The notes below the pieces were generated by a model that worked only from the letters and a program-made list of their open reading frames with translations, ran no database searches and was not told the origin of the DNA. DNA of 64,000 nt, from NCBI RefSeq assembly GCF_014280075.1, contig NZ_CP047950.1, positions 2,046,001-2,110,000 of the forward strand, given 5' to 3'. The translations under genes were made by a program, and so were the position numbers. This document shows, one piece after another, positions 1-64,000 of this stretch; position 1 is the first letter of the stretch; the number at the start of each line of letters is the position of its first letter. The DNA is from Synechococcus sp. A15-62 (GTDB taxonomy: Bacteria > Cyanobacteriota > Cyanobacteriia > PCC-6307 > Cyanobiaceae).

Positions 1-795
1 AGCGGCATTCCACCCCTGGCCGGCTTCTGGAGCAAGGACGAAATTCTTGGTCAGGCCTTCAACAGCTACCCGCTGCTCTGGGTGGTGGGCTTCCTGACAG
101 CAGGGATGACAGCTTTCTATATGTTCCGCCTCTATTTCCTCACCTTTGAAGGGGAGTTCCGCGGCAACGACACCGCCATGCAGGCCCAGCTGCTGAGCGC
201 AGCCGGAAAGGATCCTTCCGAGCACCACGCCCATGGCGGCAGCGTGCATGAATCGGCCTGGCCGATGGCGGCCCCCTTGGCGGTGCTGGCGGTGCCTTCT
301 GTGCTGATCGGCCTGCTTGGCACCCCCTGGAACAGCCGATTCGCAGGCCTTCTCAATCCCGAAGAAGCCCTCGAGATGGCCGAACAGTTCAGCTGGGGCG
401 AGTTTCTACCTCTGGCGGGCGCCTCCGTGGCCATCTCTGTGGCCGGCATCACCCTGGCCGTTCTGGCCTATGCCCTGCGTCGAATTGATCTGGGGCAGCT
501 GGTGGCAGGTCGCTTCCCGGCGGTGAATGCTTTCCTCGCCAACAAGTGGTACCTCGATGTGGTGAACGAGAAGCTGTTCGTTCGCGGCAGCCGCAAACTG
601 GCGCGCGAGGTGCTCGAGGTGGACGCCAAGGTGGTGGATGGCGTGGTCAACCTCACCGGACTGCTCACCCTCGGCAGCGGCGAAGGTCTCAAATATCTCG
701 AGACCGGACGGGCCCAGTTCTACGCCCTGATCGTGTTTGCCGGCGTGATCGGCTTGGTGGTGCTGTTCGGCGTGATCGGCGGACCAATCGCTTAA
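1..795 (+). CDS. ndhF: NAD(P)H-quinone oxidoreductase subunit 5 (NdhF), 3' part
   Basis: The gene enters from the left edge already in frame; 264 C-terminal codons are visible. The first residues, GIPPLAGFWSKDEIL, are the conserved proton-channel helix of the Nuo-L/ND5 family. Later come several hydrophobic helices and a histidine-rich loop (EHHAHGG, about residue 75). NdhF is a distal membrane-arm proton-pumping subunit of the thylakoid NDH-1 complex, which serves respiration and cyclic electron flow. The following ndhD suggests the ndhF1-ndhD1 pair of NDH-1L rather than the CO2-uptake paralogues, but the missing N-terminal two thirds prevents certainty. Confidence 0.93.
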   Translation, partial: SGIPPLAGFWSKDEILGQAFNSYPLLWVVGFLTAGMTAFYMFRLYFLTFEGEFRGNDTAMQAQLLSAAGKDPSEHHAHGGSVHESAWPMAAPLAVLAVPSVLIGLLGTPWNSRFAGLLNPEEALEMAEQFSWGEFLPLAGASVAISVAGITLAVLAYALRRIDLGQLVAGRFPAVNAFLANKWYLDVVNEKLFVRGSRKLAREVLEVDAKVVDGVVNLTGLLTLGSGEGLKYLETGRAQFYALIVFAGVIGLVVLFGVIGGPIA

Positions 796-810
796 GGCCT
801 AACGCCCATG

Positions 811-840
811 TGTGTCATCGCCTATCGAGGTGATGACACA
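811..840 (+). promoter_or_regulatory. 13-bp stem-loop between ndhF and ndhD
   Basis: TGTGTCATCGCCT (811-823) pairs with 828-840 (one G-T pair), leaving a 4-base ATCG loop. No T-run follows, so it is not a classical intrinsic terminator. It lies 16 bases after the ndhF stop and 48 before the ndhD start. It could stabilise the upstream mRNA end, attenuate, or mark a processing site between the two subunits. Function is inference. Confidence 0.6.
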
Positions 841-887
841 GCGGCCATGATTTCTACGATCCAACCAGTAAGGATCGGATTGACAGC

Positions 888-2525
888 GTGTTCGAATTCG
901 CAGTCGCCGGGGTGAGTGAGCCGGTGCAGGCCACCGTTCCATGGCTGAGCCTGTCGATCCTGGTGCCGATTGTGGGTGCCCTGCTGGTTCCGCTGGTTCC
1001 CGACAAAGGCGAGGGCAAGCAGGTCCGCTGGTACGCCCTGATCGTGACGCTGATCACCTTCCTGATCACCGTCGCGGCTTACCTCACCGGCTACGACCCG
1101 AGCCTGAGTGGCTTGCAGCTGTCTGAACGGGTGAGCTGGCTGCCGGATCTTGGCCTCACCTGGGCGGTGGGAGCCGACGGCCTCTCGATGCCGTTGATCC
1201 TGCTCACCAGCTTCATTACCAGCCTGGCCTGCCTGGCGGCATGGCCGGTGAGTTTCAAACCACGGCTGTTTTATTTCCTGCTGCTGGCCATGGACGGCGG
1301 CCAGATCGCGGTGTTCGCCGTGCAGGACATGCTGCTGTTCTTCCTGGCCTGGGAACTGGAACTGATCCCGGTGTATCTGCTGTTGGCCATCTGGGGCGGC
1401 AAGAAACGCCAGTACGCCGCAACCAAATTCATCCTCTACACAGCCGGCAGCTCGTTGTTCATCCTGCTGGCCGCCCTGGCCATGGGCTTCTTCGGCGGCG
1501 GCACCCCCAGTTTTGAGTACACCGCTCTTGCGGCCAAAGACTTCGGAACGGGCTTTCAACTGCTCTGCTATGCCGGGCTACTGATCGCCTTCGGCGTGAA
1601 GCTACCCATCGTGCCCCTGCACACCTGGCTGCCAGATGCCCATGGCGAAGCCACAGCTCCGGTGCATATGTTGTTGGCCGGCATCCTGCTGAAGATGGGC
1701 GGGTATGCCCTGCTGCGCTTCAACTGTGAACTGCTGCCAGCAGCCCACTCCCAGTTCGCACCACTGCTGATCGTGCTGGGGGTGGTGAACATCATCTACG
1801 CCGCCCTCACCTCCTTCGCCCAGCGCAACCTCAAGCGAAAGATCGCCTACAGCTCGATCAGCCACATGGGCTTCGTGCTGATTGGCGTGGGCAGCTTCAG
1901 TGCCCTGGGCACCAGTGGCGCCATGCTGCAGATGATCAGCCACGGCTTGATCGGCGCCAGCCTGTTCTTCCTCGTGGGTGCCACCTACGACCGCACCCAC
2001 ACGCTCCAGCTGGATGAGATGGGAGGCATTGGCCAGAAGATGCGAATCATGTTCGCGCTCTGGACGGTGTGTGCCCTCGCCTCCCTGGCCCTGCCCGGCA
2101 TGAGCGGATTCGTGAGCGAACTGATGGTGTTTGCCGGTTTCGCCACGGATGAGGCCTACACCCTGCCCTTCCGCGTGGTGATCTGCGGGCTGGCCGCCGT
2201 CGGCGTGATCCTCACACCGATCTATCTGCTCTCGATGCTTCGCGAGATCTTTTTCGGCAAGGAGAAAGAGGAGCTGGTGTCCCACACCAACCTGGTGGAT
2301 GCGGAGCCGCGCGAGGTGTACATCATCGGCTGCCTGCTGGTGCCGATCATCGGAATCGGGCTGTACCCCAAGCTGATGACCGACAGCTACCGCAGCTCGA
2401 TCGAAGCCCTGGTGAGCCGAAACCTGGGTGCGATGGAACAGGTGATCTCGCCAACGGCCCCCTTGATTCGAGGTCAGGCCCCCGTTCCGGCGATCATCCA
2501 AGCCCCCGCCGTGGGCGCGTCATAA
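888..2525 (+). CDS. ndhD: NAD(P)H-quinone oxidoreductase subunit 4 (NdhD)
   Basis: 545 residues, GTG start at 888 with an AAGGAT-like site about 12 bases upstream. This is the Nuo-M/ND4 proton-pumping membrane subunit of NDH-1. Visible family signatures are [17 protein letters not shown] (about residues 163-179), the [14 protein letters not shown] segment with conserved histidines (about 250), and [10 protein letters not shown] (about 325). Some 13-14 hydrophobic helices are apparent. It follows ndhF in the same direction, matching the usual ndhF1-ndhD1 pairing of NDH-1L; the paralogue number is inferred from this context. Confidence 0.96.
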
Positions 2526-2592
2526 ATCACGTATCGATTCCGATTCATTCACGGCCAACCGTCCGTAAGTTCCAGGGGAACGCTCCTCTGCC

Positions 2593-2994
2593 ATGCGTCA
2601 GATCAACTTCGGCCTGATCTTCAGCTTCGGCCTGATCACGGTGTTCTTCACCCTGGCGAACACCAGCCCCACGACGGTTCATGTGTTGCCGGGTGTCGAG
2701 TACACCCTGCCTTTGGCAGGTTTGCTGCTGCTGGCAGCGGGGTTGGGAGCCGTTTCGGCCTGGTTCTTCGCGGCCTGGACCGGGATGCTCAACAACGTTG
2801 AACAGTTCAGCAAAGCGAACGAATACGAAGCACAGCAGGTGCGGATCCAGGAACTGGAGACCGACCTCAGCCGCTACCGATCCACCGTTGAAACCCAGCT
2901 GGGACTCCTGCCTGCCACCACCGTCAGCGCGACCAGTGCTGGGAGCGACGACAGCGACCAGGCGGAGGTCACCGACGCCAGCAGTGCGGCCTGA
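2593..2994 (+). CDS. LapA/DUF1049 domain membrane protein
   Basis: 133 residues. Two hydrophobic segments (about residues 5-23 and 38-62) form a hairpin in the membrane. They are followed by a charged, probably coiled-coil stretch (about 70-100: NNVEQFSKANEYEAQQVRIQELE) and a low-complexity Ser/Asp/Ala tail. This is the arrangement of the lipopolysaccharide assembly protein A (LapA, formerly DUF1049) family, whose role in cyanobacteria is not established. It sits 67 bases after ndhD and 48 bases before scpA, possibly in the same transcript. Confidence 0.8.
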   Translation: MRQINFGLIFSFGLITVFFTLANTSPTTVHVLPGVEYTLPLAGLLLLAAGLGAVSAWFFAAWTGMLNNVEQFSKANEYEAQQVRIQELETDLSRYRSTVETQLGLLPATTVSATSAGSDDSDQAEVTDASSAA

Positions 2995-3042
2995 GGCAGC
3001 ACTGGCGACACCGGTTGAGGACCGATACCTTGCCGGAAAAGG

Positions 3043-3954
3043 GTGAATGACTTGCTCCAGGTGGCCCACAACGACGGCGCTGATGCTGGAGCCCGCCTTG
3101 CGATTCGGCTGCTGCAGGACGCAGCGGAGCGGGGGGATCTGGATCCCTGGGATGTGGATGTGATCGCCGTCATCGACGGCTTTCTGGATCAACTCCGGCA
3201 ACGCATTGAAGTTCCTGGGCAGGTGGCAGCCGCCCTGGCCGGACGGGGCGGCAGCTACGAACGGGACCTGGCCGACAGCAGCGAAGCCTTTCTGGCCGCC
3301 TCGGTGTTGGTGGGACTCAAAGCGGAGATGCTCGAAACCAGCATGCTGCCGCCACCGCCCGAAGTCGAAGATCACTTCGACGCCGACTTCGATGAACAAG
3401 GTTGGCTTGATCCGGCCTTTGATCTGCCCCGACGGCCGGAACGCCATCTGCAGCGGCGTCCGGTGGCACCACCGCCCTTGCGTCGCCCCGTCACCCTTGG
3501 CGAGCTGATCGAACAGCTGGAATCGATTGCCGAGCAGCTGGAATCAGACGAACTCGAGGCACGCCGCCGCAAACGACAGAAGCGCTACAGCAACCGTGAA
3601 GCCATCGCCCAGGTGGCAGGGCTGGCCCACCGCGAAAAGCTTCCGGAAACAACCGCAGCACTGGGGGTGTTTCTGAACGGTTGGGAGACAGCCCTGGACT
3701 GGGTGGGCTTCGATCAACTAGTGGACCAATGGGAGGTGGCCGCCGCTGCTGATTTGGACCGGGATCGAGTTGGGGTGTTCTGGGCCTTGCTGTTTCTCTC
3801 CTCCCAGGGCCGAGTTGAGCTGGAGCAGGAGGGTTGGCTCCACGGGCCACTGCGACTGAAATTCATCCCCGCCAATGGCACTGCAACGCAACTGCCAATT
3901 CGCAGCCTTCAGGTGCCAGATCCGTCGCCGACCCGGACGGTCGTGGCGGCCTAA
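3043..3954 (+). CDS. scpA: Segregation and condensation protein A (ScpA)
   Basis: 303 residues with GTG start at 3043. The N-terminal segment (IRLLQDAAERGDLDPWDVDV, residues about 21-40) is the ScpA kleisin signature; another conserved block is FLAASVLVGLKAEMLE (about 84-99). ScpA bridges the SMC heads and works with ScpB in chromosome condensation; neither smc nor scpB is in this window. The middle (residues 120-150) is proline- and arginine-rich and poorly conserved, as usual for cyanobacterial ScpA. The winged-helix C-terminus follows. The next gene starts 46 bases downstream. Confidence 0.88.
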   Translation: MNDLLQVAHNDGADAGARLAIRLLQDAAERGDLDPWDVDVIAVIDGFLDQLRQRIEVPGQVAAALAGRGGSYERDLADSSEAFLAASVLVGLKAEMLETSMLPPPPEVEDHFDADFDEQGWLDPAFDLPRRPERHLQRRPVAPPPLRRPVTLGELIEQLESIAEQLESDELEARRRKRQKRYSNREAIAQVAGLAHREKLPETTAALGVFLNGWETALDWVGFDQLVDQWEVAAAADLDRDRVGVFWALLFLSSQGRVELEQEGWLHGPLRLKFIPANGTATQLPIRSLQVPDPSPTRTVVAA

Positions 3955-4000
3955 GACCGGGTCTATGGTCACTACCTTGTTTTGACCCGACCAAACGCCA

Positions 4001-5179
4001 ATGAAGGCGATGATTCTGGCGGCTGGTAAGGGGACGCGGGTCCAACCGATCACCCATGTGATCCCCAAGCCAATGATTCCGATCCTGCAGAAGCCGGTGA
4101 TGGAATTTCTGCTGGAACTGCTCAAGGAGCACGGCTTCACCGAAGTGATGGTGAACGTCTCCCACCTGGCCGAAGAGATTGAAAATTACTTCCGGGATGG
4201 CCAGCGTTTCGGCGTTGAAATTGCTTACAGCTTTGAAGGACGAATTGAAGACGGTGAGCTGATCGGTAGTGCCCTGGGATCTGCTGGCGGGCTCAAAAAA
4301 ATCCAGGATTTCCAGCACTTCTTTGACGACACCTTCGTGGTGCTCTGCGGCGACGCGCTGATCGACCTTGATCTCAGCGAAGCGGTACGCCTGCACAAAG
4401 AGAAGGGTGCGATCGCCAGCCTTGTCACCAAACGGGTCCCCAAGGATCAGGTGAGCAGCTATGGCGTTGTGGTCACCGATGACCAGAACAGAATTTCAAG
4501 CTTCCAGGAGAAGCCCAGCGTCGACGAAGCCCTCAGCGACACGATCAACACCGGCATCTACATCTTCGAGCCGGAAATCTTTGAACACATCCCTTCGGGT
4601 CAGTCCTTCGACATCGGCTCGGATCTGTTCCCGAAACTGGCCGAGCTCGGTGCACCGTTCTATGCCATCCCGATGGATTTCGAATGGGTGGATATCGGCA
4701 AGGTTCCCGACTACTGGCAAGCCATCCGCAGCGTGTTATCGGGTGACGTCCGTCAGGTGGGCATCCCCGGCAAGGAGGTGCGCCCAGGGGTTTACACCGG
4801 CCTGAATGTGGCCGCCAACTGGGACAAGATCAACGTCAGCGGTCCCGTCTACGTGGGCGGCATGACCAAGATCGAAGACGGCGCAACCATTATTGGACCC
4901 ACCATGATCGGCCCCAGCTGCCACATCTGTGAGGGCGCCACCGTTGATAACTCGATCATCTTCGACTATTCGCGCATCGGCCCTGGCGTGCAGCTGCTCG
5001 AGAAGCTGGTGTTTGGCCGCTACTGCGTGGGCAAGGACGGTGATCACTTCGATCTGCAGGAGGCCTCGCTCGACTGGCTGATCACCGATGCCCGTCGTCA
5101 GGACCTTGTGGAGCCTTCCCCACAGCAAAAGGCCATGGCAGAGCTGCTCGGCACCGACCTCACCCAGGCAGCGAGCTGA
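4001..5179 (+). CDS. NTP:sugar-1-phosphate nucleotidyltransferase (mannose-1-P guanylyltransferase-like)
   Basis: 392 residues. The N-terminus MKAMILAAGKGTRVQPIT carries the GxGxRxxPxT nucleotide-binding signature, followed by PKPMIPI and the metal-binding LCGDALIDLDL near residue 110. The C-terminal third (residues about 265-340) contains hexapeptide-type repeats (VGGMTKIEDGATIIGPTMIG), predicting a left-handed beta-helix. The enzyme makes an NDP-sugar for polysaccharide or glycoconjugate synthesis. GDP-mannose is the usual annotation for this cyanobacterial family, but the sugar cannot be told from sequence. Its 3' end overlaps the convergent metF by 20 bases. Confidence 0.85.
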   Translation: MKAMILAAGKGTRVQPITHVIPKPMIPILQKPVMEFLLELLKEHGFTEVMVNVSHLAEEIENYFRDGQRFGVEIAYSFEGRIEDGELIGSALGSAGGLKKIQDFQHFFDDTFVVLCGDALIDLDLSEAVRLHKEKGAIASLVTKRVPKDQVSSYGVVVTDDQNRISSFQEKPSVDEALSDTINTGIYIFEPEIFEHIPSGQSFDIGSDLFPKLAELGAPFYAIPMDFEWVDIGKVPDYWQAIRSVLSGDVRQVGIPGKEVRPGVYTGLNVAANWDKINVSGPVYVGGMTKIEDGATIIGPTMIGPSCHICEGATVDNSIIFDYSRIGPGVQLLEKLVFGRYCVGKDGDHFDLQEASLDWLITDARRQDLVEPSPQQKAMAELLGTDLTQAAS

Positions 5180-6065
5180 GACCAGCGCGATCGAGGATCA
5201 TCGGGATCCGCTCCTCCGCCTTGATCGCCATCAGGTGCACGCCACGAACGATGCCGAGGTAGCGCTTCACCTGTTCTGCGGCGATGGCCACACCCTCCAT
5301 GGCGGGATGCTCGGCGCACTCCAGCCGATGGATCAACGCATCGGGGATGCAAGCTCCAGGTACAACGCGATTGATGAACCGGGCATTCTTGGCTGACTTC
5401 AGCAGAAAGACGCCAGCGAGAACGGGCAGGTCCAGGGGGCCTGCCAGCTCGCGCTGGAAGCGCTCGAGCGCTTCAGGGTCCATCACCATCTGGGTTTGAA
5501 CGAAACGGGCTCCCGCCGCCTGCTTGCGCTGCAACCGACGCTGGAGACCGCTCCAGCTCCTCGATTGCGGGTCGGCAGCACACCCCGCAAACAGCGTGGT
5601 CGCCCCGTCCGGCAGGGTGCCCTGCACGGGATCCATGCCTCGATTAAGAGCGTCCACCTGCTGCAGGAGCTTCACCGACTCGAACTCATTCACCGGCCGC
5701 GCATCCGACTGATCACCCGCCCGCACCGGATCGCCAGTGAGACACAACAGGTTGCGGATCCCAAGCGCATGGGCCCCGAGCAGGTCGGCCTGGAGGGCGA
5801 TGCGGTTGCGATCCCGGCAGGCCATCTGCAACACCGGTTCCAGGCCGGCCTCAAGCAGCAACTTGCAAGAGGCCAGGCTGCTCATCCGCATCACGGCCCG
5901 ACTGCCATCGGTCACATTCACCGCATGGACACGGCCTTGCAACGATGCGGCCATGGCCAGCATGTGCGAAGGATCGGCTCCGCGGGGAGGCATCACCTCG
6001 GCCGTGAGCACCTGATCCCCGGCCTCAATTGCGCGCTGTAGCGCCGTCCTCAAATCTCGTTCCAT
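5160..6065 (-). CDS. metF: 5,10-methylenetetrahydrofolate reductase
   Basis: 301 residues. A TIM-barrel flavoprotein that reduces methylene-THF to 5-methyl-THF for methionine synthesis. Visible motifs are EVMPPRGAD near residue 24 (the family's catalytic-glutamate region), RNLLCLTGDP near residue 105 (FAD/folate contact), and FVQTQMVMD near residue 193. The length matches bacterial MetF. It is transcribed divergently from the small LuxR-type gene at 6133 across a 67-base spacer that must hold both promoters. Confidence 0.93.
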   Translation of the reverse strand: MERDLRTALQRAIEAGDQVLTAEVMPPRGADPSHMLAMAASLQGRVHAVNVTDGSRAVMRMSSLASCKLLLEAGLEPVLQMACRDRNRIALQADLLGAHALGIRNLLCLTGDPVRAGDQSDARPVNEFESVKLLQQVDALNRGMDPVQGTLPDGATTLFAGCAADPQSRSWSGLQRRLQRKQAAGARFVQTQMVMDPEALERFQRELAGPLDLPVLAGVFLLKSAKNARFINRVVPGACIPDALIHRLECAEHPAMEGVAIAAEQVKRYLGIVRGVHLMAIKAEERIPMILDRAGLSSLPG

Positions 6066-6132
6066 TTCACCGGCCCACTATGCAGGATCAGACCGGTCGG
6101 CCGGACTAGCATGGCTCCAACGGCGGTCAGCC

Positions 6133-6411
6133 ATGTCCTCCCTCGACGGTACGGATCCTCTGGAGATCTCCCTCTCTGCAAGGGAGATCGAGATCATCGA
6201 GCTCGTGGCCGAAGGACTGACCAATCAGGAAATCGCTGACCGGCTCACCATCAGCAAACGAACGGTGGACAACCATGTGAGCAACGTGTTCACCAAGACC
6301 GGTTCCAAGAACCGGGTGGCACTGCTCAATTGGGCCATGGACAACGGCAAGATCTGCCGGGACGGCTTCAACTGTTGCGTCCTTCCAGAACACGATCCCC
6401 CCTCAGCCTGA
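6133..6411 (+). CDS. pedR: Small LuxR-type transcriptional regulator (PedR-like)
   Basis: 92 residues, essentially only a LuxR/NarL helix-turn-helix: LSAREIEIIELVAEGLTNQEIAD...SKRTVDNHVSNVFTK (residues about 14-55), with no receiver domain. A Cys-Cys pair follows at residues 80-81 (NCCVLPEH). Size, domain and C-terminal cysteine fit PedR (Synechocystis Ssl0564), a regulator reported to sense photosynthetic electron transport by thioredoxin-linked redox change. I infer the same role here. It may be regulated from the spacer shared with metF. Its 3' end overlaps the convergent small gene at 6368-6583. Confidence 0.75.
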   Translation: MSSLDGTDPLEISLSAREIEIIELVAEGLTNQEIADRLTISKRTVDNHVSNVFTKTGSKNRVALLNWAMDNGKICRDGFNCCVLPEHDPPSA

Positions 6412-6583
6412 TCGTGGAGCTGACAGGCTCCGGCAGGCTTTGCAGGGAGGTGGGGCCTACAGGAATCTGAAACAGCGAGGCGTATTCCAGGCAGGCCTCC
6501 ACGCTCGACCCTGCGAAGCGAAGCATTCCAGTTGTGTCGTACAGACCCACCACTGGAAGGAGCCACCAATCAGAACTCCTCAA
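6368..6583 (-). CDS. Small conserved-looking hypothetical protein
   Basis: 71 codons from a TTG start, filling the otherwise empty gap between the PedR-like gene and the CYTH gene. The first 60 residues (WWLLPVVGLYDTTGMLRFAG, then SVEACLEYASLF) look like real protein in composition rather than antisense translation, with ordinary codon use. It starts 36 bases after the CYTH gene's stop codon in the same direction, so it could be the last member of a nadK-CYTH transcript. A GAGGAG sequence lies just inside the TTG start, so the exact start is uncertain. It overlaps the 3' end of the PedR-like gene by 44 bases. No function is recognised. Confidence 0.5.
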   Translation of the reverse strand: MRSSDWWLLPVVGLYDTTGMLRFAGSSVEACLEYASLFQIPVGPTSLQSLPEPVSSTIRLRGDRVLEGRNS

Positions 6584-6619
6584 AGCTAAAGGAAACCTGA
6601 AGACAAATCCAGTCCGTCC

Positions 6620-7126
6620 TTAGGGCCAGCCAAAACGACGACGCTGCTCTTCGGGCCAGGACTGAACCGGGTGCTGCGCCAGCACCGCATTGCTCCAGCG
6701 GGATTCCCCTGTGATCTCCTCTCCGCACCAGGGCGGAATCAGCAGATCCGCCTGGGCCGATGCCAGCTCCACCTCCGCCAGCACCAAGGGGGCGTTCTCG
6801 CCCTGGAAACAATCCACCACCCAGTCACCACTAGGGCAATCCAAGGCGTAGCGGACTTTGTCCAGGCGGTGCGGCGCCAGATCCCATAAGGCTTCGGCGT
6901 CCGCCACGGGAATCGGATATTCGAACTCGTGGCGCACCAGACCAATGGCATCAGCAGCAGCCTTCAGGGTGAGCCAGGCCTGATCCGTGCCACGCAGACG
7001 CATCCGCACCGTCACACCTTCAGCACTGGCGGCCAGATATCCCTGACGCAACGGCTGTGCAGGGCCAGCACTGCTGCGCCAGGCATCCGACTGCACCAGA
7101 AAGCGCCGTTCAATCTCAAGAGCCAT
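6620..7126 (-). CDS. CYTH domain protein (triphosphate tunnel metalloenzyme)
   Basis: 168 residues. The N-terminus LEIERRFLV is the CYTH signature (normally ExExK, here ExExR), and charged beta-strand motifs follow: VRMRLRG (about 40), WLTLKA (about 50), HEFEYPI (about 66), VDCFQG, VLAEVEL (about 115). These form the acidic/basic tunnel that binds triphosphate and metal. Bacterial relatives are mostly inorganic triphosphatases; some are class IV adenylyl cyclases, so the substrate is uncertain. It starts 3 bases after nadK in the same direction. Confidence 0.85.
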   Translation of the reverse strand: MALEIERRFLVQSDAWRSSAGPAQPLRQGYLAASAEGVTVRMRLRGTDQAWLTLKAAADAIGLVRHEFEYPIPVADAEALWDLAPHRLDKVRYALDCPSGDWVVDCFQGENAPLVLAEVELASAQADLLIPPWCGEEITGESRWSNAVLAQHPVQSWPEEQRRRFGWP

Positions 7127-7129
7127 GGC

Positions 7130-8080
7130 TCAATTCTGCGAGGGCTGCGCCGCGTGCAGGCTTCCCGCCCAGTGCAGCTTGTGGGACAGGGTTCGGTAGT
7201 ACGACGGGCTTTGATTGAGCAACACCATCAGGGCATGGTGGCGCGCCTGCTGAACAACACAGCACTCGCCAGGCTCGAGCACCGTGCAGCCCACGCCGTC
7301 TTTCCAAAGCTTGATCCGGTGATCCCCAGCCCCAAGAGGCCAGATCGCCAACCTGGCCCGGGGCGGCACCACCAGCGTTCGGCTGGAGAGACTCATCGGG
7401 CAGATCGGGGCAACGATGATGGCATCGATGCCGGGATGAAGAATCGGCCCCCCTGCCGCCAGGGCGTACCCGGTGGAGCCCGTGGGGGTGGAGAGGATCA
7501 GGCCATCACCACGCACCTGATCGATCACTTCCCCATCGATCTCGAGCTCCAGGGTGCAGGTGGGCGAAATTTCATCGCGATAGGCCCGCAAGTAGAAGTC
7601 GTTGAAGGCCCAGTGGTGCTCTTCATCGTCTTCAAGATCCGGCTGCTGCAACGGGCCCGGCGAAGCCGCTCGATCTTCAGCAGAACGGCAATCCACCATC
7701 GCCTGAAGCATCATGCGCCGTTCAATCGCGAACTGATCGTCCTGAAGGCGTTGCCAGATCTGATCGCCACGCAACACACGGCGGTCATGGGTGAGAAAAC
7801 CCAGATGGCCTCCCACATTGATGCTGAGGATCGGGATGTCATGCACCGCCAGGTGGCGGGCAGCCCCCAGCACCGTGCCATCTCCCCCCAGCACCACAGC
7901 AAGGTCGGGCAACGACTCCTCAACAGCCAGCAGGCCAGGGAAAGGATTCACCCGCGGCCCCGACATCGCCGTGACCACGTGGGAGCCTAGGGCCTTCAGC
8001 TCCTTGGCACATTGCCGGGCCTCACGCTGGGCAGGCTGACTGTCGGCCCGATAGATCACCCAGACCCGATCGAGACGCAT
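7130..8080 (-). CDS. nadK: NAD kinase
   Basis: 316 residues. ATP-NAD kinase making NADP. The catalytic [12 protein letters not shown] motif lies at about residue 82 and the family's second motif, [16 protein letters not shown], near residue 194. The length fits the cyanobacterial Slr0400-type enzyme. Between these lies a slightly variable insert ([18 protein letters not shown], about 133-150). It is downstream of ndhE and upstream of the CYTH gene, all on one strand with gaps of 3-18 bases, so transcription with the ndhAIGE cluster is likely. Confidence 0.95.
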
Positions 8081-8098
8081 GACCCAGGTGTGCGGGGG

Positions 8099-8428
8099 TT
8101 ACCAGCGCAGCAGGTTGAACTGCTCCATGTCGACGGTAACGCGATTGCGATAAAGCGACAGCAGGATCGCCAGACCGACAGCGGCCTCAGCGGCGGCCAC
8201 AGTGATCACAAACACAGCGAAGACCTGGCCGCGAATCAAATCACCATCCACGAAGGAGGAAAAGGCCATCAAGTTGATGTTCACGGCATTGAGCATCAGC
8301 TCAATGCTCATCAATACGCGCACCGCATTGCGACTGTTGATCAAACCCCAGACGCCGATGCAGAAGAGCATCGCAGCCACCAGGAGGTAGGCCTGCAGGG
8401 AGGGAAGTGTGGCAAGTAAGTCGCTCAT
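8099..8428 (-). CDS. ndhE: NAD(P)H-quinone oxidoreductase subunit 4L (NdhE)
   Basis: 109 residues, three transmembrane helices. This is the NuoK-type NDH-1 membrane subunit. The conserved buried glutamates are visible in [13 protein letters not shown] (residues about 38-50) and [11 protein letters not shown] (about 78). The start overlaps the ndhG stop by one base, the tight coupling typical of the ndhAIGE operon. It participates in proton translocation near the quinone site of the complex. Confidence 0.96.
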
Positions 8429-9027
8429 CAGTCCGCTCGATTCATCAGCAGGGGAGTACGGGCCTTCTCAATCAGGCCTTGATCGGCCACCTCACCGGTG
8501 ACCACATCGGTGGCCAACACATCACGACGGGCCAGGACAATGGCACCGATCATGGCCATCAGCAACAGCACAGATGCCACCTCAAACGGCAGCAGGTAAT
8601 CGGTGAACAGGTGCTCACCAATGCGAGCCGTGGCTTCCTCACCCACGGCGGCAGGGCCTGGCAGCGACCAGGGGGTGGTGACCACAACACGAACCAGCAA
8701 CGCCAGCAGACCGGCGCAGACGCCGGCGGACACCACACGGCGCGTGGTGAGGTTGGCGATGGCCTTGAGGTCTTCCCGCTTGTTCACAAGCATGATCGCG
8801 AACAGGATCAACACGTTGATCGCGCCCACGTAAACCAGAATCTGGGCCATGGCCACGAAACTGGCGTTCAGCAGCAAGTAGAGCCCTGCAACGGCGGTGA
8901 ACACCCCGCCCAGCAGGAAGGCGGAATAGACGATGTTGCTGAGCAACACCACACCCAAGGCGCCGATCACCACAACGGCGGACAGCACCAGGAAACAGAT
9001 CAGCTCGGTGGTTGTCGCGATGGTCAT
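8428..9027 (-). CDS. ndhG: NAD(P)H-quinone oxidoreductase subunit 6 (NdhG)
   Basis: 199 residues with about five hydrophobic helices. This is the NuoJ/ND6-type subunit of NDH-1. The segment [27 protein letters not shown] (from about residue 53) contains the pi-bulge helix typical of the family. It overlaps ndhI by 4 bases upstream and ndhE by one base downstream, so the three are translationally coupled. Confidence 0.95.
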
Positions 9028-9671
9028 GCGTCGCCCTCCTTGGCCTCACTGGAGGATTGTCCCTCATTCTTGGCTGTGGGCTTCGCTGGAGGGGTGAGGG
9101 TCTCCAACACCTGAGCCGGAAGCTGGCCAGCCCGAGGCCGATCGGCAGCAACGCCGTGAGGATCCATCTCACCTGCCGGCAGATAGGCAAGTTCCCGGAG
9201 GGGAACGACTGAGGGATCGGTGGTAACGCTGGTGGGAAGGCGTCCGAGGGCGACGTTGTCGTAGTTGAGGCTGTGACGATCAAAAGCAGCTAGCTCGTAC
9301 TCCTCCGTCATCGAGAGGCAGTTGGTGGGGCAGTACTCGACGCAGTTGCCACAGAAAATGCAGACGCCGAAGTCGATGGAGTAGTTGCGCAGCTCCTTCT
9401 TCTTCGTGGCTTTGTTCATCACCCAATCGACCACCGGAAGGTTGATCGGGCAGACCCGCACGCACACCTCACAGGCGATGCACTTGTCGAACTCGTAGTG
9501 AATCCGGCCCCGGTAACGCTCGGATGGAATGAGCTTCTCGTAGGGGTACTGCACCGTGACCGGACGGCGCTGCATGTGGTCGAAGGTGACCGAAAAGCCT
9601 TGGGCCAGATTCCGGGCTGCATCGACTGCATCCCGGGTGTAATCACCGACCTGCTTGAGAAAGCCGAACAT
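9024..9671 (-). CDS. ndhI: NAD(P)H-quinone oxidoreductase subunit I (NdhI)
   Basis: 215 residues. The peripheral-arm iron-sulfur subunit, NuoI type. Two 4Fe-4S motifs are visible: [12 protein letters not shown] (about residues 64-75) and [12 protein letters not shown] (about 103-114). A roughly 60-residue Pro/Ala/Lys-rich C-terminal tail follows the core, as in other cyanobacteria. It passes electrons towards the quinone site formed with NdhH/NdhK and anchors on NdhA, the gene just upstream. Confidence 0.97.
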
Positions 9672-9730
9672 GGTCTGAAGGGGAGAGAACGAAGCGGAGC
9701 CGGGAGAGTGGAGATCCTAAGTAGGAAAAC

Positions 9731-10852
9731 CTAGCCGCCGAATGCAACGGGGAAAGCGAGCTTGAGGGCTGCTGTCACCAGAAGGTTCACCAGGGACAGG
9801 GGGAGCAGGAACTTCCAGCCCAGATCGAGCAGCTGGTCAATGCGGACGCGAGGGGTGGTCCAGCGAAGCAGGATCGCCACGAACACCAGCAGATAAGCCT
9901 TGAGCACCGTCATCACGATGCCAACGGTGCCTGTGATCACCTGCACCACGGGGGCATCGATGGGCTGGTTCAGCCAGCCGGCCAACCAATCCACAGGGAT
10001 CGGGAAGCCCCAGCCGCCGAGGTACAGAACGCTGACCAGAACGGCAGAGAGCACCAGGTTGATGTATCCCGCCAGGTAGAAGAGGGCGAACTTCATGCCC
10101 GCGTACTCGGTCTGGTAACCCGCAACCAGCTCTTCCTCAGCTTCAGGAAGGTCGAAGGGAAGCCGCTCACACTCGGCCAGAGCACAGATCCAGAAAATCA
10201 GGAAGCCCACCGGCTGACGCCAGATGTTCCAGCTCAAGATGCCGGCACCGGTCTGCTGACCGACGATGTCGACCGTGCTCAGCGAGTTGGTCATCATCAC
10301 GATGGCCAGCACCGCCAGAGCAAGGGGAATTTCGTAACTGATCGATTGAGCTGCTGCCCGCAGTCCCCCGAGCAGCGAGTACTTGTTGTTGGAGGCATAG
10401 CCGCTCATCAACAGGCCGATCGGCTGAATGCTGCTGAAGGAGATCCAGAGGAAGATCCCCACGCCCACATTGCTGATCAGCAGGTTCTGGCCGAAGGGAA
10501 TGATCAGCCAGGAGATGATCACCGGCACTACCACCAGCACCGGGCCAAGGGTGAACAGCAGGCTGTCGGCCCGCGCAGGAATGATGTCTTCCTTGACCAG
10601 CAACTTGAGGCCGTCGGCCAGAGGCTGAAGTACACCCAGGGCTCCGGCATATTCCGGACCGATCCGCTGCTGAACGGCGGCAGAAATCTTGCGTTCCAGC
10701 CACACCGAAACAAGCACGCCCACCACTGCAGCCACCAGAACAAGCAGCATCGGCAACGGCAGCCACAGCAGCCTCGCCACCTCCGGGGAGAAGCCAAACC
10801 CTTGCAGGGCCTGGCTAAAGCTCAATTCCAGGTCCAGTCCCGGACTCACCAT
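9731..10852 (-). CDS. ndhA: NAD(P)H-quinone oxidoreductase subunit 1 (NdhA)
   Basis: 373 residues, about eight transmembrane helices; the NuoH/ND1 subunit that forms the quinone chamber. Conserved loops are [21 protein letters not shown] (starting near residue 52), [18 protein letters not shown] (about 234) and [18 protein letters not shown] (about 153). It is the first gene of the leftward ndhAIGE cluster. The 59-base gap to ndhI may hold a processing or translation signal. Upstream, gltA ends 24 bases before it. Confidence 0.97.
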
Positions 10853-10876
10853 GGTGTCGACGGAAGTGGGTGCAAC

Positions 10877-12070
10877 TTAGGCGGCCGGAGCCGAGACGCG
10901 CTCCTCAATGGGCATCCAGGAGCGTGGCTGGGATCCGGAGTAGATCTGCGAAGGCCGGAAAATCCGGTTCGCCCCGAGCTGCTCCCGCCAATGGGCCAGC
11001 CAGCCGGCGACCCTGGCAATGGCGAAGACCGGCGTGAACAGATCCCTGGGAATGCCGAGCTTTCGGTACACCAGGCCCGAATAAAAATCGACGTTGGGGT
11101 AGATGCCTTTGGGGCCGAGGCGGGACGCTGCTTCTGCTTCGATCGCCCGGGCCACGTCGTAGAGGTCGTCATGGCCGAAGCTGGCGAACATCTCCTCTAC
11201 CAGGGCCTGCAGGATCACGGCACGGGGATCCTTCACCTTGTATTCCCGGTGGCCGAAGCCCATGATTTTGCGCTTGGCGGCGATGGCCTCATCCAGGAAA
11301 GCGCCAGCATTCTCGGGACTGCCCACCTGCTCGAGCATGGCGAGGACATCTTCGTTGGCGCCACCGTGGAGTGGGCCCGCCAGGGTGCCGACAGCTGAAG
11401 CCACCACGGCGTAGGGGTCGGTGAGGGTGCTGGCGGTGACCCGGGCACTGAAGGTGCTGGCGTTGAGGCTGTGCTCGGCATGGAGCATCAGGCAGCGATC
11501 AAAGATCCGCGCTGCCAGGGGATCCGGCTCACGTTCCGTGAGCATGTAAAGGAAATTGGCGGAGTAGGCCAGATCATCCCGCGGCTGGATTGGGTCTTGG
11601 CCTTTGCGGATCAACTGAAAGGCCGCCACCATCGTCGGGATCTTGGCGATCAGCCGCACCACCGCGTCATAGATGTACTGCGGGTCGTCGATCGCCCGGC
11701 GCGAATAGAACAGCCCAAGGGAAGCGGCACTGGACTGAAGCGCGTCCATGGGATGGCCGCTGGCCGGGAAGCACTTCATCATGTCTCGCACCCGGAAGCT
11801 GACCCGCCGGTGCATCTGCACCGCGTGCTCAAACTCCGCCAACTGGTCGCGGCTGGGCAGCTCTCCCCAGATCAGCAGGTAGGCCGTTTCCAGAAAGCTG
11901 CTGTTGGCCGCCAGATCCTGCATCGGGTAGCCGCGATAGGTGAGCAGCCCCTTCTCTCCATCGATGTCGCAGATTGCCGACTGGGTCGCCGGCACGCCAT
12001 CCAGGCCTGGACGCAGTTCGATCCCGGTCCGCGCATGGCGCAGGTCGCCTGTCTGCTGCTGGGCCACCAT
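10877..12070 (-). CDS. gltA: Citrate synthase
   Basis: 397 residues. Condenses acetyl-CoA and oxaloacetate at the entry of the oxidative TCA branch that supplies 2-oxoglutarate. Visible catalytic regions are GPLHGGANEDVL (His, about residue 230) and GFGHREYKVKDPRA (His, about residue 270), plus YRGYPMQDLA near residue 60. The length fits the short bacterial citrate/methylcitrate synthase type. It is followed 24 bases later by ndhA on the same strand. Confidence 0.95.
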   Translation of the reverse strand: MVAQQQTGDLRHARTGIELRPGLDGVPATQSAICDIDGEKGLLTYRGYPMQDLAANSSFLETAYLLIWGELPSRDQLAEFEHAVQMHRRVSFRVRDMMKCFPASGHPMDALQSSAASLGLFYSRRAIDDPQYIYDAVVRLIAKIPTMVAAFQLIRKGQDPIQPRDDLAYSANFLYMLTEREPDPLAARIFDRCLMLHAEHSLNASTFSARVTASTLTDPYAVVASAVGTLAGPLHGGANEDVLAMLEQVGSPENAGAFLDEAIAAKRKIMGFGHREYKVKDPRAVILQALVEEMFASFGHDDLYDVARAIEAEAASRLGPKGIYPNVDFYSGLVYRKLGIPRDLFTPVFAIARVAGWLAHWREQLGANRIFRPSQIYSGSQPRSWMPIEERVSAPAA

Positions 12071-12080
12071 CTGATTGCCT

Positions 12081-12569
12081 CTAACAGCAACCTAAATCGT
12101 CAATCAACAGTGCTGGCCGAAGCAAAGCCTTCAACTGCCACTGGCCCGCGGAACGACGCAGCTGGATCATTCCGGCTTTCTTCAGCACCAGGGAACCCGG
12201 CGCACATCCCAGAAGACCGCAGGCCAGATCTCCAAGACCCGGCTCATGGCCGACCAAGCCAAGCCGTTGATCGAAGGCGGTCACCAGCATGTTGAGGGCG
12301 CCTCCTGGCTCGAGGCGTTCATCCACAGCGAGCTCTGGAGCAAGCCCTGCCTCCAACGCCAGTTCCGCCGTTTGCAGAGCCCGACGGTACGGACTCGAGA
12401 GCAGGCGATCCAACCGCAGTCCCCGTTGCACGAGGGCCGCCATCACCCGCTGGGTTCGCTGACGGCCAGCGGCGGTTAGGGGTCGATCCGGATGGTCCTG
12501 GCCCGCCTGGCGGGGTTCGGCGATGCCATGACGCAACAGGACCAGGTCAGCCAAGTTCGAGCCGGGCAT
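12081..12569 (-). CDS. SixA-like histidine phosphatase
   Basis: 162 residues from the ATG at 12569. This start places the phosphoglycerate-mutase motif LVLLRHGIAE at residues 8-17, as in SixA, and overlaps the upstream DUF3352 gene by 23 bases. A longer frame to 12626 exists but adds residues with no family match. Other conserved points are SSPYRRALQTAE (about 58-69) and the second histidine in LVGHEPGLGDL. SixA removes phosphate from phosphohistidine in phosphotransfer proteins; the target here is unknown. A single-domain phosphatase of this length is normal. Confidence 0.82.
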   Translation of the reverse strand: MPGSNLADLVLLRHGIAEPRQAGQDHPDRPLTAAGRQRTQRVMAALVQRGLRLDRLLSSPYRRALQTAELALEAGLAPELAVDERLEPGGALNMLVTAFDQRLGLVGHEPGLGDLACGLLGCAPGSLVLKKAGMIQLRRSAGQWQLKALLRPALLIDDLGCC

Positions 12570-14163
12570 GCAACGGAATCTCGGTACTGCCTTGCTCCTG
12601 ACGATCAACGTCGATAGCCACCGCAAGGCCGCGGACCTGATCCTGAAGCGGCCGCCCCGCCATCACCTGCAGCAGGGCCCATGGCCGCCATTGCCCCAAC
12701 AGTGCACGAGCCGGCTCATCCGCCAGCAGGAGGGCCTGCGCCGGTTGGGCGGAGGCTGTGAGCTCCTGCCACTGGTTCAAGCGGGGCTGGAGAGCACGCC
12801 CGTTCTGGCGCTGCGCCAACGCCATCAAAGACTCGCCCCACCAGTTCAACGCAGACGAGCGAACCTGAGCCACGGCCAATTGAGCATCCACCCCCGGCTG
12901 GCGTCCCCGCTGGCGCACGAGCCGCGTCCACACGTTCAACACCTCGCCATCACCCTCCAGCTCAGAACGGGTCAGGCCCTGCTCCTGCAGACGCGCATCC
13001 ACCGCATCCCTGGCGGGGTTTTGCGGGCGGGTGGCCAACAGCCAGCCCTCGGGTTGGTCCTGCCAAAGCAGAGGGCCGTCATCGGCCCCCACAACAGCCT
13101 CTGCCGCCGGCTGGTCCGCCAGGTGCTTCTCCAGCACCGGACCAAACCATTGGGCCAGCGGATGGCTTTCGCTGGGATCCAACAGACGGGCTGGACTCTG
13201 CAGCTGAGCCAGCCAACGGGCATGGCCTCCGGCCGATACCGTCAGATCCGTGAGTCCAGCCCAGGGATCGGTACCAAGGGCTTGCCGGAACCCGAGTCGC
13301 CCATCCACCGCGAGGGTTGATCTCTCCGGTCGGAGTGATGCCACGAGTCCGCTCAGATCGTCCCGTTGAGCCACCAGCTCGGGCACCTGCAACCAATGCT
13401 CAAGGGCATGGGGAGATGCCGTCAGCAGAGCCACGCCTTCGCCGAGCTCAGCCACCTGACGCTGCAGGCGTTGATCCCCCAGCTGATGCTGATCCGGGAG
13501 CTGGGAGACATCGAGGGCCTGCTCCAGCACGCCCCGGCCTGAGGCCACGAGGAGCAGGTCATCGTCAATCAAGGCCGTGGCCAGGGGTTGGGGGTCATGC
13601 CCCACCAACGCCCCCTGGCCGCTGATCACACCGATTCCGCGGTAACTGCTGATCTGCAGGTCGGTGCCCGCCAGGCTGCGGGTCTGCCAGAACCGTTGCA
13701 AAAAGCGCCGGGCGCCGTCGTCATCCCGACTGGTCAAAGCCAACACCCAGCCAGCATTGGCGTCCCCATCGGTAAGGGTGAGACTGACCTCCTCGCCAAG
13801 CCAGGGCTCCAGCTCAAGGCCGAACTGCAGGCCCGCCAAAGCAAAGACGCCTTCGCGCCACTGCCGGGCACCATCACGGGCATCGCGGCGTTGCGAGGCA
13901 GGGGCAACGGCCTGGGCATAGGCCGGCAAGCGTCCTGGATCGGCCAGCCAATGGAGCGAGAGATCAGCATCCCGGGGCACAAACCGGGCCGCCCGGGGCA
14001 GATGCAACGGCTGCTCCGCCAGCTGCAGAGGGCTCTGGCGGTTCATGGTCCAGAGCAGGCCAACGGCCAGCAGAAGCAGCGACAGCAGCACAGCGCCGGC
14101 AGCGCTGAGGAAGGGGCGGGCCTTCATGGGCCGGCGGTCTCGGGTCGCCTCATCTTTGTCCAT
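12547..14163 (-). CDS. DUF3352 domain-containing protein, membrane-anchored
   Basis: 538 residues from ATG 14163; an alternative ATG at 14127 is equally possible. The open frame extends upstream to 14361 but would then overlap the divergent rhodanese gene and lose sense. An N-terminal anchor helix (AAGAVLLSLLLLAVGLLW) begins about 16 residues in, then a long soluble region with ARFVPRDADLSLHWL and repeated short beta-type segments follows. This is the layout of the cyanobacterial DUF3352 family, whose function is unknown. The bulk should lie outside the cytoplasmic membrane. The start lies 17 bases from the divergent rhodanese gene. Confidence 0.8.
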   Translation of the reverse strand: MDKDEATRDRRPMKARPFLSAAGAVLLSLLLLAVGLLWTMNRQSPLQLAEQPLHLPRAARFVPRDADLSLHWLADPGRLPAYAQAVAPASQRRDARDGARQWREGVFALAGLQFGLELEPWLGEEVSLTLTDGDANAGWVLALTSRDDDGARRFLQRFWQTRSLAGTDLQISSYRGIGVISGQGALVGHDPQPLATALIDDDLLLVASGRGVLEQALDVSQLPDQHQLGDQRLQRQVAELGEGVALLTASPHALEHWLQVPELVAQRDDLSGLVASLRPERSTLAVDGRLGFRQALGTDPWAGLTDLTVSAGGHARWLAQLQSPARLLDPSESHPLAQWFGPVLEKHLADQPAAEAVVGADDGPLLWQDQPEGWLLATRPQNPARDAVDARLQEQGLTRSELEGDGEVLNVWTRLVRQRGRQPGVDAQLAVAQVRSSALNWWGESLMALAQRQNGRALQPRLNQWQELTASAQPAQALLLADEPARALLGQWRPWALLQVMAGRPLQDQVRGLAVAIDVDRQEQGSTEIPLHARLELG

Positions 14164-14180
14164 CACCGCAGAATGGCGCC

Positions 14181-14537
14181 ATGGGCCAATCCCAACAACC
14201 ACAACCAATCCAAGCCTCTGAACTGCAGCAATGGCTGCAAAGCGAGCGACCTTCACCGCAATTGGTGGATGTGCGAGAAGAAGCTGAGCTTGCGATCGCT
14301 GCCTTCCCCGGTGCGGTGCTGCACCGCCCCCTGAGCCAATCCAGTGCATGGCTTGGATCACTGCAGGCCGACCTCAACCCCGATCAACCCGTCGTGGTGG
14401 TCTGCCATGCCGGCGTTCGCAGCTACCACTTCGGCCTGTGGCTGCTGGACCAGCCCTGGGGCCTTGAGGTATGGAACCTTGAGGGAGGCATTGATGCCTG
14501 GAGCCTTCAGGTGGATCCCAGCGTCCCCCGCTACTGA
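14181..14537 (+). CDS. Rhodanese-like domain protein
   Basis: 118 residues. A single rhodanese homology domain: LVDVREEAELAIAAFPGA (about 28-45) is the CH2A-type motif, and the active-site loop CHAGVRS begins at Cys75. This type carries sulfur as a persulfide or acts as a sulfurtransferase; the partner is unknown. It is divergent from the DUF3352 gene, and its TGA overlaps the ATG of hrcA (TGATG), so translation of hrcA is probably coupled to it. Confidence 0.88.
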   Translation: MGQSQQPQPIQASELQQWLQSERPSPQLVDVREEAELAIAAFPGAVLHRPLSQSSAWLGSLQADLNPDQPVVVVCHAGVRSYHFGLWLLDQPWGLEVWNLEGGIDAWSLQVDPSVPRY

Positions 14538-15509
14538 TGAGCAAGCCCCTGTCCCTTCGGCAAGAACAGGTGCTTCAGGCGACGGTGCACCACTACGTCG
14601 ACACGATGGAGCCGGTGGGCAGCCGCACCCTGGTGCAACGCTTCGGCATCCCCGCCAGCTCCGCCACCGTTCGCTCCGCCATGGGGGCTCTTGAGCGGCG
14701 CGGACTGCTGCATCAACCGCACACATCTGCCGGACGCGTTCCTAGTCCGATGGGATACCGGCACTACGTGGATGCGCTGCTGCCTGAACCTGGCGTCGCC
14801 GTTCAACACCTGGAACGGGAGCTCACCGGCCTCAGCCTCCGTTGGGCCGGTCTGGACGACCTGCTGATGCATCTGGCTCGGCGCCTGACGGATTACCGGC
14901 CTGATGAGCCTGATCACCCAACCGCAGCAGGAGAACCAGCAACTGGAGACGATCCGCCTGGTGCCCAGCGGTGATCGACTGCTGGTGATGCTGGTGGAAG
15001 CCAATGGCCGCGCCAGCCACCTCAACCTGCGTCTGCCCCACGGTGCTGAAGCCGAACTCACCGCAATGGAACGCTGGGCGTTAGCCCAGCTCGAGCAGGG
15101 CGACCTGAACTGGGACGCACTGCCCAGGCAGCTGCAACGCAGCGGAGCTGTGCTGCGCAACGCCCTGGACCAACCAGCCCCCGCCAACTCCACACAGGTG
15201 GTGGTGCATGGCCTCTCAAGGCTGGTGAGCGAACCGGAATTTGAAAGCACCTCCAGCCTTCGGCCGCTGCTGGAACTGATCGATGACCAACCCGCCACCT
15301 TGATCAGCCGCGGTGAATCCGCACGGGTGTGGATCGGCGACGAACATCCGCAGCCAGCTCTGGAGGCCTGCGCCGTGGTTCAGGCCCCCTACCGCTGCAA
15401 CGAGGGGCTGGGCCATGTGGCCCTGGTGGGCCCGATGCGGATGGCCTATGCCACGGCACGGGCCGCCGTGCAGCGGGTGGCCCGCCACCTGGAACTGCTG
15501 CTCGCCTGA
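14537..15509 (+). pseudogene. hrcA: Heat-inducible transcription repressor HrcA, frameshifted
   Basis: Two overlapping frames give one HrcA. Frame 1 (14537 to about 14900) holds the winged-helix part: VGSRTLVQRFGIPASSATVRSAM and LLHQPHTSAGRVPS, ending LARRLTDY. The remaining family sequence (GLMSLIT, then SGDRLLVMLVEANG and so on to 15509) is one base further along. The break is at TACCGGCCTGATG near 14895-14905. Removing one base there restores a reading of about 323 residues. HrcA normally binds CIRCE operators and represses groE/dnaK. As written, frame 1 gives 145 residues with a foreign tail. This is either a sequencing error or a real loss. Confidence 0.85.
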
Positions 15510-15519
15510 GGACCGCTCC

Positions 15520-16776
15520 TCAGAGCTGATCCCCAAGCTTCTCCGCCACGGTGTTGACGTCCTTGTCGCCGCGGCCGGAGCAATTGATCACCACTTCCGT
15601 GCCGTCAGCCAGGGTGGGGCAAAGCTGCTCAAGCCAGGCGAAGGCGTGGGCGGTTTCCAGGGCTGGAATGATGCCCTCAAGCTCACTCACCAGGCGCAGG
15701 GCATCGAGGGCCTGTTGGTCGGTGACTGCGGCGTACTCAGCACGCCCTATCTCCCGCAGGTAGCTGTGCTCCGGCCCCACTCCGGGGTAATCGAGACCTG
15801 CACTGATGGAGTGGGCCTCCATCACCTGACCGTCGCCATCCTGCAGCAGCAGGCTCATGGCTCCGTGCAGCACACCGGCACGACCTTCGGTGATCGTCGC
15901 GGCGTGGCGACCGCTGGCCACACCATCACCAGCGGCCTCAACACCGATCAGCCGCACAGTCGTGTCCTGCACAAAGGGATGGAACAGACCCATGGCATTG
16001 GAGCCACCGCCAACGCAGGCCATCAGAACGTCGGGCAGCCGGCCGAAGGCCTCCTGACACTGCTGCTTGGACTCCTCACCGATCACGGCATGGAAATCCC
16101 GCACCAACATCGGATAAGGGTGCGGACCAGCGACGGATCCGAGGATGTAGTGGGTGGTCTCGACGTTGGTCACCCAGTCGCGGATCGCTTCACTGGTGGC
16201 GTCCTTGAGGGTGGCTGTGCCGGCCGTCACCGGTTGCACCGTGGCGCCCAGCAGGCGCATGCGGAAGACGTTGAGGGCCTGACGGCGCATGTCTTCGGCG
16301 CCCATATAGATCACGCACTCCAGACCGAAGCGGGCACAGACCGTGGCCGTGGCGACGCCGTGCTGCCCCGCACCGGTCTCGGCAATGATCCGCTTCTTGC
16401 CCATGCGCAGTGCCAAGAGGGCCTGGCCCAGGGCGTTGTTGATCTTGTGGGCACCGGTGTGGTTGAGGTCTTCACGCTTCAGCCAGATGCGGGGGCCGCC
16501 GTCAGCGCGGCGGTAGTGGGCGGTGAGACGCTCGGCCTCATACAACGGTGTCGCCCGGCCGACGTAGTTCTTGAGCAGACGATTGAGCTCATCGGTGAAG
16601 GCGGGATCGTTCCAGGCCTGAGCCGCCGCCTGCTCCAGTTCCGCCAAGGCTGGCATCAGGGTCTCGGGCACGTACTGGCCGCCAAATCGTCCAAAGCGTC
16701 CGTGAGCTCCAGGGCGCACCGCTGGCTGAAGGCTGGAGGGATCCGGAGTGCTGGCGTTGGGCAGGGTGCTGGTCAC
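15520..16776 (-). CDS. trpB: Tryptophan synthase beta chain
   Basis: 418 residues. PLP enzyme joining indole and serine to form tryptophan. The PLP lysine lies in [14 protein letters not shown] (about residue 110), the glycine-rich phosphate loop in [12 protein letters not shown] (about 255), and the C-terminal part in [12 protein letters not shown]. The length matches TrpB1. No trpA is nearby, as is usual in cyanobacteria where trp genes are scattered. It is convergent with hrcA, with an 11-base gap. Confidence 0.97.
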
Positions 16777-16875
16777 GGATCCACGGCGGAGCGTCGGCTC
16801 AGCGTAAGCAGGCGATCACGCCATGGAGCGCCGCATGGGCAGTCATCGACAATGCAACCCGGTTGCGACGGGTGG

Positions 16876-17202
16876 ATGCCGAAGGGTGGCTGGCAGGAAT
16901 TCAGCAGTGCCGAAAGCCTGCAACGACCGAGCGGGCCTGCAGCAGAGCCCACAGCCAAGGCGCAGCAAATGGTGCGGGTGCAGCCCACCCGCGGTGGCAA
17001 AGGTGGCAAAACCGTCACGGTGATCCGGGGCCTGGAGCTGGATGCTGCCGGCTTCAAGGCGCTGCTGAAGAAGCTCAAAACACGCATCGGCAGTGGCGGT
17101 ACTGCCAAGGACGGCGTGATCGAACTGCAAGGAGATCAGGTGGATCTGGCGCTCGAGCTGCTCAGCAAGGAGGGCTACCGGCCGAAACGGGCCGGGGGTT
17201 AA
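16876..17202 (+). CDS. SUI1/eIF-1-like translation initiation factor
   Basis: 108 residues from ATG 16876, chosen because the conserved N-terminus MPKGGWQEF begins there. The same frame is open far upstream over trpB, but that part is antisense. The SUI1 fold is seen in VRVQPTRGGKGGKTVTVIRG (residues about 33-52) and the GSGGTAKDGVIELQGDQVD segment (about 72-90). Bacterial YciH-type homologues are thought to affect start-codon discrimination, but their role is not settled. The next gene, cysC, starts 32 bases downstream. Confidence 0.88.
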   Translation: MPKGGWQEFSSAESLQRPSGPAAEPTAKAQQMVRVQPTRGGKGGKTVTVIRGLELDAAGFKALLKKLKTRIGSGGTAKDGVIELQGDQVDLALELLSKEGYRPKRAGG

Positions 17203-17233
17203 GGGAGAATGGCCGCCACTTCATGCCGTGGCC

Positions 17234-17878
17234 ATGACCGCCAGCCCCACCTACGGAGAACTCACCAACAAAGGTGCGTCCACCAACATCGCCTGGCATG
17301 AGGCCTCCGTGGGCCGCGACGAGCGCTTGAAGCAGCGCGGTCACCGCAGCGCCATTCTTTGGTTTACCGGCCTCTCCGGCTCCGGCAAGAGCACCCTGGC
17401 CAACGCCGTCAACGCAGCCCTATTTGAGCGGGGACTCGCCACCTATGTGCTGGATGGGGACAACATCCGCCACGGCCTCTGCAAAGACCTGGGCTTCTCC
17501 GATGCCGACCGTGAGGAGAACATCCGCCGCATCGGTGAAGTGGCCAAGCTGTTCCTGGATGCGGGCGTGATCGTGCTGACCGCCTTTGTGTCGCCCTTCC
17601 GTGCAGACCGGGACAAGGCACGCGGCCTGGTGGAGGACGGCGACTTCCTCGAGGTGTTCTGCGCCGCTGATCTCGAGGTCTGCGAATCCCGCGATCCAAA
17701 GGGCCTCTACGCCAAAGCACGGGCGGGGCAGATCAAGGAATTCACCGGCATCTCCAGCCCATATGAAGCACCGGAAACGCCCGAACTCAAAATCGACACC
17801 GGCAAGCAGGATCTGACCGACTCCGTCGAGCTGGTGATCAAAGCGCTCCAGGAGCGTGGGGTGATTCCAGCGGCCTGA
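17234..17878 (+). CDS. cysC: Adenylylsulfate kinase
   Basis: 214 residues from ATG 17234; a GTG two codons upstream is possible. It phosphorylates APS to PAPS. P-loop GLSGSGKS at residues 46-53, then YVLDGDNIRHGL (about 73), the DREENIRRIGEV block, and FVSPFRADRDKAR (about 122). The length matches CysC. PAPS feeds sulfate assimilation and sulfotransferases; a sulfotransferase-like gene lies at 38689. The 3' end overlaps the convergent AI-2E gene by 41 bases. Confidence 0.96.
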   Translation: MTASPTYGELTNKGASTNIAWHEASVGRDERLKQRGHRSAILWFTGLSGSGKSTLANAVNAALFERGLATYVLDGDNIRHGLCKDLGFSDADREENIRRIGEVAKLFLDAGVIVLTAFVSPFRADRDKARGLVEDGDFLEVFCAADLEVCESRDPKGLYAKARAGQIKEFTGISSPYEAPETPELKIDTGKQDLTDSVELVIKALQERGVIPAA

Positions 17879-18923
17879 GTCCGCCGTCGCCAGCCCTGGC
17901 GGCATCCGCCAGGGTTTTGATGCAACTGGCCACCGGCACCGCCAACAGCAGTCCCAGCAGATCCCCCACGCCATAGAGCGCGCCCACCCGGGCGCCAATG
18001 GGCAAGGCGATCAGCAACCAGGCCGGTTGCAAACCCACAATGCTGCCCATCAGCCGCGGCTGGATCACCTGATCCACGATCTGACCGACGACGATCGCCG
18101 CGGCGAGCAGCTCAAGCCCTGTGCGTGGATCTTGAACCGCCAGAACGGCACTGACGGAAACGATCGACACGGCACTTGCATAGGGCACCAGGGTGGTGAA
18201 GCCGATCAGCACGGCGAACAAAACGGCGTAGGGAATTTTCAGGACGGTGAACACCAGAAGTTGACCGCCACTGAGAATCAGCGCCAGCACCACCTGGCCG
18301 GCGAAATAGCCGCGAAAGGTGCGCTCGAGGGTCGTCTGCACCAGATCCCTCCAACGGTCGGGCAGCCAACGGGCCAGGCCGTCGACGATCGGATCCGCCC
18401 CAAGCAGCAGAAAAACCGCCAGCACCAGCACGATCACCACATTGATCGTGGTACCCACCGTTGCCCCCAGCAGCCCCAACAGACGCTGGCTCAACTGCGT
18501 GGCCAGACGGCTGAACTGAGCCACCAGATCGCTGCTGAGGTCAGCGAAATCAGCCGGGAGACCATGGTCCAGTGCCCAGAGCTGAGCCCGATCGATCCAC
18601 TGCTCTGCCGCGGTGAGCAGAGACGGCGAGGCACTGAGCAATTGACTGAGCTGTTCAATCAAGAGCGGCACCAGTGCCACAGCCGCCCAAACCAGAAGCC
18701 CCAGGGTCACCAGGACGACACTGACGATGGCCCAGGCGCGGGGAACACCCCGTTGCGCGAGCCAGCGGCAGGGCAGGTCCAACAAAAAGGCGATCAAAGC
18801 CGCGGTGAGGAACAGCCCGGGGAATGGGGCGAACTGCACCAGCAAACGCTTCAGCACAAAGGCGTTCAAGCCCAGCACCGGCAGCAGAAGACCAAGCCGC
18901 AACCAGGCCGGCCAGGGCGTCAT
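17838..18923 (-). CDS. AI-2E family transporter
   Basis: 361 residues with about eight hydrophobic segments: a pair of N-terminal helices (LLLPVLGLNAFVLKRLLV), a long soluble loop (about residues 90-140), and C-terminal helices including GFTTLVPYASAVSIVSVSA and QIVDQVIQPRLMGS, the conserved end block of the AI-2E/TqsA (PerM) family. Members are proposed exporters of small molecules or ions; the substrate here is unknown. The stop falls inside the 3' end of cysC on the other strand. Confidence 0.85.
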   Translation of the reverse strand: MTPWPAWLRLGLLLPVLGLNAFVLKRLLVQFAPFPGLFLTAALIAFLLDLPCRWLAQRGVPRAWAIVSVVLVTLGLLVWAAVALVPLLIEQLSQLLSASPSLLTAAEQWIDRAQLWALDHGLPADFADLSSDLVAQFSRLATQLSQRLLGLLGATVGTTINVVIVLVLAVFLLLGADPIVDGLARWLPDRWRDLVQTTLERTFRGYFAGQVVLALILSGGQLLVFTVLKIPYAVLFAVLIGFTTLVPYASAVSIVSVSAVLAVQDPRTGLELLAAAIVVGQIVDQVIQPRLMGSIVGLQPAWLLIALPIGARVGALYGVGDLLGLLLAVPVASCIKTLADAARAGDGGLRPLESPHAPGAL

Positions 18924-18944
18924 CGAGACGATGACGCGAATCGA

Positions 18945-19574
18945 TCAGTGCTGCTCAAGGGAGGCCGGCTTGGAGGCGGAACTGACGTAATGGCACCAGA
19001 AACTGAGCCAGGCGGCAATACCGAGGAACTTGAAACCCTCCTCAAAGATCTGCACCGTCTCGTAGGAATTCGGCCACAGCCCCTGGAGGGCATCGGTCAG
19101 AACCGACAGACCCAACAGCACCACGGAGACCAGAAAGGTGTCGCCACCGAAGCGCCGCAGGGGGCCACGGAAGCGGAACAACAGCAGTCCGGTGAAGAAG
19201 GCGTAGGTGATGTAGAGGAACGCCTCACCGAGGTAGCGGTCATGCACCAGGAACATGTCGTCGAGGCAGAGCCAGAGCGAGAAACCACCTCCGCAGAAGG
19301 CGAATTGACGGTTCAGAACGGAGCCTTGGATCTGCCGAGTGGAGGCCGCAAACAAGGCAATGGCCGCCGCCGCCATCCAGAGCAGATAGCCCACGCTGGA
19401 AAGAAAACCTTCCCCGAGAGGGGCCTTGCAGGACTGGGCCAAGTCCTTCAGCACCAGCTTGGCGCTGATGCCTTCAGCGCCACTCCAGACCAAGGCGACC
19501 GCATAAAGAATGGCCGCCGGCACCACCGCCCAAAGCAGCGTGGATCGCAGGGTGGAACGAACAGGAACACTCAT
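18945..19574 (-). CDS. Conserved membrane protein of unknown function
   Basis: 209 residues with about six hydrophobic helices (at about 14-31, 58-76, 90-105, 120-135, 145-160 and 183-200). Charged residues inside the membrane region stand out: [20 protein letters not shown] (about 101-120) has two aspartate pairs and a histidine. That could be a metal or proton site, which is inference. I do not recognise the family. It lies between purE (4-base overlap at its start) and the AI-2E gene on the same strand. Confidence 0.8.
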
Positions 19575-20125
19575 GAAGTCATCTGGGAGAGGTAATCCGT
19601 GCTGCCCAGATCAGCCAGGCGCGCATCCTTGGCCACCACAGCATCGTGGAGGCTGCTGCGGTAGGCCTCAAGTTTCCGGGCCAAGCCAGCGTCGGCCACT
19701 GACAGGATCTGGGCTGCCAGCAAGCCGGCATTGAGGCCTCCACCGATGGCGACGGTGGCCACCGGAATCCCCCCCGGCATCTGCACAATCGAGTGGAGGG
19801 AATCGACCCCGGACAGCGCCCGGCTCTGCACCGGCACGCCGATCACGGGCAGCGTGGTGAGGGCGGCCACCATGCCGGGGAGATGGGCCGCCCCGCCGGC
19901 ACCGGCGACGATCACCCCAAAACCCTTATCCCGGGCGGCTTGAGCGAAGTTCACCATCTCCAAAGGGGTTCGGTGGGCCGAGAGCACCCGAACATCCACC
20001 TCCACTCCCAGCTCGCGCAGGATGGCGGCGGCGGGTTCCATGGTGGGCAGGTCAGAGTCACTGCCCATCACAACGGCAACACGGGGGAGCACTGGCGGCA
20101 CAACGCAGAGGGGCAAGACTGCCAT
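19571..20125 (-). CDS. purE: N5-carboxyaminoimidazole ribonucleotide mutase
   Basis: 184 residues. Class I PurE, converting N5-CAIR to CAIR in purine synthesis. [12 protein letters not shown] (about residues 18-29), the catalytic-histidine loop VLSAHRTP (about 48-55) and [12 protein letters not shown] (about 74-85) are all present. About a dozen extra N-terminal residues precede the core, so a later start is possible. The stop overlaps the start of the downstream membrane-protein gene by 4 bases. It is divergent from nagA. Confidence 0.96.
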
Positions 20126-20163
20126 CGTCTCCTCCGATGGCTGCCGAGGCCAGTGTTGCGTTG

Positions 20164-21324
20164 ATGCACCGGATCACCAACGTTCGTTTGCCTGGCCCCC
20201 TGCCCGGGGACGGAGACCAGCGCTATGCCGTCGACCTCGACGACCAGGGGCTGATCTGCCGCATCGACGTGATGGGCGGCGTGGCTCAACAAGTGGCGCA
20301 ACAAACCGATGCGGACTGGAAGGGCGACTGGCTCAGCCCCCGGGGTGTTGACCTGCAGATCAACGGCGGGTTGGGGCTGGCCTTCCCGGAACTGAGCGAA
20401 GCGGATCTGCCCCGGCTGGAGCAACTCCTCGAGCTGTTATGGCGCGATGGGGTCGAAGCAATCGCCCCGACTCTGGTGACCTGCGGCATCGCGCCGCTGC
20501 GCCAGGCCTTGGCCGTGCTGCGGCAGGCGCGTGACCTGCACCGACCAGGCCTTTGTCGGCTGCTGGGGGCCCATCTGGAGGGTCCATTTCTGGCCGAAGC
20601 CCGCCGCGGGGCCCATCCCCGTGAACACCTGGCCAGCCCAAGCCTGGAGGCTCTCGAGGAACGAATCGATGGGTTCGAAACGGAGATTGCTCTGGTCACC
20701 CTGGCCCCCGAACTGGAGGGGGCCGATGCGGTAATCGGGAGGCTGCAGGAGCTGGGCATCAGCGTGGCCCTGGGCCATAGCGCCGCCACGGCCGCACAGG
20801 CCAGCACCGGTTTCGATCAGGGGGTGGCCATGCTCACCCATGCCTTCAATGCCATGCCGGGGTTGCACCACCGGGCACCGGGCCCACTGGGGGAGGCCTG
20901 CCGGCGCGGAGGGGTTGCCCTGGGGCTGATCGCCGATGGCGTGCATGTTCACCCCACAATGGCGGTGCTGTTGCAACGGCTGGCGCCGGAGCAGACGGTG
21001 CTGGTGAGCGATGCACTGGCCCCCTACGGCCTCGCCGACGGAGAGCACCGCTGGGATGAGCGAGTGCTGCTGGTGGAGAACGGCACCTGCCGCCTCGAGG
21101 ACGGCACCCTGGCGGGGGTGACCCTGCCGCAACTGGAGGGGGTCAAACGTCTGGCCCACTGGAGTAACGCCCCCAGTGCGGCGATCTGGAGCGCCACGGT
21201 GGCACCGAGGCGGGTGATCGGCGATGCAACAGGGTGCATGGACGCCCTGGTGGGACGGCCACTGACGCAGCTGCTGCGCTGGCACCAGAAAGAGGGTGAG
21301 CTGCACTGGGCCTGCGCTGCTTAG
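20164..21324 (+). CDS. nagA: N-acetylglucosamine-6-phosphate deacetylase
   Basis: 386 residues from ATG 20164 (MHRITNV is the family's usual first strand); an in-frame ATG at 20137 would add nine residues. Amidohydrolase fold: GVDLQINGG (about 63), HLEGPFL (about 136, metal-binding glutamate), the GHSAAT metal histidine (about 205) and THAFNAM (about 225), then LVSDALAP (about 280, catalytic Asp). It deacetylates GlcNAc-6-P in aminosugar recycling from peptidoglycan or dissolved sugars. No nagB is in the window. Confidence 0.9.
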
Positions 21325-21351
21325 GATCCCGCCGACGCAAACCCTTCCGCC

Positions 21352-22065
21352 ATGGCCCCCGATCAGCTGCTGGAGCAGAAACAGGCCGAGAAGAAGGAGG
21401 TGAAGGGCTACTTCGAAACCACGGGTTTCGACCGCTGGAACCGCATCTACAGCGACAGCGATGACGTGAACAAGGTGCAGCGCAACATCCGCATCGGCCA
21501 CCAGAAGACCGTGGATGAAGTGCTGGCATGGATCAAGGAGAGCGGTGAACTCAGCCAGGCGAGCTTCTGCGACGCGGGCTGCGGCGTGGGCAGCCTCAGC
21601 CTTCCTTTGGCAGGGATGGGTGCCGGCTCGATCAGCGCCAGCGACATTTCCGAAGCCATGGCCCAGGAAGCGGAGCGCCGTGCCCGCGAAGCCGGCCTCG
21701 ACATGGCCAAGCTGAACTTCTTCGCCAGCGACCTGGAAAGCCTTAGCGGCTCTTTCCACACGGTGTGCTGCCTGGATGTTTTCATCCACTACCCCCAGCA
21801 ACCGGCCGAGGAGATGGTGAAGCACCTCTGCAGCCTCACCGAAAAGCGCCTGATCGTGAGCTTTGCGCCTTACACGCCGCTGCTGGCGCTGCTGAAGGGC
21901 ATCGGCCAGTTGTTTCCCGGACCCAGCAAAACAACCCGGGCCTACACCCTCAAAGAAGACGGGATCGTGAAAGCTGCCGAGGCCTGCGGCTTCAAGCTGG
22001 TGCGCCGCAGCCTGAACAAGGCCCCCTTCTATTTCTCCCGCTTAATCGAGTTCCGCAAAGCCTGA
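21352..22065 (+). CDS. chlM: Magnesium-protoporphyrin IX O-methyltransferase
   Basis: 237 residues. Transfers a methyl group from SAM to Mg-protoporphyrin IX in chlorophyll synthesis. It begins with the family block VKGYFETTGFDRWNRIYSD (residues about 15-33), which is specific to ChlM/BchM. The SAM motif I is DAGCGVGSLSLPL (about 75-87), and CLDVFIHYPQ lies near residue 140. It starts 27 bases after nagA. It is convergent with, and overlaps by 37 bases, the RluA-like gene, with an inverted repeat directly after its stop. Confidence 0.96.
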   Translation: MAPDQLLEQKQAEKKEVKGYFETTGFDRWNRIYSDSDDVNKVQRNIRIGHQKTVDEVLAWIKESGELSQASFCDAGCGVGSLSLPLAGMGAGSISASDISEAMAQEAERRAREAGLDMAKLNFFASDLESLSGSFHTVCCLDVFIHYPQQPAEEMVKHLCSLTEKRLIVSFAPYTPLLALLKGIGQLFPGPSKTTRAYTLKEDGIVKAAEACGFKLVRRSLNKAPFYFSRLIEFRKA

Positions 22066-22976
22066 TCTCCCTCACTTGGGGGATTCACCTGGAACATTTT
22101 GTCCCCTAAGTGAGGGAGACCCGAAAGCCGCCAGGCATGCAGCCGATAGCCGCCATCACCGGGGGTTGCGCTTGCTGAAATCTCGCGATCCGGGAGGTAC
22201 AGCGGATCCCCCAGCAAGGGACTGCCCAGCTGCGCCAGATGAATGCGGATCTGATGGGGCCGGCCGGTGGTGATCGTCACCCGCAGGCGATCACCCTCGT
22301 CTGTGCGCTCCAACAGCTCCAGCTCGGAGTGGGCGGAAAGCCGTTTGCGGATCGGCGCATCGCTGAGCGGTTCGGGCCCCCAGATCCAACTCAAGAGCGG
22401 ATGCGGCCGTTCCACCACATCACTGCTCACCGTCAGGCACTGCCCCAACTCCAAGCCGGGCACTCGCTGACTCCAGGCCTGATACACCTTGCGGCAACCG
22501 CCGTCGGGGCGGAACTGCTCTGACCAGAGGGCACGCGTTTGCGGCGTGCGGGCACACAGCTGCAGACCGGAGGTGAAGCGCCCCAGGCGGTGCACCGGCC
22601 GGGCTCCTGTGGGCTCGAGCAGGGCCGTGAGCGTGTGGCGCAGGAACCCCCCACCGGGCATTACCGGCAAGCCGGAGGGCTTGTTGATCACCAACAGATC
22701 GCCGTCGTCGTGGATCGTCTCCCATTGATCCGGGATCGCCTCCTCCAGCCAGGGCGGACGCCGCCAAGAGAGGGCCTCACCGCCCTGCAAGGCTCGATCA
22801 CTGCAGAGCAGCGCTCCATTCCAATCCAGCTCGCCCGCCGCAATCCGCTGCTGCCACACTGCGGCATCGGAGTGGCGATAGCGATCCGCCAACCAATCGC
22901 TCACCAAGGTGCCGGCAGCGGCCCGCGGCACACGATCGTGATAGGTCCAGCCGTCGTTGAGCGCTGCCGGCTTCAA
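22029..22976 (-). CDS. RluA-family pseudouridine synthase-like protein, atypical active site
   Basis: 315 residues. It has the RluA/RluD fold markers INKPSGLPVMPGGG (about 92-105), the active-site block PVHRLGRFTSGLQLCART (about 129) and the C-terminal TITTGRPHQIRIHLAQLGSPL (about 235). The block normally reads HRLDxxTSG, where the Asp is the catalytic nucleophile; here a Gly occupies it. A subfamily with HRLGR exists as far as I recall, so it may be an active variant or a non-catalytic RNA binder. The start overlaps the response-regulator stop by 4 bases, and the last 40 codons span an 18-bp inverted repeat. Confidence 0.8.
   Translation of the reverse strand: MKPAALNDGWTYHDRVPRAAAGTLVSDWLADRYRHSDAAVWQQRIAAGELDWNGALLCSDRALQGGEALSWRRPPWLEEAIPDQWETIHDDGDLLVINKPSGLPVMPGGGFLRHTLTALLEPTGARPVHRLGRFTSGLQLCARTPQTRALWSEQFRPDGGCRKVYQAWSQRVPGLELGQCLTVSSDVVERPHPLLSWIWGPEPLSDAPIRKRLSAHSELELLERTDEGDRLRVTITTGRPHQIRIHLAQLGSPLLGDPLYLPDREISASATPGDGGYRLHAWRLSGLPHLGDKMFQVNPPSEGDQALRNSIKREK
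22066..22119. repeat. 18-bp inverted repeat at the chlM/RluA-like 3' junction
   Basis: Left arm 22066-22083 (TCTCCCTCACTTGGGGGA) and right arm 22102-22119 are reverse complements with a single mismatch, separated by 18 bases. It starts one base after the chlM stop and lies inside the coding sequence of the convergent RluA-like gene, where the arms encode GLPHLGD and NPPSEGD. There is no T-run on either side, so it is probably a bidirectional mRNA end or a stability hairpin rather than a classical terminator. Confidence 0.7.
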
Positions 22977-23710
22977 GTCACGAGACGGTGCTCCAGGGCG
23001 TAGCGCACCAGTTCCGTGCGGCTGGAGGTGCCCGTCTTGTTGAACAACCGGCTCACGTATTTCTCCACATTGCGGATCGAGGTCTCCAACTGGCGGGCAA
23101 TCTCCTTATTCATCAATCCTTCCGCCACCAGCTGGAGCACACTCGCCTCCCGCGGCGTGAAGCTGTGCACCACCGGCTCGGTGGAAGGCAGCGCTTCGGC
23201 CTGGGCCAGCAGCGAGCGGATCTCAGTGATCTGCTTGGCCATCTGACCCATATCAGTATCGGCAAAGCGCGCAGCTTCCTGCAACAGCCGTTGCTGGCGC
23301 TGGGCCACGTTGCGCACCCGCGCCACCAGCTCATCGGGATCGAAGGGCTTGGGGATGTAGTCGTCCACTCCGGCCAGGTAGCCCTGAGTGCGGTCCGCCG
23401 TCATCCCCTTGGCGGTGAGGAAGATCACCGGAGTGCCTCCGAGCCGTTCATCGGCGCGCAGCTTCTGCAGCAGGCCATAGCCATCCAGCCGCGGCATCAT
23501 CACGTCGCTGATCACCACATCCGGCAGCATCTGCTGCGCCTTGGCGAAGCCTTCTTCCCCATCCACGGCAGTGGTCACCTCAAAGCCTTCGTCTTCCAGG
23601 TAGGCCTGCACCGCCGTGCGCAGGCCCGGCTCATCGTCCACCAGCAACAGACGCGGAGCGGGCGCCGCGACCTCGGCGGATTCAGCAGTGGGGGTGGGCG
23701 CGTCGCTCAT
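22973..23710 (-). CDS. Two-component response regulator, LuxR/NarL type
   Basis: 245 residues. Receiver domain at about 19-135 with acidic pocket LLVDDEP (about 21), phospho-acceptor Asp in VVISDVMMPRLDG (about 67) and lysine in PKPFDPDEL (about 119). A linker follows (about 140-180), then a LuxR-type HTH: FTPREASVLQLVAEGLMNKEIARQ...RNVEKYVSRLFNKTG (about 184-228). It resembles the cyanobacterial/plastid Ycf29 type, though that name is only a suggestion. No histidine kinase is adjacent, which is usual for marine picocyanobacteria. Its stop overlaps the RluA-like start. Confidence 0.9.
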   Translation of the reverse strand: MSDAPTPTAESAEVAAPAPRLLLVDDEPGLRTAVQAYLEDEGFEVTTAVDGEEGFAKAQQMLPDVVISDVMMPRLDGYGLLQKLRADERLGGTPVIFLTAKGMTADRTQGYLAGVDDYIPKPFDPDELVARVRNVAQRQQRLLQEAARFADTDMGQMAKQITEIRSLLAQAEALPSTEPVVHSFTPREASVLQLVAEGLMNKEIARQLETSIRNVEKYVSRLFNKTGTSSRTELVRYALEHRLVT

Positions 23711-23749
23711 GGCTGGAATCGCTCTGGGCGCAATGTATGGAGCGCGCGC

Positions 23750-24262
23750 TCAACGGGCCAGTGCGGGTAACTGCTCCTGCTGTTCGGGTATCAGGGTGGA
23801 AAAGCCCAGATCCAGAGCCTTCTGGCGCAACGTGGCAGGGTCGGTTCCCGCCACCTCCGGCACACAGGCCGCCCACCACACCAGGTGATCCTCACGGTTC
23901 ACGTCCGTGATCGGACCGCCGGGGTTGAGGGTGCGCACATAAACGGCCGATGGCGTGCGTTTCACCCGCAAGGGCTTCTCTGTGGAGCAATTGACGCTCT
24001 CCACATAAACGTTCAGATGCGACGCCGACTCCTCCCACAAGCTGTAGCTGCGGGTGTCGGGATTCGACGGCGCTGGCTTGACTCCATAGATCCCGATCGA
24101 CAGGGTGCCAACGGGGGCCGGTCGTTCGATCAACACCTTGAGATCAGCCGGCCGCGATTGGCGCATCCGCTCCAGCACCTGCTCACGATCGAAACCACTC
24201 ACGGGCTGCGCCCAAATCAGCCCCCCCAAACCCAGGAGAGCCATCGGCATCCGCAGACCCAT
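23750..24262 (-). CDS. Secreted hypothetical protein
   Basis: 170 residues from ATG 24262, chosen because it gives a clear signal peptide (MGLRMPMALLGLGGLIWAQPVSG). The longer frame to 24391 adds a Pro/Arg-rich stretch and runs over the divergent desulfurase gene. The mature part has no motif I recognise; it contains two cysteines (about 101 and 141) that could form a disulfide, and strand-like segments such as GTLSIGIYGVKP. Probably periplasmic. Confidence 0.7.
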   Translation of the reverse strand: MGLRMPMALLGLGGLIWAQPVSGFDREQVLERMRQSRPADLKVLIERPAPVGTLSIGIYGVKPAPSNPDTRSYSLWEESASHLNVYVESVNCSTEKPLRVKRTPSAVYVRTLNPGGPITDVNREDHLVWWAACVPEVAGTDPATLRQKALDLGFSTLIPEQQEQLPALAR

Positions 24263-24315
24263 GCCAGCGCTGTTCGCAATGCAGCACCATGATCGCAACA
24301 TCTGCCTGAATCGTC

Positions 24316-25449
24316 CTGAGCGGCTCGGCTCTCGCCTTTGATTTCCAGGCCACCACCCCCTGTGCGGCTGAGGTGGTGGAGGCGATGGCACCCTTCTGGA
24401 GTACGGACTGGGGCAATCCCTCCAGCCGGCAGCATCGGCTCGGCCTCAGCGCCTCTGCAGCGGTGAAGCTGGCGCGGCGCCAGTTGGCGGAGACCTTGGG
24501 GGTGAACCCAGAACGGCTGGTGTTCACCAGTGGCGCCACCGAAGCCAACAACCTGGCGCTGCTGGGCCATGCCCGCGCCCTGGGCAAGGCGCATCTGATC
24601 AGCGTGGCCACCGAACACCACGCCGTGCTCGATCCGCTCCAGCAGCTGCAACGGGAGGGGTTCAGCGTCACCCTGCTGACCCCAGGCCCCGATGGACTGA
24701 TCAGCCCCGAGCAGCTGGAGGCGGCGATCACCCCTGAGACGCGGCTGGTGAGCGTGATGGCAGCCAACAACGAAATCGGCGTGCTTCAGCCGCTCGAGCA
24801 GCTGGGAGCTGTCTGCCGCAGCCATGGCATCACCCTGCACAGCGATGGGGCCCAGGCCTTCGGAACCTTGCCACTCAACCCCGATGCCCTGGGGGTTGAT
24901 CTGCTCAGCCTCAGTGCCCACAAGCTTTACGGACCCAAGGGCATCGGTGCCCTGGTGCTGCGGGAGGGCATCGCGATCGAACCGCTGCAGTGGGGGGGCG
25001 GCCAGGAGTCGGGACTCCGGGCCGGCACCCTGCCCACCGCCTTGATCGTGGGCTTTGCCGCCGCCGCCCGCCTGGCTCTGCAGGAGCAAGATCAGCGCAA
25101 CAGCCGGCTTCAGAAGCTGCGCGATCAGCTCTGGGAGGGCCTGCAGCGGCGCCTCCCGGGGGTGCTGCTCAATGGAGCCCTGCAGCCGCGTCTTCCCCAC
25201 AACCTCAACATCAGCCTGCCCGGGGTGAACGGCAGCCGCCTGCACCGGGCCCTGCGCCCCCACCTGGCCTGCAGCAGTGGCTCCGCCTGCAGCAACGGCG
25301 CCCCATCCCACGTGCTCCAGGCGATCGGCCGCTCGCGCGCTGAAGCCGAAGCCTCGTTGCGGTTGAGCCTGGGGCGCGACACCACAGCCACCGATGTGGA
25401 TCAGGCCATCGCCGCAATCAGCGACGCCGTTGCTGCCACCAAAGCTTGA
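24316..25449 (+). CDS. Cysteine desulfurase (NifS/IscS family), start codon unusual
   Basis: PLP enzyme that takes sulfur from cysteine for Fe-S clusters and other sulfur compounds. PLP lysine in SLSAHKLYGPKG, GATEANNLALLGHA near the start, and the active cysteine region CSSGSACSNG at the end are all present. The conserved first strand (AFDFQATTPC) lies at 24334-24363, upstream of the first in-frame GTG (24373) and ATG (24385). An in-frame stop at 24307 leaves only non-canonical starts (CTG 24316, ATC 24310). Starting at GTG 24373 would remove a conserved strand. I give CTG 24316 as the best guess; a lost ATG or sequence error is possible. The closely following membrane-protein gene (25483) may share the transcript. 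Confidence 0.85.
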   Translation: MSGSALAFDFQATTPCAAEVVEAMAPFWSTDWGNPSSRQHRLGLSASAAVKLARRQLAETLGVNPERLVFTSGATEANNLALLGHARALGKAHLISVATEHHAVLDPLQQLQREGFSVTLLTPGPDGLISPEQLEAAITPETRLVSVMAANNEIGVLQPLEQLGAVCRSHGITLHSDGAQAFGTLPLNPDALGVDLLSLSAHKLYGPKGIGALVLREGIAIEPLQWGGGQESGLRAGTLPTALIVGFAAAARLALQEQDQRNSRLQKLRDQLWEGLQRRLPGVLLNGALQPRLPHNLNISLPGVNGSRLHRALRPHLACSSGSACSNGAPSHVLQAIGRSRAEAEASLRLSLGRDTTATDVDQAIAAISDAVAATKA

Positions 25450-25482
25450 GCTCCCTAACGTCCGCGCAGCTGCCTGGACGCC

Positions 25483-26292
25483 ATGGCCACCACCCCCTCC
25501 CCGACAGGACTTTCCTTAGGGCAGGCCCTGCAGGACGGTTGGCAGGTGTTCCGGCGCAGCCCTTGGCCATTTGTGGGCTTTGTGCTGCTCAGCTTCGGCT
25601 GCAACCTGGCGCTCGACTGGCTGCCCGCCCCCGCCAACAGCCTGACCAGCGGTTTGATCAATCTCTGGGTCTCGATCGGATTGATGCGCGGGGTCTGGCT
25701 CGGCTTGCAGGGCAAACAACCGACCTTTGGCGATCTGATCAAACTCAATCCAGGAGCAACTTGGCGCCTGTTCAGCCGTCAGTTTGTTCTGGGGCTGTTG
25801 CTGACACTGATCAGCGGCGCAGCGTTCGCCTTGGCGGTGAATGCAGCGCAGGCGAGCCCCTTGGTAGAGGACCTGGTGAGCCTGAGCGTGGGAGCTGATG
25901 GGTCAGACCCCAGCCAACTGCCGGTGTTGCTGGCTGCGCTCCAGGCTTTGGGATTGCAGCTGCTGAGCAGCCCCGTCGCGATGCTGCTCCTATTCCTCGG
26001 CAGTGTCTTGAGCCTGTACATCCAGGTGAACCAGGCTTTTCTGGGCTACCTGGCCGTGATGAAGGGCCTCGGCCCCATCCAGGCCCTGCAAGCAGGCTTC
26101 ACCACGGTTCAGTAGCACTGGTGGACGGTGTTTGGCCTGCTGGCACTGCAGCTGGGGGGTTTGGCGCTGGGCTTTGTAGCCTGCGGATTCGGCCTGCTGG
26201 CGGCCGTTCCTGTGGTGTCTGGCCTCACTGCTTCCGCCTACCGCCAATTGTTCGGCGATGACGATGCCGCCGGGTTCATGAGCGGCCGCTAA
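25483..26292 (+). pseudogene. Multi-pass membrane protein gene interrupted by an in-frame amber codon
   Basis: Coding runs from ATG 25483 to TAG at 26113-26115 (210 residues), then continues in the same frame for 58 sensible codons (HWWTVFGLLALQLGGLALGF..., ending SGR) to TAA 26290-26292. The continuation contains a hydrophobic helix that completes a membrane protein with about six helices, so the TAG is a lesion or sequencing error within one gene rather than its natural end. The family appears to be a glycine-rich integral membrane protein with no assigned function. Its true end overlaps rsmH (opposite strand) by 4 bases. Confidence 0.75.
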
Positions 26293-27173
26293 GCAGCCAC
26301 CAGACGCTGGGCCACGCGCCACTTGGCACTGCGGCTGCGGGGATTGGCCTCCTCCTCCTGCTCGGTGGCCACCACCGGCTTGCGGGTGATCCGTTGCAAG
26401 CGCTCATCGCGCAGAAAGGCGGTTTTGACTCGGCGGTCTTCCAAGGAATGGAAGCTGATGATTCCCAGAAGCCCCTCGGGCTCGAGCCAGTCAGGGGCTT
26501 GCTGGAGCAGGCGATCGAGCACCCCCAACTCATCGTTCACGGCAATCCGCAGGGCCTGAAAAGTGCGGGTGGCGGGATGAATCCGCCCCCGCCGCGCCTT
26601 GGGGGGATAGCAACCGGCCACGGCGTAGGCCAAGGCCGCGGTGCCGTCATAGGAACCCTTGTCTTTGAGATCGGCTTTGATCCGCCGAGCGATGCGGCGG
26701 GACAGCCGCTCCTCCCCGTAGCCATAGATCAGATCCGCGAGCTCGTTCTCCTCCAGGCGATCAATCAGCTCAGCCGCAGTCTCCCCTTCACCAGCGGCAT
26801 TCATCCGCATGTCCAAGGGACCATCCAGGCGAAAACTGAAGCCCCGCTCCGCCACATCCAGCTGCGGGCTGCTCACCCCCAGATCCGCCAGAACCATCAC
26901 AGCGGGCTCTGGCGGCACGTAATCGGCAAAGTTGGTGGCCACGATCGAGACGCGATCGCCAAAGGAGGCCAGACGCTCCGCGGCCGCGGCCCGGGCCGTG
27001 GCGTCCTGGTCCAAACCGATCAATCGCAGGCCGGGATGCTGTTCCAGCAACAGAGCGCTGTGGCCACCGCCACCGAGAGTGGCATCGATCAACAGGCCAT
27101 CCGGACGGGGAATCTGCCGGGCCGCATCCAGCACCGCATCGGCCAGCACGGGCACATGGCTGAAGGGGGGCAC
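26289..27173 (-). CDS. rsmH: 16S rRNA (cytosine(1402)-N(4))-methyltransferase
   Basis: 294 residues. Methylates N4 of C1402 in the 16S rRNA decoding site. SAM motif [14 protein letters not shown] (about 30-43), [13 protein letters not shown] (about 93-105), [15 protein letters not shown] (about 109) and the C-terminal [12 protein letters not shown] (about 240) are all typical of RsmH/MraW. It is not in a dcw cluster, as usual in cyanobacteria. It is divergent from ndhH across 54 bases. Confidence 0.97.
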
Positions 27174-27227
27174 AAGCCACAGGCGAAGACTCCTTAAGAT
27201 CTACACATCGATCGGACCACCGCTCCC

Positions 27228-28412
27228 ATGACGCAGCTGGAAACGCGCACGGAGCCCATGGTGGTGAACTTCGGGCCCCACCACCCCTCCATGCACGGGG
27301 TGCTGCGGCTCGTGGTCACCCTCGATGGAGAGGACGTGGTCGACTGCGAACCGGTGATCGGTTACCTCCATCGCGGCATGGAAAAGATCGCCGAGAACCG
27401 CACGAACGTGATGTTCGTGCCCTACGTGAGCCGCATGGACTACGCGGCGGGGATGTTCTACGAGGCGATCGTGGTGAACGCCCCGGAAAAACTGGCGAAT
27501 ATCCCAGTGCCCAAGCGGGCGAGCTACATCCGGGTGCTGATGCTGGAACTCAACCGCATCGCCAATCACCTGCTCTGGCTTGGACCCTTCCTTGCTGACG
27601 TGGGTGCCCAGACCCCGTTCTTCTACATCTTCCGCGAGCGGGAGATGATCTACGACCTCTGGGAAGCCGCCACCGGCCAGCGGCTGATCAACAACAACTA
27701 TTTCCGCATCGGCGGCGTCGCCGCGGACCTGCCCTGGGGCTGGCTTGAAAAGTGCCGCGATTTCTGCGACTGGTTCGGCCCCAAGATCGATGAATACGAA
27801 AAGCTGATCACCAACAACCCGATTTTCCGGCGCCGGATTGAAGGCCTGGGAACGATCGAGAAGGAAGACGCCATCAACTGGAGCCTCTCCGGTCCGATGC
27901 TGCGCGCTTCCGGTGTGCCCTGGGATCTGCGCAAAGTGGATCACTACGAGTGCTACGACGATTTCGACTGGCAGGTGGCCTGGGAGAAGGAAGGCGACTG
28001 CTACGCCCGCTACCGCGTGCGCATCGAAGAAATGCGCCAGTCGCTCAAGATCCTGCGCCAGGCCTGCGACATGATCCCAGGCGGCCCCACCGAAAACCTC
28101 GAGGCCAAGCGACTCAACGAAGGCAAGGGCAGCGACGCCGCCGGTTTCGACTTCCAGTACGTAGCCAAGAAGGTGGCGCCCACCTTCAAGATCCCCAACG
28201 GCGAGCTGTACACCCGGCTGGAGTCGGGCAAGGGCGAGATCGGCGTGTTCATCCAGGGCAACAACGACGTCACCCCCTGGCGATTCAAGATCCGCGCTGC
28301 TGACAGCAACAACTTGCAGATCCTTCCCCACATCCTCAAGGGACACAAGGTTGCCGACATCATGGCCATCCTCGGTTCCATCGACGTGATCATGGGATCG
28401 GTGGATCGCTGA
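27228..28412 (+). CDS. ndhH: NAD(P)H-quinone oxidoreductase subunit H (NdhH)
   Basis: 394 residues. The peripheral-arm 49 kDa (NuoD) subunit that forms the quinone-reduction site with NdhK. The N-terminus has [14 protein letters not shown] (about 15-28) and [15 protein letters not shown] (about 44-58); the end is [11 protein letters not shown]. It stands apart from ndhAIGE and ndhFD in this window, which is the normal dispersed arrangement of cyanobacterial ndh genes. The downstream DUF2752 gene begins 24 bases later. Confidence 0.97.
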
Positions 28413-28436
28413 TCTCTGAATCGTTTTCTGCGGCGG

Positions 28437-28799
28437 TTGCAACGCGCGGGCTACCTGATACCCGCGACCCTGACCGGCGCGTTGTGGCTCAAGGGCCTTC
28501 ATCCAGGCCTTCCAGGCCTTGGATGTCCGCTGAGGGCCCTCACCGGCGTGCCCTGCCCCACCTGCTTTCTCACCCGTGCAACTGCGGCAGCCCTCACCGG
28601 TGATCTGAGCGGATCACTGCAATGGCATCTCTTCGGCCCAGTTGTTGCCGTTGTGCTGGTGCTCTGGAGTGTGGTGGCCCTCCAGCAACGACGCCTCATC
28701 CCCAGGGGCCTGCCCCTCTGGCCCCTTCCGCTTGTTGGTGGAGGGTTGATCAGCTACTGGCTGCTGCGCCTGAGCACCAACGGCTGGCCCAGCGGCTGA
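28437..28799 (+). CDS. DUF2752 membrane protein
   Basis: 120 residues, TTG start at 28437 (no ATG or GTG fits; the frame is closed at 28410). The family signature GVPCPTCFLTRAT (about residues 36-48), with two cysteines spaced by two residues, is present, followed by three hydrophobic helices. Function is unknown in this family. It is immediately downstream of ndhH and probably co-transcribed. Confidence 0.8.
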   Translation: MQRAGYLIPATLTGALWLKGLHPGLPGLGCPLRALTGVPCPTCFLTRATAAALTGDLSGSLQWHLFGPVVAVVLVLWSVVALQQRRLIPRGLPLWPLPLVGGGLISYWLLRLSTNGWPSG

Positions 28800-28803
28800 G
28801 CGC

Positions 28804-29481
28804 TCAGCGCAACAGGCCGCGCTCATAGGCGACGTTCTGAAGGAAGAAGCTAGCCATGGGAATCACCACAAAGCCGCCCAGACCACAGGTCAGCAGAGCG
28901 AGCAGCCCCACAACGATGCCCACCAACACCTCTAGGCCCACAAAGCTCAAGCCGTTCTGCGAGCGGTAGACCACCTGGAACGAGTTGGCAAAGGCTTCAC
29001 CGATGCTCATCTCGGTAACGAAGATGCGATTGACGAACACCGGCGTGACCAAAGCCACCGCAAGCCCGGGAAGGATGCAGAGCAGAAAACCCATGGTGGT
29101 GACCAGCGAAAAGAACAGCCCCGCCAGGACGTAACGCCACCAACGGCCGCTGAGCAACTGAGCAGCCACTGAAATCGTCACCACCTCCCCGCGCTCGTAG
29201 TAGAGGGCAGGAACAGCCACCAACAGCACCGATAGAAGGCTGGCGAGGATCGAGAGAGGCAGCTGAACCAGTTGGGCGAGCACCGCCCCGAGCCCCACTG
29301 CCGCATCGCTGCTGCCAAGGATCGCGGACACCACAACGAGGGTGAGGCCATAGACCAGAACAGCCAACAGCGACAGCACGATGGAGCCCACCCAGCTCAC
29401 CAGCACCACGGGAATGTGCTGCAGGAAGGCCTGCCAGGCCTTCTGAATGGACGGGGGCTCATGAGCGATCGGCGCGGCCAT
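28804..29481 (-). CDS. Multi-pass membrane protein, unknown function
   Basis: 225 residues with about six strongly hydrophobic segments. LLCILPGLAVALVTPVFVNRI (about 133) resembles the LxxIPGxxxxx segment of the DUF975/glycerophosphoryl-diester membrane-domain type families, but the match is too general for naming. A cytoplasmic N-terminus of about 20 residues precedes the first helix. It is convergent with the DUF2752 gene (4-base gap) and divergent from the menI gene. It is similar in architecture to the broken membrane gene at 25483; whether the two are paralogues needs an alignment. Confidence 0.75.
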   Translation of the reverse strand: MAAPIAHEPPSIQKAWQAFLQHIPVVLVSWVGSIVLSLLAVLVYGLTLVVVSAILGSSDAAVGLGAVLAQLVQLPLSILASLLSVLLVAVPALYYERGEVVTISVAAQLLSGRWWRYVLAGLFFSLVTTMGFLLCILPGLAVALVTPVFVNRIFVTEMSIGEAFANSFQVVYRSQNGLSFVGLEVLVGIVVGLLALLTCGLGGFVVIPMASFFLQNVAYERGLLR

Positions 29482-29540
29482 GCTTCAGGCGGGATTTCTG
29501 TCAGGGTGACAGTCGGCACCGGCTCGAACAACACATCGCC

Positions 29541-29990
29541 ATGACCTCTGCCCCCTGGCTGGAGCTGAGCCGAACCGTGCGCTTCAGCGACACCGACGCC
29601 GCCGGCGTGATGCACTTTCAGCAGCTGCTGGGCTGGTGCCACCAGGCCTGGGAGGAAAGCCTGGAACGCTTTGGCTTAACAGCGGGATCGGTTTTTCCCG
29701 GCGGCCGCGGAGAGCAACCGAGCGTGGCGTTGCCGATCGTGCACTGCCATGCCGATTACCGCGCCCCGGTGCAGGTGGGCGACAAGCTGCTGATCCGCCT
29801 GAAACCGGAACGGCTCGATCCCAGCAGTTTTGTGGTGAACAGCCGGGTGCTGCTGGACGAGCAGCTGGTGGCCTCAGGCTGCCTGCGCCATGTGGCCATC
29901 GACGCCAGCACCCGGCGCCGTTGTGCCCTGCCCGATGGGGTGGACCGTTGGCTGGAAGCATCAAGCCTCGGCCGCATCCAACCGCTCTAA
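29541..29990 (+). CDS. menI: 1,4-dihydroxy-2-naphthoyl-CoA hydrolase
   Basis: 149 residues. Hotdog-fold 4HBT thioesterase with the catalytic region VRFSDTDAAGVMHF (about 13-26; Asp in the D-x-D-A-A-G motif), like Synechocystis Slr0204. It releases 1,4-dihydroxy-2-naphthoate from its CoA ester in phylloquinone synthesis. Its position beside menE supports this over a general acyl-CoA thioesterase. The 3' end overlaps the convergent menE by 30 bases. Confidence 0.88.
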   Translation: MTSAPWLELSRTVRFSDTDAAGVMHFQQLLGWCHQAWEESLERFGLTAGSVFPGGRGEQPSVALPIVHCHADYRAPVQVGDKLLIRLKPERLDPSSFVVNSRVLLDEQLVASGCLRHVAIDASTRRRCALPDGVDRWLEASSLGRIQPL

Positions 29991-31127
29991 CCACTCCCGC
30001 CAGCGCTGGCGATGCCATTTCCCCAGCGCATTGGGGGCCAGGTCGGGACACAACAACCAGCGCCGCGGCGTTTCCGCCGCTGGCCAGGGCCGCGTCAGCA
30101 GCTCAAGGCGCTGCAGCACCGCAGCGTCAGAGCTGCCCACCAGGGCCACCAGCCGCTGCCCCCACTCCGGATCGTCCACACCAAGGAGAAGCACGGCGTT
30201 CACCGGGAGCGATGCCGCCTGCAGCGCCGCCATCAAGCGCTCCTCCAGCTGCTCGGGGAACACGGTTTCGCCACCGGAGTGAATGGCGCCATCGATTCGG
30301 CCTGCAATCTGGAGACCAGGGGACAACGCGGCCTGATCCCCGGAGCGCCACCAGCCATCGGCATCCCTGAGCGATTCCCACCGATCCGGCTGATCCACCC
30401 ACCAACGGCCCAGGGCCAAGCGATCGGTGCGCACCTGAAGCGCCCCATCCGTGGCGAGCCGCAGTTCCACATCCATCAGCGGGTCCCCACAGCCAGGCTC
30501 GCCAGCCAAAAAACGCTCCGGAGGCAGCGCCGCCACCATCGCCGCCGTCTCCGTTGAGCCATAACAAGGAGCCAGCGGCAGCTGCAACACACGTGCCTGC
30601 TCCGCCAACGGAGCCGGGAGAGCAGCGCCACCGATCCAGATCACCTGCAGCTGCTGCAAAAAGGCCACCCCATCGGGATGGGCCAGCAGCCGCGCCAGCT
30701 GCGTGGGCACCAAGGACAGCACTGCAGGGTTCTTGCCCCAAGCGGGCAGGCCCTGGCAAAACGCAAGCAATTCGGTGGGGGTTTTCATCAACCCTGCCGG
30801 CAGCTGCTGATGCCCCACGCCCCAGCAGCGGGAGCGCCACCAGGGCATCAGACCACTCACATGGGCCAGCGGCAGTGGATTGAGCAGCAGGGTGGAGGCG
30901 GGGTCAACGCCAATGCCCGTCAACCAATGGGCGGTGGCGGCGGCCGAACGGTCCAAATGCAGCGACGGCTGGGCGCAGCAACGGCTGCCGCCACTGCTGC
31001 CACCACTGCGCACCACCACCCCTGGCCCCGGCGGCAATTGAGCGATGGGGGCCGCTTCCGCCTCCGGCGACAGGGACACCCACTGCCCTGCCGCCAGCCC
31101 CTGCTCCAGCCGCTCGAACTCGCTCAT
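29961..31127 (-). CDS. menE: O-succinylbenzoate-CoA ligase
   Basis: 388 residues. AMP-forming acyl-CoA synthetase activating o-succinylbenzoate. The Ser/Gly-rich loop VVRSGGSSGGS (about 38-48), PCYGSTETAAM (about 187-197), WWRSGDQAAL and the C-terminal lysine motif NALGKWHRQ (about 367) are seen. It is shorter than many acyl-CoA ligases because the N-terminal portion is reduced, which is common in cyanobacterial MenE. It overlaps menC by 4 bases, and menC overlaps menA by 4, making a coupled menA-menC-menE unit. Confidence 0.92.
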   Translation of the reverse strand: MSEFERLEQGLAAGQWVSLSPEAEAAPIAQLPPGPGVVVRSGGSSGGSRCCAQPSLHLDRSAAATAHWLTGIGVDPASTLLLNPLPLAHVSGLMPWWRSRCWGVGHQQLPAGLMKTPTELLAFCQGLPAWGKNPAVLSLVPTQLARLLAHPDGVAFLQQLQVIWIGGAALPAPLAEQARVLQLPLAPCYGSTETAAMVAALPPERFLAGEPGCGDPLMDVELRLATDGALQVRTDRLALGRWWVDQPDRWESLRDADGWWRSGDQAALSPGLQIAGRIDGAIHSGGETVFPEQLEERLMAALQAASLPVNAVLLLGVDDPEWGQRLVALVGSSDAAVLQRLELLTRPWPAAETPRRWLLCPDLAPNALGKWHRQRWREWLERLDAAEA

Positions 31128-32092
31128 GCCGCCGCGGCCCAGACCTGCTCTGGATCGTTGGAGAACATCGGCCCCGTTGGCGTCCAGCCGGGGGCCAGGC
31201 CCGGTGCCGCCGGCGTGGGCCCCTGGGCCTGAAGCCCGGCCAGATGCTCCAGCCAGCGCCGACCGATGCCGGTTTCAAACGCCGTGCTCAGCATCCGTTG
31301 GGGCAGTCCCTCCTGCAGCTCCTGCAACAACATGCGGGGATCACCCTCCAGCGCAGGCCGCCGCACCTGCCAGCCGCTCCAGCTGCGGCGCAGCTCGGGG
31401 TGCTGGTCGAGGGATTCATCGAGGGCCACCGGCCCCAGCGCTGCCAACTGATCCAGGCCGGCTTGATCCTCCACCGGCAGCGGTTGCTCCAACCAGTCCA
31501 GGCGCGGGTCATCGCGCAACCGCTGCATCCAGGCCTCAGCCGTGCTGCGATCCCAGCCGCCATTGGCATCCAGACGCAACCGGGCCGTGGGCGGCAGCCG
31601 CTGGAGCAGCTGCTCGAGCAGCTGACGCTCCAGAGCATCCGGCAGCGTGGCCACCTTCCACTTGAAGGTGCAGCGCTCCAGGCCACCCATCGATGCCGCA
31701 GCAGCCTCCAGGGCCAAAAGCATCGCCTCGCCAGCCGGCAGCAACAGCGCCGGGGCAGGAGCCTTCAGCCAGCCCTGGGGCGAAGCAACGCCCACCACAC
31801 CCTGCAGCTCCGCCAGTGCCGCACCAACGCCAAAACCCACCGGCCCCGGGGTTTCCCGCAACACACTCTCCAGCTGAGCCTGAGAAAGCACGTCCGGCAG
31901 CGCGGCGAGGGCGTGCTCACAGGCCGTGAACTGATGCGGCTGAAGCGGAGCCACTTCGCCCCAGCCCACGGCCCCATGTTCGTCATCAAGCCGCAGCAAC
32001 CAGCCACAGCGCTCCCGCAGCTCGCCGGATGCCGTGCGCAGGGGCTGCAGCAGGGCAAAGCGAAAGCGGCGACGCTGCAACCGGAGCGTCAT
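31124..32092 (-). CDS. menC: o-Succinylbenzoate synthase
   Basis: 322 residues from ATG 32092; the open frame runs on to 32569, but that part overlaps menA and is meaningless. Enolase-superfamily enzyme dehydrating SHCHC to OSB. KxK motif in TFKWKVA (about 150), metal ligands in LRLDANGGW (about 178) and WLEQPLPVED (about 203), and DESLD near residue 226. It is coupled to menA upstream and menE downstream by 4-base overlaps. Confidence 0.95.
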   Translation of the reverse strand: MTLRLQRRRFRFALLQPLRTASGELRERCGWLLRLDDEHGAVGWGEVAPLQPHQFTACEHALAALPDVLSQAQLESVLRETPGPVGFGVGAALAELQGVVGVASPQGWLKAPAPALLLPAGEAMLLALEAAAASMGGLERCTFKWKVATLPDALERQLLEQLLQRLPPTARLRLDANGGWDRSTAEAWMQRLRDDPRLDWLEQPLPVEDQAGLDQLAALGPVALDESLDQHPELRRSWSGWQVRRPALEGDPRMLLQELQEGLPQRMLSTAFETGIGRRWLEHLAGLQAQGPTPAAPGLAPGWTPTGPMFSNDPEQVWAAAA

Positions 32093-33033
32093 CCGCCGGT
32101 CCAGACACGAGCCAGCGCCAGGCCCGCACTCAGCCCCAGACCATTCCAACCCTGGAAGCGCAAGGCCAGAAATTTGCTGCCGCTGATCAGCTCCGGCCGG
32201 TCGTGATGGCGCTGGAGCAAACGCATCAGCTGCACGCCGGCAGGAAGGCCAAGAGCGCTCAACAACACCGTCGGAGGCCAGTCCCCATGCAGCACGGGCA
32301 CCCACTCCAGCGCCAGCGTCAGGGCCACAAACCAGGGCACCAAGGCCGCTGCCCGGGCCGTGCCCAGACGCACCACTGGGGACCGTTTGCCGTGGGCGGC
32401 ATCCTCCTCCACCTGATGGAAGTGGGAGCAGAACAACACCAGGGTGGTCGCCAGGGCGGGACCTGCCCCCAAGATCAAGGCGGTGCCCCAAGGAATTGAC
32501 GCCGTGCCCCTCGGTTGCAACACCACCAGGGCCGCTGCGGTGGCGAAGGGCCCAAAGGCCAACCAGCACAGGGGCTCACCCAGGCCGCGGTAGCCCAGGC
32601 GAAATGGAGGACCCTGGTACATGTAACCCAAACCGCAGCAGACCAGCACCAGGGCCAGCACCGCACCGCTGCTGTTCCAGGCCAACCCGGCCATCACCAG
32701 CAACCCGAGCACCAGCGCAGCGGTCGACCCCTGGGTGACACGGTCCCTGCGGCCGGTGAGATTCACCACGGAATGGGGCTTGCCGGTGGCATCCACACCC
32801 GTGGCTGCATCAAAAACATCGTTGCTGAGGTTTTCCCAGAGCAGCAGCAGGATGGCCGCCAGCACAAAGCCCCCCAGCTGCAGCCATCGCAGCGAGCCCG
32901 CCACCCCGAACTGCCATCCAGCCGCCAGCAGCACGGGCATCACCGCGACGGAATACATCGGCCACTTGATCGCTGCCTTCCACAAACGGCGCCGATCGGC
33001 GTAACGGGATGCGACAGCCTGCGGCTCAGACAT
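32089..33033 (-). CDS. menA: 1,4-dihydroxy-2-naphthoate phytyltransferase (MenA)
   Basis: 314 residues from ATG 33033 (MSEPQAV); the frame is open to 33396 only as antisense of menF. UbiA-type prenyltransferase with about eight helices. The prenyl-diphosphate/Mg site is LSNDVFDAATGVD (about 69-81) and the second motif is FCSHFHQVEEDAAHGK (about 205). It attaches phytyl to DHNA to build phylloquinone, the photosystem I A1 cofactor. First gene of menA-menC-menE, divergent from menF across 70 bases. Confidence 0.95.
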   Translation of the reverse strand: MSEPQAVASRYADRRRLWKAAIKWPMYSVAVMPVLLAAGWQFGVAGSLRWLQLGGFVLAAILLLLWENLSNDVFDAATGVDATGKPHSVVNLTGRRDRVTQGSTAALVLGLLVMAGLAWNSSGAVLALVLVCCGLGYMYQGPPFRLGYRGLGEPLCWLAFGPFATAAALVVLQPRGTASIPWGTALILGAGPALATTLVLFCSHFHQVEEDAAHGKRSPVVRLGTARAAALVPWFVALTLALEWVPVLHGDWPPTVLLSALGLPAGVQLMRLLQRHHDRPELISGSKFLALRFQGWNGLGLSAGLALARVWTGG

Positions 33034-33103
33034 GGACAGAACCCGTTCCCGCAGGGCGAAGACCCATACATTTGAGCAGTAACCCTGGCCGGAAACGCCG
33101 CGG

Positions 33104-34507
33104 ATGTCGGCTGATTGTTGTTTCAGCACCCTCCTCTCCGCTGCCCAGCGGGGTTGGTTGGGCTGTGACGGCGATGAAGCGCTGCTCAGCCTGGCCCTGC
33201 CGATCGAAGGGATCGACCCGCTTCTGGCCTTGCCGCAGCTGGCGGAACAGGAAAGCCTGCAGGTGCTGTGGGACAGCGCGCCGGGCCTCTGCCTGGCTGC
33301 CGCAGGGCCCTGCCAAGAACTGGAGCTGGCCGGCAGCCGTCGCTTTGAGCAGGCCCAGCGCTTCGCCGACCTCTGCCTCAGCCGCCTGCACGACACAGCA
33401 CCGGACAGCCCAGCCCATGCGCGGCCTCGGGTGCTGCTGCGCTTCCGCTTCTTCGATCAGGTGAGTGAGCGACGCCGCAGTGAAGCGGTGGTGCCATCGG
33501 TGCAGGCGGTGCTGCCCCGTTGGCAGCTCAGCCGTCAGGGACGCCGAGGCTGGCTGCGGCTGAATGGGGTCGTGAGCAGTGCAGCGGACTGCCGCGAGCT
33601 GGCGGAACAGCTCTGGCTCAAGCACGAACAGCTGCTCATGACGCCGGCCACGCCAACCCGGCTCACGCCCCAGGCGCTGGTGGCATCAGAACCGGAAACC
33701 TGGCGGCAGCGCTATGCAACAGCCCTCACCCGCGGCATTGATCTGGTCAACAGCGGCGACCTGCACAAACTGGTGCTGGCGGTGCGACACCGCATCGTTC
33801 TGGCCGATACCTTCGACCCCTTACCGCTGTTGAAACGGCTGCGGCGGCAGCAAGCCGGCAGCTGCCGCTTCCTCTGGCAGCGCCATGCCGGGGATGCCTT
33901 CTTCGGTGCCTCACCGGAACGGCTGCTCAGCCTGCGCGCCGGATGGCTGCGCAGTGATGCCCTGGCCGGCACGGCGGGTCAAGGGGATTCCGGGGCGCAG
34001 CTGCTGCGCTCCGACAAAGACCGCCGCGAACACGAACTGGTGGTGGAAACCATCACTGACCAACTGCGCCGCAACGGGTTGACCCCCCGCCGCCGCCGCC
34101 AACCCCAACTGGCCCGCCACGGCAACCTCACCCACCTGCACACCCCAATCACAGCGGAAACCCATGGTCAGCCCGTGCTGGCGCTGGCCGAACAGCTGCA
34201 TCCCACCCCCGCCGTTGCCGGGTTGCCACGCCGCGACGCAATGGCCTGGCTGCGAACCCTCGAGCCGTTTGAACGGGGCAGTTATGCGGCGCCGATCGGT
34301 TGGATCGACAGCGCCGGTGATGCGGAACTACGGGTGGCGATCCGCTGCGGTCATGCCCGCGGCTGCGAGCTGGACCTGACCGCCGGAGCCGGCCTGGTGC
34401 GGGGGTCCGTTGCCGAGCGCGAGCTGCAGGAAGTGGGGCTGAAGCTGGCGGTGCTGGCGGACCAGCTGGAACTTCAGACCAACGCGCGCAACCGCTCGAT
34501 CGTCTGA
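33104..34507 (+). CDS. menF: Isochorismate synthase
   Basis: 467 residues. Chorismate-using enzyme of the menF/entC/pabB fold, converting chorismate to isochorismate, the first step of phylloquinone synthesis. [12 protein letters not shown] (about 221), [10 protein letters not shown] (about 266), [10 protein letters not shown] (about 288) and [13 protein letters not shown] (about 396) are conserved active-site segments. The non-catalytic first 150 residues are variable. It is divergent from menA. Its 3' end overlaps the convergent gshB by 34 bases. Confidence 0.93.
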
Positions 34508-35397
34508 TCCGCCAGGGGTTGGTTCATCAGCCGCTCCACTTCCCGCACCCCCGTGGGGCTGGTGACGTTGATTTCGCTGAGCATCCCGCCGATCACGTCG
34601 ATGCCAACGAAGAACAACCCTTCCGCCCGCAGCGCCGGGGCCAGGGCAGCGCAGATCTGACGTTCCCGCTCGGTGAGTTCTGTGGCTTCCGCCTGGCCAC
34701 CCACGGCCAGATTGCTGCGGAATTCTCCGGCTGAAGGACGCCGGTTAATCGCCCCCAGGGGGTCACCATCCACCAGCAGGATGCGTTTGTCACCTTCGCT
34801 CACGGACGGCAGAAAGGCCTGGGCCATCACCGGCAAGCGTTCCTGCTCGGTCACCAGTTCCAGCAGGGCCTTCAAGCCCGGCGACTGGCCGTTGACCCGA
34901 ATCACCCCCAGGCCTGCACGACCCCCCAGGGGTTTGAGCACGATCTCCTGCTGCTCCTGGGCAAACAACAGCAGCTCAGCCACCCGCCCAGCCACAAGCG
35001 TGGGAGCCATCCAACGGCTGAAACGCAAGGCCCCCAGCTTTTCGTTCCAGCTGCGCAGCGCGCTGGGGCGATTGAGCACCCGGACTCCAGCGCGCTCGGC
35101 TACCTCCAACAGATGGGTGGCGTACAGATACGCCTCATCCACAGGCGGGTCCTTCCGCATCCAGATCACGTCAAATCCAGCCAGGGCCTGACGCTCCGCC
35201 ACCCCAAGCGTGATCCAAGGCTCCGGGGTCACCGGCAAGGCAATCGCAAGGGGTTCATCGCCCCGCGCAATCAAATCGGAGGGCGTGCAGGCCCACACCT
35301 CATCGCCAGCGCGATGGGCGGCCTGCATCAGTGCAGCGGTGGAATCCTTGGCTGGATTGATCTGCCCCAGCGGATCCAGAACGAACAGCTGGCGCAT
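34474..35397 (-). CDS. gshB: Glutathione synthetase
   Basis: 307 residues. ATP-grasp ligase joining gamma-glutamylcysteine and glycine. Visible are [16 protein letters not shown] near residue 4, [21 protein letters not shown] near residue 78, [16 protein letters not shown] near residue 152 (ATP-grasp glycine-rich loop), and [25 protein letters not shown] near the end. It starts 3 bases after the glutaredoxin gene on the same strand, a functionally sensible pair. Confidence 0.96.
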
Positions 35398-35400
35398 TGA

Positions 35401-35658
35401 TCAGGCCTTCAGCAGCGCATCAAGCTCACCGGCACGATCCAGAGCGTGGAGGTCATCGCAACCGCCGATGTGGCGGTCATCGATGTACACCTGCGGAACA
35501 CTGCGGCGACCATCACCCCGGGCCGCCATGGCATCCCGAGCGGGCTCATCGCCATCCACGCTGTGTTCGGTGTAACTCACTCCCTTGCGATCCAAGAGCC
35601 CCTTGGCGCGGACGCAGAACGGGCAGGTACGCCAGGTGTAGATCTCAACCTTGGCCAT
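35401..35658 (-). CDS. grxC: Glutaredoxin (GrxC type)
   Basis: 85 residues with the dithiol active site TCPFC (Cys12 and Cys15), the cis-proline region RSVPQVYIDDRHIGGCDDL (about 53-71) and glutathione-binding residues. Reduces disulfides with glutathione. It is immediately upstream of gshB, so this pair couples glutathione synthesis and use. Confidence 0.95.
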   Translation of the reverse strand: MAKVEIYTWRTCPFCVRAKGLLDRKGVSYTEHSVDGDEPARDAMAARGDGRRSVPQVYIDDRHIGGCDDLHALDRAGELDALLKA

Positions 35659-35735
35659 TGCGTTGGTGATGCCAGTGGTCGGATCCTATGCAGCAACTGC
35701 GCTGATAGCGTCAGAGGCTGATCAGGACAGAGTCC

Positions 35736-36864
35736 TTGCTGGATCTCACCGACTTCAAACGCGACCTCTCCGAGCTAACTGACCGCCTGGGCAATGCCCA
35801 GGACTGTCTTTGACGTTCCTGCACTGAACGCCAGGCAACAGGATCTCGAACAACTCGCGGCCCAGCCCGATTTCTGGGATGACCAGCAGAACGCCCAGAA
35901 GCAGATGCGACGTCTGGATGAGGTGAAGGCCCAGCTATCTCAGCTGGCCGGATGGCGCGGTGCTATCGACGACGCCCAGGCCACCCTTGAGCTTTACGAG
36001 CTGGAGCCCGACGAGGACCTGCTGCAGGAGGCTCAGAACGGTCTGAACCAGCTGCGTCAGGGGCTGGACCGTTGGGAGCTGGAGCGTCTGCTCAGCGGCG
36101 AATACGACAAGGAGGGTGCCGTCCTCAGCATCAATGCAGGTGCCGGCGGAACGGATGCCCAGGACTGGGCCCAGATGCTGCTGCGCATGTACACCCGCTG
36201 GGCGGAAGACCACGGCATGAAGGTAACCGTGGATGAACTCTCCGAAGGGGAGGAAGCCGGCATCAAGAGCTGCACGATCGAGATCGAAGGTCGCTACGCC
36301 TACGGCTACCTGCGCAACGAAAAGGGCACCCATCGCCTGGTGCGCATCTCACCGTTCAACGCCAATGACAAGCGCCAGACCAGCTTTGCCGGTGTGGAGG
36401 TGATGCCCAAGATCGAGGAGGAGGTCAAGCTCGATATTCCTGAAAAGGACCTGGAGATCACCACCAGCCGCTCGGGCGGCGCGGGTGGCCAGAACGTGAA
36501 CAAGGTGGAAACCGCCGTGCGCATCCTGCACATCCCAACCGGGCTGTTTGTGCGCTGCACCCAGGAGCGCTCCCAGCTCCAGAACAAGGAGAAAGCAATG
36601 GCGTTGCTGATGGCCAAGCTGCTGGTGATCGCCCAGGAGCAACGGGCGGCCGAAATCGCCGACATCCGCGGCGACATCGTTGAAGCGGCCTGGGGCAACC
36701 AGATCCGCAACTACGTTTTTCAGCCATACCAAATGGTGAAAGACCTGCGCACCAATGAAGAAACCAACGATGTGCAAGCGGTGATGGATGGGGCCCTCGA
36801 CCCGTTCATCGACGCCTCTTTGCGCCAGGGTGTCGACAGCCCCGGCGCCGACGCCGATTCCTGA
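35736..36864 (+). CDS. prfB: Peptide chain release factor 2, programmed +1 frameshift
   Basis: Read as 25 codons from TTG 35736 ([20 protein letters not shown]...) to CTT at 35808-35810, then a +1 shift past the T of TGA (35811) to GAC at 35812 and on to 36864. The total is 375 residues, the normal RF2 length. The UGA-release features are present: SPF near residue 208 (the RF2 tripeptide, in [14 protein letters not shown]) and the GGQ loop in [12 protein letters not shown] frame beginning only at 35794 would miss the N-terminus. RF2 terminates at UGA and UAA, and the in-frame UGA autoregulates it. Confidence 0.95.
35800..35815 (+). promoter_or_regulatory. prfB programmed +1 frameshift site
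   Basis: AGGAC, then TGT, then the slippery CTT followed by the in-frame TGA and C (CTTTGAC at 35808-35814). The AGGA at 35800-35803 acts as the internal Shine-Dalgarno-like element, four bases before CTT, weaker than the AGGGGG of E. coli. When RF2 is scarce the ribosome slips one base onto GAC (Asp). The heptanucleotide and position at codon 26 match the known mechanism. Confidence 0.9.
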
Positions 36865-36868
36865 TCCC

Positions 36869-37033
36869 ATGGCCAGCGAGAGCACCCCACCGCCGAGTTT
36901 CGTCAAACAGGCCATGCGCAACATGGTGCGCAAGGGCAGCAAGAGCCTGTTTCACTTCGGCCTCACCGCCATGGGCTTCCTCGGCTTCATCACCCTTGTG
37001 GCTTGGCTGGGGCGTCCGACCCTGCCGGGCTAG
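36869..37033 (+). CDS. Small DUF3285-type membrane protein
   Basis: 54 residues from ATG 36869, 4 bases after the prfB stop and 2 bases before the ybeY start. A basic, Pro/Ser N-terminal half (MASESTPPPSFVKQAMRNMV) is followed by one transmembrane helix (FGLTAMGFLGFITLVAWL). Composition, size and location between prfB and ybeY match the small cyanobacterial DUF3285 proteins as I recall them. Function unknown. Confidence 0.75.
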   Translation: MASESTPPPSFVKQAMRNMVRKGSKSLFHFGLTAMGFLGFITLVAWLGRPTLPG

Positions 37034-37035
37034 GC

Positions 37036-37536
37036 ATGGAGCTCGACCTCGCATTGGATCGGGAGGAAGGGGCTCTGCAAGCCTCGGAAAGCGGCGATTT
37101 GCTCGATGAAACGGTCTGGCTTCAGCAGTTGGAGCTTTGGCTGAAGATCGTTTGCGGGGATGAGAGCCTCGACTGCCCAACCCTGGTGCGTTCGGCGGAG
37201 GAGTTGAGCCTGGGGCTGCGCTTCACCGATGACGCCACCATCGCGGATTTGAACAGCGCCTGGCGCCAGAAGACAGGCCCCACGGATGTGTTGTCGTTTG
37301 CCGCCCTCGACGACGCCGGCGACTGGATGGAGGGCCCCAGCATCGAACTGGGAGACATCGTCGTTTCTCTGGAGACGGCCCGGCGTCAGGCCAAGGAGCA
37401 GGGGCACAGCCTCCAACAGGAATTGCGCTGGCTGGTGAGTCATGGCCTGCTGCACCTGCTGGGCTGGGACCATCCCGATGAGAAGAGCCTTGCCACGATG
37501 CTTGCCCTGCAGGAGAGGCTTCTAGGGGATGGGTGA
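37036..37536 (+). CDS. ybeY: Endoribonuclease YbeY
   Basis: 166 residues from ATG 37036, directly after the preceding stop. The zinc-binding signature HGLLHLLGWDH (about 135-145) and the TDVLSFA motif (about 83-89) are diagnostic. YbeY acts in 16S rRNA 3'-end maturation and ribosome quality control. It is followed by dgkA, the common bacterial neighbour of ybeY. Confidence 0.95.
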   Translation: MELDLALDREEGALQASESGDLLDETVWLQQLELWLKIVCGDESLDCPTLVRSAEELSLGLRFTDDATIADLNSAWRQKTGPTDVLSFAALDDAGDWMEGPSIELGDIVVSLETARRQAKEQGHSLQQELRWLVSHGLLHLLGWDHPDEKSLATMLALQERLLGDG

Positions 37537-37601
37537 CCTGAACAATCCGGGTAATCTTCGGGCAGCGGCCATGTGCCCTGCGGAGTTGGAGTTGCGTTCC
37601 G

Positions 37602-38066
37602 ATGACCACTGAATCGCCCCGGACAGCCTCCGCAGACGCAGCTTCAGAGGAGGTAGCCATGGTGCCCAACGCCATGCGGCGACGGGGCAGCTGGCGCATC
37701 GCCGGCGATCTGCCGGCAAGTTTTCGCTACGCCGCCCAGGGCCTCGGCTACGCCTTCCTCACCCAGCGCAACTTCCGTATCCATGTGGTGACGGGGCTGG
37801 TGGTGTTTGGCCTGGCCACCTGGCTGGAACTGGATCTGATCCGCCTGGCCGTGCTGGTGCTTACGGTGGCTGCCGTTCTGGTGTTGGAGCTGCTGAACAC
37901 AGCGGTGGAAGCGGTGGTGGATCTGGCCATTGGCCGGCGCTATCACCCCTTGGCCCGCATCGCCAAAGACTGTGCTGCTGCCGCCGTGCTGACGGCCGCC
38001 ATCAGCTCCTTGCTGATCGCTCTGTTTCTCCTGCTTCCGCCGCTCTTGCTCCGCCTGGGGCTCTGA
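37602..38066 (+). CDS. dgkA: Diacylglycerol kinase (DgkA/undecaprenol-kinase type)
   Basis: 154 residues with three hydrophobic helices. The signature [15 protein letters not shown] (about 92-106; active Glu and Asn) and [19 protein letters not shown] (about 109-127) match small prokaryotic DgkA. An N-terminal extension of about 35 polar residues precedes the first helix. It phosphorylates diacylglycerol or undecaprenol in membrane lipid recycling. It follows ybeY on the same strand. Confidence 0.92.
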
Positions 38067-38080
38067 CTCCCGATTCTCAG

Positions 38081-38674
38081 ATGCTGCTGGTCATCGACAA
38101 CTACGACAGCTTCACCTTCAACCTGGTGCAGTACTTCGGTGAGCTCGCCGCCCAGCATCCGTTGGCAGCCGATCTGCAGGTGCATCGCAACGACGCCATC
38201 AGCCTGGAGCAGATCCGCGCCCTGAAGCCCGACGCGATCCTGCTCTCTCCAGGCCCTGGCGACCCGGATCAATCGGGCGTCTGCCTCGACATCCTCAAAG
38301 AACTTTCCGCAACGGTGCCCACCCTGGGGGTGTGCCTGGGCCATCAGGCCATCGCCCAGGTGTACGGCGGCCGGGTGGTGCGCGCCCAGCAGCAGATGCA
38401 CGGCAAGACCTCACCCGTCCTGCACAAAGGTGACGGCGTGTTCGCGGGACTGCCCCAACCGCTGACGGCCACCCGCTACCACTCTCTGATCGCCGAACGC
38501 GACACCCTGCCGGACTGCCTCGAGGTGACTGCCTGGCTCGAAGACGGCACGATTATGGGCCTGAGGCACCGGGAGCATCCGCACCTGCAGGGGGTGCAGT
38601 TCCACCCTGAAAGCGTGCTCACCGATCAAGGCCACCAACTGCTGGCCAACTTTCTGCGGGAAGCGGAAGGCTGA
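38081..38674 (+). CDS. trpG: Anthranilate/4-amino-4-deoxychorismate synthase glutaminase subunit
   Basis: 197 residues. Class I glutamine amidotransferase: [17 protein letters not shown] (about 2-18), oxyanion LSPGPGDP (about 64-71), nucleophile GVCLGHQ (Cys about 88), and HPESVLT (about 173). Only one such subunit often serves both TrpE and PabB, so trpG or pabA are both correct labels. No partner lies adjacent. Confidence 0.9.
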
Positions 38675-38688
38675 TCCAGCCGAGCATC

Positions 38689-39576
38689 ATGAGGCTCATC
38701 TTGCACATCGGGATGCACAAAACGGCATCCACAACGATTCAGAGACGGCTAAAAGCCAACAATCCAAAACTCCAGGATTTCGGCTTTCGCTACGCCGCCA
38801 AGGAACGGAAGACGCTGCTCAAGGCCGTTCGAAAGAAGAACTTCAAACCTTGGCGAAAGCTGATTCGTCAGGCCCAAACGGAAGGGTTCACCCCGATCGT
38901 GTCCCATGAGGCGTTCTCACACATTCTGAGTCGGCCCCGGTCTGCCAAGGACAGCCGCTGCCTCGGTGATTGGCTGCTGAAGAAATTGAACCAAGCCGGC
39001 GTCGATGTGACCGTGATCGGCTTTGTGCGGGATCAACCCAGCTACCTCAACTCTCACTACACCCAGCACGTCAAGCGCTTCGCCACGGCGCAATCGCTGG
39101 AGGCCTACGCCGCCAAAGCGATGAAGCCATCGATCGGCAAACGCACCTGCGATCCGGAACAGCTGTTCGGCTGGCTCGACAAGCAACCATCCGTCCATAC
39201 GGTGTTCTTTCCCTATGACCGCTCCATCACCCCACCGCCATCTCTTGGGGAGGGCCCCAAGGAACCCTTCGCTCAGTTGATCCACTGCCTGGGAATTCCG
39301 GAAACCGTGCGGTTCAAGCCGGTGGACAACCAGAACTCCCAGCCGGGTGATCTGGCCATCCGCACCGCGTTGCAGCTCAGCCAGGAGCTCAAACGCGAGG
39401 GCGTTCGTCTGGGCAAAAAGGCCAAGCGGGCCCGCACCCTGCTCTGCCAGGAAGCCGAGCGCCGCAACTGGATGGAGACGCCCTACATGGGCGTTGATCC
39501 AGAGCTCAACCAGCGCATCCGGGCCTGGCTGCGGCAACTGGGCAGTGCCATCGGCAGCAAGAAAGAACGCTGTTAG
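38689..39576 (+). CDS. Sulfotransferase-like protein
   Basis: 295 residues. The N-terminus LILHIGMHKTASTTIQ contains the P-loop-like 5'-phosphosulfate loop of sulfotransferases (Lys11/Thr12 region), and VIGFVRDQPSYLNSHYTQH (about 107-125) resembles the 3'-phosphate-binding strand (R-x-P-x-x-x-x-S-x-Y). The middle is lysine/arginine-rich and less GC-rich in feel than its neighbours. The acceptor is unknown; polysaccharide or LPS sulfation is possible. It stands between core genes, 14 bases after trpG/pabA. Confidence 0.65.
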   Translation: MRLILHIGMHKTASTTIQRRLKANNPKLQDFGFRYAAKERKTLLKAVRKKNFKPWRKLIRQAQTEGFTPIVSHEAFSHILSRPRSAKDSRCLGDWLLKKLNQAGVDVTVIGFVRDQPSYLNSHYTQHVKRFATAQSLEAYAAKAMKPSIGKRTCDPEQLFGWLDKQPSVHTVFFPYDRSITPPPSLGEGPKEPFAQLIHCLGIPETVRFKPVDNQNSQPGDLAIRTALQLSQELKREGVRLGKKAKRARTLLCQEAERRNWMETPYMGVDPELNQRIRAWLRQLGSAIGSKKERC

Positions 39577-39602
39577 CGTCCGAAGCACGTTCTTCCCTTC
39601 CC

Positions 39603-40325
39603 ATGTCCGTCCTGCGTTCCGCTGTGACCGCCGCTGCAGGCCTGGCAGTCAGCCTCACGTCGCCGGCCATAGCGGGCGGTGGGGTGTCGATCAGCAGCTA
39701 CGGGCAACGGGCATTGCTGATCCAGGGGGGAGGCCAGTCAGTGTTGCTCAACCCCTACAAAGCAGTTGGTTGTGCTGCAGGGCTGCCTGAGCCCCGACTG
39801 ACGGCCGGCGTTGTGCTGGCCAACTCCGAACTGGCGGATGAGGGAGCCCGCGAGGTGGCCGGCGGCCGCTTTCTGGCCCAACCCGGGTCGTACCGGATTG
39901 GTGGCCTGAGCCTGGAGGGCTTTGCCAATCCCCACGACCGCGTGGGCGGACGCCGCTTTGGCAACGCCACCCTCTGGCGCTGGCAGCAGGGGGGCCTCAA
40001 CTTTGCCCACCTCGGTGCCACCGCTGGAGAGCTCGCGCCTGCCGACCGGGTGCTGCTGGGCAACCCCGATGTGTTGATCATCGGCGTTGGCGGCGGCAGC
40101 AAGATTTACAACGCCGAAGAAGCCGCGGCAGTGGTGAATCAATTGAATCCCAAGCGCGTCATACCGGTGCAGTACGTCAACGGCGACGCGCCGGAAGGCT
40201 GCGACCAAGAGGGTGTTCAACCTTTCCTCGATGCCATGGATGGCACCGCCGTGCGCCGGGTGGGGCGGTCGCAAACCCTGCCGGGCCGCCTCGACGACAC
40301 CACCGTGATCACGGTGATGCAGTGA
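39603..40325 (+). CDS. Secreted metallo-beta-lactamase-fold protein lacking the metal motif
   Basis: 240 residues. A signal peptide (MSVLRSAVTAAAGLAVSLTSPAIAG) is followed by an UlaG/MBL-like strand pattern: ISSYGQRALLIQGGGQSVLLNPY (about 30-52), FAHLGATAGEL (about 138-148, a remnant of the usual HLGH segment), IIGVGGG (about 160) and a C-terminal KRVIPVQY strand. The HxHxDH zinc motif is absent. It may be a non-hydrolytic binding protein in the periplasm. Its end overlaps the convergent asparaginase by 17 bases. Confidence 0.65.
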   Translation: MSVLRSAVTAAAGLAVSLTSPAIAGGGVSISSYGQRALLIQGGGQSVLLNPYKAVGCAAGLPEPRLTAGVVLANSELADEGAREVAGGRFLAQPGSYRIGGLSLEGFANPHDRVGGRRFGNATLWRWQQGGLNFAHLGATAGELAPADRVLLGNPDVLIIGVGGGSKIYNAEEAAAVVNQLNPKRVIPVQYVNGDAPEGCDQEGVQPFLDAMDGTAVRRVGRSQTLPGRLDDTTVITVMQ

Positions 40326-41292
40326 TCAGCGCCTTCAGCTGATTTCTGTCCCAACCCGCCAGCACAGCCAACAGCAACATCACCCTGGCTTTCTGGGGAT
40401 TGAGGCTGCCTGCTGACAGCAGCCCGAGTCGTTCGTCGTCGGAATCGCTGTGTACGGGCCCTGACCCGCAACGGTTGGCCCGCAGCATCAACGGCCGCTT
40501 CCCTGGCCAAGCCTCAAGCGCCGAACGCTCAGCCGCCGACAACTGGCCGGCCCCCGTTCCGGTAAGCACCAGGCCCGCAACACCGGCATTGAGACAGGCG
40601 CTGAGCAGGAGCAGCTCGGGCTCCACACAGCCGTAGACGATCGGCACCTGGGGCCATTGCTCAGGCAAATCGAGATCAGCGAAGGGCACCTGCCGAGGTC
40701 CACGAGCTGTTGGCAGATGAACGCCAACGTCGTCCACCCAGCCCAAGGGCCCGCTACTGGGGCTGGCAAAGGCCCCCACCCCTTGGGTGGCCAACTTGGT
40801 GACCCGCTCGGCGGCATGGATCTGGCCATCCATCACCACCAGAACACCCTGACCGCGCGCTTCTGGGCTTAAGGCCACCTGCACCGCCTGCAACAAATTG
40901 AGGGGGCCATCGGCACTGAGGGCCGTGGCCGGCCGCATCGCCCCGACCAGCACCACCGGCCGGGGATCGTCGATCAACAGCTGCAGCAACCAGGCGGTTT
41001 CCTCCAGCGTGTTGGTGCCATGGGTGATCACCACCCCACCCAGCTCGGGGTCCGCCGCGAAGGCAGCACGGATGCGCCCCACCAGCGCTCGCCAATGGGC
41101 AAACAACAGATCAGCGCTGTCGACGTTGGCGATCTGCTCCACATCAATCGCCGCTAGCTCCTGCAGCTGCGGCACCGCCGCCAGCAGGGCATCACCCCCC
41201 AGCACACCCGCGGTGTATTCGTTCAGCGTTGCACTGTCGGCCGCACAGCCGGCAATGGTCCCGCCGGTGGCCAGCAGCAGCAGGCGGTTCAT
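40309..41292 (-). CDS. ansA: L-asparaginase
   Basis: 327 residues from ATG 41292 ([15 protein letters not shown]); the frame is open to 41364 inside hisC. Type I/II bacterial asparaginase fold. The nucleophile Thr12 lies in TGGTIAG and the second active-site strand is ITHGTNTLEETAWLL (about 90-104). It hydrolyses asparagine to aspartate and ammonia. Its start overlaps the hisC stop by 4 bases. A cytoplasmic form is expected, since no signal peptide is seen. Confidence 0.9.
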   Translation of the reverse strand: MNRLLLLATGGTIAGCAADSATLNEYTAGVLGGDALLAAVPQLQELAAIDVEQIANVDSADLLFAHWRALVGRIRAAFAADPELGGVVITHGTNTLEETAWLLQLLIDDPRPVVLVGAMRPATALSADGPLNLLQAVQVALSPEARGQGVLVVMDGQIHAAERVTKLATQGVGAFASPSSGPLGWVDDVGVHLPTARGPRQVPFADLDLPEQWPQVPIVYGCVEPELLLLSACLNAGVAGLVLTGTGAGQLSAAERSALEAWPGKRPLMLRANRCGSGPVHSDSDDERLGLLSAGSLNPQKARVMLLLAVLAGWDRNQLKALITASP

Positions 41293-42407
41293 CGCTGCAG
41301 GGGGAGGAACGCCTCCATGAAGCGCTGCATCTGGCTTGTGGTGCCGATGCTCACCCGGAAGCAACCATCAATCAGGGGCTTGCCCGCCATCGAACGCACC
41401 AGGATTCCAGCCTCGCGCAACGTTGCATCCACCTCCGCCACCGGGCACTGGGGCCAAATCAGCAGATAGTTGCCGCCAGCACAGTGATGCCGTACGCCCG
41501 CGTCCCGCAGCGCCTGCAGGGTCCAGTCGCGAGCGCGCAGCACCTCGGCCACATAGGCATCCACGTACGACTGATCCGCCAACGCAGCGAACGCCGCGGC
41601 CACAGCCACGCTGTTGACGTCGTAGGGCCCCGTGACGCGGCTCACCCGATCGACCACATCGGCATGGCCGATGGCAAAGCCAATCCGCAACCCCGCCAAA
41701 CCAGCTGTTTTGGCCAGAGAGCGGAACACCAGCAGGTTCGGTGTGGCCGTGAAATCTGCACTCGGCAGCACGCTGTCTCCGGTGAAGGCCTCGTAGAGCT
41801 CATCCACCACCACCAAGGTGCCCGGGGCTGAGGCCGCCAAAGCAATCACCTCTTCTGCCGCCAAGCGCGTGCCGGTGGGATTGTTGGGGTTGCAGATCAA
41901 CAGCAACCGCGGCGCGCGAGCCGCCAACGCCTCCTGAATGGCCGCCAATGGAAAGTCGAACGTCTCGCCTTCGTAGGGGATCGCTTCGATCGTCATGCCC
42001 TGCATGCCAGCGCAGGGGCTGTAGTAACCGAAGGTGGGCGCTGTGGTGAGCAAGGTCTCACCGGCATCGCCATAGGCCTGAAACACCGCATGGATGGCGG
42101 CATCCACGCCGTTGAACAGGCCCACCTGATCCGGCTTCAATCCCGGCCGGCAGCCGGTTTCCACCAGGTTCTGGAGCAACGCGTCCCGCAGGCCGTCGTA
42201 CTCCGGGTACACGGCAATCTCTTCGGTACTGAAGTTGCGCAGCGCCTGGGCCACCAGGGGGCTGGGGCCGATGGTGTTCTCGTTGAAATCCAGCCGCAGC
42301 ATCTGGCGGCGGCCCTCCAACGGCGCGCTGTAGGCCTTGAGCTGCTCGACGGCAGCTCGAGCCGCCGGAGCACCACCGGGTGTGAACGGTTGAGTGTTGT
42401 CGCTCAC
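41289..42407 (-). CDS. hisC: Histidinol-phosphate aminotransferase
   Basis: 372 residues. Fold-type I PLP aminotransferase, acting late in histidine synthesis. [12 protein letters not shown] (about 39-50), [14 protein letters not shown] (about 173-186), [10 protein letters not shown] (about 201) and PLP-lysine [16 protein letters not shown] (about 227) are visible. A second HisC-like gene lies at 57352 but is of the CobC/CobD type, so this is the histidine enzyme. It overlaps argS by 4 bases. Confidence 0.9.
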
Positions 42408-44176
42408 ATGCGGTCCAGGGTGGCGATGCCCAGCAGTCCGAGCCCCAGTCTGAGGGTGTCGGCCGTTAAACGGCAGAGGGCCAGGCGGGATGCCAGCGCT
42501 TCAGGATCGGCCTTGAGCACAGGCACCTGGTCGTAGAAGCGGTTGAACACCTGGCTGAGCTCAAACAGATAGCTGCACAACCGGTTGGACAGCAGCTCCT
42601 CCTCCACCTCAGCGATCACGGCATCGAATTTGAGCAGCTCCCGCACCAGGGCCCACTCCTGGGGCTCGCTGAACTGCAATTGGGCATTCGTAGCCGCAAG
42701 GTCGCCCCCCTTGCGGGCGATGCCGGCGATACGCACCACGGCATAGAGCAGATAGGGCGCCGTGTTGCCCTGCAGCGCCAGCATCCGATCGAAAGAGAAC
42801 TGGTAGTTGGTGATCCGGTTCTGGCTGAGGTCGGCGTATTTCACCGCCGCCAAACCCACGGTGCCCGCCACATGCTGGATGAACTCCTCCGACTCGCTGC
42901 GTTCCTCATCCTTCAGGCGTGAACGGAGATCAGTTTCGGCGCGCTCGACGGCTTCATCGAGCAGATCCCGCAGACGCACGGTGTCGCCCGCGCGTGTCTT
43001 GAGCTTCTTGCCGTCCTCCCCCTGCACCAGACCAAAGGGAACATGCTCGAGCCGCGCACCGTCCGGAATCCAACCGGCCCGTTCGGCCACCTGGAATACC
43101 CCGGCGAAGTGGTTGGCCTGGCCGGCATCGGTGACGTACACGACGCGGCGGGCGCCATCCCCCTCCGGAGCGGCACCAAAGCGGTAACGGATGGCCGCCA
43201 GATCGGTGGTGGCGTAGTTGAAGCCCCCGTCGCTCTTCTGCACGATCACCGGCAGGGGCTTGCCGTCCTTGCCCTGCACACCCTCAAGGAACACGCACTG
43301 GGCGCCGTCGTCGGTGACCAGCAGTTCGGCGGCCTTCAAGCCATCAATCACCCCCGGCAGAAAGGGGTTGTAGAACGACTCGCCGCGCTCGCTCAGTCGG
43401 ATGTCGAGCCGGTCGTAGATCTTCTGGAACTCCCGCCGCGACTGATCACAGAGCAGGCCCCAGGCCTTGAGCGACACCGAATCGCCCCCCTGCAGCTTCA
43501 CCACCTCATCGCGGGAGGTGGACTGGAAGGCTTCATCGTCATCGAAGCGCTTCTTGGCCTCGCGGTAGAAGGCCACCAGGTCTCCCAGGTCCACCGCATC
43601 GGCGGTCTCCAGGGCTTCCGGCGCCACCTGCTTGAGATGGGTAATCAACATGCCGAACTGGGTGCCCCAGTCGCCCACGTGATTGAGCCGCAGCACCTGA
43701 TGACCGCGGAACTCGAGCACCCGCGCCAGCGAGTCGCCAATGATCGTGGAGCGCAAATGCCCCACATGCATTTCCTTGGCGATGTTGGGGCTCGAGAAGT
43801 CCACCACCACCGGCGCCGCGTTGCTGACCGCCGGCACGCCGAGCCGCTCGTCCCCCAGCCGGGCCGACACCTCCGCCGCCAGCCGCTCCGGGCGGATCGT
43901 GAGGTTGATGAAGCCCGGCCCGGCGATCTGGGGCTCCAGGCAGAGGTCTGTGAAGGCGGGATCGGCCTGCAGCTGCTCCACGATCGCCGTGGCGATCTGC
44001 CGGGGGGCTTGCTTCAAGGGCTTGGCCAGGGGCAGCGCACCGTTGGCCTGGAAGTCGCCGAATTCCGGCTTGCTGGCGGGAGCCAACTGGGGGTCCAGCC
44101 CCGCGTCAGCCTCCGGGAAGGCCCGTTGCATCGCCGCCCGCAGCTGGGCATCCAGGGACTGGGACAGGCTGAGCAT
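42404..44176 (-). CDS. argS: Arginyl-tRNA synthetase
   Basis: 590 residues. Class I synthetase. The HIGH-equivalent is [21 protein letters not shown] (about 123-143); instead of KMSKS there is [14 protein letters not shown] (about 398), the ArgRS-specific form. The C-terminal DALR anticodon domain ends in [18 protein letters not shown], near the last residues. It is in line with hisC and ansA with 4-base overlaps. Confidence 0.97.
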
Positions 44177-44219
44177 GGGCAGTGCGTGGCCGGGGGAATC
44201 CGGCTCTGATCATCCCTCT

Positions 44220-45059
44220 TCAGGTGAAACGCATGCTCAGGTCCAACCAGCGGCTGCGGGTGACTGGCGCGCTGGTGGAGATCAGATCGATGCCGGTGGC
44301 GGCGTAGGCCTGCAACTGCTCTGGCTGAATGCCGGAGGCCTCCAGCACCACTCCGCGATTGCTGCAGTCCCGCAGGCGCGGCACCAGCTGCGTGAGCTGC
44401 TCAGGGCTGAATTCATCCAGGAGCACCCCACTGGCGCCCGCCTGCACCGCCTCCAGCGCCTGGGCCTCCGTCTCCGCTTCCACAATCACGGACGCAGGCC
44501 AGGGAGCCTGCTCACGCACCGCCGCGATGGCCGCCGTGATGCCACCGGCCCAGGCGATGTGGTTCTCCTTGAGCATGGCGGCGTCATCCAGCCCCATGCG
44601 GTGGTTGATGCCGCCGCCGCAGCGCACCGCGTATTTCTCCAGCAGACGAAGCCCAGGGGTGGTCTTGCGGGTGTCGGCCAGACGCACACCGGTGCCCTCG
44701 AGCTGGGCCACCAAGTCAGCCGTAGCGGTGGCGATGCCCGAAAGCCGCATGGCCAGGTTCAAGGCGGTGCGTTCCCCGGCCACCAAAGCCGTGGCCGGCC
44801 CCTGCAGCTCCAGCAGGCAGTCCCCGGCCTCAACGGCGTCACCGTCCTGCCGCAGCAACCGAACGCTCACCGCGGGATCTAGCCGCTGAAACAAGCGCTG
44901 CACCAATGGCCCACCACAAAACCGACCCGGCTGTTTGGCGACCCAATGGGCCTGACCCTGCTGGCCATGCAAGGCAGCCGCCGTCAGATCGCCGCGGCCG
45001 ATGTCTTCCGCCAGCCAGGCCTCCAAGGCAGCGGTGAGTGCCGGGGATTGCCAGTCCAA
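44220..45059 (-). CDS. nadC: Nicotinate-nucleotide pyrophosphorylase (quinolinate phosphoribosyltransferase)
   Basis: 279 residues. Converts quinolinate and PRPP to nicotinate mononucleotide in NAD synthesis. DIGRGDLTAAAL (about 18-29), GERTALNLAMRLSGIAT (about 94), TRKTTPGLRLLEKYAVRCGGG (about 135, the family's signature) and LKENHI (about 164) are present. It is the upstream neighbour of argS on the same strand with a 43-base gap. Confidence 0.96.
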   Translation of the reverse strand: MDWQSPALTAALEAWLAEDIGRGDLTAAALHGQQGQAHWVAKQPGRFCGGPLVQRLFQRLDPAVSVRLLRQDGDAVEAGDCLLELQGPATALVAGERTALNLAMRLSGIATATADLVAQLEGTGVRLADTRKTTPGLRLLEKYAVRCGGGINHRMGLDDAAMLKENHIAWAGGITAAIAAVREQAPWPASVIVEAETEAQALEAVQAGASGVLLDEFSPEQLTQLVPRLRDCSNRGVVLEASGIQPEQLQAYAATGIDLISTSAPVTRSRWLDLSMRFT

Positions 45060-45082
45060 ACCGTTCCAGACGTCCGCTGAAC

Positions 45083-46435
45083 CTATTTTCCGATGCAGAA
45101 GCGCGAAAACACCCGATCAAGCACCGCTTCGGTGAGTTCTTCCCCGGTGATCTCCCCCAGCGCGCGGATTGCTTCGCGAAGGTCGATGGTCCAGAAGTCC
45201 CAGGGCAGCTGCTGGGCCGCCACCTCCTGGCTGCGGGCCAGGGCCTCGGCCGCCCGGGCCGCCAGATCGCGTTGGCGTTGGTTCAGCGCCACCAACATGC
45301 CGTCGGTCCCTGCGGCCCCACAACGCTCCAGCAGGGCCTGGACCAGGTCGGCCTCCCCCGTGCCCTCCAACGCCGACAGCTGAACATCCACCGGCTGGGG
45401 GAAGGTCCCCGCAGGGAGATCGGCCTTGTTGGCCACCAGGATCCTGGGGATCTGCGCGGGGATGCGCGCCAGCAAGGCGGCGTCTTCAGCGGTCCAGCCC
45501 GCATGGCCGTCGAGCACCAACAGCACCACATCCGCCGTGGCCAGCGCCTCCTCGCTGCGGGCAATCCCCAGCCGCTCCACCGCATCGTCGGTGCTGCGGA
45601 TGCCGGCGGTGTCGAGCAGGGTGATCGGCACCCCCTCCAACACGATCTCGCTCTCCAGCAGATCTCTGGTGGTGCCTGGCAGATCGGTCACGATCGCCCG
45701 CTCACGGCGGCTGAGCCGATTGAGCAGGGAACTCTTGCCCACGTTGGGGCGACCCACCAGGGCCACCCGCAGGCCCTGGCGCAGGGCATCGCCCCGCTCG
45801 CCATCGCGCACCAACTGCTGCAGCTCCAGTCGCACGGCTTGCAGCTGCAGCAGCAGGGCCTCGCCATCGAGGGGCGGCAGGTCCTCCTCGAAATCCACCC
45901 GAGCCTCAAGTTCGGTGAGCTGATCGAGCAGCCGTTCCCGCAGCGCTGTGATCTGGGCCTGAATGCCTCCATCGAGGCCCGCCATGGCCAACTCGGCCGC
46001 CCGGCGGCTGCGGGCCGCCACCAGCTCACTCACCGCCTCGGCGCGGGTGAGATCGAGCCGACCGTTGAGCACGGCCCGTTGGCTGAACTCGCCCGGCTGG
46101 GCCCGGCGCACCCCCGGCTGCCGCAGCACCTGTTCGAGCACCCGCTGCACAGCGATCACCCCGCCATGGCAGTGGATCTCCACCACGTCTTCACCGGTGA
46201 AGCTGCGGGGCCCGCGCATCAGCAGCAGCAGCACCTCATCGAGACGCCGGCCTTCGCCATCCATCACATGGCCGTACACCACCCGGTGCGATCCCCACTC
46301 CTGTCGGCCCGGGCAGTGCACCACGCTGCGCCCCGTCGCTTCCGCAGCCGGCCCGGAGAGACGAATCACGGCGATGCCGCCCTGCCCTGGGGCCACGGCA
46401 GTGGCCACGGCCGCAATCGTGTCGGTGCTGGGCAC
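45083..46435 (-). CDS. mnmE: tRNA modification GTPase MnmE
   Basis: 450 residues from GTG 46435, which puts DTIAAVATAVAPGQGGIAV at the normal N-terminus; the frame is open to 46780 but that region is antisense of the DUF2062 gene. G-domain: GRPNVGKSSLLNRL (G1), DLPGTTRD (G2 region), DTAGIR (G3), NKADL (G4). The C-terminal FCIGK (CxGK) is intact. With MnmG it makes cmnm5U34 in tRNAs. No mnmG is nearby. Confidence 0.96.
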   Translation of the reverse strand: MPSTDTIAAVATAVAPGQGGIAVIRLSGPAAEATGRSVVHCPGRQEWGSHRVVYGHVMDGEGRRLDEVLLLLMRGPRSFTGEDVVEIHCHGGVIAVQRVLEQVLRQPGVRRAQPGEFSQRAVLNGRLDLTRAEAVSELVAARSRRAAELAMAGLDGGIQAQITALRERLLDQLTELEARVDFEEDLPPLDGEALLLQLQAVRLELQQLVRDGERGDALRQGLRVALVGRPNVGKSSLLNRLSRRERAIVTDLPGTTRDLLESEIVLEGVPITLLDTAGIRSTDDAVERLGIARSEEALATADVVLLVLDGHAGWTAEDAALLARIPAQIPRILVANKADLPAGTFPQPVDVQLSALEGTGEADLVQALLERCGAAGTDGMLVALNQRQRDLAARAAEALARSQEVAAQQLPWDFWTIDLREAIRALGEITGEELTEAVLDRVFSRFCIGK

Positions 46436-46489
46436 AGCAGTCGCCGCTGGTGATCCATACCTAGGATCCGGCCGATTTCTGCTGGGTTC

Positions 46490-46963
46490 ATGCGCCGGTT
46501 GCTGCGCCTCAGTCGCATCCGGATGCGCCGCGGGGTCCTCTGGTTGTGGAGACAGGACGGAACTCCAGGCCAGCGGGCCCGCGGCCTGGCCGCTGGCGTG
46601 TTCTGCGGCTGCTACCCCTTCTTCGGGCTGCAGATCTTCCTCAGTGTGGGTGTGGCCAGCGTGGTGCGTGGCAACCACCTGCTCGCCGCCGCAGGAACCC
46701 TGGTGAGCAATCCCCTCACCTATCTGCCCCTCTACTGGTTCAACTACCTGGTGGGCTGTCGGCTGCTGGGCCCAGGCCAAGGCGAGATCAACCTGTCGGA
46801 GCTCAATCGCAGCAGCCTTTGGGCCCAGGGGTGGGAGTTCAGCCAGCGCATCCTGCTCGGCTCCACCGTTGTGGGGATGGTGCTGGCCATGGCCAGCGGC
46901 TGGATGGCCTACCGCCTGTTTCTGCGGCGTGAAGCCCGTGCCGTGATGATCCGAGGCAATTAG
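46490..46963 (+). CDS. DUF2062 domain-containing membrane protein
   Basis: 157 residues. A basic N-terminus (RRLLRLSRIRMRRGVLWLWRQ) is followed by ARGLAAGVFCGCYPFFGLQIFLS (the DUF2062 block, about 28-50), NPLTYLPLYWFNYLVG (about 70-85) and a final helix (about 115-145). A two- to three-helix membrane protein of unknown function. It is divergent from mnmE and overlaps the convergent relA/spoT gene by 4 bases. Confidence 0.85.
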   Translation: MRRLLRLSRIRMRRGVLWLWRQDGTPGQRARGLAAGVFCGCYPFFGLQIFLSVGVASVVRGNHLLAAAGTLVSNPLTYLPLYWFNYLVGCRLLGPGQGEINLSELNRSSLWAQGWEFSQRILLGSTVVGMVLAMASGWMAYRLFLRREARAVMIRGN

Positions 46964-49302
46964 CTCGTGCCCACCCGGGCAATCCCGATCACATCCGCCA
47001 TCGAGCGGATCTGGTCCATGGTGCGGCTGAGCTGATCGGAACCCTCCAGCTCAACCCGTAGATCAATGCGGGCCGGCTTGCCAGCGGCGGTGGTGACCCG
47101 AGCGTCACTGACGTTGATGGCACCATCGGAGAGACGCAGCAGGATGTCTTTGAGGATGCCGACGCGATCGATCACCTCAATTCGCAGCTGCACCGGGAAA
47201 CGCTGTTTCTCTTGTTCGGCGTGGGCGGTGTTCCAGCGCACGGGAAGCCGCCGTTCCCGCGGAATCGTCTCCACGTTGGAGCAGTCCTGTCGGTGAATGG
47301 TGATGCCATGGTTGCCGAGGGCCACCGTGCCCACGATCAACTCGCCCGGCAACGGACTGCAGCAGCCACCAAGGCGGTAGTCCAAGCCCTCCAGCCCCAG
47401 GATCGCCCCTTCGCCTCCGGAACGGTCCGTCGCCACATCCCGCGATGGCACCAACGCCGCGGCCACCTCTTCGTTGCTGGGTGGAGCCTGCTGCTGCTCC
47501 GCCAGCAGACGCATCTCCTCGCGCAAACGGTTGAGCGCCTGCTGCAGCGTGACATCTCCGAACCCCAGTGAAGCCAGCAGGTCTTCGGTGGTGGGCACAT
47601 TGCAGCGCTGGGCCACCCGCTGCATCGCCTCACTGTTCAGCAGGGCATCGAAGCCATCACGCCCCAGCTCCCGCTCCAGCAGATCCTTGCCCCGTTCAAT
47701 CGTTTCGTCGCGGTGGCTGCGCTTGTACCACTGGCGGATGCGATTGCGGGCCGTCGGCGTGGCGACGAAGTTGAGCCAATCGAGGCTGGGATGGGCCGTT
47801 TTGCTGGTGAGCACCTGAACGAAGTCACCGTTCTCCAGCGGCGTTGCCAGCGGACACAGCCGATCGTTGATGCGAACTCCATGGCAGTGATTGCCCACCT
47901 CGGAGTGGATGCGATAGGCGAAATCAACGGCGGTTGCGCCCTTGCGCAAACCGAGCACATCACCCTTCGGGGTGAATACAAACACCTCTTCGTCGAAGAG
48001 ATCTTCCTTGATCGAAGAGAGGTAGTCGTTGTGATCGTCGTTGCCGCCTTCCTGCTGCCAATCCACCAGCTGCCGCAGCCAGTTGAACCGCTCCGCATCA
48101 CTGCTGCTGCTGGCCGGTGAGCCGCCTTCCTTGTATTTCCAGTGGGCCGCAATCCCGAATTCGGCCACATGGTGCATCTCAAGCGTGCGGATCTGCACTT
48201 CGATCGGGCGATGGCGACCGATCACCGCCGTGTGCAGTGATTGGTAGCCGTTGGGCTTCGGCAAGCCGATGTAGTCCTTGAAGCGGCCGGGGATCGGGCG
48301 GAAGGTGTCGTGAACCACCGCGAGGGCGCGGTAGCAGCTCTCGACATTGGGGGTGAGGATCCGCAACGCCGCCACGTCGTAGATCTCGTAGAACTCCTTC
48401 TGCTGGCGCTGCATCTTGCTCCAGATGCCAAAAAGATGTTTGGGACGACCACTCACCTCGCAGTGGTCTAGGCCGGCCCGTTCCAGCCGCTCATTCAGCA
48501 GCCCCACCGTGACGCCGAGCCGCTGCTCCCGCTCACTGCGCTTGGTGGCCACCTCCTCCTGAATCTCCCGGAACGCCTCGGGTTCCAGCAATTTGAAGGC
48601 CAGATCCTCCAGCTCCCACTTGAAGCGCCCGATGCCGAGGCGGTTGGCCAGGGGGGCATAGATCTCGCGGGTTTCGCGGGCGATCCGCTGGCGTTTCTCC
48701 TCCTTCAACGCACCCAGGGTGCGCATGTTGTGCAACCGGTCGGCCAGCTTCACCAACACCACACGGATGTCGCTGGCCATCGCCAGGAACATCCGGCGCA
48801 GGTTCTCTGCCTGAGCTTCCGTGCGGTCGTTGAAGTGGATACCGCCGAGCTTGGTGACCCCCTCCACCAGCTCACGCACCTCGGAGCCGAAGTGCAGTTC
48901 GATCTGATCGGGGGTGACGTCGGTGTCTTCAACCACGTCGTGGAGGAAGCCCGCGGCGATCACAGGAGCGCTGGCGCCGATATCCCGCAACAGATCAGCC
49001 ACCGCCACCGGATGGACGATGTAAGGGTCTCCACTGGCCCTGAACTGGCCCTCGTGGAGCTGGAAGCCAAAATCAAAGGCCGACACCAGCAACGCCTCGG
49101 CATCGGTGGGGCAGCTCTGGCCAATGCCGGGCGGCACATTGGCGATGCACTCCTTCAACCACTCAGGCAGAGCGATGCCGTAGTCGTCCGGATGACGGAT
49201 CGGATGGCGCCTGACTTCGGGCAACGCGCAGCCCACCGTGGCCGAACCCGTGCTGGTTCGGGGCTCTTTGGGTGTGGAGGCAGCGTTGAGCATCCGACCC
49301 AT
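46960..49302 (-). CDS. Bifunctional (p)ppGpp synthetase/hydrolase RelA/SpoT
   Basis: 780 residues, ATG 49302 or 49293. Domains in order: HD hydrolase (AAGFLHDVVEDTDVT, about 140-154; RLHNMRTLGAL, about 210), synthetase domain (YQSLHTAVIGRHRPIEVQIRT near residue 355), TGS (FVFTPKGDVLGLRKGATAVDFAYRIH, about 435), a zinc-finger/helical part (CCSPLPGELIVG, about 650) and a C-terminal ACT domain (about 700-775). Controls the stringent-response alarmone. A single long Rel is usual in marine cyanobacteria. It is divergent from the ABC gene. Confidence 0.95.
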   Translation of the reverse strand: MGRMLNAASTPKEPRTSTGSATVGCALPEVRRHPIRHPDDYGIALPEWLKECIANVPPGIGQSCPTDAEALLVSAFDFGFQLHEGQFRASGDPYIVHPVAVADLLRDIGASAPVIAAGFLHDVVEDTDVTPDQIELHFGSEVRELVEGVTKLGGIHFNDRTEAQAENLRRMFLAMASDIRVVLVKLADRLHNMRTLGALKEEKRQRIARETREIYAPLANRLGIGRFKWELEDLAFKLLEPEAFREIQEEVATKRSEREQRLGVTVGLLNERLERAGLDHCEVSGRPKHLFGIWSKMQRQQKEFYEIYDVAALRILTPNVESCYRALAVVHDTFRPIPGRFKDYIGLPKPNGYQSLHTAVIGRHRPIEVQIRTLEMHHVAEFGIAAHWKYKEGGSPASSSSDAERFNWLRQLVDWQQEGGNDDHNDYLSSIKEDLFDEEVFVFTPKGDVLGLRKGATAVDFAYRIHSEVGNHCHGVRINDRLCPLATPLENGDFVQVLTSKTAHPSLDWLNFVATPTARNRIRQWYKRSHRDETIERGKDLLERELGRDGFDALLNSEAMQRVAQRCNVPTTEDLLASLGFGDVTLQQALNRLREEMRLLAEQQQAPPSNEEVAAALVPSRDVATDRSGGEGAILGLEGLDYRLGGCCSPLPGELIVGTVALGNHGITIHRQDCSNVETIPRERRLPVRWNTAHAEQEKQRFPVQLRIEVIDRVGILKDILLRLSDGAINVSDARVTTAAGKPARIDLRVELEGSDQLSRTMDQIRSMADVIGIARVGTS

Positions 49303-49358
49303 CGGGTCAATCCATGGTATTCAGTGCAGGACCCCCTGTCGCTCCAACAGCACTGTTC

Positions 49359-50954
49359 ATGGGCCGGCCTGTTCTGGAACTCGAACAGCTGCGGTTGCGC
49401 TACCCCGGCAGCGAGTCGTGGACGCTGGATGGACTCAATCTGAGCCTTGAACCTGGGGAGACCCTCACCTTGGTGGGATCTTCAGGCTGTGGCAAAAGCA
49501 CCGTGGCGCGGGCTGTGATGCAGCTGCTACCGCAGGGAACGGTCTGTGAAGGACGGCTGGCCTTGACCGGCCAGGATCCACGCCAACTCAGGCGACCGCA
49601 GTTGCGGCAGTTGCGGGGCAATGCCGTGGGTCTGGTGTTTCAGGACCCGATGACGCGGATGAATCCGCTGATGAGTGTGGGCGGCCATCTGATCGACACC
49701 CTCAGGGCCCACCGACCTCAAACCAGTGCCGCGGCCCACCGGGAACGGGCCCGGGAGCTGCTGGAGCGAGTGGGCATTGGGGCCAACCGCTTTCGCGCCT
49801 ACCCCCATGAGCTCAGCGGTGGCATGCGACAGCGCCTGGCCATTGCCCTAGCGATTGCCCTGGAACCACCGCTGCTGATCGCCGATGAACCCACCACCAG
49901 CCTGGATGTGGCGGTGGCAGGGCAGGTGATGGCCGAGCTCAGCGGCCTCTGCCAGGAACTGGGCAGTGCCCTGCTGCTGATCAGCCACGACCTGGCCATG
50001 GCCGCTCGCTGGTGCGACCGCATGGCCATGCTCGATGGCGGACGCAAAGTGGAGGACGGCCCCAGCCACCAGCTGCTCACCCGGCCGCAGTCGCCGGTGG
50101 GGCAACGGCTGGTGGCCTCCGCCCAGGCCCGGGAAGGGGGGTGTTCACCGGAACGTCCCAATAACAGCAACGTGCTGCGGGTGGAGGAGATGCGCTGCTG
50201 GCATGCCGTGGGTGGCGCGCCTTGGGCACCCCTCTGGCTGAAGGCGGTGGATGGGGTGAGTTTCGAACTAAGGGCCGGGGAAAGCCTGGGGGTGGTGGGG
50301 GCCTCCGGCTGCGGCAAAAGCACCCTCTGCCGGGCCCTGATGGGGCTCAATTCCATCCGCGGCGGACGGGTCGACCTGCTCGGGCAGGACCTGCTGAGCC
50401 TGCGCGGAGAAGCACTTCGAACGGCCCGCCGAGCTCTCCAGATGGTGTTTCAGGACCCCCTGGCCTGCCTGAATCCGGCCCTGCAGGTGGCGGATGCCAT
50501 CGCCGATCCGTTGCTGATCCATGGCCTCTGCTCCAAGGCCGCAGCCCGGGAGGAAGCCCGGCGGCTGCTGGAGCGGGTCGGCCTCAGCCCGGCCGAGCAG
50601 TTTCAAGATCGCCTCCCGAAGCAGCTTTCCGGCGGCCAGCAGCAGCGGGTGGCCATCGCCCGTGCCCTGGCCTTGAAACCCAAGGTGCTGATCTGCGATG
50701 AGAGCGTCAGCATGCTCGATGCAGAAGTGCAGGCGGATGTGCTGGCACTGCTGCGGGAGCTGCAGCAGGAGTTGGGGCTCGCAATCGTGTTCATCACCCA
50801 CGACCTCTCGGTGGCCAGTGGTTTCTGTCACCGGGTGATGGTGCTGGACAAAGGGAAAGTGGTTGAAGAGGGCCCCGGAGACCGGATTTTCAGCGCGCCT
50901 CAGGCTCCGATCAGCCGAACCCTCGTGGAGGCCTGTCCGAGGTTGCCCCGTTAA
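49359..50954 (+). CDS. Peptide/nickel-type ABC transporter, fused tandem ATPase domains (DppD-DppF type)
   Basis: 531 residues from ATG 49359 (MGRPVLEL); ATG 49314 would add 15 residues. First ATPase: Walker A GSSGCGKST (about 40), signature LSGGMRQRLAIA (about 150), Walker B LLIADEPTTSLD. Second: Walker A GASGCGKST (about 313), signature LSGGQQQRVAIA (about 430), Walker B VLICDESVSML. This is the DppD/DppF arrangement in one chain, as in GsiA/YliA-like transporters. No permease or binding protein is adjacent, so the substrate cannot be inferred. Confidence 0.88.
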   Translation: MGRPVLELEQLRLRYPGSESWTLDGLNLSLEPGETLTLVGSSGCGKSTVARAVMQLLPQGTVCEGRLALTGQDPRQLRRPQLRQLRGNAVGLVFQDPMTRMNPLMSVGGHLIDTLRAHRPQTSAAAHRERARELLERVGIGANRFRAYPHELSGGMRQRLAIALAIALEPPLLIADEPTTSLDVAVAGQVMAELSGLCQELGSALLLISHDLAMAARWCDRMAMLDGGRKVEDGPSHQLLTRPQSPVGQRLVASAQAREGGCSPERPNNSNVLRVEEMRCWHAVGGAPWAPLWLKAVDGVSFELRAGESLGVVGASGCGKSTLCRALMGLNSIRGGRVDLLGQDLLSLRGEALRTARRALQMVFQDPLACLNPALQVADAIADPLLIHGLCSKAAAREEARRLLERVGLSPAEQFQDRLPKQLSGGQQQRVAIARALALKPKVLICDESVSMLDAEVQADVLALLRELQQELGLAIVFITHDLSVASGFCHRVMVLDKGKVVEEGPGDRIFSAPQAPISRTLVEACPRLPR

Positions 50955-50958
50955 GCCC

Positions 50959-51960
50959 TCAGCCCGACGCAGCGCGACGCCTCAACACCCCCAGCAACTT
51001 CTCCATTACCGGAGGGAGAGGTGCTTCGAACAGCATCCGCTCTCGGGTGATCGGATGGTCCAGCCCCAGCTGCACGGCATGCAGGGCCTGTCCAGGCAGC
51101 TCGATCGGCAATTTGCGGCAGCGGCTGTAGGTGGGGTCCCCCACCACGGGGTGGTTCATGTGGGCGCAGTGAACCCGGATCTGATGGGTCCGTCCGGTGT
51201 CGAGCTTGAAGCGCAACAGGGAGTAGTCGCCAAGACGCTCCACCAGGGTCCAGTGGGTGCAGGCATACCGACCGTTTTCGCTGCTCACCACGGCGTACTT
51301 CTTGCGATCCGCCGGATGACGGCCAATGGCGCCGACGATCGTGCCGGAATCACCGCCGGGCACGCCATGGACGACGGCGAAGTATTCGCGGGACGCGATC
51401 CGTTTCTGGATCTGAACCTGCAGCCGCACCAGGGCCTCCTGGCTCTTGGCAATCACGATGCAGCCGGTGGTGTCCTTATCGAGGCGGTGCACGATCCCCG
51501 GCCGCAGCTTGCCGCTGATGCCGGGAAGGTCCGGGCAGTGATGCAGCAGGCCGTTCACCAAAGTGCCGTCCTTGTTGCCCGGCGCCGGATGCACCGTCAG
51601 TCCGGCAGGCTTGTTGAGCACGATCAGATGGTCGTCCTCAAACAACACATCCAGATCCATCGGCTCCGGCTTGAGGTAGGGCAGCGGTTCCGGTGGCGGC
51701 ATCCACAGCTGCACCTCATCGCCCTGGCGCAGGGGTGTTTTGGCCTTGCCAGTCTTGCCGTTGACGCGCACATAGCCCGCGTCGATGAACTTCTGAATCC
51801 GGGCGCGGCTCTGCTCGGTGCGCTGGCTCACCAGCCAACGGTCCAGCCGCATCGGCAACGGCTTGGGGTAGGCCAACGTCAGCAACTCTCCCTCCCCTTC
51901 GCCAAAGCGATCCGTGAAGGTCTCCTCCGGCAGGGGAGGACGTTTCCACTGCGGGCTCAT
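50959..51960 (-). CDS. rluD: 23S rRNA pseudouridine synthase, RluD family
   Basis: 333 residues. An N-terminal S4-like region (MRLDRWLVSQRTEQSRARIQKFI, about 35-58), then LNKPAGLTVHPAPGNKDGTLVNGLLHHC (about 114), the catalytic HRLDKDTTGCIVIAKS with Asp (about 158), and LDTGRTHQIRVHCAHMNHPVVGDPTY. Modifies uridines in helix 69-type sites of 23S rRNA. The start overlaps the ylqF stop by 4 bases. Contrast with the atypical family member at 22029. Confidence 0.93.
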   Translation of the reverse strand: MSPQWKRPPLPEETFTDRFGEGEGELLTLAYPKPLPMRLDRWLVSQRTEQSRARIQKFIDAGYVRVNGKTGKAKTPLRQGDEVQLWMPPPEPLPYLKPEPMDLDVLFEDDHLIVLNKPAGLTVHPAPGNKDGTLVNGLLHHCPDLPGISGKLRPGIVHRLDKDTTGCIVIAKSQEALVRLQVQIQKRIASREYFAVVHGVPGGDSGTIVGAIGRHPADRKKYAVVSSENGRYACTHWTLVERLGDYSLLRFKLDTGRTHQIRVHCAHMNHPVVGDPTYSRCRKLPIELPGQALHAVQLGLDHPITRERMLFEAPLPPVMEKLLGVLRRRAASG

Positions 51961-52823
51961 GCCGGCAGCTCCAGGGCGATGCTGCCGAGGGCGGATTTGC
52001 GGAAATCATCCAGCAGCCGCTGGGCCATGCGCGCTGTCTCACCGGAGGTGTGGCGGGCTGCTGCGGCATCCAGCCAAAAGGCGGGGTCCGCCGTTTCACC
52101 GCTCAGGGGAATGCCGTAACGCTCCTGCAGCAGCGGAATCGTCACACCAGCTGCGGCCTGGGATTCCACATCCAGCAGCAACTGCAGGAAGGCCTGGGCC
52201 ACCAGCTCACCGTCGTAGGCGGCCTGGCCGATGTCGTCGCAAAGGGCCAGCCGCAGGGCCGCCTGCTGGTCATCGAGCCGAGGGGGCAGCACGCCAGGGG
52301 CATCGAGCAGATCCAGGTCTTGTCCCAGACGAACCCAACGCAGGGTTCGCGTCACCCCGGCTCGCCGGGCACTGGCCACTACCTTCTGCCGCACCAGACG
52401 ATTGATCAACGCCGACTTGCCGACGTTGGGAAAACCCAGGGTGAGCGCCCGCACCGGCCTGGGCCGCATGCCCCGGTTGCGGCGGCGTTCGTTGAGCTGG
52501 TCGCCAGCACGGATCGCGGCCTGCTGCACCTGCTTCACACCCGTTCCAGCCTTGGCATCACACCAAACCGTCCGCTGCCCCTGGGCCTTGAACCAGGCCT
52601 CCCAGGCCTCCTTGGCGGCAGCGGTGACCATGTCGCGCCGGTTGATCACCAACAGATGCTGTTTGCCCTTCAACCAGCGATTGAGATGGGGATGCCCCGT
52701 GGCAAGAGGGATGCGGGCATCACGCACCTCGATCACCAGATCAACCTTGTCGAGATGGCGTTTGAGCTGCTGCTCCGCCTTGGCGATGTGGCCGGGGTAC
52801 CACTGGATCGTTGGGGTGCTCAC
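51957..52823 (-). CDS. ylqF: Ribosome biogenesis GTPase YlqF/RbgA
   Basis: 288 residues from GTG 52823 (VSTPTIQWYPGHIAKAE), the family's usual first line; the frame continues to 53111 as antisense of pgk. Circularly permuted GTPase: the NxxD motif (NRRDMVTAA, about 57) comes before the P-loop GFPNVGKSALINRL (about 127) and DAPGVLPP (about 172). RbgA helps assemble the 50S subunit. It precedes rluD in a coupled pair and is divergent from pgk. Confidence 0.95.
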   Translation of the reverse strand: MSTPTIQWYPGHIAKAEQQLKRHLDKVDLVIEVRDARIPLATGHPHLNRWLKGKQHLLVINRRDMVTAAAKEAWEAWFKAQGQRTVWCDAKAGTGVKQVQQAAIRAGDQLNERRRNRGMRPRPVRALTLGFPNVGKSALINRLVRQKVVASARRAGVTRTLRWVRLGQDLDLLDAPGVLPPRLDDQQAALRLALCDDIGQAAYDGELVAQAFLQLLLDVESQAAAGVTIPLLQERYGIPLSGETADPAFWLDAAAARHTSGETARMAQRLLDDFRKSALGSIALELPA

Positions 52824-52941
52824 GAACGCAAACGCACAGAACAGACAGCCAGCCGGAACAGATTCACTTTGAACGCGCTGGCGCCATTGCCATTCACACG
52901 GGTTAATCTCACCCCGTTTTCTTACCGCACGACACAACCCT

Positions 52942-54147
52942 ATGGCGAAGCGTTCCCTGGCCAGCCTCAACGCCGGCGACCTGAGCGGCAAACGCGTTCT
53001 CGTGCGGGTTGACTTCAACGTGCCCCTGAACGACGCCGGTGCCATCACCGACGACACCCGCATCCGCGCTGCCCTGCCCACGATCAACGACCTGATCGGC
53101 AAGGGCGCCAAGGTGATCCTTTCGGCTCACTTCGGCCGTCCAAAGGGCCAGGTGAATGACGCCATGCGTCTCACCCCCGTGGCGGCTCGCCTGAGCGAAC
53201 TGCTGGGCAAGCCTGTCGCCAAGACCGACAGCTGCATCGGCCCCGACGCGGAAGCAAAGGTGGGCGCCATGGCCAACGGCGATGTAGTGCTGCTGGAGAA
53301 CGTGCGTTTCTTCGCTGAAGAGGAGAAGAACGAAGCCGGTTTTGCTGAGAAACTCGCAGGCCTGGCTGAGGTGTACGTGAACGACGCCTTCGGCGCCGCC
53401 CACCGTGCCCATGCCTCCACTGAGGGCGTGACCAAGTTCCTCAAGCCCTCCGTCGCCGGCTTCCTGATGGAGAAGGAACTTCAGTACCTGCAGGGTGCCG
53501 TGGATGAGCCCAAGCGCCCCCTGGCTGCCATCGTCGGCGGCTCCAAGGTGAGCTCCAAAATCGGCGTGCTCGACACCCTGATCGACAAGTGCGACAAGGT
53601 GCTGATCGGCGGCGGCATGATCTTCACCTTCTACAAGGCCCGCGGCCTCTCGGTGGGCAAGAGCCTGGTGGAAGAGGACAAGCTGGAACTGGCCAAGGAG
53701 CTGGAAGCCAAGGCCAAGGCCAAGGGCGTGCAACTGCTGCTGCCCACCGACGTGGTGCTGGCCGACAACTTCGCCCCCGATGCCAACAGCCAGACCGCTG
53801 ACATCAACGCCATCCCCGATGGCTGGATGGGCCTCGATATCGGCCCCGACTCGATCAAGGTGTTCCAGGACGCCCTGGCCGACTGTCAGACCGTGATCTG
53901 GAACGGCCCCATGGGCGTGTTCGAGTTCGACAAGTTCGCCGCTGGCACCAACGCCATCGCCACCACCCTGGCCGACCTGAGCGGCAAAGGCTGTTGCACG
54001 ATCATCGGCGGCGGCGACTCCGTGGCAGCAGTCGAGAAGGCTGGCCTGGCCGAGAAGATGTCCCACATCTCCACCGGCGGTGGCGCCAGCCTCGAACTGC
54101 TGGAAGGCAAGGTTCTGCCTGGTGTGGCTGCCCTAGACGCAGCCTGA
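52942..54147 (+). CDS. pgk: Phosphoglycerate kinase
   Basis: 401 residues. [27 protein letters not shown] region (substrate side) begins near residue 22, [11 protein letters not shown] near residue 59, and the nucleotide side includes [21 protein letters not shown] near residue 197 and [13 protein letters not shown] near residue 356. It phosphorylates 3-phosphoglycerate in the Calvin cycle and glycolysis. The 118-base spacer to ylqF must hold the promoter. The coding sequence is evenly GC-rich and codon use looks highly biased, as expected of an abundant enzyme. Confidence 0.98.
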
Positions 54148-54155
54148 TCAGCGGT

Positions 54156-54521
54156 TCAGGCCTCGAGCCTGCGGCCGTTGGCAACGGGTTTACCGGCGCG
54201 AGCCGGAAGCCCCAGCTGATTCCGCACCTTGTTCATGTATGCCCGGTAGTCCCGTTTAAGGGACTTCCGGGCTCTTTTCTTGTCCTTGCGGCACGCCTTG
54301 AACTCATCCAGGGATGAGGCCGCATCAACGCAGATCTGATGGCTCTGCAGCAGATCAAGTCGACGCTGGTAGTTGTCTTTGAACCAGGTCTTGCGGGCCT
54401 GGAACAGCACTTCGGCCTGCGCGGGAGACTCGTCACGACCGGCCGCATCCGATGGAGCGATCGTGATCACCGGGGCCGCCAACAGGGCAGCGAAAGCGAG
54501 GGAAGCCGTGGAGATGCGCAT
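54156..54521 (-). CDS. Small secreted hypothetical protein
   Basis: 121 residues. A clear signal peptide (MRISTASLAFAALLAAPVITIA, cleavage likely near SDAAG) is followed by a highly basic, helical region rich in Lys/Arg (FKACRKDKKRARKSLKRDYRAYM, about 73-95), with two cysteines near 64 and 76. Predicted to be exported and possibly associated with acidic polymers, by charge only. It lies 8 bases past the convergent pgk end. Family not recognised. Confidence 0.7.
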   Translation of the reverse strand: MRISTASLAFAALLAAPVITIAPSDAAGRDESPAQAEVLFQARKTWFKDNYQRRLDLLQSHQICVDAASSLDEFKACRKDKKRARKSLKRDYRAYMNKVRNQLGLPARAGKPVANGRRLEA

Positions 54522-54593
54522 CGTTCAGACCATCGGGATGGATCCATTCTGGAGTGATCCGTCAATCAGGATCTGATTGCTTCGCCGTGAGTC

Positions 54594-55481
54594 ATGACCA
54601 GATGTGACCTGAGCCTGGGCTTCGTGGGGTTGGGGGCTCTCGGCTTGCCCATGGCGATCAACCTGCACCGCGCAGGGTTTCCACTACGCGTGCACACCCG
54701 CAGCCGCAGCGCTGAAACCAGCCCGGAGCTCGAGGGTGCGATTCGGTGTTCCAGCCCAGCCGACACCAGCACTGGCGTGGATGTGCTGCTGCTCTGCGTC
54801 AGCGACGATGCAGCCGTTGAAGAGGTGTTGTTCGGCCCCAACGGTGCCGCATCACAACTGAGCGCCGGCAGTGTGGTGCTGGATTGCTCCACCATTGCTC
54901 CCGCCACAGCCGAACGCTATGGGGAACGCCTGGCCGACCAGAACGTCCATTACCTGGATGCCCCGGTCACCGGCGGAACGGAAGGCGCCAAACGCGGCAG
55001 CCTCACGGTGCTGGTGGGCGGAGCCAGCGAGCCACTGGAACGTGTTCGGGCCATCCTTGAGGTGATTGGCGGATCGATCCACCACTTCGGAGGCGTGGGA
55101 CGAGGCCAGCAGGTGAAGGCAGTGAATCAGGTGCTGGTGGCCGGCAGTTATGCCGCCGTGGCTGAGGCGGTGGCCCTGGGCCAGCAGCTCGATCTGCCGA
55201 TGCCACAGGTGATCGATGCCCTCAAAACCGGCGCCGCCGGGTCCTGGGCCCTCGAACATCGCAGCACCGCGATGCTGAACGGCAGCTACCCCCTTGGCTT
55301 CCGGCTCAGCCTGCATCGCAAGGATCTCGGCATTGCCCTTGATGCAGCCAAGGCCGTCCAACTGGATCTGCCCGTCACCACGCTGGTGGAACAGCTGGAA
55401 CTCGATCTGATCAACCATGGCCATGGTGACGAGGACGTGTCCGCCCTGCACCGCTGGAACCAAACGAGGCAGGAGAGCTAG
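54594..55481 (+). CDS. Beta-hydroxyacid dehydrogenase, NAD(P)-dependent (GarR/3-hydroxyisobutyrate type)
   Basis: 295 residues. Rossmann motif GFVGLGALGLPMAINLHRAG (about 8-27), substrate-binding DAPVTGGTEGAKRGSLTVLVGG (about 121-142), and catalytic lysine in GRGQQVKAVNQVLVAG (about 170-185). This family reduces tartronate semialdehyde, 3-hydroxyisobutyrate or succinic semialdehyde; in cyanobacteria a glyoxylate/succinic-semialdehyde reductase role is plausible. The last 4 bases overlap the convergent secreted gene. Confidence 0.88.
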   Translation: MTRCDLSLGFVGLGALGLPMAINLHRAGFPLRVHTRSRSAETSPELEGAIRCSSPADTSTGVDVLLLCVSDDAAVEEVLFGPNGAASQLSAGSVVLDCSTIAPATAERYGERLADQNVHYLDAPVTGGTEGAKRGSLTVLVGGASEPLERVRAILEVIGGSIHHFGGVGRGQQVKAVNQVLVAGSYAAVAEAVALGQQLDLPMPQVIDALKTGAAGSWALEHRSTAMLNGSYPLGFRLSLHRKDLGIALDAAKAVQLDLPVTTLVEQLELDLINHGHGDEDVSALHRWNQTRQES

Positions 55482-56215
55482 TTGCTGCTGACAACCCGCA
55501 CCCGCTTGGTGGCCGTCACCACCCCATCGGGATGCACCAACATCACGGCCCAGGACTGCGAACCGGGTTGCTGCGGTGCCTGAACGCTCTTGAACAAGCC
55601 ACCACCACCCTGGGGCGCCAGCGGCAGGGTGGGGCGCATCTGAGCCAACAGCTGCTCATCGGTGAGGTTGATCAACCCGCCGGCCACCAGGGCCTGGCCC
55701 AGCGGCTCTTCAACAATCAAGTCGACGTCGTAGCGACTGCCGGTGAGCACCACATCGGGGATGGCGACCTTGACGGCCAAGGGGCGTTCACCGCTGCGCA
55801 GCAACGACTGCTGGGCCAACAGTTCCTGTTCCACCAGCTGACCATTGTCCAAGCGAATCGCGATCTCTTCGCTGGCCTCCAGGGCATAGGTCAGCCCCTC
55901 AGATTCAGCGACACCCCGCACCCGCAGGGTCAAGGTCGGGCGGCCATCCGGAGTGGGCGCTGCGGGTTTCACTTGCCAGGTGACCTCGGGGAAATCCTGC
56001 TGGAATCGCGCAAGGCGCTGGGCCAGAACCGGCTGCAGGTCAACGCTGGCCAGCGTGTCGAGCGCTGAAGCACTGCCGCTGTTCAAAGCTGTTTGCAGTC
56101 GATCGCTGAAACGTTCCACGGCACTGCCCTGGCGAACGGGCTGCGCGACGGAATGAGCCGGCGACAACAGCATCGCCATGGCCGAGACGAGCGTGACTCC
56201 CAGGAAACGACGCAC
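55478..56215 (-). CDS. Secreted hypothetical protein
   Basis: 245 residues. Signal peptide (MRRFLGVTLVSAMAMLLSPAHSVAQ), then a short helical region (AVERFSDRLQTALNSGSASALDTL), a beta-rich domain (about 80-200: PTLTLRVRGVAESEGLTYALE, PLAVKVAIPDVVLTGSRYDVDLIV) and a final strand pair ending VVTATKRVRVVSSN. The beta-rich core fits an exported lipid- or polymer-binding domain, but no family is recognised. It is divergent from murG across 58 bases. Confidence 0.7.
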   Translation of the reverse strand: MRRFLGVTLVSAMAMLLSPAHSVAQPVRQGSAVERFSDRLQTALNSGSASALDTLASVDLQPVLAQRLARFQQDFPEVTWQVKPAAPTPDGRPTLTLRVRGVAESEGLTYALEASEEIAIRLDNGQLVEQELLAQQSLLRSGERPLAVKVAIPDVVLTGSRYDVDLIVEEPLGQALVAGGLINLTDEQLLAQMRPTLPLAPQGGGGLFKSVQAPQQPGSQSWAVMLVHPDGVVTATKRVRVVSSN

Positions 56216-56273
56216 GGGCCGGAACGCGACAACCCAATTAAGTTAGGCCTGGTGAGCGGTGACGGCCGACGCA

Positions 56274-57350
56274 ATGACCCGGCTTCTGATCGCCGCCAGC
56301 GGCACAGGCGGCCATCTCTTCCCCGCTCTGGCCGTTGCTGAAGCCGTTGAAGAGCGGTGGCTTGTGCGCTGGGTTGGCGTGCCCGATCGCCTCGAAACAC
56401 AACTGGTGCCTGAACGCTTTGGTTTGGTGTGTGTGAACGCCGGTGGGCTACAGGGCCGCGGGCTCAAAAAGTTGCTGCAACTGCTGCGGCTGCTGCTCGC
56501 CAGCGTCAGCGTGCGGCGAATGATTCGCCGGGACGCGATCGACGCGGTATTCACCACGGGCGGTTACATCGCCGCACCAGCGATTCTGGCGGCGCGCTGG
56601 TGCGGCATTCCCGTGGTGCTGCATGAATCCAATGCCATCCCGGGGCGGGTCACCCGATTGCTGGGTCGCTTCTGCAGCGCCGTGGCCATCGGCCTCCCCG
56701 CGGCCGCCAAGCGCATTCCAGGCAGCCAGCCAGTGCTGACGGGAACGCCGGTGCGTTCAAGCTTTCTGGACCCGCAACCCCTGCCGAGCTGGGTCCCCCA
56801 TGGCGCCGGGCCGCTCTTGGTGGTGATGGGCGGCAGTCAGGGCGCTGTTGGCCTCAACCGGATGGTGCGTGCAGCGGAGCCAGCCCTGTTGGAGCAGGGC
56901 TGCCGCGTGGTGCACCTCACCGGCGACAACGACCCCGACATCGAGCAGCTGCAGCACCCACAACTGGTGGAACGCCGCTTCAGCGATGAAATCCCAGGGT
57001 TGCTGCAACATGCCGACCTGGCCATCAGCCGCGCCGGGGCCGGCAGCCTCAGCGAACTGGCGGTTTGCGGTACCCCAGCCGTGCTGGTGCCATTCCCGCA
57101 GGCAGCAGACAAGCACCAGGAGGCCAATGCCGCCTGCGCCGCATCCCTTGGTGCAGCGGTGATCGTGCATCAACACGAGCCGGATCAGCCCACATTGCTG
57201 AACACCGTTCAACGGCTCCTGAGCGTGAGGTTGGGACAATCCGATTCAGCAGCGGATCCTCTCGCCCAGATGCGTGAAGGCATGCAGGCCCTGGCAGAAC
57301 GGGATGCCGAACGGCAACTGGCTGCCTTGCTTCAGACGCTGGTGGAGTGA
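56274..57350 (+). CDS. murG: UDP-N-acetylglucosamine--N-acetylmuramyl-(pentapeptide) pyrophosphoryl-undecaprenol N-acetylglucosamine transferase
   Basis: 358 residues from ATG 56274 ([20 protein letters not shown]); a GTG at 56259 would add five. Glycosyltransferase making lipid [16 protein letters not shown] near the start, [16 protein letters not shown] (about 90), HESNAIPGR (about 116), [11 protein letters not shown] (about 186) and [11 protein letters not shown] (about 252). It is not in a dcw cluster, as usual here. It ends one base before the convergent aminotransferase stop. Confidence 0.96.
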
Positions 57351-57351
57351 A

Positions 57352-58428
57352 TCAAGCCAAAGGACTGCGCTGCAACTCCATACGCAACGCCCTGACGATG
57401 CGGCGGTTGTTGCGGCGCGACTGCAACCCGATCCGCAGCCAGGTCTCACCCAAGCCCTCAAAGGAGCGGCAATCACGCAGAAGAATGCGATGCCGTTGCT
57501 CCATTGCTTCCCGCAGCGGCACCAGAGAGCGGTTGGATCGAATCAGCAGGTAATTCACCGCCGACGGCATGGGGGTGATGCCCGGCAGAGCCGCCAGCTG
57601 TTGCTGCATCCAGGCTCCTTCTGTGGCCACCCAACGCTGCACTCGCTTGCACCAACGGTGGTAACGCCGCGGCGATGCCAACAACCGTTCGCCAACAGCC
57701 AGAGCGATGCCGTTCACGGGCCAAGGATCCCGCCACTTCACCCAACGCTGCAACCGCTGGGGCTGCGCAACGGCATAGCCCAATCGCAACCCGGCGATGC
57801 CATAGAGCTTGGTGAGGCTACGAATCACCACCAGGTTCGAATGCTCTTCAACCAAAGGAAGCAACGACTGCTGCTCGCCATTGGGCACCAAGGGCAGAAA
57901 CGCTTCATCACAGATCACCAGCGCATACCGCTCAAGCAACGGCTCCAAGGAGGCACGACTCCAAAGATGACCGGTGGGGTTGTGGGGATTGCAGATCCAC
58001 AGCACTGATCCCGTTCCCGGTTCGGGCAACGGTTGCGGAAACGCCCCATCCCAAACCAAAGGCAGTTGTTGCTGATGAGAGGTGGCTTGCCAGCAGCGCA
58101 GGGCGCGTCCGTAATCAGCAAAACCCGGCGCTGGCAGCACACTCGTGCCTTGCTCGGCGGCATCACGGGCCGCCCAGGTGAACAGTTCAGCAGCGCCGTT
58201 GCCCGGCAACACGAAGGAAGGTTCAACACCATGCAGCACACCGATGCGCTTACGGAGCAGCGCCTGACTGCGGTCGGGGTAGTCGCGCCAGGCACTTAGG
58301 CCAATTGGCTGCCAACGGGGAGACCAAGGCACCAGAGAGGCACTGGCATCGAGCAGCTGAGACAGCCGGCAGTTCAACCTTGCGGCGGCTGCTTGGAGAT
58401 TGCCGCCATGGCGCAGGTCGACGCCCAT
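57352..58428 (-). CDS. CobC/CobD-like aminotransferase (threonine-phosphate decarboxylase type)
   Basis: 358 residues. PLP fold-type I enzyme related to HisC, beginning with HGGNLQAAAARLNC (about 7-20), the L-threonine-O-3-phosphate decarboxylase/CobC signature. PLP lysine in IRSLTKLYGIAGLRLGYAV (about 205) and NPHNPTGHLW (about 146). CobD/CobC provides aminopropanol phosphate for cobamide synthesis; marine Synechococcus make pseudocobalamin, so this is a reasonable role. It is divergent from the pentapeptide remnant at 58478. Confidence 0.8.
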   Translation of the reverse strand: MGVDLRHGGNLQAAAARLNCRLSQLLDASASLVPWSPRWQPIGLSAWRDYPDRSQALLRKRIGVLHGVEPSFVLPGNGAAELFTWAARDAAEQGTSVLPAPGFADYGRALRCWQATSHQQQLPLVWDGAFPQPLPEPGTGSVLWICNPHNPTGHLWSRASLEPLLERYALVICDEAFLPLVPNGEQQSLLPLVEEHSNLVVIRSLTKLYGIAGLRLGYAVAQPQRLQRWVKWRDPWPVNGIALAVGERLLASPRRYHRWCKRVQRWVATEGAWMQQQLAALPGITPMPSAVNYLLIRSNRSLVPLREAMEQRHRILLRDCRSFEGLGETWLRIGLQSRRNNRRIVRALRMELQRSPLA

Positions 58429-58477
58429 ACCGACTCCCGATACAACGCAGAGACATCACCAGCGTGGCCCACTGCCG

Positions 58478-58684
58478 ATGCCATCCCGAGTGCTGCTGTT
58501 CACCACACCTCTGGTGGCCCGGGCAGACGATCTAATCGATTTGCTGCAGCAACGAAATTGCCCGGACTGACGCTTAGCAGATGTGGATCTGGTCCACGCG
58601 GACCTGCGGGATTCCGACTTACAGCGAGCCAAATTGCAACGGGCCAACCTCGGACAAGCGCGCCTTGATGGAGCAGCGATCAAC
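58478..58684 (+). pseudogene. Truncated pentapeptide-repeat protein remnant
   Basis: From ATG 58478 the frame reads a short leader (MPSRVLLFTTPLVARADDL, then LLQQRNCPD) to TGA 58568-58570, then continues in frame as RLADVDLVHADLRDSDLQRA and so on (A(D/N)LxX repeats) to about 58684. Related cyanobacterial proteins read CPxC at the leader/repeat boundary, so the TGA stands where a Cys codon (TGC/TGT) is expected. After INSP the pentapeptide pattern disappears. Probably a decayed gene. Its end coincides with the end of the remnant on the other strand. Confidence 0.65.
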
Positions 58685-58899
58685 TCACCAACGGCTTCCC
58701 GTTGCAGCGGCACACCATCACGGCACACGCCATCGGGCCAGGCCACAACGCGTTGCTGCCAACGGCCAGCCTGATTCCAACAACACGCCAAGCTCGAGTT
58801 ATCTACCGCAATCAACACCGGCTTGACGTCAACCAGGCGTCGCCAAGCCAAGCTCAAAGCTGTGAGTTGAGGCAGCTCACCAAGAGCAGGCAGTGGCAC
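58675..58899 (-). pseudogene. N-terminal gene fragment, possibly pilus-assembly ATPase-like
   Basis: From GTG 58899 a frame of about 75 sensible residues (LPQLTALSLAWRRLVDVKP, then LIAVDNSSLACCWNQAGRW and GVCRDGVPLQREAVGELIA) stops making sense at 58675, exactly where the pentapeptide remnant begins on the other strand. The sequence resembles the start of PilM/actin-like pilus-assembly proteins only vaguely, so the name is a weak guess. It looks like the 5' end of a gene whose 3' part has been deleted. Confidence 0.4.
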
Positions 58900-59013
58900 A
58901 CAACGCTTCCCACTGACTTCATGCTATCGACGATGACTCGCTTGAATCACTCCCTCTCAGAGACATTTAAGGGGGCAACATCGAGCAAGTGAGGTGGCTT
59001 TCAAGCAACAGGT
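58900..59013. other. Intergenic sequence with no recognisable feature
   Basis: Region between the gene fragment and the pyrD stop. It is AT-richer than its surroundings (for example TTCATGCTATCGACGATGAC) and has no convincing open frame, hairpin or tRNA-like fold. It may contain the 5' flank of the lost gene or the pyrD 3' end signal. Confidence 0.5.
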
Positions 59014-60195
59014 TCAGTCCTGCCAGGGCAAGCCAGTTCCTGAAGCCTCAGCGATGTTGCGCAGGCCATGGCGGTCCAACTGCAGCAACAGACCATCCAG
59101 GATCCGCGGCACCAGATCCGGCCCCTGAAAGATCCAGCCGGTGTAGAGCTGCACCAGAGAAGCCCCTGCGGTGATGCGCTCCCAGGCGACTTGCGGAGAA
59201 TCAATCCCGCCCACACCGATCAACGGCAGCGCTGGGCCAGCACTGGCCCGCAAGCGGCGGATCACCTCCTGGGCCCGCTGACGCAGGGGAGCACCGCTGA
59301 GGCCACCGGCTTCCTCCGCCAGAGTGCGTCCGGTCTGCGGCAGCCGCCGTTGCTCCAGGCCCAGCCGATTGAGACTGGTGTTGACAGCGATCACACCGGC
59401 CAGCCCCTCTTCGAAGGCCAAGCGGGCCACCGCATCAATCGATTCATCGTCCAAATCCGGCGCGATCTTCACCAGCAGAGGCGGGCAAGCCGGCAGCCGC
59501 CGCAAGCGCTCCACCAGACGCCGCAACTGGGCTGTGTCCTGCAGATCCCGCAATCCAGGGGTGTTGGGAGAACTGACGTTGATCACCGCATAGTCCGCCA
59601 AGGGCGACAACAACTCCAGGGACGCCGCGTAGTCGTCCGGTGCCTGCTCCAGGGCCGTGATCTTGGATTTGCCAACGTTGATCCCAAGCACCGCTGGCCG
59701 CCGGCCGGGCGGGTCCAGGCGTTGACGCTCCAGCGTTTTCAACAGTGCCTTGGCGCCGTCGTTGTTGAATCCCATCCGGTTCAACGCGGCCTGCTCCTCC
59801 GCCAAACGGAACAGACGTGGTTTGGGGTTGCCCGGCTGGCCATGCCAGGTGACCGTGCCCACTTCAGCGAAGCCAAAGCCGAAGCGATCCCAGATGCCAG
59901 CCGCCACTCCGTTCTTGTCGAATCCTGCTGCCAAACCCACCGGGTTGGGGAAGCGGCAGCCAAACAACACCTGCTCCAGGCGTAGATCACGCCGTTGCAG
60001 ATCCGCCGCAACGCCATCCAGCACCGTGGACACCCCGGGCCAGCGCCGCCGCAGGCTGGCCTGACCCAAAGCCGTGAGGGCAGTGCGCGACAGCTGTTCC
60101 GCATCCAGGCCGTCGTCCCGTGCCAGGACCGGGCCAAGCCAACGCTGATAGAAGGCACCGCTGCTGAGCGGTCCAGCCGAAGAGGACGGCGACAT
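59014..60195 (-). CDS. pyrD: Dihydroorotate dehydrogenase (quinone), class 2
   Basis: 393 residues. The long N-terminus (about residues 1-70, with [28 protein letters not shown]) is the membrane-associating part of class 2 DHODs. [22 protein letters not shown] (about 82-103), [15 protein letters not shown] (about 204-218), [11 protein letters not shown] (about 241) and [30 protein letters not shown] follow. It oxidises dihydroorotate and passes electrons to plastoquinone in pyrimidine synthesis. It is 8 bases downstream of rnhA. Confidence 0.95.
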
Positions 60196-60203
60196 GCGCT
60201 GGC

Positions 60204-60962
60204 TCAGGACTGTTCTGATCCTGCCTCGCGACGCTGCAGGGTCCAGCGCCCCTCCGCCTGGGGCTCAACGATCCAATCCCTCCAAATCCAGCTCTCAGCC
60301 TTGGTTTCCAGCTGTTTGAGCGGCTTTTCCACCAATTGCGCCAGCTCCAGCAGCGACAGGCTGTAACCACCCTGTGCCAAGCGATCGGCCAGCTCCAAGC
60401 GCGACAACAGCTGCAGCAGAGGCTTGGGGGCCACCTCAGATGGAGCATCTGGTGCGGCCTTGGAGGAGGGCAGCTCCGAGGATCCCTGCTTCAGAGCCAA
60501 GGGCGGCTGAGCGTTATGAGAGAACGCCACAGCGATGCGATCCACCCGTTCGTTGTCGGGGTCACCGCTGTGGCCTTTGACGTAGCTGAGGGGGACGTCA
60601 TCCAGACGAGCGGCATCCAGGGCCTTCCAGAGGTCCTGGTTGAGCACGGGCTTACCAGCAGCCGTTTTCCAACCTTTGCGCTTCCAGCCTTTGATCCAGG
60701 AGCCCAGGCCATCAATCAGATATTTGCTGTCGGTGCGCAGGGTGAGATCCGGATGACGGGGCAGCTGCTCCAGCCGTTGCAGCACTTCCAAGGCCGCCTG
60801 CAGTTCCATGCGGTTGTTGGTGGTGTCGGGCGCATGGCCACCGAATTCCTCAACGCTGCCATCTTCGAAACGCAACAACGCTCCCCAACCCCCCGGACCT
60901 GGATTGCCGCTGCAGGCACCATCCGTCGCTGCAGCCACGACCCGTCCCCGTCCTTCCGCCAT
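60204..60962 (-). CDS. rnhA: Ribonuclease HI with C-terminal extension
   Basis: 252 residues. RNase HI core at about 10-155: [22 protein letters not shown] (first Asp), [10 protein letters not shown] (Glu, about 50), [14 protein letters not shown] (second Asp, about 76) and [15 protein letters not shown] (His and last Asp, about 130). After residue 160 an extension of about 90 residues follows ([21 protein letters not shown]...WRDWIVEPQ), helical and predicted to be a separate domain. It removes RNA primers and R-loops. It is divergent from the DUF3747 gene. Confidence 0.93.
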
Positions 60963-61013
60963 TGATCGTTCCCAACACTGTTCGGTACAACACGGTTTCT
61001 GGCGTCACCGTGG

Positions 61014-61739
61014 ATGAGCCGAACCTACCTGCGGGCTGCCGGACTGACTGCCGTGGGGCTCCTGGCCACAGGCTTGTCGCAGGAGAGCACAGCACGGGCC
61101 TTGTTTGACAGCGCTGCTGTGCCAGAGAAGCACTTTGCTGTGCTGGCACAGCCCATCGGCAGGGCCCAGTGGAAACTGCTGGTGCTGGAACAAGTCAAGG
61201 CCCAACCGCGCTGCTGGAGGGCACGCCAGGACGGACTGGTGGAGCCCAGCCTGAATCGCTTCAACTTCAGCGGCATCTGCAAGCGCTACCTGGACAGCAA
61301 TGGCTACTCGCTGCGCAGCGGCGGGCAAGACCTTGGAACCCGATTCCGCTTCCGGCTCAAGCGATCCGGCACATCGCTGAAGCTTGAGGCGCTTGACCCA
61401 CAGCAACGAGCACCACTGCTGGTCGGTCAGGCCAAGATCTCCAAACGCGATCCAAATGGGTTCGTGGCTCTGCAGCTGGAACCGGGCTGGGCTTTGGAAC
61501 GCCGGGTTTACCAGGGACGCCCATTGAACCACCTGTATTTCGCCCACCAGGAACCGGTGAACCGACTGCTCGCGCTGGCCAGCAGACGCGGCCACCGCTC
61601 AGGCTTCAGCCGACTGGGAGCCCCGATGGCGCCGATCACACCACCGCCGTTGCCCGCTGCAACAGCATCACGCCGACGAACCGCACGCCTCGCCAGCACT
61701 GCTCCGATCCGGCTGCAGGTGATTCCTTTCCGCCGCTGA
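61014..61739 (+). CDS. DUF3747 domain-containing secreted protein
   Basis: 241 residues. A signal-peptide-like N-terminus (TYLRAAGLTAVGLLATGLSQ) leads into ALFDSAAVPEKHFAVLAQPIG, then QWKLLVLEQVKAQPRCW (about 52-68), SGICKRYLDSNGYSLRSGGQD (about 84-104) and LQLEPGWALERRVYQGRPLNHLYF (about 150-172). This is the DUF3747 pattern, a cyanobacterial exported family of unknown function. The two cysteines (about 67 and 87) could bond. A basic, low-complexity tail follows. It is divergent from rnhA. Confidence 0.85.
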   Translation: MSRTYLRAAGLTAVGLLATGLSQESTARALFDSAAVPEKHFAVLAQPIGRAQWKLLVLEQVKAQPRCWRARQDGLVEPSLNRFNFSGICKRYLDSNGYSLRSGGQDLGTRFRFRLKRSGTSLKLEALDPQQRAPLLVGQAKISKRDPNGFVALQLEPGWALERRVYQGRPLNHLYFAHQEPVNRLLALASRRGHRSGFSRLGAPMAPITPPPLPAATASRRRTARLASTAPIRLQVIPFRR

Positions 61740-61818
61740 GAACAAACCGTCACAGTGCCAGTTGGGAGAGCGAACAGACAGGGGCTGACAATGGAATCTT
61801 CGCTCTTAGGTTGATCTA

Positions 61819-61917
61819 GTGTGAGGAGTGCTGAACGCCTCTTCAGGGTCGAAACAAGGACAGACTCCTGAACGTGTTCCTCTCGACAAAAGCTCCGCCT
61901 TTGGCGGAGCTTTTTTG
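61819..61917 (+). ncRNA. Candidate small regulatory RNA (Yfr2-like?)
   Basis: The region has its own CTGACA (61785-61790) and TAGGTT (61807-61812) promoter-like boxes 16 bases apart, would begin at about GTGTGAGGAGT (61819-61829), can form stem pairs GAGG/CCTC, CTGAA/TTCAG (61831-61835/61842-61846) and GTCGA/TCGAC (61848-61852/61883-61887), and ends in a terminator. CGAAACAAGGACA resembles the GGAAACA-type loops I recall for Yfr2-type cyanobacterial RNAs. No open frame explains it. Boundaries are inferred. Confidence 0.5.
61891..61917 (+). terminator. Intrinsic terminator after the small-RNA candidate
   Basis: AGCTCCGCC (61891-61899), loop TTT, GGCGGAGCT (61903-61911), then a run of six Ts (61911-61916). 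A perfect GC-rich stem with a U-run on the plus strand; four As upstream give weaker termination on the minus strand. Confidence 0.9.
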
Positions 61918-61934
61918 TTGGCCAGAGAAAATCA

Positions 61935-61963
61935 CAAAAAAACCGACCCTCGAAAGGGCCGGT
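61935..61963 (-). terminator. Intrinsic terminator of the rplA-rplJ-rplL transcript
   Basis: On the minus strand ACCGGCCC pairs with GGGTCGGT (plus-strand positions 61956-61963 and 61942-61949, one G-T pair) around a 6-base loop, followed by seven Us (As 61935-61941). It lies 49 bases after the rplL stop. Confidence 0.9.
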
Positions 61964-62011
61964 GAGTAAACGAGAACAGGGGGGAGAGGGACAAGCCCTC
62001 TCCCAAGGCGA

Positions 62012-62401
62012 TCACTTGAGGGTGACCTTGCCGCCTGCTTCTTCGATGGCCTTCTTGGCAGCCTCGGCGTCTTCCTTGGAGACACCTTCCTTGACGGCCT
62101 TGGGAGCAGCCTCGACCAGAGCCTTGGCGTCGCCCAGACCCAGACCGGTGGCCTCACGGACGGCCTTCAGGACCTTGATCTTGGCGGAGGCGTCGAAGCC
62201 TTCGAGGATCACGTCGAATTCGGTCTTCTCTTCAGCGGCATCGCCACCACCACCAGCAGCGCCGGGGGCAGCCATCACAACACCAGCAGATGCTGCGGCG
62301 GACACACCGAAGGCCTCTTCGATCTGCTTGACCAGCTCGGAAGCTTCAAGCAGGGAGAGGGATTTCAGCGATTCGAGAATTTCGTCGGTTTTTGCAGACA
62401 T
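62012..62401 (-). CDS. rplL: 50S ribosomal protein L7/L12
   Basis: 129 residues. N-terminal dimer helix ([14 protein letters not shown]), an Ala/Gly hinge (residues about 35-55) and the conserved C-terminal domain [20 protein letters not shown]...[22 protein letters not shown]...GGKVTLK. Forms the L12 stalk that recruits GTPase factors. Downstream of rplJ with a 54-base gap, read leftward. Confidence 0.98.
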
Positions 62402-62455
62402 GGTTTTGAAAGGGGAAGCAACAGATCAATGAACAGTGGTCTCGGCAGGGCCGAA

Positions 62456-62983
62456 TCAGCCTTCGCCGCCTTCGGCGTGCTGCTTGAGTGCCCTGGCCAT
62501 ACCAGAGGGAACCTCGTTGATGCCCACAGCGACCTTCGTGGCCACGGCGTTGATGGCACCGGCGATCTGAGCCATGAGCTGCTCCTTGGAGGGGAGATCA
62601 GCAATGGCTTTGATCTCGTCCTGAGACAGGAGCTTGCCTTCGAAAAGGCCGCCCTTGGTCTCGGACTTCTTGAGTTCCTTCTGGAAGGTCTGAACGGCCT
62701 TCACACCGGCACCAACATCGCCCTTCACCAGGACGAAGGCGTTGGTTCCGGTCAGCAGGGAATCGAGGCTGGCCCAGTTGCTGTCACCATCAATGGCACG
62801 GCGCATCAAGGTGTTTTTGGTCACCTTGCAAACGCTGTCGCTGGCCCGCAGACGATCCCGCAGGTCAGACATTTCCTTGATGGACAGGCCCTTGAAATCA
62901 AGGACAAGTGCCAGTTCGGCGTCGGCGAGGAGCTCTTTGAGCTCTCCGACGATCTGCTGCTTGTTCTCCAGCGTGCGGCCCAT
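62456..62983 (-). CDS. rplJ: 50S ribosomal protein L10
   Basis: 175 residues. [19 protein letters not shown] (about 23-41), [11 protein letters not shown] (about 63) and the C-terminal L12-binding helices (about 135-175). Anchors L12 dimers on the ribosome. An L10-type leader hairpin lies directly upstream, so L10-L12 likely represses its own translation. Confidence 0.97.
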
Positions 62984-62986
62984 AGG

Positions 62987-63070
62987 GATTGGATCGGATC
63001 AAAGGAACAAGCTGGGCACACGGCCGATCGAGTCTTCGAAAGGAAGACGAGGCCGCGTGCCGATCCAATC
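62987..63070 (-). promoter_or_regulatory. Ribosomal protein L10 leader structure
   Basis: Three nested stems before rplJ. The outer one pairs GATTGGATCGG (62987-62997) with CCGATCCAATC (63060-63070), 11 of 11. The middle pairs GCACACGGCC (63016-63025) with GGCCGCGTGC (63051-63060), one mismatch. The inner pairs GTCTTC (63032-63037) with GAAGAC (63043-63048). The outer stem ends 3 bases from the rplJ start, consistent with the L10(L12)4 autoregulatory binding site. No other gene explains the region. Confidence 0.82.
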
Positions 63071-63120
63071 CCGAATGGGAAAAACCGTGTCGCGTCTGCC
63101 TCGGCAGGGATTAAATCAAC

Positions 63121-63142
63121 GGGAATGACTGATGTCATTCCC
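63121..63142 (-). terminator. Possible attenuator hairpin between rplA and rplJ
   Basis: GGGAATGAC (63121-63129), loop TGAT, GTCATTCCC (63134-63142), a perfect 9-bp hairpin, followed on the minus strand by GTTGATTTAAT, which has a weak U-rich character. It may set the ratio of L1 to L10/L12 transcripts. Confidence 0.5.
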
Positions 63143-63220
63143 AAGGACATCCTGCTGTCTCTGGCCGGGCGCGTGCCCGATTTGGCTTTCGCCAATCGTT
63201 AAGTGTAGAGGAGAGCCGGA

Positions 63221-63928
63221 TCAGCTCCCTTGCTCGATGTCCTGCAGAGCAGAGAAATCGACTTCAACGGAAGGGCCCATGGTGGAGGTCACATACAGGG
63301 ACTTCCAGTAGCGGCCTTTGGCACCGCTGGGCTTGTTGCGGTCGATGGTTTCCTGCAGGGTCTTGAGGTTCTGCAGCAGGGCATCGGCACTGAAGCTGGC
63401 CTTACCGAAGCGAACGTGGACGATGCCGGTGCGGTCGGCACGGAATTCCAGTTTGCCGGCTTTGAATTCCTTGATCGCGGCCTCGAGATCCGTGGTAACG
63501 GTGCCTGCCTTGGGGTTGGGCATCAAGCCACGGGGGCCGAGAACCCGACCCAACTTGGCCACCTTTGGCATCATGTCGGGAGTGGCGATCAACAGGTCGA
63601 AATCCATTTCGCCCTTGCTGATGCTTTCCACCAGGTCTTCTTCACCGGCGAGTTCGGCACCGGCGACTTTGGCTTCAGCCACCTTCTCACCGCGGGTCAC
63701 TACAGCGATGCGCACGGTCTGACCGGTGCCGTTGGGCAGAGCCACGGTGGTGCGCAGCTGCTGGTCGGTGTACTTCGGATCGATGCCGAGGCGCACATGG
63801 GCCTCCATCGTCTCGTCGAATTTCGCATTGGCGTTGTCCTTGACCAGGGCAATCGCCTCGAGGGGTGCGTAGGCACGGTCCTCGATCTTGCCGGCCAGGC
63901 TGGCCAGGCGCTTGGAGATTTTGGGCAT
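63221..63928 (-). CDS. rplA: 50S ribosomal protein L1
   Basis: 235 residues. [24 protein letters not shown] (about 38-61), [16 protein letters not shown] (about 72), [27 protein letters not shown] (about 118-144) and [22 protein letters not shown] (about 157) are the diagnostic blocks. L1 binds 23S rRNA at the L1 stalk. rplK would be expected upstream; it is not in the remaining 72 bases, which are non-coding and contain a short GGGA/TCCC hairpin. Confidence 0.97.
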
Positions 63929-64000
63929 GTTCAGAGTTGGGGTTCAGACGACATCAGGGATGCCTCCCCCGTATGGGTTGGAGAAGCGATGCAGCGACGT

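Follow-up and report, generated by a model that had tools for sequence, protein, structure and literature searches.

In the window (the whole 64,000-nucleotide stretch of Synechococcus sp. A15-62 DNA analysed here), the interval between a gene for a DUF3747 protein and rplL is a yfr2 gene and belongs to a known small-RNA system. The features of the locus are the following:

61014..61739, plus strand: gene for a DUF3747 protein, the upstream neighbour (Pfam DUF3747, E 4.6e-50)
61745..61763, no strand assigned: imperfect dyad AACTGGCACnGTGCCAGTT with 2 mismatches, upstream of the promoter
61807..61812, plus strand: -10-like box TAGGTT; T, A, T and T stand at -12, -11, -8 and -7 in 23, 25, 23 and 26 of 26 genus copies
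61815..61883, plus strand: match to the Cyano-1 (Yfr2 family) covariance model, 55 bits against a curated cut-off of 41
61819..61829, plus strand: 11-mer GTGTGAGGAGT, the Yfr1-core complement at the predicted 5' end of the RNA (position, uniqueness, conservation)
61819..61918, plus strand: predicted yfr2 transcript of about 100 nt (-10 spacing, terminator and fold)
61843..61871, plus strand: central hairpin whose loop holds GAAACAAGGA, with two-sided changes in 4 of 8 pairs among 50 homologues
61888..61916, plus strand: terminator hairpin and T run (sequence and fold)
62012..62401, minus strand: rplL (ribosomal protein L7/L12), the convergent neighbour (Pfam Ribosomal_L12, E 5.7e-28)

The identity of the gene came from Rfam. 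The model of Cyano-1 (RF01701), the motif by which the Yfr2 family is characterised (PMC8400943), matched over its full length (positions 1-69 of 69) and was the sole Rfam match of the whole window at curated cut-offs. The initial annotation had proposed a small RNA starting at 61819 without assigning it to Yfr2/Cyano-1, and the match agrees with a small RNA at this place. The Yfr1 model (RF01116) scored 12.6 bits on the opposite strand (61795-61846), below its cut-off of 38; the RNA is thus not a Yfr1 but its complement, Yfr1 and Yfr10 being the partners that carry the complementary core. Besides the model match, the window copy shares with the Yfr2 family the conserved Yfr1-complementary motif at the 5' end (the Cyano-1 consensus itself contains the 11-mer), a hairpin with a conserved loop, a terminator, a length of about 90-100 nt, and the presence of several copies in one genome.

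The -10-like box ends 6 nt upstream of the 11-mer, and most of the 26 rplL-linked genus copies share its TAnnTT pattern; from this conserved spacing, the expected start of the RNA is the first G of the 11-mer or a base close to it. The predicted RNA (61819-61918) would be 100 nt long, close to the length first estimated, with the 11-mer at its 5' end behind its own promoter-like box and ahead of its own terminator, and it outfolded 200 of 200 shuffles (z -3.9). Yfr2-family RNAs are short and abundant and have their own promoter; in the window copy, expression is predicted from the conserved -10 box. A simple promoter and terminator scan detected neither this promoter, since TAGGTT matches only three of the six bases of the -10 consensus, nor this terminator, we think because the T run was counted into the stem, and it returned only a minus-strand terminator at 61963-61942. 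This terminator-like hairpin (61942-61963), placed for the rplL operon, faces the terminator of the small RNA. The central GTCGAAACAAGGACAGAC hairpin has the unpaired loop with GAAACAAGGA-type sequence that is characteristic of Yfr2; cells with two-sided changes numbered 42, where shuffles gave 13.9 and none of 500 reached as many, while the bare number of two-sided pairs was equalled by 167 of 500 shuffles.

The 11-mer GTGTGAGGAGT at 61819-61829 was the sole exact match in the window when both strands were searched, and dinucleotide-shuffled windows (n = 100) had a mean of 0.01 matches, with one window of 100 holding any. As stated in the initial annotation, it is the exact reverse complement of the Yfr1 core, printed as ACTCCTCACAC in PMC2190773. 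The genome searched for partners, one contig of 2,294,140 bases, contains one Yfr1 match (C1:1628539-1628595) with the core ACTCCTCACAC intact, so that the 11-mer has a partner in trans, and a second Cyano-1 copy (C1:1262880-1262944) with the shorter Yfr1 match GTGTGAGGA. Between the window RNA and Yfr1 there are 12 uninterrupted pairs, a perfect local match, and the first 25 nt gave -32.3 kcal/mol with Yfr1, a value as good as which was reached in 0 of 1000 simple shuffles. The Yfr1 core was identical in 50 of 50 genes read, all found by the Yfr1 model, which includes the core. The core in the form CTCCTCACAC occurs at seven sites in the same genome; two of these, each followed by a terminator-like hairpin, look Yfr10-like by eye:

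C1:630461-630470, minus strand: Yfr10-like small-RNA candidate (L090), core CTCCTCACAC and hairpin
C1:940135-940144, plus strand: Yfr10-like small-RNA candidate (L091), core CTCCTCACAC and hairpin

Pairing between the Yfr2 5' end and Yfr1 was proposed in 2008 for the MED4 copies, with a bulge and a mismatch (PMC2518516), neither of which the window copy needs, and was shown experimentally in 2019-2020, with Yfr2 as the antagonist (PMC6778093, PMC6974561). As described in PMC6778093, Yfr2 and Yfr1/Yfr10 mutually enrich, a Yfr1-repressed reporter in E. coli is restored by Yfr2, the binding of Yfr1 and Yfr10 to the ppa mRNA is blocked by Yfr2, and RNase E cleavage of Yfr2 in vitro is prevented by Yfr1 or Yfr10; in a gel shift, Nostoc Yfr2 binds Yfr1 (PMC6974561). 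This published evidence concerns pairing in Prochlorococcus MED4 RNAs, E. coli reporters and Nostoc, and antagonism for the MED4 RNAs; by analogy, the two RNAs of the present strain would behave likewise. The initial suggestion that the 11-mer serves Yfr1 pairing, as a sponge or antagonist, is supported and is not new, being the published role of the family (PMC2518516, PMC6778093, PMC6974561), and the exact core is present in the genome.

Taken together, the 11-mer is very probably the 5' end of a Yfr2-family small RNA with its own promoter, which pairs with the core of Yfr1 and Yfr10-like RNAs and relieves their action. The promoter would drive the RNA from at or near 61819, and transcription would stop at the terminator in the spacer common to the convergent rplL operon. 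The 5' end would then pair with ACUCCUCACAC, the single-stranded core that Yfr1 shares with Yfr10-like RNAs, and this pairing would occupy the target-binding site of these RNAs, so that their action on mRNAs would be relieved.

Bacterial RNA sponges titrate small RNAs, as do those of ChiX, GcvB and GlmZ. As in these sponges, one RNA would neutralise another through pairing with its seed; unlike them, Yfr2 comes from a family of stand-alone genes that is spread across cyanobacteria and also has its own targets (PMC6778093).

We examined conservation within the genus (30 genomes; 71 of 76 Cyano-1 matches, the five omitted being all under the cut-off) and across the family. In the genus, 26 copies, one in each of 26 genomes, adjoin both the DUF3747 gene and rplL, and the four genomes lacking a copy so linked are 58-89% complete. 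The exact 11-mer is present in 25 of these 26 copies, the remaining one (L086) having ATGTGAGGAGT with unread bases just before it. Among the 45 genus copies away from rplL, nine of which score under the Cyano-1 cut-off, none has the full 11-mer, 40 have GTGAGGA and six have GTGTGAGGA.

For the family, the central-hairpin pattern was used for the search without the 11-mer and matched in 137 of 201 genomes; 73 loci were read, 70 from the pattern (30 fetched and 40 chosen to cover genera) and three from other searches. The hairpin was present in 71 of the 73 (L156 and L157 are without the pattern), eight of the 71 were not shown to be convergent to rplL, and in the other 63 loci, from 35 genera, the yfr2 copy is convergent (tail-to-tail) with rplL. 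With the hairpin as anchor, the 11-mer of each of these 63 copies was taken to be the stretch of 11 bases, within the 45 upstream, that matched best; L072 and L107, which are identical and lie towards opposite ends of one contig, both entered the count. Consistently with the conservation in homologous loci that the initial annotation had expected, positions 3-8 and 10 were invariant (63/63) and all 11 positions were kept in 32 copies (GTGTGAGGAGT); 22 copies had GTGTGAGGGGT (A9G only), and in nine copies the change is at position 1, 2 or 11, with A9G in addition in two of them. A9G, the sole common change, would keep the pairing with the U of Yfr1 as G:U, which fits the pairing without proving it. 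The 50 Yfr1 genes read included those of 11 genomes whose rplL-linked copy has A9G, and no compensating Yfr1 change was found in them (G031, G073, G028, G079, G036, G014, G011, G026, G021, G015 and G053). Because alignment A2 was built from sequences required to have GTGAGG before the hairpin, it says nothing independent on the motif; its hairpin core, likewise, was dictated by the search pattern.

This conservation could also be read, with lower probability, as the mark of a Yfr2 5' end that acts mainly on mRNAs, in a Shine-Dalgarno-like role or through RNase E access, with Yfr1 pairing as a secondary function. In its favour, hundreds of RNAs are recovered in pull-downs with MED4 Yfr2, which is also an RNase E substrate (PMC6778093), and GAGGAG is similar to a Shine-Dalgarno sequence. 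In addition, of 30 copies fetched where the genome lacks a Yfr1 model match, 24 retain the 5' GUGAGGAG. However, several of those genomes hold other RNAs with the Yfr1 core, the tolerated changes in the 11-mer keep the pairing with this core or sit at its ends, and antagonism of both Yfr1 and Yfr10 is published (PMC6778093); we therefore consider this alternative unlikely.

The genomes without a Yfr1 match bear on the same question. Across the 201 family genomes, RF01116 was matched in 159 and RF01701 in 186. Decay of the motif in genomes without Yfr1 was not seen, and these genomes, several of which hold other RNA-like loci with the Yfr1 core, are not a clean test. In all 13 genomes at least 95% complete and without an RF01116 match under strict filters, CTCCTCACAC was found, at 41 sites, some of which are the complement of the Yfr2 motif; 30 sites were read and 11 left out. 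By eye, the 30 sites read included the core followed by a terminator-like hairpin in at least 8 of the 13 genomes (G008, G114, G133, G149, G065, G093, G039 and G078), in line with the Yfr10 reports in PMC6778093. In one genus (g8), whose examined genomes have no RF01116 match, a Yfr2-like match was present in 8 of 10 genomes; all eight lie beside rplL, keep GTGTGAGGAGTGT and score under the Rfam cut-off. Four g8 genomes without RF01116 share a sequence around GGTGACTCGGCACTCCTCACACGAGG with a terminator (L274, L281, L282 and L283, about position 1500), possibly a Yfr1 replacement missed by the Rfam model. Genome G025 (genus g25), 95% complete, is matched by neither the Cyano-1 nor the Yfr1 model, though it contains CTCCTCACAC three times, which may reflect joint loss of the Yfr1/Yfr2 pair or divergent copies. 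As for phage-borne Yfr2, none of 18 viral stretches obtained with one loose pattern reached the curated Cyano-1 cut-off, which is no proof of absence.

The position of the window copy differs from what has been described for the family. A scan of named genomes for the hairpin together with the 11-mer, whose position 9 was allowed to be A or G, gave 113 stretches, 101 of them with a convergent rplL within 600 nt; selected on the motif, these stretches are informative on position only. Whereas statements in PMC6778093, PMC1242208 and PMC2190773 present yfr2 positions as unconserved or not fixed, the window copy has an rplL address that recurs in 35 genera among the loci read. In the literature searched we found no report of Yfr2-rplL linkage; subscription papers were outside its scope, so this synteny may already be published. 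Not every lineage has the rplL-linked copy: the best nine copies read from genus g17 have GTGTAGGA instead of its motif, and the MED4 form printed in PMC2518516 resembles this GTGTAGGA. The rplL-linked lineage with perfect Yfr1 complementarity may be new.

An element at this address has been interpreted otherwise, since Table 1 of PMC1242208 (2005) gives an MIT 9313/WH 8102 cluster as a possible bi-directional terminator of the rplKAJL operon. We infer that this cluster is the present locus; a genome whose yfr1 coordinates are those printed for MIT 9313 (G071) carries a hairpin and 5' motif of this kind next to rplL (L236). Terminator hairpins do stand on both strands, but it is very improbable that the conserved element serves only to end transcription arriving from rplL and from the DUF3747 gene, with an incidental 11-mer match, given that the Cyano-1 match, the conserved 11-mer and the hairpin all lie upstream of the terminator, with the conserved -10 box in front. 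Still less credible is a small protein in the frame 61828-61965 with the 11-mer in its leader, for the frame is open but crosses the terminator, and gaps in the homologue alignment are not multiples of three.

Beyond the assignment as a Yfr2 RNA that pairs with Yfr1, the data invite a tentative and rather doubtful evolutionary reading, in which one yfr2 lineage has stood beside rplL since early Cyanobiaceae and was selected for full complementarity to the Yfr1/Yfr10 core. It would be the dedicated antagonist of Yfr1-type RNAs, and a sponge that can be switched if a cis helix closes over its 5' end, while the paralogues scattered elsewhere, their 5' end shortened to GUGAGGA, would have turned to other targets. 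A short unpaired 5' end is a mark of the Yfr2 family; for the window RNA, folding predicts a cis helix between GAGG of the 11-mer and CCUC just before the terminator (61819-61829 with 61878-61883). This helix is a caveat for free pairing and possibly a closed form of the RNA, and the mean unpaired chance of GUGAGGA was 0.36 in rplL-linked and 0.64 in other copies. A CCTC-like stretch recurs before the terminator in many homologues of alignment A2.

The first 25 nt bound the Yfr1 linker with genus means of -23.9 for rplL-linked (n = 25) against -14.3 for other copies (n = 44). The rplL-linked copy was nevertheless rejected as an energetically stronger sponge, because net binding of the whole RNA to Yfr1 did not differ (p 0.74) between rplL-linked copies (-12.5, n = 25) and the others (-12.2, n = 42), the 5' end of the former being partly paired in cis. 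When the start of the other copies was set at GUGAGG, their net binding was -11.2, a slight difference from the rplL-linked ones (p 0.007). Co-folding with Yfr1 in this genome brought the other copy from -68.8 to -85.1 and the rplL-linked copy from -69.3 to -81.0, the slightly larger gain being that of the other copy. The energies computed here thus lend no support to the tentative idea of a dedicated antagonist.

Upstream of the promoter, the dyad AACTGGCACnGTGCCAGTT is the sole site with at most 2 mismatches in this genome. Allowing up to 4 mismatches at a fixed distance, it was found in 25 of the 26 genus yfr2 copies linked to rplL and in 18 of the 45 that are not; of 49 further rplL-linked copies, taken from the family at large, only one had it with up to 4 mismatches. 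From its sequence the dyad at 61745-61763 is possibly a regulator site; its identity with CGRE1, the site of a GntR regulator that PMC6778093 names, was not confirmed.

These data tie what began as a guess at pairing in this interval to the published regulatory pair Yfr1-Yfr2. With its fixed address and perfect complementarity, this yfr2 copy would be a cleaner subject for the study of Yfr1-Yfr2 crosstalk than the imperfectly matching MED4 copies used to date.
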